From positions 1 to 64,000 of the forward strand of contig DYKB01000030.1 in assembly GCA_020722815.1 (NCBI GenBank): a DNA stretch of 64,000 nucleotides, written 5' to 3'. A model generated the notes under the pieces. The model was given only the letters and a program-made list of their open reading frames with translations, was not told the origin of the DNA and made no database searches. Origin of the DNA: Caldithrix sp. (GTDB lineage Bacteria; Zhuqueibacterota; Zhuqueibacteria; Thermofontimicrobiales; Sulfurfontimicrobiaceae). Within the stretch, counting starts at the first letter, position 1. Each line of letters opens with the position of its first letter. Position numbers and translations under genes: made by a program. This document shows, piece after piece, positions 1 to 64,000 of this stretch.

Positions 1-356
1 ATTTGTCAAGAAAAAAATTACTCCACCCCAAAAAATTTATGCGTAACGATTAGCATTTGAGGGAAGGGGTTGGGGGATGGGTTAGAAAATAGTGTTGATA
101 AGAATAAAATTTAACTTTTCTCTTTGTCACGATGTAACTTTATCAAAAAAAATATTTCTTTGTTCGGTCAGCATCCTTTTTTACCCATCCCCTGGCCCCT
201 TCCCTAAAAAACAGGGAAGGGGAATTGATAATTTTTCGCATCTCCCCGTGTCCAGTAAAAGATGTGGGACATGATCAACCCTTTAGGAGAAGGTTGGGGT
301 GAGGGTCACGAGCGTGGTTTAACGATAATTTATAAAAAAGTGTACGGCAGTGAAAT
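1..356. repeat. Partial family A element with nested family N cassette in inverted orientation
   Basis: Shares gagggaaggggttgggggatgggttagaaaat...ccctaaaaaacaggg...tctccccgtgtcc and right end tataaaaaagtgtacggcagtgaaat with the 21771-22185 copy. Confidence 0.75.
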
Positions 357-370
357 CTGCGTTGAAATCA

Positions 371-2503
371 TTACTTTAAAAAAATACATTTTTTCACATC
401 TGTAAAACCATTCGTCATCAGGCTGTAGAAATAAATACCGCCAGATAAGTCTGTCAGACCGACTTTTACCGAATGCGTACCCGTCGGCATTTCCCGATTC
501 AGGATGGTTTTGACCTCCCGGCCTAAAAGATCAAATAGTTTAAGCTGTACCAAACCTGGTTGCGGTAGGTAGAAAGAAATTATCGTAACCGGGTTAAATG
601 GATTGGGATAATTCTGGAGCAGTGAGAATCCTTGCGGTCTGGCAGAGCGATTGATATCGTTCACCCTGGTGGTGGCGCAAGAGTCCAGAATCGAAATCGG
701 CTTCACCGGCACCCCATCACTCCACCGCCCCATGTCGGTGATGCTGTCGCTGCTGGTGAGGCAGTATTCACAATCAGTGCCATAAAAAGTACAGTTAAAC
801 AGTGCGACGGCCAATTTCCAGGCGCCATAAAAATCCAGCGTGTTCAATTTGGTGGAATCCGCCGGATTGCTGCCGGAACCGGTAAATTCATGTTCGGCAA
901 TCAGTGGCGGTACACCGTGATCATCTGAATTGACCTGTAAAAAATTTTTATGCTGACACGGGATGTGAGAAATTCCCTGCCAGGCAATGGAGTGCGCCTC
1001 TTTGTTCACGGAATCATTTTCTGCGCTTACAATCAGCACTTTGGTTTCAACCGGGATTTGCTCCAGTTGCTTTCCCGCACTCGGCACAAATGCACACAAA
1101 GCCTCAGCCGGCGGCAGGTTCAGCGTTTGATAAAAAGCAGCAACGTTTAACGTCATGCCGCCACCACGCGAAGCGCCGGTCATGGCATAGCGAATTTGAT
1201 AGTCCGAATTCAGGAATGGCCGGGGATGGTTTCCGGTCTGCAATTCCGCCAAGGCTAGCGAAACCACGTGGCCGCCATTTTCCAACTGCTGTTCAAACGG
1301 CAGGGTATTCCCGCCATATTGATACAGCGGAAAAACCACCGTGTAGCCCTTTTTAGCAAGGTGTTCAATAAAAAGCAGGTGACCGGCCGGGACTTTCAGC
1401 GAATCCGAATTCTGATTGGTGCCGTGCCAATAAACCACCACAAAAGCAGAATCCGGTTTGGGATCCGCCGGTTCAAACAGCCAGTACATATTGGTGATGT
1501 TTGAGCCGAACAAGGTGCGATCTACCGATGCGTGATGATAATTATTACCACCTGGTCCAAATTGCGGCTGACCTGGTGCCGTGGGTGAAGAGGATTCGGT
1601 AGTTAAAAGATACCGGAAAAAAAAGTCAAGCATATCGGTTCGATCGGCGGGCGGGACATCCGCAGTTACCAGCACCGATTCGATGCCCAGGCTGTCGCAC
1701 CTGTTTTTCAAATAGATGGCATGGCGCGGGTGATGAATGACCGCCCCCTGGTTCTGTGGTTCGATAATTGGTGCCAGATTATGCAGATAAACCGGCGGAT
1801 CGGTTTTATCCATGAACCGCAGCATATCGATTCGTTTGCGCAAGGCGACAATTGCCGAATCATTCACCTGGCTGCGATCAGTGATGCCGTAAAACGCCAA
1901 ATCATCGATAAATCCCATTTCCTCTGCCCAGTTTGGTGAAACCGAGACGATCTTAGACCATTTTTCACAATCATACGTCGCCTGGGAATAGAGATGACCC
2001 GCCACTGTCAGCCGCGACGATTCCCGCAACACCGGATCAGAATTTAGCGGATCTGCCAGATCATCATGAAACGCCAGCCAGATTGAAGCGCCACCGCCGG
2101 CGGAGCTACCGTAGGCCGCTATTTTAGATTTATCGATTTTCCACGCATCGGATTGGCTGCGCAAAAATTGAATCGCGCGGGCGCAGTCCAGCATAATTGA
2201 ATCCAGGGTGGTGGTGTTTCGCAGTCGATAATTGATAGCCGCCCAGGAAACGCCCTTTTCCAGCGCTCTTGTAATGAGTTTTTGGCCCGCCGGCGTCTGA
2301 ATCCCGGTTTTATCGCCATTGATAAAACCACCGCCATGAATAAAAACGATCACCGGCGTCCGGATATCAGATTTTGCCTGCCAGAAATCCAGCACATTTC
2401 GCGGGTGTGGGCCATAAGCGACATTTTCAAAGGTCGGACTGGCGGCATTATTTGTTTGTGCCCAAAATAACAGGATTAGAAGTATTAAATTTAGTTGTTT
2501 CAT
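371..2503 (-). CDS. Secreted tandem alpha/beta-hydrolase (esterase + PHB-depolymerase-like domain) with T9SS C-terminal sorting domain
   Basis: 710 aa ORF; signal peptide; HGGGF oxyanion motif and GSSAGGG; second hydrolase domain with GASRGGG; C-term LLQNYPNPFNPVT...GIYFYSL. Confidence 0.85.
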   Translation of the reverse strand: MKQLNLILLILLFWAQTNNAASPTFENVAYGPHPRNVLDFWQAKSDIRTPVIVFIHGGGFINGDKTGIQTPAGQKLITRALEKGVSWAAINYRLRNTTTLDSIMLDCARAIQFLRSQSDAWKIDKSKIAAYGSSAGGGASIWLAFHDDLADPLNSDPVLRESSRLTVAGHLYSQATYDCEKWSKIVSVSPNWAEEMGFIDDLAFYGITDRSQVNDSAIVALRKRIDMLRFMDKTDPPVYLHNLAPIIEPQNQGAVIHHPRHAIYLKNRCDSLGIESVLVTADVPPADRTDMLDFFFRYLLTTESSSPTAPGQPQFGPGGNNYHHASVDRTLFGSNITNMYWLFEPADPKPDSAFVVVYWHGTNQNSDSLKVPAGHLLFIEHLAKKGYTVVFPLYQYGGNTLPFEQQLENGGHVVSLALAELQTGNHPRPFLNSDYQIRYAMTGASRGGGMTLNVAAFYQTLNLPPAEALCAFVPSAGKQLEQIPVETKVLIVSAENDSVNKEAHSIAWQGISHIPCQHKNFLQVNSDDHGVPPLIAEHEFTGSGSNPADSTKLNTLDFYGAWKLAVALFNCTFYGTDCEYCLTSSDSITDMGRWSDGVPVKPISILDSCATTRVNDINRSARPQGFSLLQNYPNPFNPVTIISFYLPQPGLVQLKLFDLLGREVKTILNREMPTGTHSVKVGLTDLSGGIYFYSLMTNGFTDVKKCIFLK

Positions 2504-2506
2504 TAT

Positions 2507-4411
2507 TTACCTCATTAAAACAGCTTTTTTATTGAATGTAAAATTATCAATCGTCAGACGAATCAGGTACACACCGGAGCTCACTGGATTTCCAGCATCA
2601 TCGGTTGCATCCCAATGAATGGTGTATTCTCCGGCCGACTGTTTTCCATTGACCAGCTTGCGGACCTTTTGTCCCAAAGAATTATAAATCCGCAGCTCAA
2701 CCTGACTGGCTGCGGACAGGTGGTAGCGCATGGTTGTCGTCGGATTGAACGGATTGGGATAATTCTGATCAAGCCGGAAAGTGTGTGGCGTGGCTTCACG
2801 ATACAACGCTACCGCGGTCGATGTTTTTCGCACGGCGTCCCAGAAATCGCATTTCTCAGTTCGCAGATATGTGCCACCAGCAGGTGCAACATTAATATCC
2901 AGATAAGCGTCGGTGATGGGATTATATTGCGGCCAATCGGGGAGTACCTTTCCATTGGGATTACCAGTTTTAGCAAAATTAGCCCAATACGTGCCCATGC
3001 TGTTTTTCACAATATGGTCATCAATGGTTATATCGCCATTTCGGGCATACGTGGTGCTATCGATGGATTGAAACACGAAAAACAGTTCCAGACCGTGATA
3101 GGCGCCATAGTATCGGGATAATCCGTTCAACTTGTGCGAAAAAAAATAACGCCAAACCGGTTCGTTCTGGTTCTGCGCCACCGCACGCGCCATACGCCGG
3201 GCATAAGCCGTAAATTGCGCATCGGTTGTCGCATCGACAAAAGCCTGTCGGGCCTGACTATTTGTGGTTCCAGGCGGATAGAGCCGCATTAACTGGTCGT
3301 AATATTCAGCCGACACTATCGATTTGAAAAGAATTTTAGTCATCTCAGGTGTCATTTTCGTGGCTGCAGTAATCGAAGTTTCATCGGCATTGGAGCCAAC
3401 AACCAGTGGTACATGGTTAAAATTACCGGTTTCCATGGCTTCAAGGGGGTCCATGGGCAACACCCAGCCATCAATTACACCGCCCCAACTCATTTGCGCA
3501 ACACCGCCGCGAAATGGCGACGACAGATCGACCACAAATGAATCGACGGGCAGTTTTCGCAGGCAGGCGATTTGCTCCTGGGGACTGCCATTGCCACAGC
3601 CTCGTTTTTGGGCGTACTCCAGACCCCGCGCCTCAGAATCCGCGTAATTTTTAGCTACGGGCGCACCACTCTGAATCAATGCCCGCTGAAACAAACCCGC
3701 CGCCAACGGTGAGGTCAATAACAAACTGACATCGACCGCCCCACCGGATTCACCAAACAGCATCACCCGGGTTGGGTCACCACCAAAGCGGGCAATATTT
3801 TGCTGCACCCATTTCAGTGCCAGTATCTGGTCGAGCAAGCCGTAGTTGCCGGAAACACCCTTTTCGCTTTCTGCAGCCAAACCGGGATGTACCAGATAAC
3901 CCAGCGCACCCAGCCGGTACTAGATGGACACGATTACCACATTGTTTTTTGCCGCCAATGCCGTACCGTCAAAAATTCTTGCCCCACCCTGAATTTTACC
4001 GCTGGCGCCCTGCTGATTCCCGCCACCGTGAATATAAACAAGAACGGCGCGAACCGAATCATCCACCGCCGGTGTCCAGACATTAAGATAGAGACAATCT
4101 TCCTGGCCAACCATTACCGCCGTAGAATCTGGTTGTCCCTGTTCAAAATCTTTCTGCGGACAGGCCGGCGGAAATTCAAAAGCATCGAGGACCCCCGCCC
4201 AGCTCTCGGGATTTTGCGGCGGATACCAGCGCAGTTCATCTACTGGCGGATGGGCAAACGGAATGCCGAGAAAAGTGTACACGCCCCCTTTATTGAGCCC
4301 CCGGACCAAACCGTATTCGGTATTTACCACCAGCGAGTCCGAAGCCGTTAAAAAATAAAGGGGAAATAAGAAAAAAATGGTTAAAATGAATATTGTCGAT
4401 TTAATTTTCAT
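2507..4411 (-). pseudogene. Type B carboxylesterase with T9SS C-terminal domain, interrupted by one in-frame TAG
   Basis: ORFs 3920..4411 and 2507..3880 are in the same frame; reading through gives VVIVSI*YRLGALGYLVHPGLAAES, then GESGGA and LDQNYPNPFNPTT. Confidence 0.85.
3920..3922 (-). other. In-frame TAG stop inside carboxylesterase
   Basis: Codon TAG between SI and YRLG; many esterases have N or Q here (CAG to TAG is a single transition). Confidence 0.85.
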
Positions 4412-4512
4412 GCTGTTTTCTCCTGTTTTTGATAATTCTTCATCCAGAATAATAATTTATTGTGATAGTTCCTTAAATGGTATCCGCTCAATTTCCAGGG
4501 GAAATACGACTG

Positions 4513-4605
4513 CCTGTCATCTCGAGGAGCGTTTTTGGCAACGACGCAATCCCCTCACACGACATCAGGAGATTGCTTCGGCAAAAAACGCCTCGCAATG
4601 ACCGG
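4513..4605. repeat. Palindromic element (family F: 'cattgcgaggcg...gattgcttcgg')
   Basis: ctgtcatctcgaggagcgtttttggcaacgacgcaatc paired with gattgcttcggcaaaaaacgcctcgcaatgac; related copies near 8231 and 8431. Confidence 0.65.
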
Positions 4606-4644
4606 TTTTTTCACCCACAGTTTTTGAGGGGATATCCAAAAGCA

Positions 4645-6189
4645 TTATTTTATGACCACCATCTTTTTGGTTTGAATAAAATTACCCGCTTTTAATTGAT
4701 AAAAATATAAGCCGGCGGGCACTCCACTGGCATTAAAAACCACCGCATGGTCTCCAGCCGCCAAATCCTGATCGATTAACCGGCCGACTTCCCGGCCGCG
4801 AATATCACCCACCGTCAAACAGACATGTTCATGTTGCGGAATTGTGAAGTGAATGCAAGTGCCTGGATTGAATGGGTTGGGATAATTTTGCGCCAATTGA
4901 TAGTTGCCGGGAATCTGCCCGGTTTGAGCATCAAGACTCGCAGTGAAATTCATCGGTGTTTCGCACCGTCGCAATTGAAATTGCCTTTTTAAATAGGGCT
5001 TTCCCGCTTCAATTTTCACCGCGGTATAGAAAACCCAGACTTTTCCATTTCCGATATACGGCTCAGGTTCAGATATGCTTAAGGTGCTGTCAAATTCACT
5101 TAATAACGATAGGGTTTGAGGGGCATTGTCGATGGTTGTCAGCCAGATTTCCCCTGGTTGATTGAAAGTTGTTTCGAAAAAATCACCTCCGTTTTCATTA
5201 ATTTGAAAGGTTGAGTATAACTGGTTTAAATACATAAATGGTTCATGGGATTGGTTAAAGGCAGGATTTTCCAGATGAATTGTTGGTGGAACGACGACTT
5301 CATTTTTAACAAACAATTCTCCGTAAGCAGTTCTTTTATAAAAATAGGCCGAATCAGTCGCATTAATGCCGCTCATAAAATATTGATTGCCATTGATTTT
5401 ATTCAACACGGGATAGCCATCAATTTTATTGGCCAAATCATTCGTTACGACAACCGGCGGATTGGTTGGCGCCATCGCATTGAACTCCCTGGCCTGGGCC
5501 TTTCCATTTCCATCTTTAAAGCCATAAGTCAGGTAATGGCTCCCTTTGATCCATCGGGGCACAATCACATCCATCGGAATGGTTCCGGGATAAATCCGGG
5601 TTTGAGTTTCAATTATGATTTCCTGAGTGGGAAAATCCAGGTTCAGGAATCGCAACTCAAATTTTTTATTCTGCGGTGATGTGGAAGAAAAGCCAATGGT
5701 ATTGTCGTTGAGAATATAGGTCAAAAATCGTTTATTGACGCCCGGCAGTTGCGAAGGATAAAATACCCGGCGCCGGACATCAGGCGCCATCGATAGAGTG
5801 GTCACCGTAGCAGAAGTGGGACTTGTGGGTCTCACAAATTTTAATTGGCCGGCGAAGGTTGCCCCGACATAATATAACCCCAGACTATCAACGCCCCAAT
5901 CGGCGGGTCTTCCATAGATGCTCGAAATAAAAGGACTGAATCCTTTCCCGTTCGCTGGAATTAAATCACCGGTGTTTGGATCAATCCCACATTGCCAAAT
6001 CGGGCCGGTTACCCCATTACTGGTATCGACTTCAATCCAGATCATATAATTTCCAGACGGCGATAGTTCCGGATTGACATAATTAACCTTCGTATCGCCA
6101 ATTCTCCGGTCAGTTGGAGTAAATGTTTGAGAAACTGCACTCAGACTAAAAGTAAAAACCATGATGAATATAAAAATAGTTACTCGCAT
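4645..6189 (-). CDS. Secreted hypothetical protein with T9SS C-terminal domain
   Basis: 514 aa; signal peptide; LAQNYPNPFNPGT...GLYFYQLKAGNFIQTKKMVVIK. Confidence 0.85.
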   Translation of the reverse strand: MRVTIFIFIMVFTFSLSAVSQTFTPTDRRIGDTKVNYVNPELSPSGNYMIWIEVDTSNGVTGPIWQCGIDPNTGDLIPANGKGFSPFISSIYGRPADWGVDSLGLYYVGATFAGQLKFVRPTSPTSATVTTLSMAPDVRRRVFYPSQLPGVNKRFLTYILNDNTIGFSSTSPQNKKFELRFLNLDFPTQEIIIETQTRIYPGTIPMDVIVPRWIKGSHYLTYGFKDGNGKAQAREFNAMAPTNPPVVVTNDLANKIDGYPVLNKINGNQYFMSGINATDSAYFYKRTAYGELFVKNEVVVPPTIHLENPAFNQSHEPFMYLNQLYSTFQINENGGDFFETTFNQPGEIWLTTIDNAPQTLSLLSEFDSTLSISEPEPYIGNGKVWVFYTAVKIEAGKPYLKRQFQLRRCETPMNFTASLDAQTGQIPGNYQLAQNYPNPFNPGTCIHFTIPQHEHVCLTVGDIRGREVGRLIDQDLAAGDHAVVFNASGVPAGLYFYQLKAGNFIQTKKMVVIK

Positions 6190-6370
6190 TTTATTACCTT
6201 CATAAAAATAGACTCAATAAAATAATTTACAGTCAGTGGCGCATTTGCCAGAATTTTTCCAAATATGAAAATTTTCAAAAAGAAAAAGAGCACGAATACG
6301 GTATGACGGCACATTTCGACCTCACTTTTTTGGAATAATCGTCAAATGATTTATACCCTGAATAATTCAT

Positions 6371-6640
6371 CGCCTCGAAGATACCAAGACACGAAGAAGA
6401 ACTATTGATTTCAATAAGATACTTAATAGATTGATATTAAACACCCTATCATACACTTTTCAATACCGCCAGAGCTAACCCCTCACCCAAACCTCTCTCC
6501 AAAGTGTAAAGGGAATAGCTACGCCCTCCTCCTTTGGGAGAGGGTTGGGGTGAGGGTCACAAATAAAGAGTAAAAATGAAGTTTCACGCAATGCCAATCT
6601 TTACATATTGTTTTTTTCGTGTCTTTGTGTCTTCGTGGCA
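6371..6640. repeat. Element bounded by inverted 'cgaagacacaaagacacgaaga' arms (family C), enclosing a family A copy
   Basis: cctcgaagataccaagacacgaagaag at 6373 versus ttcgtgtctttgtgtcttcgtggca at 6617-6640; family A core at about 6447-6590. Confidence 0.6.
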
Positions 6641-6684
6641 AAAAAAAATTGAAATTCACTTCGTTAGAATTTTAAATTATACTA

Positions 6685-7623
6685 TCAATTCTGTCTGGGA
6701 TGCGTTTTAAAAAATTCCCAGATCATTTCCGTGGCGTTAAAATCCCGACAGACATTCCCGATAACAAATTTTGATCGATACTGTGGGCCGCCTGGCCAGG
6801 TATGCCCACCGCCTTTTATCAGGAATACTTTCAATTCAATTCCCGGTTGACAATTTTGGTAGGTCGTCCATTCCACCTGACAGCCGTCATCGGGTTCCCG
6901 ATCGGGCAGCGTACCACGGGTAACTTCTGAAGAGCAACCATTGGCTTCGAGCCATTTCTGAATGGTCGCATCCATTGATATGACCTCGCCGCGATTGCCC
7001 CGTGCCACCTCGCCACCATTAATCGGGATGAGTTTATCTTTATCCCCCTGAATAATCAGCACCGACACCGGCCGGATTGGATTAAATTGTTTATGAAAAG
7101 GAACCGCCATATTCGCCACCACCGGTGCAATGGCAGCAATCCGTTCCGAAAGATGCCCGGCCAGGTAATGGCAAAAAATCCCGCCATTGGAGATGCCAGT
7201 CGCAAAAATCCGGGTTGAATCAATTGAGTGGATTTGATGAATCGCCGCGATCATTTTCGTCATAAAAAGCACATCATCTACCCTTTTCTGGTACGTTTCA
7301 AAAGAATCAACTTCCCGGCCATCATTCCATTGGTGGTCATAACCGTCCGGATAGGCGACGATAAATCCTTCCTGTGCGGCAAGGGAATTGAATTTTGTTA
7401 ATTTCGCCATCTTTTGGCCATCTCCGCCGCCGCCATGAAATGCCAGCACCAGCGCCGCCGAGTGAGTTTTATTCAGTGAATTTGGAACATATAGTTGATA
7501 CTGACGCGTCAATCCATTCACCTGCAATTGATATGTTTTTGCCAGTTGTTCGTCCTTTGCATTCGCGACAGTCAACCAAATACTAATTGAAAGCAGAAGG
7601 TAAGTGTAAAATTTTATGGACAT
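6685..7623 (-). CDS. PHB depolymerase family (LpqC-like) secreted esterase
   Basis: HGGGGDGQKMAKL, ATGISNGGIFCHYLAG, GGGHTWPGG; MSIKFYTYLLLS start at 7623 gives a good signal peptide (ORF is open to 7716). Confidence 0.85.
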   Translation of the reverse strand: MSIKFYTYLLLSISIWLTVANAKDEQLAKTYQLQVNGLTRQYQLYVPNSLNKTHSAALVLAFHGGGGDGQKMAKLTKFNSLAAQEGFIVAYPDGYDHQWNDGREVDSFETYQKRVDDVLFMTKMIAAIHQIHSIDSTRIFATGISNGGIFCHYLAGHLSERIAAIAPVVANMAVPFHKQFNPIRPVSVLIIQGDKDKLIPINGGEVARGNRGEVISMDATIQKWLEANGCSSEVTRGTLPDREPDDGCQVEWTTYQNCQPGIELKVFLIKGGGHTWPGGPQYRSKFVIGNVCRDFNATEMIWEFFKTHPRQN

Positions 7624-7780
7624 ATATTTATCCTTTTTTAAAATTTTCCAATAATTGTTGCGTCTGCCCGAAAATCCCCAAAAACAACCAATTTCATGGT
7701 GAACAGGGTGAAACAATCCTCCGGTAGCGCAATGGGTTTATGAAGATGAGAGATACTTCGCAACTATTAATCATTCTCAA

Positions 7781-7922
7781 GCCGAAATGGTTTTCGGATA
7801 TTATGATTGTCATCCGAAAGCCCTCACCCTAACCCTCTCCCGGAGGGAGAGGGAATAGCTACGCCCTCTCCCCCCTGGAGAGGGTTGGGGTGAGGGCACG
7901 AAAAACCGAAAACCACTTTGGC
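7781..7922. repeat. Family A CTC-rich palindrome within a different inverted repeat (cgaaatggttttcgg / ccgaaaaccacttt)
   Basis: ccctcaccctaaccctctcccggagggagaggg...ctggagagggttggggtgaggg core; outer arms 7781-7797 and 7906-7922. Confidence 0.65.
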
Positions 7923-8230
7923 GCTCGTATAACAGAAATTTTGCTCATTTATTAACGTTTTTGAAGCGGACTCCCAATATGCTACGCAATCCGGATGCCA
8001 ACCAGGATAAAAAAATTTATCTTTGTTTTTATTGAAGTTAAGGCAGATATTTTGGGGCTTAAAAAAAATCATTTACTCAATCGAACTAAATGGTACATGG
8101 CCACGTACCCATAGGTACACTTCCTGAGTAGAACTTCTATATTTTTTTGACTGCAGATCAATTACAGCTTGAAATTCATAATTTTGTTTAATAAATTGAT
8201 TATGTATTCAACACTCCCGGTAAGGAGACC

Positions 8231-8372
8231 AGTCGTTGCAAGAAGCGTATCCTTCCACAAGGCTGAGGACTGTTTTTGCGAAGAAGCCATCGATTACCAT
8301 CACCTTAGAAAATTGCTTCTTCCAAAAACATTACCTGAGCTTTTGTCGAAGGCAACACTTCTCGTGATGACA
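8231..8372. repeat. Degenerate family F palindromic element
   Basis: agtcgttgcaagaagcg... / ...cacttctcgtgatgaca with internal inverted similarity. Confidence 0.45.
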
Positions 8373-8430
8373 TACTGGTGGCTGTTTCTAATAAATTCTA
8401 ATTAGTGTTTGCCCAAAAATACTAAAACCT

Positions 8431-8563
8431 GCCATTGCGAGGCGTTTTTTTCAACTACACTCAGGACAGGTTTTGCAGAAGCCTGTTTTTTCGATTCGCT
8501 ATCACCCATAATAAACGCTGGAGATTGTTTCGTCACACAAAACCTTCCTCGCTCGTGATGACA
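8431..8563. repeat. Family F palindromic element
   Basis: gccattgcgaggcgttttttt ... gagattgtttcgtcacacaaaaccttcctcgctcgtgatgac. Confidence 0.5.
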
Positions 8564-8739
8564 ACACCGGATGCTATTCGGACCGACACGAAATAATTGA
8601 TTATATTTTCCAGATTTAGTAAATTTGACTAGTTCTGATACAGTACAAGCCAGCAAGGAATTCCAGAATGCACATTTTCAACAGTTTTAGAACTTTTTAT
8701 TTTTCATTAGAAGATGGGAACACGCTAAAAACGAAATAG

Positions 8740-8868
8740 CGTCGGTCCGAAATTGTCATTTCCGCACGCTTTTAGCGGGAATCCATTAGCACTCTCTTCA
8801 CTGGACGCGCGATTAGAAAAATAGGGCAGGATAAGAGCCTTTATTTTATAACATCTGTGAACGGTTAC
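8740..8868. repeat. Family B element (degenerate left end)
   Basis: gtcatttccgcacgcttttagcgggaatccatt ... cctttattttataacatctgtgaacggttac. Confidence 0.6.
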
Positions 8869-8965
8869 TTTGCCACAAGGGTGTATATTATCCAAAAGAT
8901 GATTCACCCATAAAATTTGTTAAGATAAAATTCGATTATACTCAAATTATTAATGAACAGAATTA

Positions 8966-9865
8966 TCATTTGAGCATGTTTCTGATTGAATTTTCAATGT
9001 TATACTGCACTTTCCACGGAACATGTGCTTTTAATTTGGAATTATCGCCATAACTATCCAAAATATCATTTTTTCGAATCAGGTCAGAATTTATACGCAC
9101 GGATAAATTTTTGCCAGATATTTTAATTGCTTCCTGGAGTAAATCATTAATCAGGAATGACATTCCCTGACAAAGATTATAAATTTCACCGGGCTTGCCG
9201 TGGAGTAATATTTTCCAATAGGCATCGACAACATCTTCTACGGCAATATAATCACGGCGGGTGTGAATATTGCCCACCTGAATGACTCCACCGGAAGGCA
9301 AATTCTTAATCTGTTCAATAAACGCACCCATTGCAAGCTTACGGGATAAACCAGGTCCAATAATATTAAATGGACGGACGATATTAATATTTATTTCAAA
9401 AGTATTAAAATAATAACGTGCAATTTTAGTTTGAAAAACTTTGCTGAGGCTATAAAAATTACAGGGATTCAATGGGTGATTCTCGTGAATTGGAAAGCTA
9501 GTTGAATTTCCATGTTCAGCGGCTGAACCAATAAAAAGTATTTTTTTTATCGGATGACGATATTGAATTATTTTTTCCAGTAATTTTTGTGAAATTCCCG
9601 TATTTACCCTTACGAAGTCTTCCAATAATCCTACACCAAATATTCCTGCCAGATTGATAATATAATCTGGTTTTACGGTATTTACCAAATAATCAATCTT
9701 TTTTTCAAGGGTCAGGTCCATTTTAATACAGGGAATAAAACAGTCCTTCGGTTGACGGGCCACGCCTATAATCTGAAATTGGGATTGCAAATTATTTTTT
9801 ATGATATATTTTTGAAAATGTTTTCCTGTAAAGCTATTTATCCCTAATATTAAAATTTTGAACAT
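8966..9865 (-). CDS. NAD-dependent epimerase/dehydratase (GDP-mannose 4,6-dehydratase-like SDR)
   Basis: 299 aa; N-term ILGINSFTGKHFQKY, GSAAEHG, YSLSKVFQTKIARYY (YxxxK), NIVRPFNIIGPG, RRDYIAVEDVVDAYW. Confidence 0.85.
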   Translation of the reverse strand: MFKILILGINSFTGKHFQKYIIKNNLQSQFQIIGVARQPKDCFIPCIKMDLTLEKKIDYLVNTVKPDYIINLAGIFGVGLLEDFVRVNTGISQKLLEKIIQYRHPIKKILFIGSAAEHGNSTSFPIHENHPLNPCNFYSLSKVFQTKIARYYFNTFEININIVRPFNIIGPGLSRKLAMGAFIEQIKNLPSGGVIQVGNIHTRRDYIAVEDVVDAYWKILLHGKPGEIYNLCQGMSFLINDLLQEAIKISGKNLSVRINSDLIRKNDILDSYGDNSKLKAHVPWKVQYNIENSIRNMLK

Positions 9866-10440
9866 CGACTTCCCCCTGGCAATTTACATCTTTTTAAGAT
9901 AACAGGAAATAGCAAATAAAGGCGAATACCTTCGAGGTATCACTCCTGAATTCAGTTTATTCACAGGATTTTATTACGAAAACCTCGAAGGTCTGAATTT
10001 TCACCCACTGTTATTGAATGGACATGAAATTTTCTAATGATAATCCATTGATTATACTGAACACCATAAATATTATATGAAAAACCTCGAAGGTCTTCAC
10101 TTTGTTTTTTAAAGGAATACGAATTCTCTGCCTGATGAAATCAAATTTACGCAATTATAGTGCCGATTATTTTTAAAAAAATATAAATTGATTTTATTAA
10201 AGTTAGTTGAGGCAGATTTCATAAAAAAAACTCCTCTATTGAAAAAATTGAACCTGATAGTACAGTATGGTGTACCTGTAAGTACCATCAACAAAACTTT
10301 TGAGATCATAAGTGAAATAAATACCGGCGATATTTTCTACATATCTCTTGACTTAAATAAAATTCATTGTTAAATTTTTCCAGATGAAATTCTAAAAATA
10401 CCCGAATCAGCTACCTGTAAATGAAGTGAGAAGGAAGCTA

Positions 10441-10888
10441 TGAATAATATAAAAATTTAGCCGCCCCCTGCGGCCTCGACTGCTTCAACTGTGAAATCTA
10501 TGAAGATAATTTGACGAATGAACTGGCAGAAATCATTCATCAAAAATATGGCGTAGTGAAACAGGAAATCCCCTGCAAAGGGTGTCGCCAACAGGATGGA
10601 AAGCATTATCATTTCAAAGCAGGAGGTTGTGCTACTCTTGACTGTGTTAAAACACGAGGAGTAGCATTTTGCTGCGATTGTGTTAACTTCCCCTGCGCTT
10701 TGCTCGCCCCGCTGGCAGATGGCGCTGCATTTTATCCGCATAATATGAAAGTTTATAATCTCTGCCGGATTAAAAAAATTGGTTTGGAACGCTGGATTGA
10801 AGAAGAGGCCGGATTAATTCGAAAGCGATATTTTACTTATAAATTCATCGTTGGCAAAGGCCAGGCTAATTGGCATGAAATTAAATAA
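10441..10888 (+). pseudogene. DUF3795-like Cys-rich protein with an N-terminal frameshift
   Basis: LAAPCGLDCFNCEIYEDN...CKGCRQQDG...CDCVNFPC; ATG AAT AAT ATA AAA at 10440 is one base out of frame, at an A-run near 10452-10456. Confidence 0.65.
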
Positions 10889-11044
10889 ATGAAGTGATAC
10901 TAATCTTTAATTTGTAACACATTGTTCATATCACTTTCATATCATCGTTTTTAAAATTACTGAGAATATGAATAGAAAAAATATAACGACCAGATAATTC
11001 GAAAATCACTTAAAACCATCCCTTTTCATAAAAGGAAGAAAAAC

Positions 11045-11692
11045 ATGAATTCAGAACTTCCCGATGATCCCGAACAGGCAGCCGATTATGACTAACTGGC
11101 CCGAAAATACCAGTGGTTCGGCCCTGAAATTTTGTTTGGCTTATGCGATGAGTTTATCAAGCCCGGCGAGAAACTTTTGGATATCGGAATCGGGACGGGT
11201 CTCTGTTCGTTTCTATTTCAAAAATTCGGGCTGGAAATACATGGCCTGGATCGTTCCGAAGAAATGCTAGCAATGTGTCGCCAATAAGGGATAGCAAAGG
11301 AGCTTAAGCAATGGGATCTGCGCAAAACGCCGCTTCCCTACCCCGACGCGCAATTCGATCTGATTATCTCGGGTGGTGTTTTTCACTTTTTTGAGGATTT
11401 ATCGCCGATATTCGCGGAGGCGGCACGTCTCACCAAACCCGATGGCCTGTTTGCTTTTATCGACTGCCCAACGTCTGAAAATGTGACGTTGGATTCATCA
11501 TTAAAATATTCGAGAGATAACACTCCTATTTTCTGTCACAGTGATTCATATCTTCGTCGATTGTTGTGTCAAAATCATTTTCAGCTTATCAAAGAACTCA
11601 AATTTTTTGTCCTCGACGAAGATGAGAAAGATTTACTCATGAAAAATTATGTCGTAAAAAAATCAATTAATTTAATTAAGGAAGTAATATGA
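11045..11692 (+). pseudogene. SAM-dependent methyltransferase with two in-frame TAA stops
   Basis: One continuous 216-codon frame MNSELPDDPEQAADYD*LARKYQWFG...LLDIGIGTGLCSFLFQKFGLEIHGLDRSEEMLAMCRQ*GIAKELKQWDL...FDLIISGGVFHFFEDL; stops at 11093 and 11285. Confidence 0.85.
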
Positions 11693-12280
11693 AAAAATTA
11701 TCTCCTTTACTCAAACTTTTGAGCATCATCATTTTAATTGGTGCTTTGATTTATATTTATGACGCTTTTGTAAAGTCCAGTTGTTGCGATAGAGTCACCG
11801 TATGTCCTTGTATCCGGTGGCATGAGTGAGAATCAGGTTGATGGTGGCAGTTGGTCATTTCTATTGAAGGAAGTAAATACCCAAAATACGCGCTTGATTG
11901 CCCGATTTCGTAGTAGTTATTCACCGACGGTTTTCAATATCGCTCTGAACCGGATATTTGTTCAGCCTGCCAGCCTCTTCATGCAAAAACGAATGCTCAT
12001 TGGTATTCAGCAGCGGGTCGAAGGCACCTTTCGCTCATCAACGCCTGAAAATATTCAGGTGATCTTATGGTTGATTTTATTCTTTCTGTTGATGATCCTT
12101 CTGTTAGGGATTTTATTTGGTAAGCGCTGGATTCGGCTATTTTTTGCCGGATTACTGACGGGCTCAATGCTGCTGCTATTCATTGCGTGGCAGCCATCGA
12201 TTTGGATTGGAATTCCGCTGGTTTGTATTCTCATTTATATATTGATTTTGATTATACGGAAGCGTCGAGTTAATTCATAA
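11690..12280 (+). pseudogene. SRPBCC/polyketide-cyclase-like membrane protein with apparent internal deletion and frameshift
   Basis: MKKLSPLLKLLSIIILIGALIYIYDAFVK then a frame jump to IESPYVLVSGGMSENQVDGGSWSFLLKEVNTQNTRLIARFRSSYSP; too short for the fold. Confidence 0.55.
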
Positions 12281-12596
12281 GAATGTATTGCTTTTTATCT
12301 GAAATTCTAAAATTAATTGCATCATCTTGTCACAACCACAGATTTCGCAGATAAAAACAAATCAACCTGTGAAATGTGCGGTCAATTTTTTGAATATCAC
12401 CATGAAAGGCACGAAGGCAATCAAACTTTTTCATGCGTTTAATGGTTTCGATTTTGAAACTTTCTTTCATGTCAGGCTCCTGGGCCACTGAAATTGTGAA
12501 TTTTGTTTAAGACGTTCTGGTTTTTCCTGACTTTCAGCCAGAAGCCATTAGCCAGGAGCTAATTAAATTATTTATTCTCAATTGGAAGGATATTGG

Positions 12597-14064
12597 ATGA
12601 AAAAAATCGTGATTATCGGAGCGGGACTTGGTGGGCTGACTGCTGGCAATTTGCTGGCGAAAAAAGGGTATCAGATAAAAATTTTCGAATCGCACAATGC
12701 TCCCGGCGGCTATACGGCTGGTTTCCGGTGCAAAGGCTTTTATTTTGAAAGTGGAACATTGTCGTTTGAGTCCTCAAATACCATTTTTAAAGCAATGCAG
12801 GAAATTGGTATATTGGATAAAATCGAGTTTGTTCGGCAGAAATCCAGATGGCTTTCGGCTTATTATGATGGTACTTCAGAAACATACCATGAATTTAAAA
12901 ATCTGTTTTATACAGCCTTTCCGGATGAAAAATTGAAACTTAAAAGATATTTCACCGAAACGGACAAAATGGTGCAGGCCATGCAGCCTTTCGTGTTGGG
13001 AAAAAAGAAATTTTTCAATACACTATTTAGTGGATATAAACTTTTCAGGCTTTTTCGAAGATATAATAATGTTCCGATAAGTGAATTTACCAATCGATTT
13101 TTTGATAAAAATACCATCCTGAATCAGTTTTTCAAGTATTGGCTACCCGGATATGGCTGCCTGGCTGATGGGGGGAGCAATTGTCACAATTTTTGAGGAT
13201 TATTGGACAATCAAAAACGGTATGCAATCCTGGGCAGATGTTTTGGCCGCGCAATTTAAAAATTTTGGCGGCGAGCTGATTTTAAATACTTATGTGGATA
13301 AAATTCGAACCCGGGACGGTGTGGCTGTAGGCGTTTCCTGTAAAGACAACCATTATGATGCTGATTTTGTTATCGCGGCTGGTGATTATAAGAAAACATT
13401 TTTAAAACTGCTCGATACGCCTTCTTTACTGTCGGCTGGGCTTCGAGAAAAAATAGCGAAAAATGCTGTCTCAGAAGGGATTTTTACCGTTTATCTGGGA
13501 CTGAATCTTTCTCATGACCAATTAAAATATCATTTAAAAATTCCCCATGTGATGTATTTCGATGCCCAACCGGGTCTGGATATTCATAATTCGGCTGATG
13601 AAAAATATTTTGAGAAGGCATCCATCATCCTTTATTCCCCATCACTGATGAATCCCGCACTGGCGCCGGAGGGCAAATCATCATTAATGGTGCAGGCAGT
13701 GGCGCCCTATCGTTGGTTGAACAACTGGGGCGGCGGGAATCGTCAGATGTATCAGCAATTAAAAGAGGAAGCCATGAACAAACTAATTCAAAAAGCGGCG
13801 TTCGTCATTCCGGATTTATCCGCGGCGATTGAATTTAAGGATGCTGCAACGCCGTTAACTTATGAAAGGTATACACTGAACACCGATGGCGCAACCTCGG
13901 CCTGGAGTTGGAATCCAAAAAATAAATTTTATAAAAATTTCGGCAACATCTATGTTGATACTCCTATAAAAAATCTCTTAATTGGCTCCTGTTGGGCCAA
14001 TCAAATTGGTGGCGTGCCGGGAGCAATCGGAGCGGCCTATCAATGTGTCAAACGGATCGGCTAA
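12597..14064 (+). pseudogene. Phytoene desaturase-like FAD-dependent oxidoreductase, frameshifted
   Basis: KKIVIIGAGLGGLTAGNLLAKKGYQIKIFESHNAPGGYTAGF; frame changes at about 13131-13165 into IGYPDMAAWLMGGAIVTIFEDYW; consistent with one extra base near 13137. Confidence 0.8.
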
Positions 14065-14140
14065 AATACAGTTACGCCAACCTAACGGCTTAATTGGATT
14101 CTTTCTGACTAAATAATTTAATAAAATTTATGGTGCAATC

Positions 14141-16107
14141 ATGATTGATAAATGTAATAAGCTTTTGCGATATAGCCGTGCGATATTTTTTGGTCTATTT
14201 GCTTTTCTTTTTTGGAGCGATTCACTCATTTCAAACACTCAGATTCATCAACTTACGAATCAAATCGAATTCGCAGCCTTTCTCGATTCACTTATTCAGG
14301 TGAAAATGAAAGAACACCACATTCCCGGTGTTGAATTTATTATGGTAAAAGACGGGGAAATTTTTTTCAGTAAAGGCTACGGCCATGCCGATCTGGAGCA
14401 AACAATCCTGGTGGATCCGGCACAAACGCTATTTAGAATCTGTTCGATTGCCAAAGTCGTCACCGGAACCGCAGTGATGCAATTGGTGGAACAGGGTCGA
14501 ATTGATCTGGATCGGGATGTCAATGAATATCTTTCGCTGTTTAAAATTAAAAATAAATTTCCGCAGCCAGTGACCATGAAACATCTCCTGACACACACTG
14601 GGGGATTTGATGATATGTATCTGAATAAAGTCGGCCGAACCAAAGCTGAACAGATGCCGTTGGGGGATTTTCTGGCGAAAAGGCTGCCGCCCATCATTAC
14701 GCCTCCTGGAGAAGTTTATACCTACTCCAATCTTGGCAATGCGCTGGCCGGCTATCTGGTGGAAGTGGTCAGCGGACAGGATTTTGCCGATTATGCGGTA
14801 GAAAATATATTTAAGCCACTTGAAATGAATCATAGTAATTTTCGTTTACCGGATTCATTAGCACCAAACCTGTCAAAAGCTATTTCTATAAAAATGGTGA
14901 ATTTTTTGCCATCTCATTTGATTATTTAAATGATTATCCTGCCGGCCAAATGGTTTCTACGGCTGCCGATATGGCCAAATTTATGATTGCCCATCTCCAG
15001 AAAGGAAAATACAAGGATCGAGCAATTTTCAGCGAAGAAACGGCTGAAATAATGCATGGCGATCAATTTAAACATCATCCGAATTTACATTCCGCCATGG
15101 CATATACCTTTGCTATCAGCAGCGTTCGCGGGCACCGAATTCTGGAACATAATGGTGGTTACTTAGGTGCGGCAACGCGGCTCTGGCTGCTTCCCGAAAA
15201 TAATATCGGCATCTATATGGCGTGTAATACCATGCACAGTCAGCTTAATTATGAAGTAACGAATACCCTGGCTGAGCGCTATTCCCCTGAAATTAAAAAG
15301 GATAGCACTATCAAATATCCAATTCAGAATTTGCCATCGTATGATGGTTCGGTAGATCGCTTTGTGGGCACCTATCGTTATACCCGTTACACACATGGCA
15401 GCCTGACCAAAACCGGTGTCCTGTTTGGGATGATCGCTTCCGAGATGCCTGTCTGGAAAAATAATAAGGGAATGATTTTGATGAACAACTAGTTCGGTGA
15501 GCCCCGGCGAATGATTCAGATAGAACCTTTACTATTTCAGTCTATCGATGATGATTATTTTTGCGCTTTTCGACAGGATGATGATGGCAAAATTACCCAT
15601 TTATTCACTAATGGAACGAGTACTTTTGAAAAAGTGCCCTGATATCATCACACCATTTCATTCCAGCTAAAATTCTTTGTCGTCTGCTTTACCATCCTTT
15701 TAATTATAGGAATTGGCATGGCCATTCGAAAAGTAATTTTCTGGCTCAAAAAAAAAAAAATTGAAAGCCTTTCAATTGAAAACGGCTTGCAACGTTTTGC
15801 CGGGCTATCCAGCAGCACCTTATTGCTTTATTTACTGGCGTTAGGTGGAACACTTCTTATGCTTGTCCCGGAGCAGGAAGCAATGATCGGTTTTGGATAT
15901 GGTCTGACAGGCATTATCAATCTCGTTCAGGTCATTCCATTTATCGGGATGTTCTTTTTATTAATTTTCCTGTTTTATCTGATAAAAAGCTGGTTGAATC
16001 GGGATGTCAGAATTTTTAGAAAGGTAATTTATTCATTTGTATCTCTGGCTGGAATTGGTTTTATCTGGTTTTTGAATTATTGGAATTTGCTTGGGTGGCG
16101 ATTCTAA
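14141..16107 (+). pseudogene. Class C beta-lactamase-like serine hydrolase with C-terminal membrane domain; frameshift plus two in-frame stops
   Basis: SxxK (SIAK), YSN, HNGG; shift near 14878 (expected LSKGYFYKNGEFFAISFDYLNDYPAGQMVSTAADMAKF); TAG at 15490 (MNN*FGEPRRMIQIEP) and TGA at 15640 (FEKVP*YHHTISFQ), then in frame to 16107. Confidence 0.85.
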
Positions 16108-16157
16108 GACAAAATTGCATATTGTCCGATCCCTCAATTATATTGAAGTCGAATTCC

Positions 16158-16325
16158 GTATCCGTTCACCGGTATGATAAAATAATAGCGTCTATCATGC
16201 CCGAATGCTTAAATCGGGCATCCATTGGTCTAAAAAGTGTGGATTCCCGCCAAACTTGTACTCGAATATTTTTGTCGGGTAAACATGCGGGAATGACAGA
16301 TTTGTTCCACCCTGTGAACGATTAC
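16158..16325. repeat. Family B MITE-like element
   Basis: gtatccgttcaccgg ... ccctgtgaacgattac terminal inverted repeats; internal atcatgcccgaatgct...cgggcatccat and gcgggaatgacag. Confidence 0.8.
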
Positions 16326-16447
16326 CGAATTCCAATTAAAAACATTTGAAAATAATTACTTTGGATGATAATAATAAATTCAATAAAATTTTCAGAACCA
16401 TAAATTCGCGATTTGGTTTACAAGACCGATATTAAAGGAAATAATAG

Positions 16448-17210
16448 ATGACAGGAATCAATATTAAAATAATTGACGTGCCAGACGACAATGTCGATAA
16501 AACTGGCTTTTTCTGCTTTATGAGTAAACGAAAAAGTGAAGGTTTCCAGCGAAAATTGAACTGGCTTAAAGCCCGATTTGCTGAAGGGATGAAAATTAAA
16601 ATGCTTGAACTGCCGGAACGGGGATTCATTGAATATATCCCCGACGAATATGCCTGGCGGGCGGTGAATGCCAGTGGCTATCTGTTTATTCATTGCCTCT
16701 GGGTGGTGGGAAAAAGTAAAGGCAAGGGATACGCGGGTGTTTTGCTTAACGAATGTATTAATGATGCAAAACAGGCGGGAATGAAAGGTGTGGCGATAGT
16801 CACCAGTGAGCGAGTCTGGCTGGTGGGGAAAGAAATACTCCGGAAACATGGCTTTGAATCTGTAGATGAAATTGATCCGTTCAATCTCATGGTTTTTGAA
16901 ATTTAATGATTCACCAACACCAACATTTTCTGGTAATTGGGAACAAAAAGCCAGCCGCTTTGGCGAAGGATTAACCGTTATCCGCTCGGATCAGTGCCCC
17001 TACATTCCCGATGCGACAAACACGATTCAGGACTTTGCAAAAAAGCATCAAATTTCTTTTAAGGTTCACCAGCTCAACTCCAGTCATGACGTGAGAGAGT
17101 TGACTCCTTCACCTTATGGGATATTTAGTGTTGTTTTTGATGGAAAATTGCTGGCATATCATTATTTGTTGCCGAAAGACCTTGAGAGAATGATTGTGTC
17201 CGCTCAATAA
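16448..17210 (+). pseudogene. GNAT acetyltransferase with C-terminal YoaP-like domain, split by frameshift
   Basis: ORF 16448..16906 (GNAT: HCLWVVGKSKGKGYAGVLLNECINDAK) and ORF 16866..17210 (FSGNWEQKASRFGEGLTVIRSDQCPYIPDATNTI) read as one protein if a base is lost near 16900. Confidence 0.7.
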
Positions 17211-17298
17211 TGCGGCAGAAAATTCAGCCATTCGAAGTTTTCCAATTAACGCTTTTTGAAGAGTACCAAACACTATCGAAAAAATTAACATAAAAAAA

Positions 17299-17322
17299 TG
17301 CCGGCCTTGATAGGCCGGCATT
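17299..17322 (-). terminator. Rho-independent terminator for the 17351..21730 gene
   Basis: Perfect 9-bp stem atgccggcc/ggccggcat, 6-nt loop, followed on the minus strand by TTTTTTT. Confidence 0.85.
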
Positions 17323-17350
17323 GATTTCACACCTTCATTTAACACCTAAA

Positions 17351-20300
17351 TTACTTGATAAGTACCATCCGCCGGACAGCGACAAAATCTTTTGCCTCGA
17401 TTCGGTAGAGGTACAGACCACTAGTCAGGTGACTGCCTTTAAATTCAAATTGATGAATTCCGGCAGCCAATTTTCCATCATGCAATTTCATGACTTCCTG
17501 TCCGAGTGCATTGTAAACCGTGATTTTCACCTCGGTTGCATCCGGAACTTTTACCTGAAAAGTTGTCGTCGGATTGAACGGATTGGGATAATTTTGTGTG
17601 AGTTCATACGCCGTTGGTAGGCTGATTTCAATCTCATTTTCCACAAAAGTCGGTAAACCAGCTTTGTAAAATGCCGCAATCCATAAATCAGCATCCAGGT
17701 GCCAGGACCAATCACCAGGATCATTTAATGACTGAAATGCAGCCGGCGTTGTCTGTTCCCAGGCCCTGTCAGCGGCTTCACCTTCCCCATTGGCATCGGC
17801 ATAAATCGCAACAGTATCGTCTGACCCTTTCGTGAATTCAAAACCGACGAAAACAGGTCCGGCCAAGGTGACAGGATTATCCAACAGGAACATATTTCCC
17901 AACATGGTGATATCCAGATCACTGGTGGTGGTTTTTATTGTTAATAATGGTAAACCAGGCGCACCATTTTCTTTAACCGTTTTGAGAACTAAATTTATGG
18001 TATCAGGCTTCCCAACCACTTCTTTAAAAGCGAAATAATATTTGAATCCATGAAGCACATCACCGGCTTTGAAATTGAAACGCTCATATTTACCAATATC
18101 CCCATATCCATTGGTTCCAGTGATAAATCCAGTGCCATAGGGATTTTCATGAAGCACCGGCGTATCGCCATAGAACAAAGTATCCAGATTGGAAATCACA
18201 TACTGGTCATTATTTGTAAATGCCGCGATGCCATTATTGGTACCCAGGATAAAGAAGAGAACAGTTTCTTCATTCACGACTTTGCAATCAACCGAACCCA
18301 CGCCATTTCCATTGGCGACATTTCCAATGGATGGCGAAACGGCTGCAATTCGGGCGTTGGCTGAGCCTTCGCTAATATCGATGACCGCCAATTTTTCAGC
18401 ATCACCAGCACCGCCCAAATCAGGATAATAAGCAATCAAAAATTCACCTTTACTGGTGCTAAAATATTTGATTTTGGACGCGCCAGTTCCAACGACACCA
18501 CCAGAGAGTGTATCGATCACAGTGCCGTCGGCATTGAAGTGAACCAACGGTCGACCATAAGATTTGATCCACAACGTGCCATCATCGGCTTCAGCGATAT
18601 TCGGAACCGTACCAAAACCACCTTCCGCTAACGTGATGACTTCAGGTGTAAAGGTCATGCCATTATCCTGGGTTGTGAATTTTACAAATTGATTTTTGGC
18701 ACTCACTCCCGCATAAATGGTAAGTGAGTTGTCACTGGCACTCCCATAGACGCTAAACATGTCGCCCAGCCTTCCCACGCCAGTATCAAGAGAAATAACA
18801 GTAACTGCCGCTGCTGTTTCATTGTCCCACCGATAGACTCGGAACGGATGTGTTGCATCTGAACCCAGCGTCATATTGCAGGCGAAGATGATTCCATCAT
18901 CGGAAACATCCACTGAATTGAGGTGGAACAGGCCAACACCTTCAGCAGCAGCCGGCTTCGGAATCACGCCGACACTGTCACCCGTCATGGCATCATGGAT
19001 GACGATGCGATGGGCACCCAATCGGGTGACGACATAAACGCGATCCTGGCCGCTGACATTTCCATAGGCCATGCCGCGGGTATAACTGGCGGTGGAGATG
19101 TATTCCGGAAAAGTGCCGGCGGCTTTGGTTTTCGCCCATAAGGTATATAATTCATCCGGCGGTATCACCGGAATTATCTCTTCAAAATCCGTTTTAAAAG
19201 TTCCCCGCAACGAATAGCCATCATCCGGCGGAAGTTTGGTGGTGAATTGATCAACAATGGCTGTTAAATTCATCGGACCGGCGGGTGGTGTCCAGCCATC
19301 CAGCTCGGATTCTTTATCAATATAGATATACGTTGTATCAGTTCCATCGGTGATATCCACCCTACCATTTTTGCCGGCGGCTGGCCATTGGGCCATATCT
19401 ACGATCCAGACATTTTCCAATTTTACCAGCAGGGCTTCGTTTGATTCGTCGAGTTTTGAAATTGTAATAGTCTTCGGGGTAATTTTATTTCCGGTTCCTA
19501 AAACGGTAACATCTTCCAACGAACCGGGTTCAATCTGTGAAATTCCCCGGTATTGAGTTAATTTTCCTGTTACCTGAATAAAATCACCCGCATTCAATGC
19601 TAAATCAACTTTACCGGAATATAAAACAATGCCAGCCGTCTCATCCTGCATATAATATTGGGTGTGACTTCCATAGTTTGGCGAATTAATTAAACCAGTG
19701 ATGGTTACCATTTGATTCAGTCGATCAGGGACAAAATCATTATTGGTATCAGCTTTTGCTTCAGCGATCGTCAAGGTTTCAATAACTTCCGGAATTTCCA
19801 ATTTCCATGAGGCAATGGCATTATTCGTTGTCATTTGAAACAATGAATAGGTCTCATCGCTATTGGCATTCAGAATAATCTCGCCTGAGCCATTGGCATT
19901 GGCCAGTTCCAGAAAACCGGTTTCACCTTTCGCCCAGAGAACAGGAGTCGTTTCTGAATTGGTGACATCCCAGACCTGAAATTTTCGAATATCACCAGTG
20001 ACATTATTGGCATTGACGGCGACCAATTTCGCACCATTCACGGCCTCAATATAAGCACAATTCATCCAGGAGGCCGCAAGCGTGCCGCCATCAATTTCAC
20101 TTAGCACCGTTCCGTCAGCAGCAATCTTCCGAAGCGTCGTGCCGCTGCCATTAATCCAGAGTTCAGAATCTGTTCCATTTTTAATTGGAGCGATTCCGCC
20201 ACGAGCCGTACCGGTGGCAATGGTAATTGGTGTTTCAGCCGTAAAGTTTTCACCATTGGCAGTGGTGAGAACAAGAATTTGGTTACTGCCGGTGCCTGAA

Positions 20301-21730
20301 GCGTATAATATCGTTGTTGTATCCGAACCAGACAGGCTGAACGCATCACCAGCACGGGTGGAAACGACAGCGGCAAAAGCAAGTGTCGGTGTTGCTTTTT
20401 CATCAGCCCAGCGATAGACTTTGAATTCGGCATTGGCTAATACCAAATTGCAGGCATAGATGACGCCGTTCACGTCAGCGATAACTTTCATCAAAGGAAG
20501 CGTACCACCCGTAATACCCGTCATATCCAGCGTGTCAGCCACAGCGCCAGTTACGGCATCAATGGCATAAATAACAGGTGCACCAGTTCGCGAAGCAACC
20601 AGCAGATGCTGTGTAGCTGGATTGTAACCCATCCCCCGGGTATTATTATCATTGGCAAAAAATGGGTAGCTATTCACATTTAATTCCCAATTCAAGGTCA
20701 CATTCTCCGGATCGATTGGCGGAACTGGAAATTTAATTTTATAAGCCCCCAGGCCATTGTTGGTACTCAACACGAAGATTGTAAAAGTGCCATCACCATT
20801 GTCTTTTATTGAAACATCACCCGCGCCATTTGCATTCTTATTTGTTCCCAATGTCGGTGTCAGACTATAATTAGCTGCCTGATCCACGGCATCTGCTACG
20901 GCTCTGACAACACGCGCATTTTCATTTCCAGCGCCATATTGAAACGTTACAAAGTAATCATCTTTACCCAATGTTGTCAGGAATCGAATGGCATTCGATC
21001 CGGTGGCAACCACCGAACCCGGAATAGTTCCCAGAAGTGTTCCAGTCGCATTAAACTTTTTGGGATTTTGTCCAACGGCATTATAATAAAAATCACCATT
21101 AGCGAGCGGCCCGACCGATGCACTCCCTCCCATGACGCCGATAGTGATAATTTCCGGCGTAAATGTTGCGCCATTATCCGTTGTCGTAAATTTTACCAGC
21201 TCATTGCTGGTAACCGAGGCAACCCAGATGATGAGTGAGTTATCGGCTGCAGCGCCTGTCACAGTGATTTTATCACCCAGACGCTTGCCAGTTGCATCAA
21301 AGGTCAAAGCTTCAACCGGAACGGCGGTTTCATCAGTCCATTTATAGACTTTGAATGTCGTATTCAATGCTAAATTACAGACAAAGATAATACCATCGGT
21401 TGATACACCAACATCACTGACAAAATAAGTACCACCGGTAATGCCAGTATTGTCTAATTTGCCAACTGAATCACCGGTAGCCGGATTTAAAATATAAATA
21501 AAGTTTCCGCCGTTGCGGCTTACAACATAAAGCCGTTCCTGATTATTTACTACCCCATAGCTGAAACCGCGGGTAAAATCTTTGGTATCAAACCAAAGTG
21601 GCAGCGTTCCCTGTGTGGCAGATTTTTCCCACACCGTTGTCAACTCAGGACCAGCGAATACAAAATTTACACTAAGCAATACTAAGCTCAGAATTAGTAT
21701 AATTCGATTCATTTTACCTTTTACCTCCAT
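17351..21730 (-). CDS. Giant secreted protein: three DUF4623-like propeller modules, an OB-fold domain and T9SS C-terminal domain
   Basis: 1459 aa; repeated RGxxYG..ERLYVVSR...GDSVGKL...GGTYFVSDVGVS...FKVYKWTDE blocks; TLTIAEAKADTNNDFVPDRLNQMVTITGLI OB-like; LTQNYPNPFNPTT. Confidence 0.85.
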   Translation of the reverse strand: MEVKGKMNRIILILSLVLLSVNFVFAGPELTTVWEKSATQGTLPLWFDTKDFTRGFSYGVVNNQERLYVVSRNGGNFIYILNPATGDSVGKLDNTGITGGTYFVSDVGVSTDGIIFVCNLALNTTFKVYKWTDETAVPVEALTFDATGKRLGDKITVTGAAADNSLIIWVASVTSNELVKFTTTDNGATFTPEIITIGVMGGSASVGPLANGDFYYNAVGQNPKKFNATGTLLGTIPGSVVATGSNAIRFLTTLGKDDYFVTFQYGAGNENARVVRAVADAVDQAANYSLTPTLGTNKNANGAGDVSIKDNGDGTFTIFVLSTNNGLGAYKIKFPVPPIDPENVTLNWELNVNSYPFFANDNNTRGMGYNPATQHLLVASRTGAPVIYAIDAVTGAVADTLDMTGITGGTLPLMKVIADVNGVIYACNLVLANAEFKVYRWADEKATPTLAFAAVVSTRAGDAFSLSGSDTTTILYASGTGSNQILVLTTANGENFTAETPITIATGTARGGIAPIKNGTDSELWINGSGTTLRKIAADGTVLSEIDGGTLAASWMNCAYIEAVNGAKLVAVNANNVTGDIRKFQVWDVTNSETTPVLWAKGETGFLELANANGSGEIILNANSDETYSLFQMTTNNAIASWKLEIPEVIETLTIAEAKADTNNDFVPDRLNQMVTITGLINSPNYGSHTQYYMQDETAGIVLYSGKVDLALNAGDFIQVTGKLTQYRGISQIEPGSLEDVTVLGTGNKITPKTITISKLDESNEALLVKLENVWIVDMAQWPAAGKNGRVDITDGTDTTYIYIDKESELDGWTPPAGPMNLTAIVDQFTTKLPPDDGYSLRGTFKTDFEEIIPVIPPDELYTLWAKTKAAGTFPEYISTASYTRGMAYGNVSGQDRVYVVTRLGAHRIVIHDAMTGDSVGVIPKPAAAEGVGLFHLNSVDVSDDGIIFACNMTLGSDATHPFRVYRWDNETAAAVTVISLDTGVGRLGDMFSVYGSASDNSLTIYAGVSAKNQFVKFTTQDNGMTFTPEVITLAEGGFGTVPNIAEADDGTLWIKSYGRPLVHFNADGTVIDTLSGGVVGTGASKIKYFSTSKGEFLIAYYPDLGGAGDAEKLAVIDISEGSANARIAAVSPSIGNVANGNGVGSVDCKVVNEETVLFFILGTNNGIAAFTNNDQYVISNLDTLFYGDTPVLHENPYGTGFITGTNGYGDIGKYERFNFKAGDVLHGFKYYFAFKEVVGKPDTINLVLKTVKENGAPGLPLLTIKTTTSDLDITMLGNMFLLDNPVTLAGPVFVGFEFTKGSDDTVAIYADANGEGEAADRAWEQTTPAAFQSLNDPGDWSWHLDADLWIAAFYKAGLPTFVENEIEISLPTAYELTQNYPNPFNPTTTFQVKVPDATEVKITVYNALGQEVMKLHDGKLAAGIHQFEFKGSHLTSGLYLYRIEAKDFVAVRRMVLIK

Positions 21731-21733
21731 TTT

Positions 21734-21758
21734 AAAGTTTTTTGGGTGAATTAAGTAA
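21734..21758 (-). promoter_or_regulatory. Candidate XylR/ROK-like operator upstream of the 17351..21730 gene
   Basis: Minus strand TTACTTAATTCACCCAAAAAACTTT; resembles the site at 35664-35688 and the classical XylR operator pattern. Confidence 0.35.
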
Positions 21759-21770
21759 ATTTCGCTTGGC

Positions 21771-22185
21771 TACCTTACACTATTTAAAATCGTCAAATCT
21801 GACCCCTCACCCTAACCCTCTCCCTTTGAGCTGATCTTGACCCACATCTCGTTATTGGACACGGGGAGATGGCCAAAAAATTATCAATTCCTCTTCCCTG
21901 TTTTTTAGGGAAGGAGCAAGGGGATGGGTAAAAAAGGATGCTGACAGAACAAAGATATATTTTTTTAATAAAGTTTCATTATGACAAAAAGAAAAATTTA
22001 ATTTTGTTCTTATCAACACCATTTTCTAACCCATCCCCCGACCCCTTCCCTCAACTGAGGGAAGAGGAGTGGCCATCTCCCCGTGTCCAGTAAAAAAATG
22101 TGGGACACGCTCAGTCCTTTGAGAGAGGTTTAGAGTGAGGGGCACAAGCGTGATTTAACAAAAATTTATAAAAAAGTGTACGGTA
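21771..22185. repeat. Family A element containing a nested palindromic cassette (family N)
   Basis: Outer ends taccttacact / agtgtacggta; inner perfect 16-bp inverted repeat ggacacggggagatgg (21857-21872) / ccatctccccgtgtcc (22073-22088). Confidence 0.8.
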
Positions 22186-22218
22186 GTAAAATTTCGCCTG
22201 ACTTCAATTAGCTCATAA

Positions 22219-23484
22219 TCAAATCACCTCCCTTTTTTCAAGCGATCTTAAACTATATTTATTAATAATTACAGTACTCCCAAAAATGGCCTGTAATGCC
22301 AGTGAAATAGTCCCTTTAACGCCAGCCTGATCCTTCAATTCACCGGCAACGATTTTGGCGGGCCGAAAGGGGATATTTAACATGCCGTTTTGAATAAGAT
22401 TCCGAACGCCATTCAGAATATATTCCGAATATTCTATAACATGACCACTCAGAATAATTAAGCCTGGATTTATCGTTTTGACGAGCATTAAACAGAGATT
22501 CGCTAAAAGAAAAGCATATTCATCAAGAATCGCTCGAACTATTGGATGACCTTTTTCAACCAATTCTAAAAGCGCATTTAATTGAATTTTTTCAATATTT
22601 TCAATAGAGTCGACATGATGACGTTGTAAGTTTTGCTTCAGGACGTGCAGCAGGTTCTGCTCGGAAAGAATATCGCCTAAAAATTTCTGATCGGCATACA
22701 AGTAATCTAATTTTCTTTCGTTAATAAAAAAATTGTTCAGGTTGAGGTAGCCCAGTTCACCCGCTGTCCCATTTTCACCGCGAACCATTTGGCCATTGAG
22801 CAAGACGCCACTTCCAATACCTTCACCAATCCAGATACAAACGACATTACCATAGCTCTGGCCGGCGCCAAGCAGACTTTCACCCAGGGTAATGGCATTG
22901 ACATCATTTTCAATGAAAACGGGAACGCCAAATTTTTCCTGGAATCTGCTAACCAAGGGTAAATTTGCCCATCCCTGCAATGTGTCGGCAAATGCCAATT
23001 CACCTTTTTCATAATTTACAAAGCCGGGAATCCCGATTCCGAAGCTGATGAGCTGACCGATACCGATGCGGGTGTCAATTAACAGTTGATCAATTTTATT
23101 GAATAAATTTTGGATGACTTCATCAATTTTGGCGCCAATTTGATGGGGTATCACTTCGATTTTTTTGATTTCCGAAACAATATTAGCGATGGCGATCGTG
23201 CTGTGATCGCGGCGGATTTCTACGCCGACGACATAGCCGTTATCCGGATTGAGTTCTAAAAGATTTGGCTTTTTTCCGCCGCGGGTGGTGGATTGGCCTT
23301 TGCCAATTTCGATAATAAAACCGGTTTCAATTAAACGGCCAATAATTTCCCATGCAGCGACTTTGGAAATCTGAATGCGTTTCGCAATTTCGTTTCGCGA
23401 GATGGGACCTTCCTCCCGAATGAGATTTAATAATCGTATTTCATTGGGAGTTCTTCGTAATTTTAAGCCTGGATTTTCATTCAT
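22219..23484 (-). CDS. ROK family transcriptional regulator (N-terminal winged HTH + sugar-kinase-like domain)
   Basis: NEIRLLNLIREEGPISRNEIAKRIQISKVAAWEIIGRLIETGFI; VGVEIRRDHSTIAIAN; FGIGIPGFVN; FIENDVNAITLGESLLGAG. Confidence 0.9.
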   Translation of the reverse strand: MNENPGLKLRRTPNEIRLLNLIREEGPISRNEIAKRIQISKVAAWEIIGRLIETGFIIEIGKGQSTTRGGKKPNLLELNPDNGYVVGVEIRRDHSTIAIANIVSEIKKIEVIPHQIGAKIDEVIQNLFNKIDQLLIDTRIGIGQLISFGIGIPGFVNYEKGELAFADTLQGWANLPLVSRFQEKFGVPVFIENDVNAITLGESLLGAGQSYGNVVCIWIGEGIGSGVLLNGQMVRGENGTAGELGYLNLNNFFINERKLDYLYADQKFLGDILSEQNLLHVLKQNLQRHHVDSIENIEKIQLNALLELVEKGHPIVRAILDEYAFLLANLCLMLVKTINPGLIILSGHVIEYSEYILNGVRNLIQNGMLNIPFRPAKIVAGELKDQAGVKGTISLALQAIFGSTVIINKYSLRSLEKREVI

Positions 23485-23486
23485 TT

Positions 23487-25340
23487 TTACTTCACATATA
23501 ACATTTTTTTGGTTTGAGATTTATTTCCGACCTGCATTTTATAGAAATAAAGTCCACTGGTTAGATTTTGGGCGCTAAAATCAATCGTATATTGCCCCAT
23601 CCCTTTATATTCATCAATTAAAGTTGCAATTTCCTTCCCTTCAATATCATAAATTTTTAAAAGTATATGATCCGCTGCGGTCAGCGCAAACTGAATCGAA
23701 GTGGATGGATTAAAGGGATTTGGAAAATTCTGATTTAGTTCAAAATCTGTTGGGAACTGCGGTTTTTTTTTACTATCGATGCCGGAACTGTTCTTTACAG
23801 GCCGGTTCGTATTCAATAACATGATGGCATCAGCAAAAAGGATATGATTTCCAATATTGGCGTTCGTTAACCTGATAATTTTTTGATTTTTTCCACTCGT
23901 CAATTGATAATCACCGATTTTATACCATCGGGCATGACCCTTTTCACTTTGATCGACAGCTACTGTATCGATTCCATTTTGATGATAAATTTGAAATTGG
24001 GCCTCCGGTGCTGCATTCCAATGGTAAATATTATAGCAATATACTTCATACCATCCACTTTTCTCAATCGCTGCTGAATATTCTATCCATTCATCAGTTG
24101 AGGATTTGGAATAAATACATCCATCTTCAAAGCCGGCGATTGAAGTGTAATCAATCCAGCCATTTGATTGATGAACACTGGAATCATCCTCATTTATGAT
24201 GATAGCTGGTTCACGCCAATCTTCCGGCCGATTGGGGATATGGACGGGCGTTTGATATAATTTTGCTTTTAATGCCGGCAGATCATCGGCCAGCGTATCA
24301 TAAAACCAGATGACATGGCCAGTCAATCCCCTTTTTCGGGTCGTTTCAATCATGGCAATGATTTCACTGGTGGGTAAAAGATAAGTATCCGTAATGGTAG
24401 TTAATCCTGGATAAAATTTTGATTTATCCCTGACATAACTGAATTGAATATTCAAATCCGAGGAATATTGTGCATTTGTGGACCGATACACCTGAGGCGA
24501 AATAAAATCGAGATATCCTTCATTGATCCAGGGGCGCCAATCCTGACAAAAGTTGTCGAAGCCATAGGAATAGACGATGGGTGCATTGCTAACGAAAATT
24601 TCTGGCCGCACTTTTTTAATAGTATCATACAACACAGCGGTAAATTCAGTTAATTTATCTGCGCGCCAGCGCATCCAGTTCGCATTGGCGATGGTCTGCG
24701 GCGGGACATTGCCATTATGATCCTTTTTATATAAGGCAATCGTGGCAGAATCGTACCCGCAATCGAGTTCAGGATAGCGGATGCGATCAAGTTCAATACC
24801 ATCCACATCATAGTTCTGGATAACTTCCAGGCACAGATCAATGAGAAATTGCTGTGCCTCCGAATTGCAATGGCTCAGCCATTTGTAGCGATAATCACCA
24901 TTAAACAGCACCGAACCATTTTTCTTTTTGGCAAACCATTGCGGGTGCGCCTTATAAAGATGTTCGATGTTACCCTGACAGGCCACGAAACCATATTCAA
25001 ACCACGCTTCCACATGCAGGCCATTGCGATGTCCTTCAGCGATAAATTCCGCCAGCAAATCCCGCCCTTCATCGATGGCTGGATCAGTCCATATTCCGGT
25101 CAATTGCTGAAAGACATTACTCCGAAAATAGGGGTAGCCAAAACGCCAGATATCCACATAGACCGTGTTCATATTATGGGCCGCGAGATCATCCATAATT
25201 GACGCAATCCGTTCTTTTGATGGCACACTGGAACCCGCCCAGGCAACCCAAACGCCACGCAGTTCTTTTTCCTGGCTATAACTGATATTTTGCATTAAAA
25301 TAATAATGAGGATGCAAGGGATTAATCTTATGATTTTCAT
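23487..25340 (-). CDS. GHL10-like glycoside hydrolase with golvesin-like module and T9SS C-terminal domain
   Basis: ELRGVWVAWAGSSVPSKERIASIMDDLAAHNMNTVYVDIW; VDGIELDRIRYPE; GWYEVYCYNIYHWN...; LNQNFPNPFNPST; MKIIRLIPCIL start at 25340 preferred. Confidence 0.88.
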   Translation of the reverse strand: MKIIRLIPCILIIILMQNISYSQEKELRGVWVAWAGSSVPSKERIASIMDDLAAHNMNTVYVDIWRFGYPYFRSNVFQQLTGIWTDPAIDEGRDLLAEFIAEGHRNGLHVEAWFEYGFVACQGNIEHLYKAHPQWFAKKKNGSVLFNGDYRYKWLSHCNSEAQQFLIDLCLEVIQNYDVDGIELDRIRYPELDCGYDSATIALYKKDHNGNVPPQTIANANWMRWRADKLTEFTAVLYDTIKKVRPEIFVSNAPIVYSYGFDNFCQDWRPWINEGYLDFISPQVYRSTNAQYSSDLNIQFSYVRDKSKFYPGLTTITDTYLLPTSEIIAMIETTRKRGLTGHVIWFYDTLADDLPALKAKLYQTPVHIPNRPEDWREPAIIINEDDSSVHQSNGWIDYTSIAGFEDGCIYSKSSTDEWIEYSAAIEKSGWYEVYCYNIYHWNAAPEAQFQIYHQNGIDTVAVDQSEKGHARWYKIGDYQLTSGKNQKIIRLTNANIGNHILFADAIMLLNTNRPVKNSSGIDSKKKPQFPTDFELNQNFPNPFNPSTSIQFALTAADHILLKIYDIEGKEIATLIDEYKGMGQYTIDFSAQNLTSGLYFYKMQVGNKSQTKKMLYVK

Positions 25341-25431
25341 ATTTAACCTGGATTTTTCATAAATTTTGCCACGAAGGCACAAAGACACAACGAAAACAAT
25401 TTGTTACAGATTATGATTCGTATACGTCCAA

Positions 25432-25527
25432 AGGTTCAAGGTTTAAGGTTCAACTTTTCCGAGTTAAGGATGAAGAAATATTAAAACGAAGGGTTTCTAA
25501 CCGTGAACCATGAACCAGCCAACCTGA
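25432..25527. repeat. Family D 'ggttcaaggttcaac...gaaccatgaaccagccaacctg' element
   Basis: Second copy at 63641-63727 with the same ends. Confidence 0.6.
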
Positions 25528-25577
25528 GTATTTACAAAATATGACAAATTTTCATTGCACGATTAATGCGATATGTG

Positions 25578-25775
25578 CTGCCGTACACCTTTTTACCTTA
25601 ATTTAATGATTCATTTTTAGACCACGCTCAAAGCCCTCACCCCAACCCTCTCCCAGAGGGAGAGGGCGAAGCTATTCCCTCTCCCTCTGGGAGAGGGCCG
25701 AAGCTATTCCCTCTCCCTCTGGGAGAGGGTTAGGGTGAGGGCCGGTTTTGCTTAATCAAAAAGTGTATGGTCGTG
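25578..25775. repeat. Family A element with duplicated internal 32-bp unit
   Basis: ctgccgtacacctttttacc ... caaaaagtgtatggtcg; cgaagctattccctctccctctgggagagggc starts at 25667 and again at 25699. Confidence 0.8.
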
Positions 25776-25875
25776 AAATGCGATTATATCTAAAATTAGC
25801 GCATTAAATGTAATATTAAAAATCCGTTATTCTTCTTCGTGCCTTTGCGTCTTCGTGGCAATGAGTTATATTTTC

Positions 25876-27843
25876 CTATTTCATTAGCATCATTTTTTTG
25901 ATAGAAACCGATTTATTATCAATAAATAATTTGTAAAAATAAACCCCGCTGCTCAATTTTTCACCGTTAAAAGTGATCTGATGTCTGCCAGCGCTTTTTT
26001 GTTCGTTCACCAACGTTTGGACCAGCCGGCCGGTTATATCATAAATCTGCAATAAAACCTGACCAGTCCTGGAGATCTCGTAATTGATTGCTGTTTGGGG
26101 ATTAAATGGATTTGGATAATTCTGGTAAAGTAAATAAGATGCCAATTTTTGTGAACTCAACGTGTTATCGATAGATGAAACGGTTGACTTAATTTTCACC
26201 TGATCGGTATTGGTGGGAAACAGACCTCGTCCCAGGCTATCCACAGAAAAATAAAAATGGAAATTTACTCCATTCCCCAGGGAATTTTTATCCGGAAAAG
26301 CGCAAAGGACATTCCCGGACTCATTCTTCTCGGCAATATAGGCCATCATACTCACGCGGGTGAAATTTTCACCAAGTCCCGGCTCATTCTTAATGGCAGC
26401 GACTTCGAGCAATTTTCTATCCCCTTCAGCCGCATACGCCAGCGCGCCTTGAGAGGCCATATTACCATCAAAATCGGTTTTGGTCCAGGCGGAACCATTC
26501 CATTTATAAATGCTGCCAATCAGAAAATCGGCTTCAGTCCAGGGCTCAACCAGGTAAACCACATCTGCATTGAATGGCAGTGTTTTTACCCCACTGGCTT
26601 TTAAAGGGGGCAGGAATGAACCATTGCTGGTGCCTGGATCAAGATCAAAAGCAACAAATAATTGATTGGTTTCAGTTTGATCGATTAATGTCTTCCCGGT
26701 AATGCCCAGGAAAACCTTCCCTTCGGACCAGGTGAGATACATATCCCGGCCATTGCTGGAGCCAACCTGATCCGTTGGGAAAAAGTCGTTGTTCCCATCG
26801 ACACTGATAGTCAAATCCCCTTCCCGTGGCGTGCTTGCTTTTAACAGCGAATCGAGACTTAACGAAGCCACACTATTATAACCGAAAACTGTAATGATTG
26901 AATGACGTTTGGTATCATAATCCAAATCAGTCGTGGCATTGACGTTATTGATGAAAGTATTTCCATTATATAATAAAGGAAGAGAGTCGCTATCGCCCCC
27001 AAAATAATCAAAAGTCACGGTTCCCAATTCATCTTCAAAAAAGCGCACCGAGCGGATGGAGATAGACCAGCTATTGGAAACCGTGATGAGATGATAATTT
27101 CCTAAAACAAGCTGCATAATACTGGAAGTTCCGCCGGGTGACGCCAGACTATCCGGCACCACAGCAATGACAGTTCCGTCATTATTAATTAATTGCGGCG
27201 GTGGAAATCCCACATCGGCGCCATTGATCCAGATTTTGCCACCGGGTGCTACCGGCGAAATGCCATGCCGCGCGGCACCGGGCATGGGGAGTGTAATCAA
27301 TGGCATTTTAATCAAGGCGCTGCTGCCATCATCTTTCAGGACTGCCATTTGTTGATTTCCCATGCCTGAAACATAAAGGTATTTTTCATTGCCAACGCCG
27401 ACCGCGGCAAATGAATCCCCATAGCGTCCCCCATCGAGCGCATCTTCAAAGACTAATTCGGGAGCTGCGTTTTCATCTGCATAACGATAGATTTTCAATT
27501 TTGAACCCGGCGAATATTGCGGCGCGGTGAGATTGGATACATAAATAGTTCCGTCATCGGCCACATCAACCATATTAATGGGATAGGTGCCGCCTGAAAT
27601 GCCAGTGGTATTCATTTTACCCAGGGAATCGCCATTCGCGGCATTCAGAATGATGACGTCTACGCCATATTTTCTGGTCGCGACCAGCACATGATCCGTG
27701 TTTCGATTATACGCAATATTCCGCGTAACATCATTACCGGGATTCATGACACTGTAATTAGCCCAATTAACTGGATATTGGGCATTACCTGTATTGATCA
27801 ATAAAAAAGAAAAAATGACAAATAGTAATGGCACATTTTTCAT
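25876..27843 (-). CDS. Secreted DUF4623-like propeller protein with T9SS C-terminal domain
   Basis: 655 aa; NIAYNRNTDHVLVATRKYGVDVIILNAANGDSLGKMNTTGISGGTYPINMVDVADDGTIYVSNL; LYQNYPNPFNPQT. Confidence 0.88.
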   Translation of the reverse strand: MKNVPLLFVIFSFLLINTGNAQYPVNWANYSVMNPGNDVTRNIAYNRNTDHVLVATRKYGVDVIILNAANGDSLGKMNTTGISGGTYPINMVDVADDGTIYVSNLTAPQYSPGSKLKIYRYADENAAPELVFEDALDGGRYGDSFAAVGVGNEKYLYVSGMGNQQMAVLKDDGSSALIKMPLITLPMPGAARHGISPVAPGGKIWINGADVGFPPPQLINNDGTVIAVVPDSLASPGGTSSIMQLVLGNYHLITVSNSWSISIRSVRFFEDELGTVTFDYFGGDSDSLPLLYNGNTFINNVNATTDLDYDTKRHSIITVFGYNSVASLSLDSLLKASTPREGDLTISVDGNNDFFPTDQVGSSNGRDMYLTWSEGKVFLGITGKTLIDQTETNQLFVAFDLDPGTSNGSFLPPLKASGVKTLPFNADVVYLVEPWTEADFLIGSIYKWNGSAWTKTDFDGNMASQGALAYAAEGDRKLLEVAAIKNEPGLGENFTRVSMMAYIAEKNESGNVLCAFPDKNSLGNGVNFHFYFSVDSLGRGLFPTNTDQVKIKSTVSSIDNTLSSQKLASYLLYQNYPNPFNPQTAINYEISRTGQVLLQIYDITGRLVQTLVNEQKSAGRHQITFNGEKLSSGVYFYKLFIDNKSVSIKKMMLMK

Positions 27844-28030
27844 ATCATTAACCTCCGAATGATAAATTTTATGAATTCAATTTTATCCACACCGATTACA
27901 TGATTTAGTTGATTTTTCATCTTTTTATCTGTGTAATCTGCGGTAAAGATAAATTATACATTTTTAATTTAAAAACCAATCGTGTTCGGCACGCTCTATA
28001 AATAGTCTTCTACCTCTCTAAAATAACGCG

Positions 28031-28125
28031 ACCAGTCATGACCGAATGCTGTTATCGGGCATCCATTGTTACTCAAAGATGGCTTCCCGCCAAAAACATG
28101 CGGGAATGACTGTGATCGGTACTGA
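28031..28125. repeat. Partial family B element (core without clear terminal repeats)
   Basis: gtcatgaccgaatgctgttatcgggcatccatt...cttcccgccaaaaacatgcgggaatgac. Confidence 0.6.
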
Positions 28126-28199
28126 GGATGGATGACATCTAATTCATTAATTTAATTATTCTTAAGCCGTAATCTACAAAGTGTGCCGAACACTATTGA

Positions 28200-28892
28200 T
28201 TAAAAATAATACCGCATCCCCACCGCCAGATTTATCGTCTGAAACCCCGAAACACCTTCCAGTTCAATCTTTGGCTGAAGGGTGGGCCAGAGATCGCCCA
28301 CAATAAAGCGATAATAGCCAAGGATATCCAAAGAAAGTGCCGGCACTATTTTGACTTCGAGGCCAATTCCGGTACGAAATCCCCAATTTGTTTCTTCGAT
28401 TTTTTTCGCGTCGATATGGGGGATGTAGGGCGTCACCGTCGCGTCTGCCAGAATTTCTCCCCGAATACCTTTCCATTGGTAAATGCCGCCGGCGAGATTA
28501 AAGTAAGGCTTGAACCTGCCGGTTTTGGCTATTTGATAGCGCCCGCTCACCTGGATTTCATAATGTTCCAGTAATAAATCCACCTTACCCGCCGCATAGC
28601 CGGAAAGATTTTCCCGGTCAAAGCGGCTATATTCGATTAAACCGTCGATAAACCATTTTTCGTTATATTGCTGTCCGCAAGAAATGCCCCAGTTCAGCGC
28701 CGGCCTGAACCAATTCGATAATCCAGCTATGGGTTGTGAATAAGAACCGGAAATGCCTGTACCCCACTGATTTACTTCCTGTGGCATTCCAACAAAAGGA
28801 CTCAAAATCATCATGAAAAAAACTGCTATCAATACTTGAAATTTATAATGAAATAACATTCCATCATCTCCACTGATAACGATAAAAAACAT
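28200..28892 (-). CDS. Outer-membrane beta-barrel-like protein
   Basis: 230 aa; alternating aromatic/polar strands; C-terminal INLAVGMRYYF. Confidence 0.65.
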   Translation of the reverse strand: MFFIVISGDDGMLFHYKFQVLIAVFFMMILSPFVGMPQEVNQWGTGISGSYSQPIAGLSNWFRPALNWGISCGQQYNEKWFIDGLIEYSRFDRENLSGYAAGKVDLLLEHYEIQVSGRYQIAKTGRFKPYFNLAGGIYQWKGIRGEILADATVTPYIPHIDAKKIEETNWGFRTGIGLEVKIVPALSLDILGYYRFIVGDLWPTLQPKIELEGVSGFQTINLAVGMRYYF

Positions 28893-29702
28893 CTAATATT
28901 TAAAAACCAAACCGAACATTAATAAAATTTTTGCTTTCACCGGAAACCATTTATTGCCATGTTCGGATAATTTTATTCCAAATAATTTATCCTGGTTAAT
29001 ATACTGCAAGTATTGAACGCCGCCGGTAAAATCGAGTGAATTATTGAGCAAAAACTTTATGCCGACATGAGGTGCAATAAAAAGTTTCGTGCCTTTTTTA
29101 GGCGGGGCAAAATGCAGGAGGTCGTATTCATAATTATAATCAAATTTTCCAGAGGAAAGACTATCGAGCTTGAATCGCTTGGTCCAGTTTTCTTCGATAT
29201 GTAATTGGCGGGTAAATAAACTGATTCCCCCATCAAAGCCGGCATAAAACGCAAAATTTTTATAAATTGGGAAATGATAGTCAAAACCGGTAGAAAGCCG
29301 CAATTCTTTCAGCCGCTGCGTGGGATGAAATGTTGCCGAATAAATACTGTCCGTGCTGGTATACGACAGGGTCTTGTTCACAATTTCAGGTTTAGTGCCC
29401 GGCAGGAAATCGATATACGTATCTTGCCAGTAATCCCATTCCCATTCATCCAGCACATTATTTTGCGACAATGTCAGGTAATCAGAATGGACTTTGAGGC
29501 TATAATCAAAGTGTTTGAACAGGACAAAAGTCATATTCGCCCCGACACCAAATCCGATGGCGTTATCCGCTTTGTAAGCTTTATTTTGTGATTGCAGCGA
29601 ACCGAGCAGTGTAATTTTGACCGGTTTATCCTGAGAAAAAGTCGGTTTCATCCAGGATAGACAAATAATTAAGCAGAGTAATACGATTTGATATCTATTC
29701 AT
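28893..29702 (-). CDS. Outer-membrane beta-barrel-like protein
   Basis: 269 aa; signal peptide; strands; C-term KILLMFGLVFKY. Confidence 0.65.
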   Translation of the reverse strand: MNRYQIVLLCLIICLSWMKPTFSQDKPVKITLLGSLQSQNKAYKADNAIGFGVGANMTFVLFKHFDYSLKVHSDYLTLSQNNVLDEWEWDYWQDTYIDFLPGTKPEIVNKTLSYTSTDSIYSATFHPTQRLKELRLSTGFDYHFPIYKNFAFYAGFDGGISLFTRQLHIEENWTKRFKLDSLSSGKFDYNYEYDLLHFAPPKKGTKLFIAPHVGIKFLLNNSLDFTGGVQYLQYINQDKLFGIKLSEHGNKWFPVKAKILLMFGLVFKY

Positions 29703-30683
29703 TTAAAACTCCATTGCCAGCGTATATCGGATGGTTGTATCAAGCGTTTCGTGGTTCAGGTAGGCCATATCAAAGCCCACGGATTTGCCTTTAAAATTAA
29801 ACCGCAAACCACCGCCAACGCACAGGTTTTCTTCCTCGTCGCCAAACTTATATCCCGCCCGGAGAATAAATGAGTTGATTAACACGGTCTCCATTCCAAG
29901 ATGAATCCGCTCGTTGGCATCGTTCGGATGGACGGCTTCGATGATCATGGTAACATGATTGGGCGAATTTAGCGAGCCATAGATTTCACTGGAAATTCCC
30001 ATTCGCAAATGCTGCGGCATTTTAAATTTTTCCGTGGCGTATTTGGATTCCAGGCCAAAATTCTGCAGAAAAGTCCCAAGGCGCAAGCTTTTAAATCCCG
30101 TCTGATAAATAAAGCCAATATCGGCAATAATGTTATCAGCATGATAGGCATCAATTGTCTCCCGGACATATTTAAAAGTGGCGCCAAATGCAAATTTATC
30201 GGTTAAAGCGCGCGCGTATGAAACGCCCAGCGCATAAGCACCAGCCGTATAGGTGCCGAGATCGATATAAGAGCCTGTCTGCTCGGAGGTCGGATTAATC
30301 GTCTTTTCAATCTCGCCGAAATTGAAATACACGGCCTGGATTCCGATAGTGCCAAAAAGGGGAATTTGATATGTCATCCCCAATGCCTGATGGGTCGTTT
30401 CTACATACCAGTTGGCATGGGATGCATTGAACGAGACTTTTTTATCACTCAACGCGATGAGCGCCGGATTGATAAAGAGGCCATCGGACTTCATATCGGT
30501 TAAGGTCATACCGGTCTCGCCCATGGCCATATAACGCGCAGTTACCGGAATTTCCAGAAAAACAAAACCGGTTGTGCCGGTTTTTTGAAATTCACTGGCA
30601 AGTAAAATCGTTTGGCAGAGCATTGAAAAAACGAAAATTGATTGAAAAATATAATTAAATTTTTTCTTCATCATTATACTCAA
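29703..30683 (-). CDS. PorV/PorQ family-like outer-membrane protein
   Basis: GFVFLEIPVTARYMAMGETGMTLTDMKSDGLFINPALIALSDKKVSFNASHANWYVETTHQALGMTYQIP typical N-terminus. Confidence 0.85.
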   Translation of the reverse strand: MSIMMKKKFNYIFQSIFVFSMLCQTILLASEFQKTGTTGFVFLEIPVTARYMAMGETGMTLTDMKSDGLFINPALIALSDKKVSFNASHANWYVETTHQALGMTYQIPLFGTIGIQAVYFNFGEIEKTINPTSEQTGSYIDLGTYTAGAYALGVSYARALTDKFAFGATFKYVRETIDAYHADNIIADIGFIYQTGFKSLRLGTFLQNFGLESKYATEKFKMPQHLRMGISSEIYGSLNSPNHVTMIIEAVHPNDANERIHLGMETVLINSFILRAGYKFGDEEENLCVGGGLRFNFKGKSVGFDMAYLNHETLDTTIRYTLAMEF

Positions 30684-32704
30684 TTGATAATTGCAAATTT
30701 ACCGGTTTTTTCTTCACCTTGTGGATTTGTCACCAGATAGAAATACATGCCGCTTTTGATATATTGTCCAAAATCACTGATTTGATTCCAGAACGCCACG
30801 CCGGAACCCGGATTATCATGCTGAATCGTCTTCACCAGGTCCCCGCGAACCGTATAAATGCGAATAGTGCACTTTGGGGATAAATTGACGAATTGAATTA
30901 ATTTCGTATCGCCGGCAATTTCAAAACCCGAACTGCGATAAAATGGATTGGGTACGACTTTAACATTGTCGAGCGCCGATTGAGAAGCTGGCAGCGTCGT
31001 GTAAAATGGTGTCAGGGTCCGATTCGCAAATATTGAAGATTCGAGCGGGGGTACCGAATAATTTGGATCAACGGCCCATGCGGCATGTCCATTATCATAA
31101 CTGGTGATGGAATAATAGAAACCATATCCCAGCGGCACCTGATCATCTATAAAAACATATTTTTGAGAATCCGCTCGAAAAAATTTTTGATCGCCCACTG
31201 GAATATCGGCAATTAATTTCCAGGGACCAAAAGGCAAATTTCCGGAACGATAAATGCGATAGCCCGCAATATCGGGCATCTTTTGATGTGGATCGGGAAT
31301 TTGTTCTACTGAATTGATAAAAGTAATAACATTTCCCACCACACCTTGTTTTTTATAAGAAGAGACTATAAATTGTGGTGCCGGTGGCGGCATTGGAACG
31401 GTATATTGATGCTGGTAATTGAATTCAACGCGTTGGTTCAAATATTGAACCGCCGAATCCCCCGCTGCCTGTATTTTCGCCCGGGTCATGTCGTTCCGCT
31501 GCGCATCTTCATAATTAATCCCCCCGACGAATTCTGCGACCACGATCTTAATTGAGTCCCGTCTTTCAATATTAAATGGTCCCAACGAAAAATTAGCATA
31601 CAATCGGTTTTGCCCCATGCGAATATCGTTTGCATCATCGAAAGCTTCTGACAGGAGAAGTGGATTGGCCATGGCCGCGTATTTGCTTTCCAGGCCGGCA
31701 ACACCCAGAAATGGGCCAGAATGGTCATTGGTTGGCGGCGCGGCCGACCAGGCAAATCCATTGATGTGATTTTCCCGGCCTGTTGAATCAGGTGAAATAT
31801 ATAAAAACTTCATTCCCCAAAAGCCGGGCGCGACGAATTCCGGTTCGATAATGTTTTGATCGTTGATAGCATCATAGCGAACATGTTCAAAAAAATCGAA
31901 AGATTCATCGACACCGGGAGTGGTAACCAGATCGCCAGCCCAGGCCACGAGCAATTTTTCATCAGCATCATAAGTGCTATGGGTATTCTTTGCGCCATTC
32001 GGGAAATTGGGGAAAGTGAGATTCCAACCGCGATGGTTCGGCGAAAGCGCGTGTGTAAAAAGCAGATAAACGCCATTCAGGGCATTCCGGCGCTGGATGT
32101 TCCGGATGACATATTCGATGATGAAATAATTTTCATCCGACTGGGAGCCAGACCAGTGGCGAACCGTCCGCTTCACGGCAATCGGCAGGTTCTGATTATC
32201 CCAGGGTTGATACCACGCCCCATTCATTTCCCAGCCTGAATCAATGATCTCTTCAGCCTCATACGGATTCGTTTGGAGCCAGTAATTCTGCCCGCTTTTC
32301 CATCTCTTTCGATGAACCGGTTTCCCGTTTTGATCTTTCGTAACCAGATAGCGGAATTGATCACCTTCAAACCCAACGTCCGTACCATGAGTGGCGAAAT
32401 TATCCCAGCCCCAGACCGTGCCCGTATCGGTTTTGGCCGTGATAAAAAAACCACCGGCGACAATATAGCTATTACTCCCGCCAATATTTTGTTTAATTTC
32501 TTCCGTCCGAAAACCTGGCCAATCCATTCCAAAGGTTTTGCGTTCCCAATCAGACATGGGTTCACATTCCTGGGAGATATAAAAAGAGTGCCACAATTTC
32601 CCACGGGTCATATTAATTGTATATTCATTACTTTGAGCCAGCAAATGTGTCGTAAGACAAAAGAACATCAAAATAACGAATAAAGTCAAGATTCTCAATT
32701 TCAT
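30680..32704 (-). CDS. Secreted protein with T9SS-like C-terminal domain, partner gene of the PorV/PorQ-like protein
   Basis: 674 aa; VKVVPNPFYRSSGFE...IYTVRGDLVKTIQHDNPGSGVAFWNQISDFGQYIKSGMYFYLV; 4-bp overlap with the PorV-like gene. Confidence 0.8.
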   Translation of the reverse strand: MKLRILTLFVILMFFCLTTHLLAQSNEYTINMTRGKLWHSFYISQECEPMSDWERKTFGMDWPGFRTEEIKQNIGGSNSYIVAGGFFITAKTDTGTVWGWDNFATHGTDVGFEGDQFRYLVTKDQNGKPVHRKRWKSGQNYWLQTNPYEAEEIIDSGWEMNGAWYQPWDNQNLPIAVKRTVRHWSGSQSDENYFIIEYVIRNIQRRNALNGVYLLFTHALSPNHRGWNLTFPNFPNGAKNTHSTYDADEKLLVAWAGDLVTTPGVDESFDFFEHVRYDAINDQNIIEPEFVAPGFWGMKFLYISPDSTGRENHINGFAWSAAPPTNDHSGPFLGVAGLESKYAAMANPLLLSEAFDDANDIRMGQNRLYANFSLGPFNIERRDSIKIVVAEFVGGINYEDAQRNDMTRAKIQAAGDSAVQYLNQRVEFNYQHQYTVPMPPPAPQFIVSSYKKQGVVGNVITFINSVEQIPDPHQKMPDIAGYRIYRSGNLPFGPWKLIADIPVGDQKFFRADSQKYVFIDDQVPLGYGFYYSITSYDNGHAAWAVDPNYSVPPLESSIFANRTLTPFYTTLPASQSALDNVKVVPNPFYRSSGFEIAGDTKLIQFVNLSPKCTIRIYTVRGDLVKTIQHDNPGSGVAFWNQISDFGQYIKSGMYFYLVTNPQGEEKTGKFAIIN

Positions 32705-32745
32705 AGTAAATTAGTCCAGTTTCATAAAAATCAATCGAAGTCAGG

Positions 32746-35652
32746 TTAAAAAGATACCCGCATCGAAAGAAAAACCTGTCGTGGTAAATTTCGATAAACC
32801 TGAAAATAGTTATATAATCGCACATCCCGAAGCGGATCATCATCTGGATCCGCATACGTGGCACTGCGTAAAACCCATCGATCCAGTTCGTCACTGCCAC
32901 TTATCGGGGTGATATGCTTGTTATTCAATAAATTCAATACGCGAACACTGGTGGTAAATTGTAAATTACCCATTTTAAATGGCTTTTCAATCCGTAAATC
33001 CGTCTGAGATTCCAGTGGATACCTTCGATTCGATTCGACCTGGTAATCGTACTGATATTCAGGCGACCAGTAATAGGACAAACCGCTTCGGACAGTCAGG
33101 ATCAAACTGGCAGATAAATTTTTAAGTGGTTGAGTCCCCCAAAATTTCACGCTTTCCCCCTCCTTAAAATTGTAGGTTAACACGCCATTGAACCGATGGG
33201 TTCGATCCTCAGGGGCGAGATAATCGCTGGCCGAAAAACTATATTTTTGTTCCAGTTCTTCCGTCATCAACGACCGGTCGAGATAGACACCAAAATAGCC
33301 ATAATTAGTCTGACTTAAGGTATAAGCCAGCCGGTAACGCCAATTTTCATCTGTTCGATTGGAAAAGCTGAGTTCGATGCCGCGGGAATTGCCGTAACCA
33401 TTATTCTCATAACTGGTATAAGTGCCTTTGAGATCATCAGCTTTATTCTGGCTGCCCGTGGAACTTTTAATATAAACCATTGAAATTTGGTCTTTTAAAT
33501 CGTTATAATAGGTGACAATGTCGAGTTGATGTGTATCCCATAAATTTTGCTGAACGCCGACTTCATAATTCACGCTCAATTTGGGTTTTAAATTGGGATT
33601 ACCATAACTGCCCCAGCCATTAAAAGTCTGATTATCCAGCGCCTGGTTAATGATGGGCATCGACCGAAAATGACCGTACTGGACGCGAAAAGCGGTTTTC
33701 TCTCCGATGGGAAAGGAAATACCCAGCCGCGGTGACAGTGACATCCGTGTTTTGGATGGTTCCCATTCTGGAATTCCAGCAGAAGGACTGCCTAATGCCG
33801 GATAAAAGACATTGTACTTATCCTTCGGAACATCGGTACCAAAATTGTAGGCATCCATCCGCAGACCCAGGTTGGCGACCATCCCGGCAAATTCCATTTT
33901 ATCCTGAATATAGGCAGCGGCGTACCAGGTTTTGGCTTTATAATTGGTGGCAAAACCCGTTCGCCAGATAAATGCCGACACACAAAGGGATGAAGCGGCA
34001 TTATAATCCTGATCCATCAAAGAGGCTTCAACGCCGGCTTTAAAAAGATTGGTGTTGGAAAATTGATGGGTATAATTAATTTTTCCTTCATAAAAATGCG
34101 TGACGGACGCCTGATTGTACAAACTTGACCAGGTATAATATTCGCGATATTTTTCATTCCAGGGTCCCCGATCTTCCAGCACCCGATCTTCGGGATTGGG
34201 ATGTAATTGCACATCCTTATCGATGCCCGGGGTTGGTGTTTGCAGTGCATAAAGAATTTCATTCTGGTGCGTAAAAGATGACTCTAAAAAGGCTTTGGAT
34301 GAAAAGATAAGTTTATAATTAATACTCTGGGCAAATACTGTTTCCTCACGGGGTGAATCATACACAAGCGTATATTTTCTTTTCGCGCCATAACTTCCCC
34401 ATAATCCAGCCCAGCGAATGTCATCAGAACCGGAACCCATGCCGGAATAGTACGACTGATATAAGCCGGTAAACTTAAAATGATGCATGGTACTGGGTTT
34501 ATAGGATAAAACAAGCGAAAAATTATTCAACGCCTGCACTTTCTCGCGCGTGGGCAGCCGGGTTGGCTTGTTTTTAATCTCACCGGAAAAGAAAAAATTC
34601 ATTTTTTGAGCATCTCTTCCCAGTGGGCCGCCAAAACTGAACAGGTAGCGGGTATATGGCAGTTTGCGATAATCATAAACACCAAGAACATTGTCATCAG
34701 CAGGCGTATGATTTTTAAGCCATAAATTGTAATTTCGTCGGGCAGCTTCCACATTGACCGCGCCGGAGGAATCCCGAAATTGCGGTTCAGCGAGCCAGGT
34801 TTCGAAATTTCCCCACTTTTGCCATTCGTGCTGATTTTGTGAGTAGAGATAATCGCCCCAATGATACTGTCCGGGAGGTGAATATTCCACCTGGAAAGCC
34901 CCTGAAAATTGTGAGCCGCCTTCTTTGGTCACCACATTGACCACGCCGGATTGGGCATTGCCATATTCGGCATTAAAACCACCGGTAATCACCTCCATTT
35001 GCGAAATAGCCAATGGATTGATATCATATTTCCAGCTATTTTCTGATTTTGTACCCGTGCCATACGCCGGCACACCGGTATTGGTATTCATACTTTTGAT
35101 ACCATTAATGGAATAATTGATTTCAAAAGAACCACCGCCGCGAATGCTCAGTGTGCCATCCGGATTTTTATTGATTCCGGGAGCAAGCTCCAGGACATTT
35201 CGCAAATTTTCAACGGGCATAATCTGGACTTCTGAGGCATCATAGTGGACTGAACTGGCAGTTTTATCAATTTCCACAATGGGACGCTCGGCGGTAACCG
35301 TTACCGTTTCCCCTAAATCAAGCACATCCGGCTTCATCTGAATATCAACTTTGGTGGTTCGGCCCATTTTGACGAGCACATCTTCCACCATCACTTTTTG
35401 ATATCCGATATAAAACACTTTGAGTTTATACTTACCGGGAGGAACATTCAGAATTGTATACCAGCCATCGAAATTGGTAGCAGCACCCAATTGTGTACCA
35501 TCAATCATCACATTGGCACCGATAAGCGGCTCTTTTGTAGAAACATCGGTAATTAAGCCAGCAATTTTACCGGTCTGTTGTGCCGAAAGAAGAGAAGATA
35601 AAATTAAGGGGAGAAACAAAAGGATCAAACCCTTAAATATTTGTATTTTCAC
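32746..35652 (-). CDS. TonB-dependent receptor with carboxypeptidase-regulatory-like N-terminal domain
   Basis: 968 aa; GKIAGLITDVSTKEPLIGANVMIDGTQLGAATNFDGWYTILNVPPGKYKL; plug ISQMEVITGGFNAEYGNAQSGVVNVVTKEGG. Confidence 0.92.
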   Translation of the reverse strand: MKIQIFKGLILLFLPLILSSLLSAQQTGKIAGLITDVSTKEPLIGANVMIDGTQLGAATNFDGWYTILNVPPGKYKLKVFYIGYQKVMVEDVLVKMGRTTKVDIQMKPDVLDLGETVTVTAERPIVEIDKTASSVHYDASEVQIMPVENLRNVLELAPGINKNPDGTLSIRGGGSFEINYSINGIKSMNTNTGVPAYGTGTKSENSWKYDINPLAISQMEVITGGFNAEYGNAQSGVVNVVTKEGGSQFSGAFQVEYSPPGQYHWGDYLYSQNQHEWQKWGNFETWLAEPQFRDSSGAVNVEAARRNYNLWLKNHTPADDNVLGVYDYRKLPYTRYLFSFGGPLGRDAQKMNFFFSGEIKNKPTRLPTREKVQALNNFSLVLSYKPSTMHHFKFTGLYQSYYSGMGSGSDDIRWAGLWGSYGAKRKYTLVYDSPREETVFAQSINYKLIFSSKAFLESSFTHQNEILYALQTPTPGIDKDVQLHPNPEDRVLEDRGPWNEKYREYYTWSSLYNQASVTHFYEGKINYTHQFSNTNLFKAGVEASLMDQDYNAASSLCVSAFIWRTGFATNYKAKTWYAAAYIQDKMEFAGMVANLGLRMDAYNFGTDVPKDKYNVFYPALGSPSAGIPEWEPSKTRMSLSPRLGISFPIGEKTAFRVQYGHFRSMPIINQALDNQTFNGWGSYGNPNLKPKLSVNYEVGVQQNLWDTHQLDIVTYYNDLKDQISMVYIKSSTGSQNKADDLKGTYTSYENNGYGNSRGIELSFSNRTDENWRYRLAYTLSQTNYGYFGVYLDRSLMTEELEQKYSFSASDYLAPEDRTHRFNGVLTYNFKEGESVKFWGTQPLKNLSASLILTVRSGLSYYWSPEYQYDYQVESNRRYPLESQTDLRIEKPFKMGNLQFTTSVRVLNLLNNKHITPISGSDELDRWVLRSATYADPDDDPLRDVRLYNYFQVYRNLPRQVFLSMRVSF

Positions 35653-35663
35653 AGGGTAGCTCC

Positions 35664-35722
35664 ATTAATTAATTTGGCTAATTAACTAACCAAAGTATAG
35701 CAATTTTTTTATTCATTGTCAA
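35664..35722 (-). promoter_or_regulatory. Sigma70-type promoter (TTGACA-17 nt-TATACT) with palindromic operator at the predicted start site
   Basis: -35 TTGACA at 35717-35722, -10 TATACT at 35694-35699, perfect TTAATT-AGCCA-AATTAA palindrome at 35669-35685. Confidence 0.7.
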
Positions 35723-35772
35723 GGGGAAATTTGAATTTTATAAATTTTTTTTTACGTGAAGTATCCGGAAAA

Positions 35773-36123
35773 TTTGCCACGAAGGCACGAAAACACAAAG
35801 AAAACCGTACGTTAAGGATTATCTTATATTAAAAATGGATATTTCTTCTTTTAACCATGAATAAGAATCAGAGAAAAATTTCAAGTTTTATGAACGCAAT
35901 AACTTATTTAAAATTAAATACGAAAGACCTTTAAAAAGTAACCGTTCACCGGGTGGATCGACGCTGTCATTCCCGCATGTTTTTAGTGGGAATCCATATT
36001 TCTTTTGGCAAGTGGGTGCCCGATAAAAGCATTCGGGCCTGACAGAAGCTTTTATTTTATCACACCTGTAAACGGATAATTTATAAATACTTTTTATCTT
36101 CGTGCCTTAGCGACTTCGTGGCT
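35773..36123. repeat. Family C outer inverted repeat enclosing a family B element
   Basis: tttgccacgaaggcacgaaaacacaaag versus cttcgtgccttagcgacttcgtggct. Confidence 0.7.
35939..36079. repeat. Family B MITE-like element
   Basis: gtaaccgttcaccggg ... cacctgtaaacggataa; internal tcattcccgcatgtttttagtgggaatccat and tgcccgataaaagcattcgggcctgacag. Confidence 0.85.
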
Positions 36124-36133
36124 ATAAATGATT

Positions 36134-37909
36134 TTACAGGCTTGAATCAAACGGATTGAATATTTCATCCAGCAAAATTGCAAATTCTGTCCGCGTAACC
36201 AGCCCATTCCGCGAAAAACGTGGAGAAAGAAGAATACTTTTTAATGTTTCCTGAGAATTTTTATCCGCTAATTTTAGAATATGCTGATCAATAAATAGCC
36301 CAAATAACCCGCTTAACCTGGCATAACTAACGGGTGTATTTTCAGTAACTTCAATATTTTCATTAAAAATAATTTGAAAGGCATCTTTCGCCTCTTGAAA
36401 AGTCAAAAAATCATCCGGTCGAAATTTCATTTTATTTTCCCATGGTTCCGGAATTAATTCACCTTTTAGCACACCCGATAAACCGATTCGCTGCACAGGC
36501 TGGAAAGCCGGGTCGTCAGAATTGACATCACCAAACGGCATCAGCCACATTTTCGCAGCTAATAATACCTGCTGCAACTCCCGAATATCAACATCTTTGG
36601 GAGAAATTTGATGCCGCACGCAAAGTGCCGCACTGGCCCCCGCTGCCTGGCCGATTTGCATCACAACCGGTTGCAGCCGGGTACAGCCATTTACAATATG
36701 CGTCACCGAAATACTTTTTTCGGCAACCAACAAGCCATCCATTTCTTTCGGAACCAGGCAGCCGTAAGGCACATTATAAGCGGGTATATCGGGATAATCT
36801 TCGCTGATTTTTACCGGCGCTTTCGCATGATGATGATCCAACGGATAATCCCCTACCGCAACTCCGAATTTATATTTTCCCGAATGATACGGATTGAGTA
36901 TATCATTGGCAGTCAGGGTTTCAATACCGACCACGCGCCGGCTTTCGCGAATATACGGGAGGAACGGCAATTTATCTGCCGTGGGAAATTCATCATCCGC
37001 CAATCCCAGATTTTTGCGGCCCAGCTTTGTTTGAATGTGATAGACACAGCACAGCGTAAAATTTTTTGCCGCCGCAAAAGCTGCCTGACGTTCCATTGCC
37101 TTCATCTCCACGTAGTTTGCATAATAATCATTGCCGTTGATGGGCCAGTTGAGTATAAATTTATTATTCGGCAGCCGGCCATAATCCAGCATTTTTTCAC
37201 AATCTACGACATAAATGCCTGGATCTTCAACCAATTCTTTGCACATATTTTTAAATTCTGCTGGATCATAGTTTTCAGGCTTTAAAATGGTCCTGTCACT
37301 TGTTTTGCCATAATCTTTCAGGATTGCGGTATAGGTGAAGTCCTGAATAAATGCATCAGCCGAATCAGGGGCAAAGGATTCATTCGTTTCGGATCTCGCA
37401 TCCCGCCCCAGACGATATTTGCAGTCTGCCAGCGCCAAAAAATCGCCATATTCAGTCGCATCGATGCTGATTGGCGCCTGAATTGATAAAATCTCCCCCT
37501 TTTTGTTGATAAATTCTGCCCCGTAAACGGTGTTTTTATCTTTTTTTGCTTCAAGGACACGAAAACCATAATAAACCTGGATATTTGGTTCCTGCGCAAC
37601 CATCTTTTTAAAAATCAAATCGCCGACATGCGGTTCGAACAAGGTGTTACTGACCCAGCCGGTTTTCACTGCATCCGGACCGCCATAATATTCCCAAAGC
37701 TTCATTCGAAATTCACCCCATAACCCGGAAGGCAAATGATGATTTCCATCAATGGCACTCACGCCTGCTGCGGTGAGCATACCACCCAGCCAGGGTGTTT
37801 CTTCAACCAGAACAACTTCAACGCCCATTCTCGCTGCCTGTATCGCAGCAGACACCCCACTGGCACCGCCACCAGCTATTAATATATCAGTTTTTAATTT
37901 TCTGGTCAT
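36134..37909 (-). CDS. FAD-dependent oxidoreductase (FAD_oxidored-like)
   Basis: LKTDILIAGGGASGVSAAIQAARMGVEVVLVEETPWLGGMLTAAGVSAIDGNH; SIDATEYGDFLALA; RESRRVVG. Confidence 0.9.
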   Translation of the reverse strand: MTRKLKTDILIAGGGASGVSAAIQAARMGVEVVLVEETPWLGGMLTAAGVSAIDGNHHLPSGLWGEFRMKLWEYYGGPDAVKTGWVSNTLFEPHVGDLIFKKMVAQEPNIQVYYGFRVLEAKKDKNTVYGAEFINKKGEILSIQAPISIDATEYGDFLALADCKYRLGRDARSETNESFAPDSADAFIQDFTYTAILKDYGKTSDRTILKPENYDPAEFKNMCKELVEDPGIYVVDCEKMLDYGRLPNNKFILNWPINGNDYYANYVEMKAMERQAAFAAAKNFTLCCVYHIQTKLGRKNLGLADDEFPTADKLPFLPYIRESRRVVGIETLTANDILNPYHSGKYKFGVAVGDYPLDHHHAKAPVKISEDYPDIPAYNVPYGCLVPKEMDGLLVAEKSISVTHIVNGCTRLQPVVMQIGQAAGASAALCVRHQISPKDVDIRELQQVLLAAKMWLMPFGDVNSDDPAFQPVQRIGLSGVLKGELIPEPWENKMKFRPDDFLTFQEAKDAFQIIFNENIEVTENTPVSYARLSGLFGLFIDQHILKLADKNSQETLKSILLSPRFSRNGLVTRTEFAILLDEIFNPFDSSL

Positions 37910-38093
37910 TTCAATTCTCTAAATGATTTGTGATAAAAAACATTTGCAATTGAACAAATAAATTATTAATTATAGACCGATCATACAAATTTTTAAACAA
38001 AATTTCAAGATAATTTTATTTCACTCCTAAAATGGAATTCATCTACCATCAAAGTAACTGCATAGAAAAATAAACTTTTAACTGAACAAAATT

Positions 38094-40778
38094 ATGTTTA
38101 AAAAAATTTTTATTGTTTTAACCATTCTGTGTCCAGTCTTAATTGACTGCGCCAGACATTCTGATTTTCAAAGATTATCAGCACCACAGACGAGCCAATT
38201 CAGGCGGGAAAAATTAAAAAATGAACTCATCCAATCGACCATCCTTGAAAATTTAGCCAGTGAATTGAGTTTAGAGAATGAAAAAAAATGGCAATCAGCC
38301 TTCTGGGCGATGGAATTAATCCAATATCAATCAGAGAAGGTCGAACAACGTATTAAACAAGCCTTCCTGAAAATTGATGAACGTTCTATCGCATTCCAGC
38401 GGGCGCTGCTGGAAGTAATTTGCACCTTATATCCAAATAATTTTCAGGAGGCGGTAAGAAGATTAACAAAAGCTACGAAAAATTCAAAAATTTTCGCCAT
38501 GGGCATTTTCTATCTCAATGGCGGCAGGTTTCAGCCGAACCGGGAGCATCAACGGCTATTGCAGAAGAAGTTTTCTGCTCAACATGACGATCCGATATTA
38601 TCCATGCTCAGTTTTTATTTGACGCAACCGACCCGGCGCCTCTTCCCCACCGCCGACCAGGTGATTGATTTAATGCAAAATCCTTTTTTTGAGCACAATT
38701 GCGTGATTTTTAGCTTTCATCGCGTCAATCGCTCCTATCCCGGATTGACGGTTATTAAAAAAAATGATAACACATTTTTACGAAAGAATGATGGAACCCT
38801 GTTTTCCATTTCCCATCTGGCACGCTCCGTTTCCAATTTGCCAGGATTTCTCACCAATCTGGAAGGGGATGTCGCGTGGGTGGGTATTGTCGGCATGGGC
38901 AAGGGGCTTGAAGGAAAACTGGCACGCCGGCAAACCAATCCCCAAAACATGCAATTGTCACCGGGTAAATTTCTCAGAACCTGCCATGTCTACCTGGATT
39001 TAGCGAAACCGCTGACGAAGGAACTGGTTGAGGCGTCAATTCATGAATTAGCCAGCAACGGTGCGGAAGTAATAGTCGCCTCGGCGGCATTTGGCGTCGA
39101 TGATCCGCGAAACGAAATATTCGTCAGTGAAATTGCCGCGAAGATGGGCTATCTGGCCACGGCAGCCAGCAGTATTTCCAGATTGTATGGGCTGGTTATT
39201 CGAACCCGGACCGCAGTCATCAACGCCAGTATGATGCCCAAAATGCTGGAGACTGCGAATATGACGGAGCAGGCTGTCCGAAAGACCGGCATCAAAGCGC
39301 CGTTAATGATTATGCGCTCCGATGGCGGGATAATGGACATCAACGAAATGCGCAAACGGCCGATTTTGACCATGCTCTCCGGCCCGGCGGCGGGCGTTGC
39401 GGCCGCTTTGATGTATATCAAAGTGTCAGACGGCATTTTTATCGAGGTAGGCGGCACGTCAACCGATATTTCAGTGATTAAAAACGGAAAACCGCAGATT
39501 AAAAGTGCGCAGATTGGTGGAAACCGGCTCTATTTGCGCACCCTCGATGTGCGGACGCTTGGTATCGCCGGCGGTTCCATTCCGCGAATTCAGCACCAAA
39601 AAATAGTCGATGTCGGCCCGCGCAGTGCCCACATTGCCAATGTCAATTATGTCGCCTTTTCTAAAGAGTCCGATTTTGCGGATATTGAAATCAAAACCAT
39701 TCAACCGCTGCAAAATGACCCGGATGATTATCTGACCATTAATAAAAGGTCGGATCCTTCTGTAAAATATACAATTACGCCATCATGTGCCGCAAATTAT
39801 CTCGGTTTCATCAAAGACATCGGACACAGCATGGCCAATATGAAGGCATTGAATAGCTTTTTTACCGTATTTTCGCAAAAAATTAAAACTGATGCTCAAA
39901 AAATTGCCCATTCCATTCTCACAATTTCAGCCGAAAAAATTAAACCGTTAATCAAACAGCTTATCCGTGAATATAAATTGGATAATGAATTGGTTCAATT
40001 TATTGGCGGCGGCGGTGGTGCGCCGGCGCTTGTGCCCTATACGGCGCAATACATGCATGTTGAACACAAAATTGCCGAAAATTGCGAAGTAATTTCGGCC
40101 ATTGGCGTGGCGCTGGGCATTATTCGGGATTCAATTGAACGCAGCATCATCAATCCCACGGAAGCGGATCTCATTTCCATTCGTCAGGAGGCGATTAAAT
40201 CGGTTGAATCCATGGGCGCAGTGCCGGAAAGCATTGAAGTGAGCATTGAAGTTGATACAAAAAATAAACGACTCATCGCAATTGCAACCGGTTCCAGTGA
40301 ATTGCGAACGCACGACCTCAATATAACAATACTGAATGATGAACAGTTACAAATAATCGCCTCTAAATCGCTTAAAACCGATGTTTCCAAAGTGCAAATC
40401 GTCGCCCGCACCGGTTTTTTAACGGCAATCACCAGTTGGATTTCACAAAAATATCTGTTTGGTCTGTTTACGCAAAAATATCAAAAACTCCGCGTGCTGG
40501 ATCGGGAAGGCGTTATTAAATTGCAGATTAATGACTGCCTGGCCGAACAGGTTCCCGCCAGGCAGGTCAAAAGCAAGATTACTGATTTTATCGCCCAGCT
40601 CACGACTTATGGTGATGCGGGCGCGTTGGTGCCGGATATTTATCTGTTGATTTCTGCCAAAATCATCGACATGACGGGGCTTGTCCAGCAAACACAGATA
40701 ATGGCCCTGGTCGATATTGAGTTACAAAATACCCTCGCGAATGATCCCATTGGCGTCATCGCAACGAGAAAAAAATAG
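38094..40778 (+). CDS. Chimeric ORF: N-terminal secreted/lipoprotein HEAT-like domain fused to C-terminal two thirds of a hydantoinase/oxoprolinase family protein
   Basis: Residues 1-255 MFKKIF...LIDCARHS...[39 protein letters not shown]; then [26 protein letters not shown]...[16 protein letters not shown]...[43 protein letters not shown]. Confidence 0.75.
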
Positions 40779-40791
40779 GTAATCGATTGCT

Positions 40792-42219
40792 ATGAATTTA
40801 AATCCAACAAAAAATTCCAACCGGGCAACGGCGCTGGATGCCTTGCGGGGATTCGCCATTCTGACCATGGTTCTCAGCGGCGTTATCCCCTATAAAGTAT
40901 TACCTGCCTGGATGTACCATGCGCAGATCTCGCCGCCAACGCATCAATTCAATCCGGATTTGCCGGGATTAACGTGGGTTGATCTTGTTTTTCCCATGTT
41001 TTTATTTGCATTAGGGGCTGCCATTCCACTCGCCCTTTCCCATCGTATCGGGAAGGGCGAACCCTTTACCAAAATCCTGTTTGGCATTGGCGAACGCGGT
41101 TTTTTATTGGGATTTTTTGCCATTTTTCTGCGGCATGTGCGCCCGCATGTTATCGAGTCCACCCCATCCACGCAAACCTGGTTTATCGCCCTGTTGGGAT
41201 TTTTTCTTATGTTCCCGATTTTTCTCCGATTACCCGCTACCTGGAAAGGCTGGTGGAAATATTCCATCAAAATTGGCGGCTGGCTGGCGGTCATAATCTT
41301 GCTGTGGAACCTGAATTATCCGGATGGCAGGGGCTTTTCACTTTCACGAAGCGATATCATTCTGGTTGTTCTGACAAATGTCGCGGTCTTCGGTTCTCTG
41401 ATCTGGCTTTTGACCCGAAATAATCCATTGGTTCGGCTGAGCCTGCTGGGCATTTTGCTCGCCCTCCGATTATCGCAGACAGAAACTGGCTGGATTCAAG
41501 CGCTCTGGAATTATAGCCCGGCCCCATGGATTTACAAAATGTATTATCTTCAATATTTATTTATCGTTATCCCGGGAACAATTATTGGTGAACGCCTGTT
41601 AAGCTGGATGCAGACACCCGAGGCATCCACAAAAGATAATAAAAATTGGTCGTCCGGACGATTTTGGACACTCGCGGGCATTTCGGTAGCATTAATAATC
41701 GTACTTCTGATTGGGCTGCAGGCGCGCTGGGTGTGGCAAACTGCGCTGGCCGCTGCGTTTTTGTGTGGAACCGGGTACTTGATGGTCATGCACGCCAATA
41801 ATGAAGTTGAAAATTTACTTAAAACTCTTTTTTTATGGGCAACCTATTGGCTAATTTTGGGAGTCGTTTTGGAACCTTTTGAAGGCGGCATTAAAAAAGA
41901 TCATTCCACTCTAAGCTACTATTTTGTCACCACCGGCCTCTCGATTTATTTATTAATCGTTTTTTTCATCATTGGCGATGTCTTTAAAAAACAGCGATGG
42001 ATGCAGCTTTTAATCGATAATGGCAAAAATCCGATGATCGCCTATACCGGATTTGCGAATTTTATCTGGCCGATACTCGCGTTAACTGGCCTGGAAAAAG
42101 TTTTTATAAAAATAACGCCAACTCCCTGGCTCGGTTTTCTGCGCGGTCTGTTTTATACCATCATTTTAGCCCTGCTCGTTCAATTTTTCTCAAAACGCAA
42201 ATTATTTTGGAGAACCTGA
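40792..42219 (+). CDS. Multi-TM acyltransferase (HGSNAT/DUF5009-like)
   Basis: RATALDALRGFAILTMVLSGVIPYKVLPAWMYHAQISPP; LTWVDLVFPMFLFALGAAIPLAL; multiple TM helices. Confidence 0.85.
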   Translation: MNLNPTKNSNRATALDALRGFAILTMVLSGVIPYKVLPAWMYHAQISPPTHQFNPDLPGLTWVDLVFPMFLFALGAAIPLALSHRIGKGEPFTKILFGIGERGFLLGFFAIFLRHVRPHVIESTPSTQTWFIALLGFFLMFPIFLRLPATWKGWWKYSIKIGGWLAVIILLWNLNYPDGRGFSLSRSDIILVVLTNVAVFGSLIWLLTRNNPLVRLSLLGILLALRLSQTETGWIQALWNYSPAPWIYKMYYLQYLFIVIPGTIIGERLLSWMQTPEASTKDNKNWSSGRFWTLAGISVALIIVLLIGLQARWVWQTALAAAFLCGTGYLMVMHANNEVENLLKTLFLWATYWLILGVVLEPFEGGIKKDHSTLSYYFVTTGLSIYLLIVFFIIGDVFKKQRWMQLLIDNGKNPMIAYTGFANFIWPILALTGLEKVFIKITPTPWLGFLRGLFYTIILALLVQFFSKRKLFWRT

Positions 42220-44147
42220 AATTCATGATGAATCTATTTAAGGAAATTTCGCAAATTCATGCAAAATTAAGCATTTTACTGCTCCTGATTCCAATTTTGC
42301 TGTTTTCACAGCCGATAAAAAGCTTCCGGGCTGTTAAAATTACCAATGTCGACAGTGATGTGATGTTTTCCGACGAAAAAAGCGCCGAAGCGATGAACTA
42401 TCTGGCGTCAATCGGCATCGATGTCATTTTGCCGGTGGTCTGGAATGGCTCCGGAGCCGATGGTGTTTATACCCTTTACCCGAGTAAATTGATGGAACGC
42501 CTTTTTGGCCGGGCCATGCATCCGGCTTTTCCAACTGCCCGTGATCCTTTAAAACGCATCATCATTGAAGCCCATCGAAATGGCATGGAAGTGCTGCCTT
42601 GGTTTGAAATGGGATTTTCGACATCCTATTCGCAACATGGCGGGCATATTATCAAAAAATTTCCGCAATGGGCATTAAAAGATAAAAATGGAAAACTGGT
42701 GGTCAAAAATGGCTTTGACTGGATGTCTGCGATTAATCCGGAGGTCCAGCAATTTATCATCGCATTGGCAACAGAAGTGATTGATAATTATGATGTTGAC
42801 GGCATTGAATTTTCAGATCGAATTCCGGCTTTGCCCGTAGAAGGCGGCTATGATGATGCCACCGTCGCAATTTATAAAGCCGAAAACAACAATGCCGCTC
42901 CCCCACTCAATTATACCGACCCCGCCTGGATGCGTTGGCGGGCTGATAAATTGAATCAATTCATGAAAAATGCACGCGACTCGGTGAAACTTCGCAGCGA
43001 ACATCTTGTTTTCTCTTCGAGTCCCAGTGTTTATCCCTGGTCATATCAGGAGTATTTACAGGATTCCAAAACCTGGATCGATGAAAAACTGGTAGATAAT
43101 ATCATTCCGCAAGTTTATCGTTATAATTTGAGTGATTATGTTTTTGAACTCAATAAATCGCTTGGTTATGTTCCATCAAATATGCGGGAATATTTTTACG
43201 CCGGCATGCTCATCAAAAGTGGCAGCTATGTAATTTCGCCGGATTTTTTATTAAAAGCCATGCAGGCGAATCGTGACCGGGGCGTCACCGGCGAGGCCTT
43301 TTTCTTCTATGAAGGGCGGCGAGCTAACAACAATTTATTAGGTGATACTTTAAAAGCCACCTATTATGCGCAACCGGCTTTCAATCCGCATCGCAATGAT
43401 GCCGACTGGCGACCCAAACCACAGATTATCAATGAAAATGATCCCGATGTCACTGTCACTGGTAAGTGGGATGTATCGGAAATTGCCGGCTTCAAACCGA
43501 AAATTCTGATTAAAAAGGACAGCGAATATGGTTCAACTACTTATACTTTTCAGATCCCGGCAAGTGGTTGGTATGATGTTTTCGCCTATATTGTCACCGG
43601 TCCCCTGGCGACCGATCAGGCGCATTACACAATCTACGCTGAAAATGATTCATCTGAGATCTGGCTAAACCAGAAAGATTATTATCTTCGCGGCTGGCAG
43701 CCATTAAAAACGGTTTATCTATCCAGTGGCCGTCAAAAAGTTATAAAACTTGACAACAAAAATGTACCGGCCGGCGCGTATGTGGTGGCGGATGCCGCTA
43801 TGGTGATGATTAATCGCAAACTCTCTCCAGAAGTCAATTTTATGGGGATTGCTGCCGGTAAAAATGAAGTTCATCCGGCGCCGGAATCCTTTGAATTATT
43901 ACAAAATTATCCAAATCCATTCAATGCGGTAACCAAAATCAGCTACATGGTATTTATCGGGCAATTTATCAGCCTGAAACTATACGATTTGGCTGGCCGG
44001 GAGATCATGGTACTGGCGAATGCAAATCATAAACCCGGAAAATATGAATTTTTATTGAAAGCCGATGACCTGCCAAGCGGTCTCTATGTATATCAGCTCA
44101 AATCGGGTGATTTTTTGCAATCAAAAAAGTTAATTTTGTTAAAATAA
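42207..44147 (+). CDS. GHL10-like glycoside hydrolase with golvesin-like module and T9SS C-terminal domain
   Basis: SFRAVKITNVDSDVMFSDEKSAEAMNYLASIGIDVILPVVWNGS; DVDGIEFSDRIPALP; LLQNYPNPFNAVT. Confidence 0.85.
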   Translation: MENLKFMMNLFKEISQIHAKLSILLLLIPILLFSQPIKSFRAVKITNVDSDVMFSDEKSAEAMNYLASIGIDVILPVVWNGSGADGVYTLYPSKLMERLFGRAMHPAFPTARDPLKRIIIEAHRNGMEVLPWFEMGFSTSYSQHGGHIIKKFPQWALKDKNGKLVVKNGFDWMSAINPEVQQFIIALATEVIDNYDVDGIEFSDRIPALPVEGGYDDATVAIYKAENNNAAPPLNYTDPAWMRWRADKLNQFMKNARDSVKLRSEHLVFSSSPSVYPWSYQEYLQDSKTWIDEKLVDNIIPQVYRYNLSDYVFELNKSLGYVPSNMREYFYAGMLIKSGSYVISPDFLLKAMQANRDRGVTGEAFFFYEGRRANNNLLGDTLKATYYAQPAFNPHRNDADWRPKPQIINENDPDVTVTGKWDVSEIAGFKPKILIKKDSEYGSTTYTFQIPASGWYDVFAYIVTGPLATDQAHYTIYAENDSSEIWLNQKDYYLRGWQPLKTVYLSSGRQKVIKLDNKNVPAGAYVVADAAMVMINRKLSPEVNFMGIAAGKNEVHPAPESFELLQNYPNPFNAVTKISYMVFIGQFISLKLYDLAGREIMVLANANHKPGKYEFLLKADDLPSGLYVYQLKSGDFLQSKKLILLK

Positions 44148-44150
44148 TTT

Positions 44151-44310
44151 CACTACTGTATACTCTTTAATTAAGCAAAACTTACCCTCACCCTAACCTT
44201 CGCGAGGGAATAGCTACGCCCTCTCCCTCTGGGAGAGGGTTTGAGGTGAGGGCATTGAGCGTGTTCTAAAAGTGAATTATTTAAAGCAATACAAAAAGTG
44301 TACGCACGAG
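44151..44310. repeat. Family A element
   Basis: cactactgtatactctttaattaagcaaa ... caaaaagtgtacgcacgag; ccctcaccctaacc...cgagggaatagctacgccctctccctctgggagagggtttgaggtgaggg. Confidence 0.75.
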
Positions 44311-44382
44311 AAAAAATAATTGAACCTTAATTCAAAATCAAAGTTTATATGAAAATTACAAATCAACCAAAGTGGGCGAACC

Positions 44383-45552
44383 ATGAACAAAGACTTTCAT
44401 AAACTGGCAGTGCTTTATCGGAATGAACTGCTAAACAATGTCATTCCGTTCTGGGAAAAATATTCTATCGATCAGGATTTGGGCGGCTTTTTTACCTGTC
44501 TCGACCGGCAGGGAAACGTATTTGATACGGATAAATTTATCTGGCTACAGGCGCGTCAGGTCTGGATGTTTTCCATGCTTTACAATCGCCTGGAAAAACG
44601 AAGTCGTTGGCTGGACATTGCGCGGCATGGGGCAGCTTTCCTGCAAAAAAATGGCAGAGATCAGGCCGGGAATTGGTATTTCTCCCTGGCGTAGGATGGC
44701 CGGCCGCTGGTGCAGCCCTATAATATCTTTTCCGATTGTTTCGCGGCCATGGCTTTCAGTCAGTTTGCATTAGCTACCAGCGATGAAGAAGCCAAACAGA
44801 TAGCCGAACAAACCTATTTTAATATTCTTCGCCGGCAGGAGAATCCCAAAGGACCGTATAATAAAACCTTTCCAGGCACCCGTCCACTGATTTCTTTAGC
44901 GCTGCCGATGATTCTGGCCAACCTTACCGTTGAACTGGAATGGATGCTGAGCGCTGAAGTGGTGAAACAGACCATCGATGGTTGTATTCAGGTGCTCTTT
45001 ACAAAATTTCTCCATCCGGAAAAACAAATTTTACAGGAAAATGTTTCACCAGATGGCAAATTGGTTGATTGTTTTGAAGGGAGAGTGATTAATCCTGGAC
45101 ATGGTATTGAGGCGATGGGTTTTATCATGGATATTGCTGAACGACGGGGAGATTCGAAACTGATTCAGAAATCAATTGACGTGATATTAAATACGCTTGA
45201 TTATGGTTGGGATGATTTGCATCGTGGCATTCTTTATTTTTTGGATATTAAAGGAAAGCCGCCGCAACAACTCGAATGGGATCAGAAACTCTGGTGGGTG
45301 CATCTGGAGACGCTGGTTTCGCTGGCGATTGGATATCGGCTGACAAACAGAGCGGAAGTCTGGGAATGGTACGAAAAAGTCCATGAATACACCTGGCAGC
45401 ATTTCCCGGATCCGACTTATGGCGAATGGTTTGGCTATTTAGACCGTCAGGGAAAGATTTTGCTGCCCCTCAAAGGCGGAAAATGGAAAGGCTGCTTCCA
45501 TGTACCGCGTGGATTGTATACCTGTATGCGACAGTTTGAAAAATTGAGTTGA
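44383..45552 (+). pseudogene. N-acylglucosamine 2-epimerase (AGE/RnBP) family, interrupted by one in-frame TAG
   Basis: [48 protein letters not shown]...[34 protein letters not shown] at 44692, same frame either side. Confidence 0.88.
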
Positions 45553-45623
45553 TGGGCTGCTGGCGGTTGGCTACTGGCTTTTGGCTACTGGCTTTTGGCT
45601 TTTGGCTTTTGGCTTTTGGCTAC
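45553..45623. repeat. Short tandem repeat of TTTTGGC / TTGGCTACTGGC units
   Basis: ggttggctactggcttttggctactggcttttggcttttggcttttggcttttggctac. Confidence 0.85.
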
Positions 45624-45722
45624 AGAAATGAATTTTAAATTACGGCTGAATTTGGTTTTCGTTTTTTTTTATGGCGGCTTCATTCTGTGGCCAGTCATTA
45701 ATTTTTGAATTGAGGAATAAAA

Positions 45723-46640
45723 ATGCTTTCGATTACCGGTACTTTTTTGGATGAAATAACTCATGACATTCCCGCTCAGAACTGGGGTGCGGCTGAATGG
45801 GCGAAAGATTTCGATGCGATGCAAGCGATTGGCATCGATACCGTTATTCTGATCCGGGCGGGTTATCAACAATATGCTACTTTCCCCTCAAAAATTCTGC
45901 GCGAAAAAGTACGCAGCTTTCCGGTTTATCAGGATCTGGTTGATCTTTTTCTTTCCCAGGCGGAACGTTGCGGCATGATATTCTATTTTGGGACTTATGA
46001 TTCCGGTGATTACTGGCAAAATGGAAATTATGAGAAAGAAGCGGACATTAACCGTGCATTTTGTGATGAATTTATAGAAAAATATGGTCATCGGAAGGCA
46101 TTTGGCGGATGGTATATCAGTCATGAAATCAGTGTTTATAACAATGGCATGATGAAAGTCTATGAAACGCTGGCCAATCATCTGCGAAATTTAAAAAAAG
46201 TGCCCATTTTAATTTCTCCCTACATAAAGGGTGTTAAACAATTTGGTTCGGAAGCGATTTCTTTGGAGCAGCATCAAAAAGAGTGGGCATCGGTATTCGC
46301 CCGTCTCGAAGGTCTGGTGGATATTGTCGCCTTTCAGGATGGGAATGTGCCATTGGAAGTGCTTGGGGATTATCTGGAGATTAATAAAAAACTGGCTGAC
46401 CGGCATCATATCCGAAGCTGGAGCAATGTGGAATCATTCGATCGGGATATGCCCATCAAATTCCCGCCCATTGATTTTCGCAAATTGCGTTATAAAATGG
46501 AACAGGCCGCGTCCAGTCAGGTGGAAAAATTGATTACCTTTGAATTTTCACATTTCATGAGTCCGAATTCGATTTATCACTCGGCGCATCATTTATATCG
46601 GCGATATTGTGATTGGTTGCAGACAACGAGTAAACTTTAA
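45723..46640 (+). CDS. DUF4434-like putative glycoside hydrolase
   Basis: LSITGTFLDEITHDIPAQNWGAAEWAKDFDAMQAIGIDTVILIRAGYQQYATFPSKIL; FGGWYISHEIS. Confidence 0.8.
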   Translation: MLSITGTFLDEITHDIPAQNWGAAEWAKDFDAMQAIGIDTVILIRAGYQQYATFPSKILREKVRSFPVYQDLVDLFLSQAERCGMIFYFGTYDSGDYWQNGNYEKEADINRAFCDEFIEKYGHRKAFGGWYISHEISVYNNGMMKVYETLANHLRNLKKVPILISPYIKGVKQFGSEAISLEQHQKEWASVFARLEGLVDIVAFQDGNVPLEVLGDYLEINKKLADRHHIRSWSNVESFDRDMPIKFPPIDFRKLRYKMEQAASSQVEKLITFEFSHFMSPNSIYHSAHHLYRRYCDWLQTTSKL

Positions 46641-46742
46641 GATTCGTTTTTGAAGCTGGATATTTTTTAAATCCTTAAAATTACTGTCATATAAGAATCG
46701 TAAAATTTTTTAATTTGCGAAGCTAATCAGACGATGACGTTA

Positions 46743-47648
46743 TCAAAATAATTCAAGTTGATTTTGAATCTCTGCAAGCCTTTCTCTGGCTAATTTAATA
46801 TATTCAGGATCAATATCATATCCAATGAAATTTCGTTCGTTTTTGAATGCCATAATGCATGTGGTTCCACTTCCTAAAAATGGATCCAAAATTATATCAT
46901 TCTTAAATGAATACAATTGTATAAGTCTATGAGGCAATTCATCTGGAAATGGTGCTGGGTGTCCGATTTTTTTGGCTGAAACTGCTGGAAAATTCCACAC
47001 ACTTTTTGTCCATTCTAAAAATTCTTCTCGCTTAATTGTACTTTCTTTTTCATTCTTTTCTCTTGTAAATGTACCTTTAGAAAAAACAAGTATGTATTCA
47101 TGAATATCACGGAGAACAGGATTTGCAGCCGAAAGCCAACTTCCCCATGCTGTGGAGGGACTCGCACTTGCACCTTTATTCCAAACAATTTCTCCCCGCA
47201 TGAGAAAGCCAATTTTTTCCATATCTTCAATAAAATAACTATGTAATGGTATATATGGCTTTCTGCCAAGATTGGCGATATTTATACAAGCCCGGCCTCC
47301 AGGTACTAAAACTCGGTATGTTTCCTGCCATACTTTTTTTAATAAATTGCGATATTCTATTAAAGTTAAATTATTATCGTATTCCTTCGTTGCATTATAT
47401 GGTGGGGATGTAATCATCAAATGGATTGAATTATCTGGTAATTCCTCCATGTTTTCACTGGATTTACAGTAAATTTTATTCAATTTATCCTCAGGTACTA
47501 AATTTTCACAATAAACGATCTCCTCTCCTCTATTTAGTCCTTCATACAATCTACTTCCGTAGAATTTACTAGAATCATGATTTATTCTCCCCGGTGTACC
47601 AAATGAACTCGTAACAGTTCCCATTTGTCTTGTTACAGAATTTGCCAT
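46743..47648 (-). CDS. Type II beta-class DNA methyltransferase
   Basis: TSPPYNATKEYDNN catalytic motif and DPFLGSGTTCIMAFKNERNFIGYDIDPEYIKLA SAM-binding motif. Confidence 0.92.
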   Translation of the reverse strand: MANSVTRQMGTVTSSFGTPGRINHDSSKFYGSRLYEGLNRGEEIVYCENLVPEDKLNKIYCKSSENMEELPDNSIHLMITSPPYNATKEYDNNLTLIEYRNLLKKVWQETYRVLVPGGRACINIANLGRKPYIPLHSYFIEDMEKIGFLMRGEIVWNKGASASPSTAWGSWLSAANPVLRDIHEYILVFSKGTFTREKNEKESTIKREEFLEWTKSVWNFPAVSAKKIGHPAPFPDELPHRLIQLYSFKNDIILDPFLGSGTTCIMAFKNERNFIGYDIDPEYIKLARERLAEIQNQLELF

Positions 47649-47804
47649 TAAAACCTCTTTAATGTTATCCTAACAAATCAACTTTTATAAAATTTAAGAA
47701 ATATTTAAACGATAGATTTTAAAAAGTCGACGTCTTTCCATGAAAAATTTTTATACAATTTTGCTTCAGGATTTCCACAAAATTTTCCATGGCTCCACCG
47801 AATC

Positions 47805-48749
47805 TCAATATGGAATTTTAAAATACCGTGATAAAGACTCAGCTTTTCGTTTGTATTCAAAAATTAAATTAACGACACTCTGTTTACGTGTTAAATCTGG
47901 TTGTGCAGATATATTGACAACTTGCCATTCCTTTTTCCATTGAGTTAAATCAGGAATTAATACTGCAAATATTTCATTTCGATCTAATCCACAAGTAATA
48001 TATTCAACATTATTTAATCGAAAAAACGATTTAATTATATTTTCTAAAACAGCAGTACGTCTTTTACTCTGTATCGATTTTGAAAGGTTTGTATTAAAAA
48101 TTTCAGCCGATTTTTTAGCTACATCATGGCACAGCTGATGGTATAAATGTTCAAAATTAGATGCGTCTTCATCAGAAAAATTTTGAATACAATTTTGAAT
48201 CATTTTTCGAGTCTGTTTTGAACTCTCTTTTTCAAACCCAAGAATCGAATGAGGTATTTCTATAGATATTTTACTCTTTAAAAATTGGTAGAGTTTCTGA
48301 AGGTGCTCAATTGATTGTTCCAAATACCAATTTGTCGAATCTTTTGATGCGACATTACCTGAAGGTAGACTGATAAATAAATGAGGTGGTGACGCGTTTA
48401 TAATAACATTACTGTTTGCTTTAATTGAAATTGGGGTATTTGCAACTAACAAGTCTTTTGACGCTGTAGTCGTAATTGCCTGTCTTTCAGGACCAAGCCA
48501 AAACAAATTTGAGATAGAATTAAATAAACCATAATTTTAACGTAATTTTTTACCAACTTTCACCATTTTATAAAATAAAGCTTGCTCTTTATTTATAAAT
48601 TCTATCCTGTAACGATTATATTTTTCATAAGGTAATGTGTTATTAAATAAAAAATCAAGCTGTTGTGAATCTAAATTACTCGGATTTTCTATCCCTAAAA
48701 TCCCAAAAGCTAATGATAATTCAGAACCTTCAGTCTTAACACTTGGCAT
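47805..48749 (-). pseudogene. Putative type II restriction endonuclease interrupted by one in-frame TAA
   Basis: Adjacent to the methyltransferase; GKKLR*NYGLFNSISNLFWLGPERQAITTTASKDLLVANTPISIKANSNVIINASPP (PD-(D/E)xK-like D...SIK); stop at 48537-48539, same frame either side. Confidence 0.7.
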
Positions 48750-48910
48750 ATGACCACGTTTTTCCGACGGTTTATGAATTAATTATATTGTTTAAACATT
48801 ATTCAATCGAGAAGTTCCTTGATTCTAAAAATTTTTCATAAATACCAGTTTAGAATCCATCATATTTTACCAAAAAAATTATAGGATTATCTGGAATTTA
48901 GTTTTCTTAA

Positions 48911-49954
48911 TCAAAAATCCTCCCCACTCTGCGGCACCCAAACCCGCTGTCCCGTCGGTGCGGAACGATGCACCGCTTCGGTAAATGCCATATAGCGTAA
49001 ACCTTCAAAAAATGACGTCAGAACGACTTCTTTATGATTTCGAATGGAGTTGATAAAATCGGCTTCTACCTGCCAGCCCTGTTTCTCATTTTCTGGAATA
49101 TTTACCAATTCAAGAGCGGTTTGTCCATGCGAGGCCATATAAAGCTGTTTTTCTTTGCGATTAAAAAAGAGAGTGGCTTCGCTGCCAAAAATATAAAATC
49201 CAGATCGGGGGCCATAAGCCGTGTGGGGACTTAAATTCAGATTAAACATAACGCCACCGGGAAATTCACCCTGAACCGAAAGATAATCCGGAATAGAAAC
49301 CGTAACCTCATAACTCCCCTCTTTAAGCCGGGGTAAAAAAACATGACTATGTGCCTGAACCCATTGTACATGCCCCACCCACCTGGCTAAGGCTTCATAA
49401 TAAATTCCCATCGCCATTGTATTCAATCCGCTATATTTGCGATCATTGCGCCAATGCAAAAGCGCTGCTTTCGGAAGAAATGAGCCAAAATCATCAACGC
49501 GAACAGCCAGTAATTTTCCCAATTGACCTGATGAAATGATTCGTTTAATGGTTAAATCAACTTCCAGTGTATAGGGTGACGGAACAACTTGCGCTACCAG
49601 TTCCGGGTGGTCCAGGTGGGCGAAATACATACTTTGCGCTTCCGCATAATTCATGCACATTCGCGCTTCGGTTAATACATGCTTGCCATTTTCGAGCGCA
49701 TACAAGGTAATTGGCGCATGCATATAAGGCCAGGTTCCGATGAGAATGGCATCAATATCCGGATTTTCTACCAATTCCTGCCAATGCGCATAAACTTCTG
49801 GAATAGAAAATTCAGCCGCAACTTTTTTAGAAGATTCCAGCGTTCGATTGGCGACAGCCTGAATTTCCACACCTTCAATGGCCTTAAATTTTGGGATATG
49901 TTTTTCACGCGTATTCTTACCCGCCCCTATTATTCCAATTCGAATTAATTTCAT
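48911..49954 (-). CDS. Gfo/Idh/MocA family oxidoreductase
   Basis: IRIGIIGAGKNTREKHIPKFKAIEGVEIQAVANRTLESSKKVA; ALENGKHVLTEARMCMNYAEA. Confidence 0.92.
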   Translation of the reverse strand: MKLIRIGIIGAGKNTREKHIPKFKAIEGVEIQAVANRTLESSKKVAAEFSIPEVYAHWQELVENPDIDAILIGTWPYMHAPITLYALENGKHVLTEARMCMNYAEAQSMYFAHLDHPELVAQVVPSPYTLEVDLTIKRIISSGQLGKLLAVRVDDFGSFLPKAALLHWRNDRKYSGLNTMAMGIYYEALARWVGHVQWVQAHSHVFLPRLKEGSYEVTVSIPDYLSVQGEFPGGVMFNLNLSPHTAYGPRSGFYIFGSEATLFFNRKEKQLYMASHGQTALELVNIPENEKQGWQVEADFINSIRNHKEVVLTSFFEGLRYMAFTEAVHRSAPTGQRVWVPQSGEDF

Positions 49955-50052
49955 AAAATTGCTTTCTTTAATTTCAGCTTCATTATTTGTTAAATGAGAA
50001 CCCCTCGCTAATTTTCATCAACGAGGGGAACTCTTTTTATGCAAAAAATTAG

Positions 50053-51054
50053 TTATTCGTTAAAAGCCGCATCAAAAGCGATTGTTGAAGGTGTAAAATC
50101 CACCTGTTTTACAAAGGCACAGGCTTCTTCAGCACCTTGTTCGCGCTCCATGCCGGAATCTTCCCATTCCACCGACAATGGTCCCTGATAATTGGCATGA
50201 TTGAGAGCCCGGATAATCGATTCAAAATCCACATCACCACGGCCAGGTGACCGAAAATCCCAGCCACGACGCGGATCACCGAAGTTGAGATGGGAGGCGA
50301 GAATGCTCGATTCTCCATCCAGTGTTACGGCAGCATCTTTCATGTGAACATGAAAAATACGATTTGGGAATGTCTTGATAAATTTAGCGGGATCAATCCC
50401 CTGCCATTGCAAATGGCTGGGATCAAAATTAAAACCAAAGGCTGGATGATTATCGATCGCTTTAAGCGCCCGATGTGAAGTAACAATATCAAAGGCTATT
50501 TCCGTTGGATGAACCTCTAACCCAAATTTCACCCCGTTTTTCTGAAATTCATCCATAATTGGTTTCCACTTTTCAGCAAAAAATTGGAAGCCTTCTTCGA
50601 TCACACTGAAATCATAAGGTGGAAAGGAATACAGCAGATGCCAGATTGATGAGCCGGTAAATCCGTTCACAACCTTTACGCCCAATTTTTTAGCCGCCTG
50701 GGCAGCGCGCATCATCTCATCAATCGCCCATTTCCGTTTTTCTTCCGGTTTGCCCTGTAAATTCTTCGGGGCGAATCCATCGGTTCGAAAATCGTTTGGA
50801 TCACAAACCATTTGCCCCACCAGGTGATTGCTGATGGCCCAGGTTTTTAAATTATATTTTGCCAGCAATGCATGTTTTTTATCACAATATGAGGCATCCT
50901 TTAAGGCTTCAGCGATTGAGAAGTGATCGCCCCAACAGGCCAGTTCCAGCCCATCATAGCCCCATTCACTCGCTTTTTTCGCGACATCTTCAAGTTTTAA
51001 ATCCGCCCATTGTCCGGTAAAAAGCGTGACTGGTCGTTTCATTTTTTCCTCCAC
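50053..51054 (-). CDS. Sugar phosphate isomerase/epimerase (xylose isomerase-like TIM barrel)
   Basis: [74 protein letters not shown]. Confidence 0.92.
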
Positions 51055-51130
51055 GAAATTAAGTTAATTTGTTCAAATTTATGGAATTATATGAGGTTAT
51101 TTTTCCTTGTATGCTTTTATAAGAATTATT

Positions 51131-51420
51131 ATGCGTGATACGTAAAGCGTAATGCGTGATAGGTAATATATGTAATAACAAATTGATAAATAATAAGTTA
51201 TACTAATTTACGAGTATCCGTTCACAGGTGTGATAAGATAAAGGCTTCTGTCATACCCGAATGCTTTTATCAGGCATCCATTTATCTGAATAACAATGGA
51301 TTCCCGCCAAAAACAGGCGGGAATGACAGATTCGATCCCCCCTGTGAACGGTTACATTTATTATATCCTTTCTACGTATTATGCATGATGTATCACGTTT
51401 TACGCCTCACGCTTCACGCC
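51131..51420. repeat. Outer inverted repeat (atgcgtgatacgtaaagcg... / ...tatcacgttttacgcctcacgcttcacgcc) enclosing a family B element
   Basis: Arms 51131-51166 and 51373-51420; family B at 51214-51355. Confidence 0.65.
51214..51355. repeat. Family B MITE-like element
   Basis: gtatccgttcacagg ... cctgtgaacggttac; internal catacccgaatgcttttatcaggcatccat and ggattcccgccaaaaacaggcgggaatgacag. Confidence 0.88.
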
Positions 51421-51427
51421 CCCCCCA

Positions 51428-54400
51428 TCATCTCACCAAAACCATCTTCCTGATTCGTGAAAAATGCGCGTTTTCACAGGAGAAATGATAAAAATAAATC
51501 CCGCTGGCAACCGATTCACCGGCTTCGTTACTCCCATCCCAGAAATATTCATAAAAGCCACCTTCAAGTGCTTCACCACGAATCAATGTTTTTACCCGCT
51601 GTCCCAGCATATTATAAATGGTCAGATTTACCCGGTCCGCTTCCGGTAAAAAATATTGGATAAGTGTATGACTGTTAAAAGGATTTGGGAAATTGGCAAA
51701 TAATTCGAAGGAATCAGGCAAATCACGAACGCCCGCCCGATGAGTCTGAATAAACGCATCCGTTCCAACAATTAAACGGAAAGGATGAGCGTACTGGTTC
51801 ATGCCACTGGCAAAGGTAATATTTTTCTTCTCCTTCAGAGATTGAATTGTTTTGAATTTTAAATCAATTAAATGAATGCCGAATCCTTCAGGCAAGGAAT
51901 CCAGCATACTGAATTCCAGTTTAACCGGTTGATTTTCCAGCGAGGTCTGCACTTCAAAGTCCCAGGAATGCCCTTCACTGGATTGGGGACGGAAATCAGT
52001 GGCATAAATTTCGGCGCGCTCCTTCCAATCCAGATGTGGAAAGCGGACAGCAACAAAATCCGAGATAATTGGCGGTTCGTATAAGTCATTTTGATCCCAT
52101 TCATCAGCAGCATCGGATTTTACGCCAATATAATTTGACGGATCCTGCAAATCAGTACCGGTTGCTGAAATTTTCATTTCCCAGCAATCTTTCAAATTTT
52201 CTTTTTTGGCAGCATTTTTCGATTGCCTGACAGGATTAATGATCAGTGTCGTTGGCTTGGCACATTTAATCATATAGCCTTCCCAGGGCGCAATTTGCGC
52301 GATATCCGGCTTAAGCTGCCAAAAGTCATGATAGGTAATCAGATTGACCAGTGGTTCACCACTTTCCAGTGTTAAATTTTCAGGAGAAATGGGAAAATTG
52401 AATGGATTCCCAATCATCGTCCAGGTGGTACTATCAATGGGAATTCGGAATGGCGTATTAATCGGAACGGTTTTACCGACACCCGTGTCAATATTTTTAA
52501 CTTCATTGCGCGCGATAAACCAGTAAGCCTTTCCTGGCAAAAATCCGTCTTTAATATTTTCATATTCAAAAAATTGTTGGTGATGATAAAGGAATAAACG
52601 CCATTTTTTCAGATCATATTGCCCCAAATCATCCTCCAGGACGGCTGGCAAGGCCGGTTGATCCAAAATTAAGGGGATTGAAATCATCCGATACTTTGTT
52701 GTCTCCTTGCCGAAAGGCAGTGACATTGGATAGACCAATCCATCACGCTGGGTTTCAACTGAAATATTAAAAAAGGAATTTTCTGGAATCCAGGTCTGAT
52801 TTCCCATCCGGTCCTTTGAAATTAACGCATATTCAAGACCGCGTAAGGTAATATGTTCAGATGAAATGCTAAATGGCGATTGCATCATCTTATAGAAAAT
52901 TGTATCCTGAACGCCACCAATACGAATGGCAATCAAATTTTCATCGACACCGGAGCCGGAATCTACAGCCGTAAAATTAATGGAAATAGATTCACCCGGA
53001 CGCGTCGGCGTGACGGGGACATGGAAAATTTCTGGTGGTTTCGTGTCGAGTAAAAATTTAAATGGCAATGCAGGCGTTCCATAAATCCAGCCATCCCAGG
53101 CGCTGACACGCCACCAATACGCGCCATCGGGCAGAGTCGCGGATAACTTGAAATTGACATTACCAGAATCCGCCGGCACAGCCTCCTGTATTGAAAAACC
53201 AGTGAGTTCAGTTTTTGATTCAAAACTGAGAACCGGTTTGGTAAATAGACTATCACGACTGAACTCGATTTTAAAATGTAATCGATTATTTTCAAAATCA
53301 GCCGGCACCTTCCAGGTAAAAGATTCCCGAGCCAAATCAATAAAAAGACCATTCACCGGGCTCAATAAAACCGGTGCGTCGGGCGGATGATTTCTGGGGG
53401 CGCAAAGTGTCCGGCATTCGGCAATTTTTTGTTGAACTTCCCGATTGCCGGCACTATCCCACGCGGCGACTTCAAAGCCGTAATAATGCCCGATTTCTCC
53501 GGTATAACGAAGCGTATCCCCCTGATATTTTTCAAGATATGGGAGCCAGATTCCGGAATAATCTTTTTCAACCCAGATATCATAAAAACCGGTGAGACCA
53601 GAACCGCCTGGATCAGTACTGGTTGGTTTCCAGTCGATACGAAAGGATGGACCATTGCTCAGGGCTGGCCCATTCGCGTAGGTTCCCGTTGGCGGCAGGT
53701 GGTCATATTTAAAAATAAAAATCGTTTTCCATTCATCAGCCAGGTTACCAGCCAGATCCTGAGTTCGAATGCGCAAATAGCGTTTGCCGCTTTCAACCGG
53801 GCCAGATGGAAATTGATTTAATTTTGTAAAGTGATCACCAATTCCCGCTGAATCCATGCCCCAATAAATCCAATACCCAGCAATGCCGCTATTATCATCA
53901 GCATTTTCCCAGGTAAAAAATGGATTGTCCCATAAATTTTGCCACTGGTTATTTTGGGCACCGGCTGTATCGGAACAGAATAAGGGATTGGCTGGAGGTC
54001 GGGTGTCGATTTTCAGCGACCAGGTTTGCGATTTTTCACCATAAAACTGCCCATCCCAGGCGGAAACGCGCCACCAGTAGGTGCTATCAACGAGATCCTC
54101 TGGAATTTTGAAATGGACTTCACCCGAATCAGACGGAACAGGCGGCACGGGTGTAAAGCCGGCGACATTTAAATTGGATTCATAAGTTATTAAATTACTT
54201 GAAAATAGGCTATCTAAAGCTATCTCAACTTTAAAGTGTAATCTATCTGAATTTCCATCAATCGGAACACGCCAGTGAAGGTCCGGAGCCGTTTGATTGG
54301 TGATGGTATAATTTATTGGATTCAGCAGGATCGTTTTTTCAGGAGGCACAGCACTCAGTTGCTGTGTGGTATCGATCAGGGTTGAACTTTCTGCCAATTC

Positions 54401-57400
54401 CTGGAAAATCTCGAGATTTCCCACCTGATCATAAGCTGCTACTTCAAAATCATACCGACTTCCCTGATTTCCGGTAAAAATCGCTGTCTGCCCGGAATAA
54501 TCCGAAAGCCAGGTCTGCCAGGAGCCTTCATTTTCACGAAATCTTACCGCATAAAGTCCTGACAAACCCGCGCCGGAAATATTATCCGTACCCGTTCCAT
54601 ACCAGCTTACCTTGAAAGACTCCCGGTTAGAAACGGCCGGCGAAAAGGCTACGGTTCCCGACGGTGGTGTTTTATCGATATAAAGTGTAAATTCTTCCTG
54701 TTCAGAATTTCCGGCTGAATCCGACATGAAAATTTCAAGCGTGTGCACCCCATCTGGCCAGTCTGAAATAGATAGCGAAATCGGAAATGGCTGAATATGT
54801 TGCGAAATGTTGGTTTCATCAATTACGGTATCAAGCTGATTGACAATTAATTTAAGTTTTTCGACACGCGTTTCCAAATAAAAGAGATCAAGTTCAAGTG
54901 TCGAATTTTTGTTGGGATTAAACCAGTTTTCGCCAGCGTCCGGATTTTTAAGAACAAGTTGTTCAAGAACAGGAGATGTTTTATCATATCGCAGCAAAAC
55001 GCTATCCCGACGGGTAAAGCTCAAATTGCCGCGTCCATCCTGCAACCAGAGAAAACACCACTGACCATCCTCCTGAGTGGCTTTTACGGTGATTTCCGAA
55101 GCTGAAACCAGTTCAGCCGTCCCCGTGGTGTCAAAATTGGAAACAGGCGCCGTGCCCAGTTTAAAGAAAGCACGCGTAATACCGCTCCGATCATACAGAT
55201 TTCGCCAGCTTAAGTGAAATTGAGGTTGATTTTGCCAGCGGCGTAATGAGGTACCGGTAGCAACTAAATCACGCGGCGCCAGGGGGGGATAGGTATCAAT
55301 GCTCAGCGTGTCAATAAGCGTCACCGTTTCAGGAAGACCTGTAAACGGCTCCACATTTCCCGCACTGTCACGTGAGGCGACTTCAAAACCATAGCGCCGG
55401 CCCTGTTCACCGGTATAAAAAAGACCGGTCCCGATGACATCCAGATCTTCAGGCAACCACCAGGAGTTCTCCTCTTGGGTCACCTGAACCCGAACAGAAT
55501 AGTGATTGGTCAATTGTGAACCGCCGGCATCGGTCGCGGTACTTTCCCAATTCACATAAAAAGTTTCCGAATCGCTCACCGCTACAGATTGTGCCAGGGC
55601 ACCGGTAGGCGGGATATCATCATATTTCAATATAAAAGCGGTTTTCCAGGCAGAAAGATTCGCCGCGCGGTCCTGCATTTGAATACGTAAATAATGTACC
55701 CCGCTTGCGACCGCAGGAAAAGTGAGAGTATCCTGCGAATCAATATTGACGCGGAAGCTATCAGCTTCCCCGCCGGCATCCGGTCCCCAATAAAAATAAT
55801 AGCCTGCCAGCCCGGCCCGATTATCAGCAGCGCCTTCCAGCGCAAAGATTGGTTCATTTACTAAATTTTGCCACTTATTTGACGAACTGCCATTCAACTC
55901 ATTTATTTTTATAAAAAGTAATGGTGCTGTATAATCGATAGTTACCTGAGCCGGCTGAGAGCCTGGACTCAAACTAATACCATCATATTCCCGCACGCGC
56001 CAGAAATAAACACCATCAGGGATATTGAATGGAAATTTAAATTGAATCGTATCTTCGGCTGACATCACTGGCAAATTGGGCATAAAACCGGCTGGATCGC
56101 GCCAGGAGTCGAATTGCCAGCGAACAGTTTGAAAGTCGGCATCATCCGCAATTTCGATACGAAAATGCAGGCTATCCTGGTTCAGATCGGCGACTGGCAG
56201 CCATTTAAAAATAGGCTGTGAATTATTTATAAAACTATTATTCGCCGGTTCAAGAATCAGTGGGGAAAGCGGCGGTTGTTCAGATTCATGAATCACCAAC
56301 AATCGGTTTGATGTCAAATCCGTTAGTTTGAGCGTATCCCCAACAGGCCAAATTACCAGCAAGGAATCGATCAAAGAATTTGCACCAAGACCGAAATGCT
56401 CCGGCAGAAGATGAAAATTGAACGCGCCTGGACTAGCACCATTCACTTCCCGCATCTGCCAGGTCCCACCTGATTTCATCCGGATACGAGCACCCAGCGC
56501 GTCTCGGTTACTGTTTTCACCGACCAGTTGTATTTTTAACCAGTTATTTTTATTACCGGAATTCTCATATAGTTGATTTTTACCCGAAGTATTCAGCGCA
56601 AAAATATCCAGCGCGCCATCATTATTATAATCAAAAAAAGCACCGGTTTCACCACTTTGATCAGTTAAATTTTCGACTTCTGCCACATTTTGAAATGTAC
56701 CATCCTGATTATTTTTATAAAGAACATCGGTTTGAAAACTGGAGCAGAGATAAATATCCGGCCAGCCATCGTTATCATAATCACCAAAATGGGACGTAAA
56801 TCCATTGGAAATACGGGCAACGCCAGCATCATTCGCGACATTTGTAAAATAGTATTCGGGTGCGCCATTGTTCCGCATTAATCGGTTGGGAGCACCGGAA
56901 GCTGTCAGATATAGATCCTGATTGCCGTCGTTATTATAATCCCCGGCAATGACCCCGGTAAAATTTGAACTCAATGCCAGACTTTTTTGCGATGCAACAT
57001 TTTTAAAGGTGCCATCCTGCTGATTTTCATACAGATGATTGGATGAATTATTATTTATCAAATAGATATCCGGAAAGCGATCCTGATTATAATCAAAAAA
57101 AATGGCGCCAGTGCCTTTCGAACGGGCATTTACCCGGGCAATTGAAGCACGATCAATAAATTGAAAATTTGGTGCACCGGTGTTCTTTAAAAGCATATTT
57201 TGATAATTTTGATCGCCAAAAACAAGATAAAGATCGAGATAGCCATCCCGATCATAATCACCAGCAGCACACGCAACCACTTCGCCGGAAATCTTTAAAT
57301 TTGCTTCCCGCGTTACATCCACAAAGTTGCCATCGCCGGTGTTTTTTAACAGCCGGAGTGGATTATAATACAAAAGATCAGGAAAACCATCATTATTATA

Positions 57401-57712
57401 ATCAATAAAAGCCGTCCCGCGTGGGCTCGCTGTGCTATCCTGCAAAATTGGCAATGTCTGTCCAACCTCGGTGAAATGCCACGAATCACCCCCGTCATTC
57501 CTGAACAACAGATTTTGACCCTGCGCCAACACAAAGATATCAAGATTTCCATCGCGATTAAAGTCAGCAAGCGCCACGCCGCGTCCTTCATTTTGAATGG
57601 CGATGCCGCTTTCCGGACTCACATTCCTGAAATCAGCATTGGCCTTGCCAATGACAATTATCCACAAAAAAAATAATAAAATGCCTGTCGTTTTCCAATT
57701 CATCGTACGCAT
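51428..57712 (-). CDS. Giant secreted FG-GAP/ASPIC-UnbV (CRTAC1-like) protein with repeated Fn3-like modules and T9SS C-terminal domain
   Basis: 2094 aa; repeated DYNNDGxxDIYL; LGARIRMKSGGTWQMREVNGASPGAFNFHLLPEHFGLG; tandem PPTGT..SFxxxW..TGTDxxGSGLxGxY modules; LFANFPNPFNSHT. Confidence 0.9.
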   Translation of the reverse strand: MRTMNWKTTGILLFFLWIIVIGKANADFRNVSPESGIAIQNEGRGVALADFNRDGNLDIFVLAQGQNLLFRNDGGDSWHFTEVGQTLPILQDSTASPRGTAFIDYNNDGFPDLLYYNPLRLLKNTGDGNFVDVTREANLKISGEVVACAAGDYDRDGYLDLYLVFGDQNYQNMLLKNTGAPNFQFIDRASIARVNARSKGTGAIFFDYNQDRFPDIYLINNNSSNHLYENQQDGTFKNVASQKSLALSSNFTGVIAGDYNNDGNQDLYLTASGAPNRLMRNNGAPEYYFTNVANDAGVARISNGFTSHFGDYDNDGWPDIYLCSSFQTDVLYKNNQDGTFQNVAEVENLTDQSGETGAFFDYNNDGALDIFALNTSGKNQLYENSGNKNNWLKIQLVGENSNRDALGARIRMKSGGTWQMREVNGASPGAFNFHLLPEHFGLGANSLIDSLLVIWPVGDTLKLTDLTSNRLLVIHESEQPPLSPLILEPANNSFINNSQPIFKWLPVADLNQDSLHFRIEIADDADFQTVRWQFDSWRDPAGFMPNLPVMSAEDTIQFKFPFNIPDGVYFWRVREYDGISLSPGSQPAQVTIDYTAPLLFIKINELNGSSSNKWQNLVNEPIFALEGAADNRAGLAGYYFYWGPDAGGEADSFRVNIDSQDTLTFPAVASGVHYLRIQMQDRAANLSAWKTAFILKYDDIPPTGALAQSVAVSDSETFYVNWESTATDAGGSQLTNHYSVRVQVTQEENSWWLPEDLDVIGTGLFYTGEQGRRYGFEVASRDSAGNVEPFTGLPETVTLIDTLSIDTYPPLAPRDLVATGTSLRRWQNQPQFHLSWRNLYDRSGITRAFFKLGTAPVSNFDTTGTAELVSASEITVKATQEDGQWCFLWLQDGRGNLSFTRRDSVLLRYDKTSPVLEQLVLKNPDAGENWFNPNKNSTLELDLFYLETRVEKLKLIVNQLDTVIDETNISQHIQPFPISLSISDWPDGVHTLEIFMSDSAGNSEQEEFTLYIDKTPPSGTVAFSPAVSNRESFKVSWYGTGTDNISGAGLSGLYAVRFRENEGSWQTWLSDYSGQTAIFTGNQGSRYDFEVAAYDQVGNLEIFQELAESSTLIDTTQQLSAVPPEKTILLNPINYTITNQTAPDLHWRVPIDGNSDRLHFKVEIALDSLFSSNLITYESNLNVAGFTPVPPVPSDSGEVHFKIPEDLVDSTYWWRVSAWDGQFYGEKSQTWSLKIDTRPPANPLFCSDTAGAQNNQWQNLWDNPFFTWENADDNSGIAGYWIYWGMDSAGIGDHFTKLNQFPSGPVESGKRYLRIRTQDLAGNLADEWKTIFIFKYDHLPPTGTYANGPALSNGPSFRIDWKPTSTDPGGSGLTGFYDIWVEKDYSGIWLPYLEKYQGDTLRYTGEIGHYYGFEVAAWDSAGNREVQQKIAECRTLCAPRNHPPDAPVLLSPVNGLFIDLARESFTWKVPADFENNRLHFKIEFSRDSLFTKPVLSFESKTELTGFSIQEAVPADSGNVNFKLSATLPDGAYWWRVSAWDGWIYGTPALPFKFLLDTKPPEIFHVPVTPTRPGESISINFTAVDSGSGVDENLIAIRIGGVQDTIFYKMMQSPFSISSEHITLRGLEYALISKDRMGNQTWIPENSFFNISVETQRDGLVYPMSLPFGKETTKYRMISIPLILDQPALPAVLEDDLGQYDLKKWRLFLYHHQQFFEYENIKDGFLPGKAYWFIARNEVKNIDTGVGKTVPINTPFRIPIDSTTWTMIGNPFNFPISPENLTLESGEPLVNLITYHDFWQLKPDIAQIAPWEGYMIKCAKPTTLIINPVRQSKNAAKKENLKDCWEMKISATGTDLQDPSNYIGVKSDAADEWDQNDLYEPPIISDFVAVRFPHLDWKERAEIYATDFRPQSSEGHSWDFEVQTSLENQPVKLEFSMLDSLPEGFGIHLIDLKFKTIQSLKEKKNITFASGMNQYAHPFRLIVGTDAFIQTHRAGVRDLPDSFELFANFPNPFNSHTLIQYFLPEADRVNLTIYNMLGQRVKTLIRGEALEGGFYEYFWDGSNEAGESVASGIYFYHFSCENAHFSRIRKMVLVR

Positions 57713-57741
57713 GCCTGCTCCTTAACAAAGTGACCATGACA

Positions 57742-58764
57742 TTAATTTTCCGGAGGGACCGGCGGAAGCGGTAAATTTTCTATTTCCGCCGGTTCTTCAT
57801 TAAACAGAATTAAGGTCGTAATCACCGTGGCTAATCCCGCACTCCCGATTAAAAAATATTTATTTTTATAAAAAGGTGGGGCCGATATTGGCCTGAGCGC
57901 TAAGTTTAAAGTTACATCTTCATTCGTCGTTGGAATAATTTTCCCACCAAGACGTCGAAAATTCTTTTTTTCAATTCGATAATATAATGTATCGGCATTG
58001 GAACTGGAAGGGAAAAAATGCGAAAAATAACCCCAGCTATTTGTATATTCAACAGCAACCTGACCGCTTTTTAAGGCTAAAGAGACTTTTGCCTGTTCAA
58101 TTGGTTCAGCCGTTTTCCATTTTTTAATGTAACCAGAAATTGTTAAAGAAATTTCGTTTAAGGTAATGTTGAGGACCGGATTTTCCTGAGAAAGGGTTAA
58201 ATAACCATATCGGGAGGCGAAGCCTTGCTTTTTAATTCGATACGTGATAACCCGGCCCAGATCATCAGCTATTAATGGAGCTGAAAATTTTCCGGAATCA
58301 TCCGTTGTCGTATCAGGAAGAATAATGTCCCCGATTCGAAGCTGAATTTGGGCAGTGGGAACCGGCTTTTGCGTCTTTGCTTCAACAACCTGTCCAGCCA
58401 GATGCACCGGCGGTACCTGATCCGTCGAAAGTTCCATTTTAATGATAATCGGTTCATTAATCGCCTGGATGAGAATATTTCCTCGCGTTGGTTGATAACC
58501 GGGTGCAGATACAAAATACTTTAATGACTTTCCCACATCATCGGAAGTACACCGGAAAATAAAAAAGCCAAATTGGTCTGTTTTGTTCACTGGCTGACGC
58601 AGGGAATCAAGTTGGAAGACTATTTCAGCAAACTGGATATTTTTATCCGTTTTATCTTCCATAACACTTCCGGTAATAACAATCTTTTCCAAATTTTGAC
58701 TTTGAACAATGAATAGCCAGCAGATAATGATGAAAAAAGTTTTGAGTAATATTTTTGCAGTCAT
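57742..58764 (-). CDS. Secreted protein with repeated carboxypeptidase-regulatory-like (CarboxypepD_reg) domains and a C-terminal TM helix
   Basis: 340 aa; repeats ITGSVMEDKTDKNIQFAEIVF / LAGQVVEAKTQKPVPTAQIQL / ISGYIKKWKTAEPIEQAKVSL; FLIGSAGLATVITTLILF. Confidence 0.7.
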   Translation of the reverse strand: MTAKILLKTFFIIICWLFIVQSQNLEKIVITGSVMEDKTDKNIQFAEIVFQLDSLRQPVNKTDQFGFFIFRCTSDDVGKSLKYFVSAPGYQPTRGNILIQAINEPIIIKMELSTDQVPPVHLAGQVVEAKTQKPVPTAQIQLRIGDIILPDTTTDDSGKFSAPLIADDLGRVITYRIKKQGFASRYGYLTLSQENPVLNITLNEISLTISGYIKKWKTAEPIEQAKVSLALKSGQVAVEYTNSWGYFSHFFPSSSNADTLYYRIEKKNFRRLGGKIIPTTNEDVTLNLALRPISAPPFYKNKYFLIGSAGLATVITTLILFNEEPAEIENLPLPPVPPEN

Positions 58765-58838
58765 TTTTATTCCTGATTAAATTTTGGAAAACTAATATAT
58801 GGTGCAAATAACTTTTTTACAGGAATCGCTTCATTTAT

Positions 58839-58980
58839 GTAACCGCTCACAGGGTGGCGGGAATCTGTCATTCCCGCATGTTTTTGGCGGGCATCCATTC
58901 TTTTTCAGACCAAAGGATGCCCGATAAAAGCATTCGGGCATGACAGAAGCTATTATTTTAGCATACCTGTAAACGGTTAC
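58839..58980. repeat. Family B MITE-like element
   Basis: gtaaccgctcacagg ... cctgtaaacggttac; tcattcccgcatgtttttggcgggcatccat and atgcccgataaaagcattcgggcatgacag. Confidence 0.88.
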
Positions 58981-59016
58981 TCGTTTATCGCTATAATTAT
59001 ATAATTATAATTTTGT

Positions 59017-59178
59017 TACCGTACACTTTTTTGCATTATTTAAATGATTCATTTTTAGACCACGCTTAATGCCCTCACCCCAACCCTCTCTCAAAGGGAG
59101 AGGGCGTAGCTATTCCCTCTCCCCCTGGGAGAGGGTTAGGGTGAGGGCAGACTTTGCTTAATCAAAAAGTGTACGGTA
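59017..59178. repeat. Family A MITE-like element with perfect 15-bp terminal inverted repeats
   Basis: taccgtacacttttt (59017-59031) / aaaaagtgtacggta (59164-59178); internal CTC-rich palindromes. Confidence 0.9.
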
Positions 59179-59214
59179 GTGAATTATAATAAAAATATCA
59201 TTCAATTTCAATAT

Positions 59215-61500
59215 TTATTTCAAGAACAGCATTTTCCGTCTCAGCATTTGGTCAAAGTTTCGGGCTGAATAAATATAGATGCCGGAACTCACCACCCTGC
59301 CAGCATTATCTCTGCCATCCCAGATAATTTCTTTGTTCCCGGCAGTTTGATGAGCCGTTACCAACGTCTTTACTTCATCACCCTTAATATTATAAATTTT
59401 TAATTCCACCCGGGAGGGTTTGGCAAGCGAATAATGAATCCGCGTGCTCTGGTTGAACGGATTGGGATAGTTTGGTGACAAAGTAAATTGCGCCGGGCTG
59501 GAAGAATTTTCCCCCATACGAACTGCTGTTGATCGTTGCACCTGAATGAGTTTTCCGCCACCGGCCCGAAGGGGCACCGTAAAAGTTACGCCATTCGGAG
59601 TGGCTTCATAATCAATCGAAATCCAGTTATCCAATTGCACATCAAAGTATTGCAAATCCTCAATTTGGCTGTGAACAACAAGGCGACTTTCCACTGAATC
59701 ACGATAACTGGCATTTGTCACCATCACAAAATCATGATTCGCCTCATCTTTGAAAAAACCGATGATCAGATTAGCGTCAGGAGTTCCGGACTCCACCCAA
59801 CTGTCGATCGGCAAGGATTGACCACCCGACCGTCCTGTCCCGGTATGATAAACGCCGAGAGATTTTAAATTTAACAGGTGCGGTCCCAGTCGATTGATTT
59901 CGGCATTCACTTTTTGCAGCGAGGTAAAAATTTGATCCCGGTCCGGGGAACCGGTCACTCCCCAATCCGCATGCCAATGAAACCAGATCAGCGCTTTGAC
60001 TCCATAAGCCAGCGAGGTATACACCAACCAGCGATGTTCCGCTTCATTCGGTGTGCGCCAGTTTAAATTATATGCATCTGTCCCGATTGCCTGAATGATA
60101 TTACAAAAAGGAATATCGTATCGCATCGCCCACTTTCGGATAGTCGCCAGATTATAAAAATAGTAATCGCCGTCACGGCCGTTGTGAAAAATATAGCGAT
60201 CGTAACTCAATAGTTCCGGCCTGGTAATATCCAGGAAGCTTTCAACATATTGATCATATTCATCGTCATCGCCCGGAAAAAGATTGATAAAGCCGAGCCG
60301 GGTGGGATCCTTTTTGCGGAGGTAGTTCACCACCTTGCCGAGATTTTGAAAAGCAGGCGTCCTGGGTTCATCAACGATAAAATAACCGATGACATTGGGA
60401 TGATGCCTGTACTTTTCAATGACAGGATCAAGATTCGCCAGCATCTCATTGGTAATCACTGGTGGAAAATTGTCATCATCGGCACGCAGATAGGCGTCAC
60501 CACCCACCAGGTTCGTAATAATCAACAGGCATTTCATGTTGAATTTTTCCACCATTGCCATGGCTTCATCGGTTGGAGCAACCCATAGCACAACATCGAA
60601 ATTTGCTTTATGATAATAATCAAACACCTGTTCATCGTAAGGTGGCGGGTACCAGGCATAGGGTGGCGACCAGGCACTGAGCAAGAACTCCTGCTGGCGC
60701 CAGTATTCATCCACAACCGCGGCTTCATAAATACTTGCAGTTGTATCGTCACTGGATATGACCGATAACCGGATTGGATAAGTGCCTGTCTGATCACAGC
60801 GAAACTTCCAATTCAAGGTATCGGAATTATCCGGAGACAATATCCCATGATCGGTTTCGGCCACTCCTTCAACCAGTTGAAATTCATCGGGCAAATATAA
60901 GCGTGATCGGATGCTGCCTGACTCATCGCCGCGGTTCCCGATAATGGCCGACCAGGGGATTTGCTCACCCGGCTTTATTACGGTCCGGAGCGGCTTGAAA
61001 CTGATAATCTTACTCTTAACACCCAGCCGGACGATACGGATATAGTCAATTTCGATTTCACTTCCAATTCGCGCCAGCAAGGTTAAACGGCTTAATTGAC
61101 GAATCTGACCCAGCCAACTGCTTTTTTTAAAAAGCGGAATATCATATTCATGAAAAACATTATCCCCCCTAACTTGAAATTTTTCAAATCCAAGGAACGT
61201 CGAATCACCATTCCAGGATATCACAGCAGATTGCGGGCCATCGACTTTCATCCTTATTTGTAACATTCCATAATCACGTGCCGACAGTTCCATCGCTGGT
61301 CCAATAAGCTGCGCCCAATCGCCGACTACTTTCGCTTTCAGCCTACCGTCGCGGACACGAAGGTCTGTCAGGGTATTGGCAATTTGCCATCCCTCCACAT
61401 CACCGTTTTGATTGAACTCCCAGGCGATGCCAATTTCTATGGTGTGACCGTTGGATACAGTCAGAAAGAACAGCATGATAACACAGATTAAAAATTTCAT
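59215..61500 (-). CDS. Secreted TIM-barrel glycoside hydrolase-like protein with T9SS C-terminal domain
   Basis: MKFLICVIMLFFLTVSNG start at 61500; PNVIGYFIVDEPRTPAFQNLGKVVNYLRKKDP; LSPNYPNPFNQST...GIYIYSARNFDQMLRRKMLFLK. Confidence 0.82.
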   Translation of the reverse strand: MKFLICVIMLFFLTVSNGHTIEIGIAWEFNQNGDVEGWQIANTLTDLRVRDGRLKAKVVGDWAQLIGPAMELSARDYGMLQIRMKVDGPQSAVISWNGDSTFLGFEKFQVRGDNVFHEYDIPLFKKSSWLGQIRQLSRLTLLARIGSEIEIDYIRIVRLGVKSKIISFKPLRTVIKPGEQIPWSAIIGNRGDESGSIRSRLYLPDEFQLVEGVAETDHGILSPDNSDTLNWKFRCDQTGTYPIRLSVISSDDTTASIYEAAVVDEYWRQQEFLLSAWSPPYAWYPPPYDEQVFDYYHKANFDVVLWVAPTDEAMAMVEKFNMKCLLIITNLVGGDAYLRADDDNFPPVITNEMLANLDPVIEKYRHHPNVIGYFIVDEPRTPAFQNLGKVVNYLRKKDPTRLGFINLFPGDDDEYDQYVESFLDITRPELLSYDRYIFHNGRDGDYYFYNLATIRKWAMRYDIPFCNIIQAIGTDAYNLNWRTPNEAEHRWLVYTSLAYGVKALIWFHWHADWGVTGSPDRDQIFTSLQKVNAEINRLGPHLLNLKSLGVYHTGTGRSGGQSLPIDSWVESGTPDANLIIGFFKDEANHDFVMVTNASYRDSVESRLVVHSQIEDLQYFDVQLDNWISIDYEATPNGVTFTVPLRAGGGKLIQVQRSTAVRMGENSSSPAQFTLSPNYPNPFNQSTRIHYSLAKPSRVELKIYNIKGDEVKTLVTAHQTAGNKEIIWDGRDNAGRVVSSGIYIYSARNFDQMLRRKMLFLK

Positions 61501-61670
61501 CGTGATTTCCTCTCTCCTGTAATAAGTCATTGAATACCGGATTTTTTATAAATCCTTTGTTCAGGTTCACTTTGTACCAAACAAGCTATCACTATTTTCA
61601 AGTTGTATATGAAGAATTTTATAAATCTTCATATTAAAGGAACAAGGAATTTTCGTACCAGCAGCCCCCC

Positions 61671-63596
61671 TCATTTCATTAAAACCATTTTTCGTACGAG
61701 GGTAAAATTATTCACCCAAAGCTGGTAGACATAAATACCGCTGGTCATTTTCAGTCCCAACTCATTCTGGCCATTCCAGGTAACCAGATAATAGCCGGCG
61801 GTTTGAAATTGCCTGTCTACCAACGTCAGCACCTCTTCCCCAACCAGATTGAATATTTTCAAGGTTACCTCGCCAGCGGCAGCTAATGAGTACTGAATAT
61901 TCGTTTCAGGATTAAACGGATTGGGATAATTTTGGGCTAATTGAAAATTTCCAGGAATGGTGACTGTTTCGTTTAATTTTTCATCAATGAAATCTTTTTT
62001 GCCAATGACAACCTTAAAAGTCCGGATTGTCGGGGTATCGACTTCAGAAATAAAATATTCCGGAAAAAGCCGTAGATCGCGTGAAAGATTTAAGGAATCG
62101 TCAACCAGCCAGATATCAAATAGCTCTGGAAGCCCATGAAGGCCCCTAAAATCGAGTGTCACAGGCTCCCGGGCTGGTAGCTGCAAATGGAAGTCCCAGA
62201 CATCCCCATCTTCCGTAACTGGCCGGAAATCAGTGCAATAGTGCCCTGCCATCTGTTTCCATTCAGGATGATTAAAAAATAACGCAACACAATCAGCAAT
62301 TTGGGGTGGTTCCGGTCTGTCAAAATAATCCCATTCAATATGCGCCTGACGCGATTGGCCAATGCTATTATCACTATCTTTGTTATTTCTTGAATTGGCA
62401 ATAATTTGAATCATCCAGGCGAGTGAATTCTTCTGTAACGATTCCTCTTGATGAATTAATGACATCCCCTGAGAATGATTGGGGCGAATCAAAAGAGAAT
62501 CCTGAAAAGTCGACTGATTAAAAATCGCATATCCCTCAAATGGTTTTAGCACCCGCACTGGCTCTTGTAACGGATGATTCCAACGGCCCTGGTATGTTCG
62601 TAACGCGACCGGTTGATCGGATTTTCGATAAAGCTGCTGAATTGGTATTGGAAATGTAAATGGATTTCCAATATAATTCCAGCCAGGATGGAGTCGTATT
62701 AAAAAATCTGAATTTGTTGGTATCGAATTGGCGGGACCAAAAGAAACCACCTTTTGCGTATCCGGAAAGATTGTCCAAAAAGCGCTTCCAGGCGATACGG
62801 GGTTCATATTCTGCGTCGACTGTGCGATATTTGATGGAGAAACTGATGTGATATGATTTTTCGGAACCGATTGAGAAAAAGGTCCGGCAAATTCATATTT
62901 TTCCAGTTTCATTGGAATGGAAAAAAGTCGCCATTTTGAGATTGAATCTTCCTGAAAATGGTTTATTTTATAATAAAGTTCTCGTTCCGGAACCCGAACA
63001 CTTACGCAATAGGTGTTTTTTCCAGGGATTCGACTACGCAATGAATCGGCGTCAATTGCCTGAATAAAATATTCAATGCCATCAGAAGTCACCAGATTGG
63101 AAGGAATCCTGGCCTGATAAAAACTTCTCAGGCGAACCATTTTCTCCTGAATAAATTTTAAATCGCCACCCTTTCGAAAATTCAAACAGACATTGATATT
63201 GGGTTTATCATCAAGAATTTTGGCAATAATTAAAAATTCCTGATTAACATTTTGTGTCGTCACTGGAATATGAATAATTCGGGGCGGAAGCTTTGGCGGC
63301 TTCGTGTTATTGATTTCACTCGGCTGAGAATAAAAAAAATTCGATTTATTCACTATCGCACTATCGAACGTTGATTGCGATGAATCAATTTTTACCGAAT
63401 CGTGCCGCTTGTTATTCTTTTGGAGACTGTTAATAAATTTCTCAAAAGAAGGATTTTTCTGAGTGACTTCAATTGTATTTTTGTACAAATGTTGAAGATT
63501 CTGGCTTGAATCTTGAGTATACACAAATCCCGGTGTTATCAGCCAGCAAAGAAAAATCAAAAGTATCAATTTCCCTTCACGTGCCTGGCGATTCAT
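61671..63596 (-). CDS. Secreted hypothetical protein with T9SS C-terminal domain, sharing a C-terminal module with the 51428..57712 protein
   Basis: 641 aa; GWNYIGNPFTFPIPIQQL; EPPQIADCVALFFNHPEWKQMAGHYCTDFRPVTEDGDVWDFHL; LAQNYPNPFNPETNI. Confidence 0.85.
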   Translation of the reverse strand: MNRQAREGKLILLIFLCWLITPGFVYTQDSSQNLQHLYKNTIEVTQKNPSFEKFINSLQKNNKRHDSVKIDSSQSTFDSAIVNKSNFFYSQPSEINNTKPPKLPPRIIHIPVTTQNVNQEFLIIAKILDDKPNINVCLNFRKGGDLKFIQEKMVRLRSFYQARIPSNLVTSDGIEYFIQAIDADSLRSRIPGKNTYCVSVRVPERELYYKINHFQEDSISKWRLFSIPMKLEKYEFAGPFSQSVPKNHITSVSPSNIAQSTQNMNPVSPGSAFWTIFPDTQKVVSFGPANSIPTNSDFLIRLHPGWNYIGNPFTFPIPIQQLYRKSDQPVALRTYQGRWNHPLQEPVRVLKPFEGYAIFNQSTFQDSLLIRPNHSQGMSLIHQEESLQKNSLAWMIQIIANSRNNKDSDNSIGQSRQAHIEWDYFDRPEPPQIADCVALFFNHPEWKQMAGHYCTDFRPVTEDGDVWDFHLQLPAREPVTLDFRGLHGLPELFDIWLVDDSLNLSRDLRLFPEYFISEVDTPTIRTFKVVIGKKDFIDEKLNETVTIPGNFQLAQNYPNPFNPETNIQYSLAAAGEVTLKIFNLVGEEVLTLVDRQFQTAGYYLVTWNGQNELGLKMTSGIYVYQLWVNNFTLVRKMVLMK

Positions 63597-63640
63597 TTAA
63601 TTCCTCCAACTTCCATGATGATAAAAATCGTGACTATCCA

Positions 63641-63727
63641 GGTTCAAAGTTCAATAGTTTCCGGTTCAGGGCTCAGAAATATGAAAGTGAAGGTTCCTCA
63701 CCATGAACTATAAACCAGCCAACCTGT
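63641..63727. repeat. Family D element
   Basis: ggttcaaagttcaatagtttccggttcagg ... ctcaccatgaactataaaccagccaacctg. Confidence 0.6.
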
Positions 63728-63821
63728 GTCGTATTACAACGTAAAGTTAAAAAAATAAATTTATTTAAAATTCTAAAATGAACCGTTTTATCTTGGCGGA
63801 AGTCGTTTTCAGTGAAAAATT

Positions 63822-63932
63822 GACCCCCGCTGTATCTCCCCCATTTTCAAAAAAACGAAAATGGAGGAGAGAACCGGGCTTCTCTCCCCCAAATTCTGTT
63901 TTTTGGAATTTGGAGGAAGCAGGAGGGGGTTC
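63822..63932. repeat. Three-way-junction palindrome: outer stem plus two internal hairpins
   Basis: gacccccgctg...caggagggggttc outer; ctcccccattttc/gaaaatggaggag and ctcccccaaattc/gaatttggaggaag inner. Confidence 0.7.
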
Positions 63933-64000
63933 TTCATTGATTGAGAACATCATTCATTTCTACTTTAGAATTTCAGGTTTGATGAGTCTTTTAAACTTAA

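Follow-up and report, generated by a model that had tools for sequence, protein, structure and literature searches.

Nested repeats in the window

Why do inverted repeats of different families lie one inside another in the 64,000-nucleotide stretch of DNA analysed here (the window), and was each inner element drawn to hairpin or cruciform DNA, as an earlier note had proposed? The answer favoured here, at a probability of about 80%, is that the nesting would be a stack of non-autonomous transposons (MITEs) between the genes of a candidate-phylum KSB1 bacterium, produced by two processes: chance stacking of several MITE families, and the insertion of elements P and Q by a Tn5-like lineage that selects the apices of palindromes.

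At the headline locus, an outer element of family C on the forward strand (25347-25875 with its inserts; ends CCTGGAT..TTCATAAATTTTGCCACGAAGGCAC / GTGCCTTTGCGTCTTCGTGGCAATGA), delimited by empty paralogues in the genome and by consensus alignment, holds two other elements. The family D insert lies at about 25418-25530 (boundaries approximate), where the C alignment breaks at consensus position 71 and restarts at 105; a second D-like copy occurs near 63620-63720. The family A insert (25574-25777, forward strand) is flanked by an 8-bp target duplication (TSD), ATGCGATA (25566-25573) and ATGCGATT (25778-25785), matching at 7/8 positions, and the C consensus matches overlap at 140-148 around it, in agreement with that duplication. 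This A copy contains three unoccupied CCCTCTCCC-nnn-GGGAGAGGG hairpins and a strong fold at 25634-25742 (z = -10.8); an Rfam search found no match in the window. A second C element (6365-6650, reverse strand), recognised by consensus alignment, carries a decayed A insert in which no TSD could be made out, and a third (35750-36130, forward strand) is broken between consensus positions 163 and 181, in a BLAST search with the C consensus, by a family B insert at 35938-36079 with the TSD TTTAAAAA (35930-35937) / TTTATAAA (36080-36087), 7/8. Another B copy, at 51214-51355, sits in an inverted repeat, E, of the GCGTGATACG type (51131-51420), with the TSD ATTTACGA / ATTTATTA, 6/8. All four nestings that the earlier note had described were found about where it had placed them.

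Two further nestings involve elements P and Q. A P element at 21831-22114 occupies a hairpin apex of an A copy (21765-22193, forward strand), between the 9-bp duplicates CCCTTTGAG (21822-21830) and TCCTTTGAG (22115-22123), which agree at 8/9 positions. The contig itself starts with the end of an insertion sequence, Q (1-53, reverse strand; a CTAATCGTTACGCATAAATTTT variant), lying in the hairpin (CCCTTCCCTCAAATG) of a second P copy (54-278) that Q has truncated; the right end of this P, ATGTGGGACATGATCAA then CCCTTTAGG, is followed by A sequence (279-356). The start of the window is therefore a three-level nesting, A⊃P⊃Q.

Outer and inner segments do not form constant units. C copies of about 220-250 bp that lack any insert are present elsewhere in the genome, and when the C consensus is compared by BLAST with the filled copies, C sequence flanks each insert on both sides. 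Together with the TSDs, this identifies inner and outer elements as separate units joined by transposition.

Repeat families in the genome

Pattern searches of the whole assembly (7.29 Mb, 247 contigs) returned 384 A cores, 145 B ends, 168 P ends and 48 C arms, and the reversed-pattern controls for the same searches returned only 0-4 matches, so that the inverted repeats are not products of chance. The family counts come from 2.48 Mb of DNA, roughly one third of the genome with the window included, chosen around the A, B, C and P matches; profile searches of this sampled DNA gave dozens of matches each for A, B, G, K, M, N and P. Families A, B, K, N and P are more than repeated palindromes, having conserved, transposon-like ends and TSDs of 8-9 bp, and A, B, K and N are short, non-coding, many-copy elements with terminal inverted repeats and TSDs, as MITEs are. 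For A and B, whose ends are conserved, 8-bp TSDs were seen in 20/49 and 43/81 cases, each B locus being counted on both strands. The nested families are indeed distinct from one another, as had been supposed, each being a separate miniature transposon present in many copies. Family C shows no TSD among 15 full copies, and may be an old element or another kind of repeat.

The ends of family B (GTAACCG..CGGTTAC) and its 8-bp TSD resemble those typical of IS66 elements (GTAA ends, 8-bp TSD), a likeness that makes B a candidate, and no more, for an IS66-related MITE. A longer relative of B (474 bp; L019, 14281-14755), with ends GTAACCGATCACCGGGTG and the perfect duplication CATAATTT on both sides, interrupts many contigs of this assembly and lies at many contig ends. 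Beside N-type ends (CAATAGTGTTCGGC) at L027, 5500-6250, there is a DDE_Tnp_1 reading frame that may be the autonomous counterpart of family N. In the window, a large frame (51428-57712) contains at 56590-57410 six repeats of 39-50 nt, spaced by about 150 nt, which are likely protein repeats.

Families A, B, K and N at their insertion sites

Empty sites were rebuilt by removing the insert and one copy of the TSD, and palindromes centred on the TSD were scored. None of the 98 TSD-verified sites of A, B, K and N has a palindrome score of at least 8 at the insertion point, against 1-2% of control positions. About 21.5% of the sampled DNA (534 kb) is noncoding, and dispersed repeats make up 34% of that fraction; a random noncoding position is nested in another repeat in 26% of cases, an approximate background, since it depends on a crude longest-ORF coding mask and on a sample chosen around repeat matches. 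Nested copies among the TSD-verified ones number 1/32 for A, 8/36 for B, 4/15 for K and 0/15 for N, or 13/98 in total as compared with the 26% expected. The inserts in C, when placed by BLAST on the C consensus, fall at various points of its interior.

With neither a palindrome signal nor an excess of nesting, the idea that A, B, K and N target hairpins is rejected, and the earlier claim that A, B and D were directed to hairpins or cruciforms in C and E finds no support. Chance stacking in crowded intergenic space suffices for the nesting of A, B, K and N. In the proposed explanation, A, B and like families would insert in noncoding DNA that is AT-rich, making 8-bp TSDs and showing no preference for hairpins. 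Since repeats already make up about a third of the sampled noncoding DNA, some copies would fall in older elements such as C and E.

Element P in the apices of A hairpins

The idea of palindrome-directed insertion, which fails for the families named in the earlier note, holds for P and Q, which occupy hairpin apices in the same window. Element P is about 280 bp long, with ends CTGATCnTGnCCCACAT, and about 54 of the 57 detected copies, read by eye, lie in the apex of the CCCTCTCCC-nnn-GGGAGAGGG hairpins of A. Its 9-bp TSD is centred on the loop and comprises three stem, three loop and three stem bases; the two duplicates match perfectly in 15/56 copies and at 8/9 positions or more in 27/56. All 17 copies in a stringent set are nested, as against 26% expected (p=1e-10). 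Loop triplets differ from copy to copy (TTT, AAA, AGA and others) and P is found in both orientations, indicating separate insertion events.

The target is not a fixed 9-mer, a candidate that was rejected: in the sampled noncoding DNA outside A, 0/64 CCCnnnGGG sites hold P, and the 9-mer alone is therefore insufficient. One copy (L007) has instead entered the 9-nt loop of an unrelated hairpin of B, ATTCCCGC..GCGGGAAT. The two other exceptions are a copy in the end of a B element (L062) and one in the end of a K element (L120), both IS66-like ends with no clear hairpin.

Several side observations concern hairpins. At L033 (1499-1771), L105 (10714), L127 (8724), L185/L270 and L253, one loop copy is the reverse complement of the other rather than a direct repeat (CCCTTTGGG..CCCAAAGGG), which could reflect recombination or unusual joining at a hairpin. 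The A hairpin loops at L006 (16345), L027 (10003), L015 and L118 (6833) contain a small palindromic sequence that lacks transposon ends, either CCCTTCGACAAGCTCAGGTACC or a variant of it. A P-like end also occurs in the same type of hairpin at L199, in the Calditrichaceae MAG Zod_Metabat.370, for which recent transfer and a binning error are the suggested alternatives.

Element Q and Tn5-like transposase fragments

Element Q, a repeat with ends CTAATCATTACGCACAAGT that interrupts contigs, sits in A hairpins; in two places, L125 and the start of the window, its host is the P hairpin. Ends of the CTAATCATTACGCACAAGT and CTGATCTTTACCCACATCT types match the IS50 terminal consensus CW------Y---CA-A--W-, and P ends break it at position 9. 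Tn5-like transposase fragments, with E values down to 1e-35, lie directly inside Q ends on contigs C126 and C131, the C126 copy having a broken reading frame and a weak match to PF01609. In this genome a Tn5-like transposase is represented only by such fragments beside Q ends, among them a 229-aa piece with no Pfam match; relatives elsewhere carry both Tn5 domains. A search of the genome for PF14706 found no match, and the sampled third contained no intact autonomous element. Contig C113 has a DDE fragment that was considered as Q and is not Q, and the Q end, when scanned across genomes, matched in no other species. The TSDs of 8-10 bp given for this lineage were measured on P (9 bp) and on relatives; the Q copies, decayed or at contig ends, yielded none. 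Judged by its ends and transposase fragments, Q is IS50/Tn5-like.

In the same explanation, P and Q would either be members of an IS50/Tn5-like lineage within the IS4 family or owe their mobility to it, with a Q-type transposase presumably moving P. The transposase dimer would pick the apex of GC-rich palindromes and cut the two strands about 9 bp apart, with the loop at the centre of the stagger. Family A would be the natural target because it contains several such palindromes, and P adds a further palindrome, in which Q could then land.

Relatives in other genomes

An initial scan for half of the hairpin followed by CTRAnC gave 88 matches in many phyla; its design favoured that hairpin, and certain matches are plainly due to chance in coding DNA. 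One of them, L182 (522-2914), is a complete insertion sequence with the TSD CCCAGAGGG in the same type of hairpin as the P target, and its 761-aa protein has DruA, Tnp_DNA_bind and Dimer_Tnp_Tn5 domains. A second set of relatives was picked by transposase similarity alone, which removes the hairpin bias. In the clades near L229 and L182, together with Rhodothermus and Nostoc, 9/17 rebuilt targets are palindromic (score of at least 7) versus 1.7% locally, with a p value (3e-12) that is indicative only, since the clade groups were set after some targets had been seen and five of the 17 copies come from one genome (G337). The palindromic targets are varied, including CCCCCGGC-AAA-GCCGGGGG, CCCCCCTT-AAA-AAGGGGGG, CCCCTCTCCCGC-AA-GCGGGAGAGGGG and an 18-bp stem with the loop CGC (L264), and the TSDs are 8-10 bp long. 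Several relatives (L271, L275, L279 and L245) have targets without a clear hairpin. In IS50-like clades with CATC..TTATACAC or alphaproteobacterial ends, 2/12 sites are palindromic, weakly above background (p=0.01), so that the strong palindrome preference does not extend to the subgroup as a whole.

In one clade of IS50-like transposases, represented by the L182 element and by L243, L262, L263 and L264, the Tnp_DNA_bind and Dimer_Tnp_Tn5 domains are fused to a DruA domain (PF14236, the protein of the Druantia anti-phage system) at the N-terminus; the hairpin targeters of Burkholderiales have no DruA domain.

Symmetric sequence or hairpin geometry

The transposase probably recognises the symmetry of its target or the geometry of a hairpin, and not one fixed sequence. 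One reading, a real possibility that falls a little short of an even chance, is that P and Q read a symmetric duplex (a C-tract, about 9 bp, a G-tract), palindromes being simply the best symmetric match. Consistent with this, outside the TSD the flanks of the 17 events in relatives are strongly biased to C at -2 and -4 and to G at +2 and +4, C/G flanks occur without a clear stem at certain targets (L271, L277), and Tn5 itself prefers palindromic sites whose repeat ends carry G-C pairs (PMC1525189). Given this plain base preference, part of the apex effect could be symmetric sequence recognition. Against it stand the unused CCCnnnGGG sites outside A, the wide variety of loops and stems, and a permutation in which right flanks were shuffled among the 17 events with the C/G bias kept: the mean palindrome score of the true flank pairs is 7.9, that of the permuted pairs 4.9 (sd 0.3), and 0/2000 permutations reach 7.9, indicating that pairing matters beyond base composition. 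A transposase dimer reading a symmetric duplex would nevertheless give the same permutation result. The further suggestion that a widespread Tn5-like lineage reads extruded hairpin or cruciform DNA independently of sequence and inserts at its tip, making palindromic MITEs landing pads and self-stacking targets, is tentative, with appreciably less than an even chance.

It is improbable that A with P, or C with A or B, moved through the genome as one composite, the nesting then recording a few ancestral events. The hosts of P are all A except about three, and the window's two P copies share 89-95% identity over parts of their length, as such spread would predict, yet many A hairpins are unoccupied and C elements empty, loop copies differ between P copies and still match within 29/56 of them, and P occurs in both orientations, in both hairpins, and in B and K as well. 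Least credible is the view that nesting reflects tolerance, insertions anywhere else having been purged by selection, since, although it accounts for A, B, K and N being nested no more often than chance predicts, other MITEs persist elsewhere in noncoding DNA, and it is contradicted for P by the fully nested stringent set and by the concentration of nearly all copies in A hairpin loops, which form under about 1% (our estimate) of the 534 kb of sampled noncoding DNA.

Comparison with known systems

Target choice by cut-and-paste transposases is mostly loose. IS1630, which belongs to another family (IS30), reportedly selects inverted repeats whose sequence varies, and duplicates them. IS1397 and ISKpn1 reportedly insert on the symmetry axis of palindromic units or close to it, a likeness to the present elements that extends to IS110-type elements and ISPsy8; unlike the present elements, all of these have unrelated transposases, short or no TSDs and a fixed REP sequence as target. 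ISPsy8 itself, an IS3 family element, lies at the axis of a REP hairpin (PMC1525189). Families A, B, K and N resemble other bacterial MITEs (reviewed in PMC10969869) in being short and numerous, with terminal inverted repeats and TSDs, and differ in that the nesting here is unusually deep and one family targets the hairpins of other MITEs.

A Tn5-related lineage appears to use palindrome apices across KSB1, Chloroflexi, Cyanobacteria, Rhodothermus and Burkholderiales. Insertion in terminator-like and MITE hairpins spares genes, which would explain the persistence of such elements, and the system is one in which it can be tested whether a DDE transposase reads DNA secondary structure. The literature searched, which lacks most subscription journals, contains no report of palindrome-apex insertion by the IS50 subgroup.

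Two parallels lie within the IS4 family. Members of its IS50 subgroup, which includes Tn5, have ends of the form CW------Y---CA-A--W- and 8-9 bp repeats (PMC2266710); Q and the relatives' ends (CTnnnnnTTACCCACA) match this consensus, TSDs here are 8-10 bp, and the relatives' transposase has Tnp_DNA_bind and Dimer_Tnp_Tn5 domains, whereas the present lineage is directed to palindrome apices and one of its clades is about 2.4 kb long with an N-terminal DruA domain. ISRm22 of Sinorhizobium meliloti, every copy of which lies at the palindromy axis of REP elements (PMC1525189), shares insertion at a palindrome axis with P and the relatives, but belongs to a different subgroup, IS4Sa (PMC2266710), has one REP family in one genome as its target and reportedly makes 6-bp repeats, the present targets being MITE palindromes or single hairpins and not REPs. 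Palindrome-axis insertion is already known from the REP-targeting ISRm22 and ISPsy8, and the present case is a variation on that behaviour.
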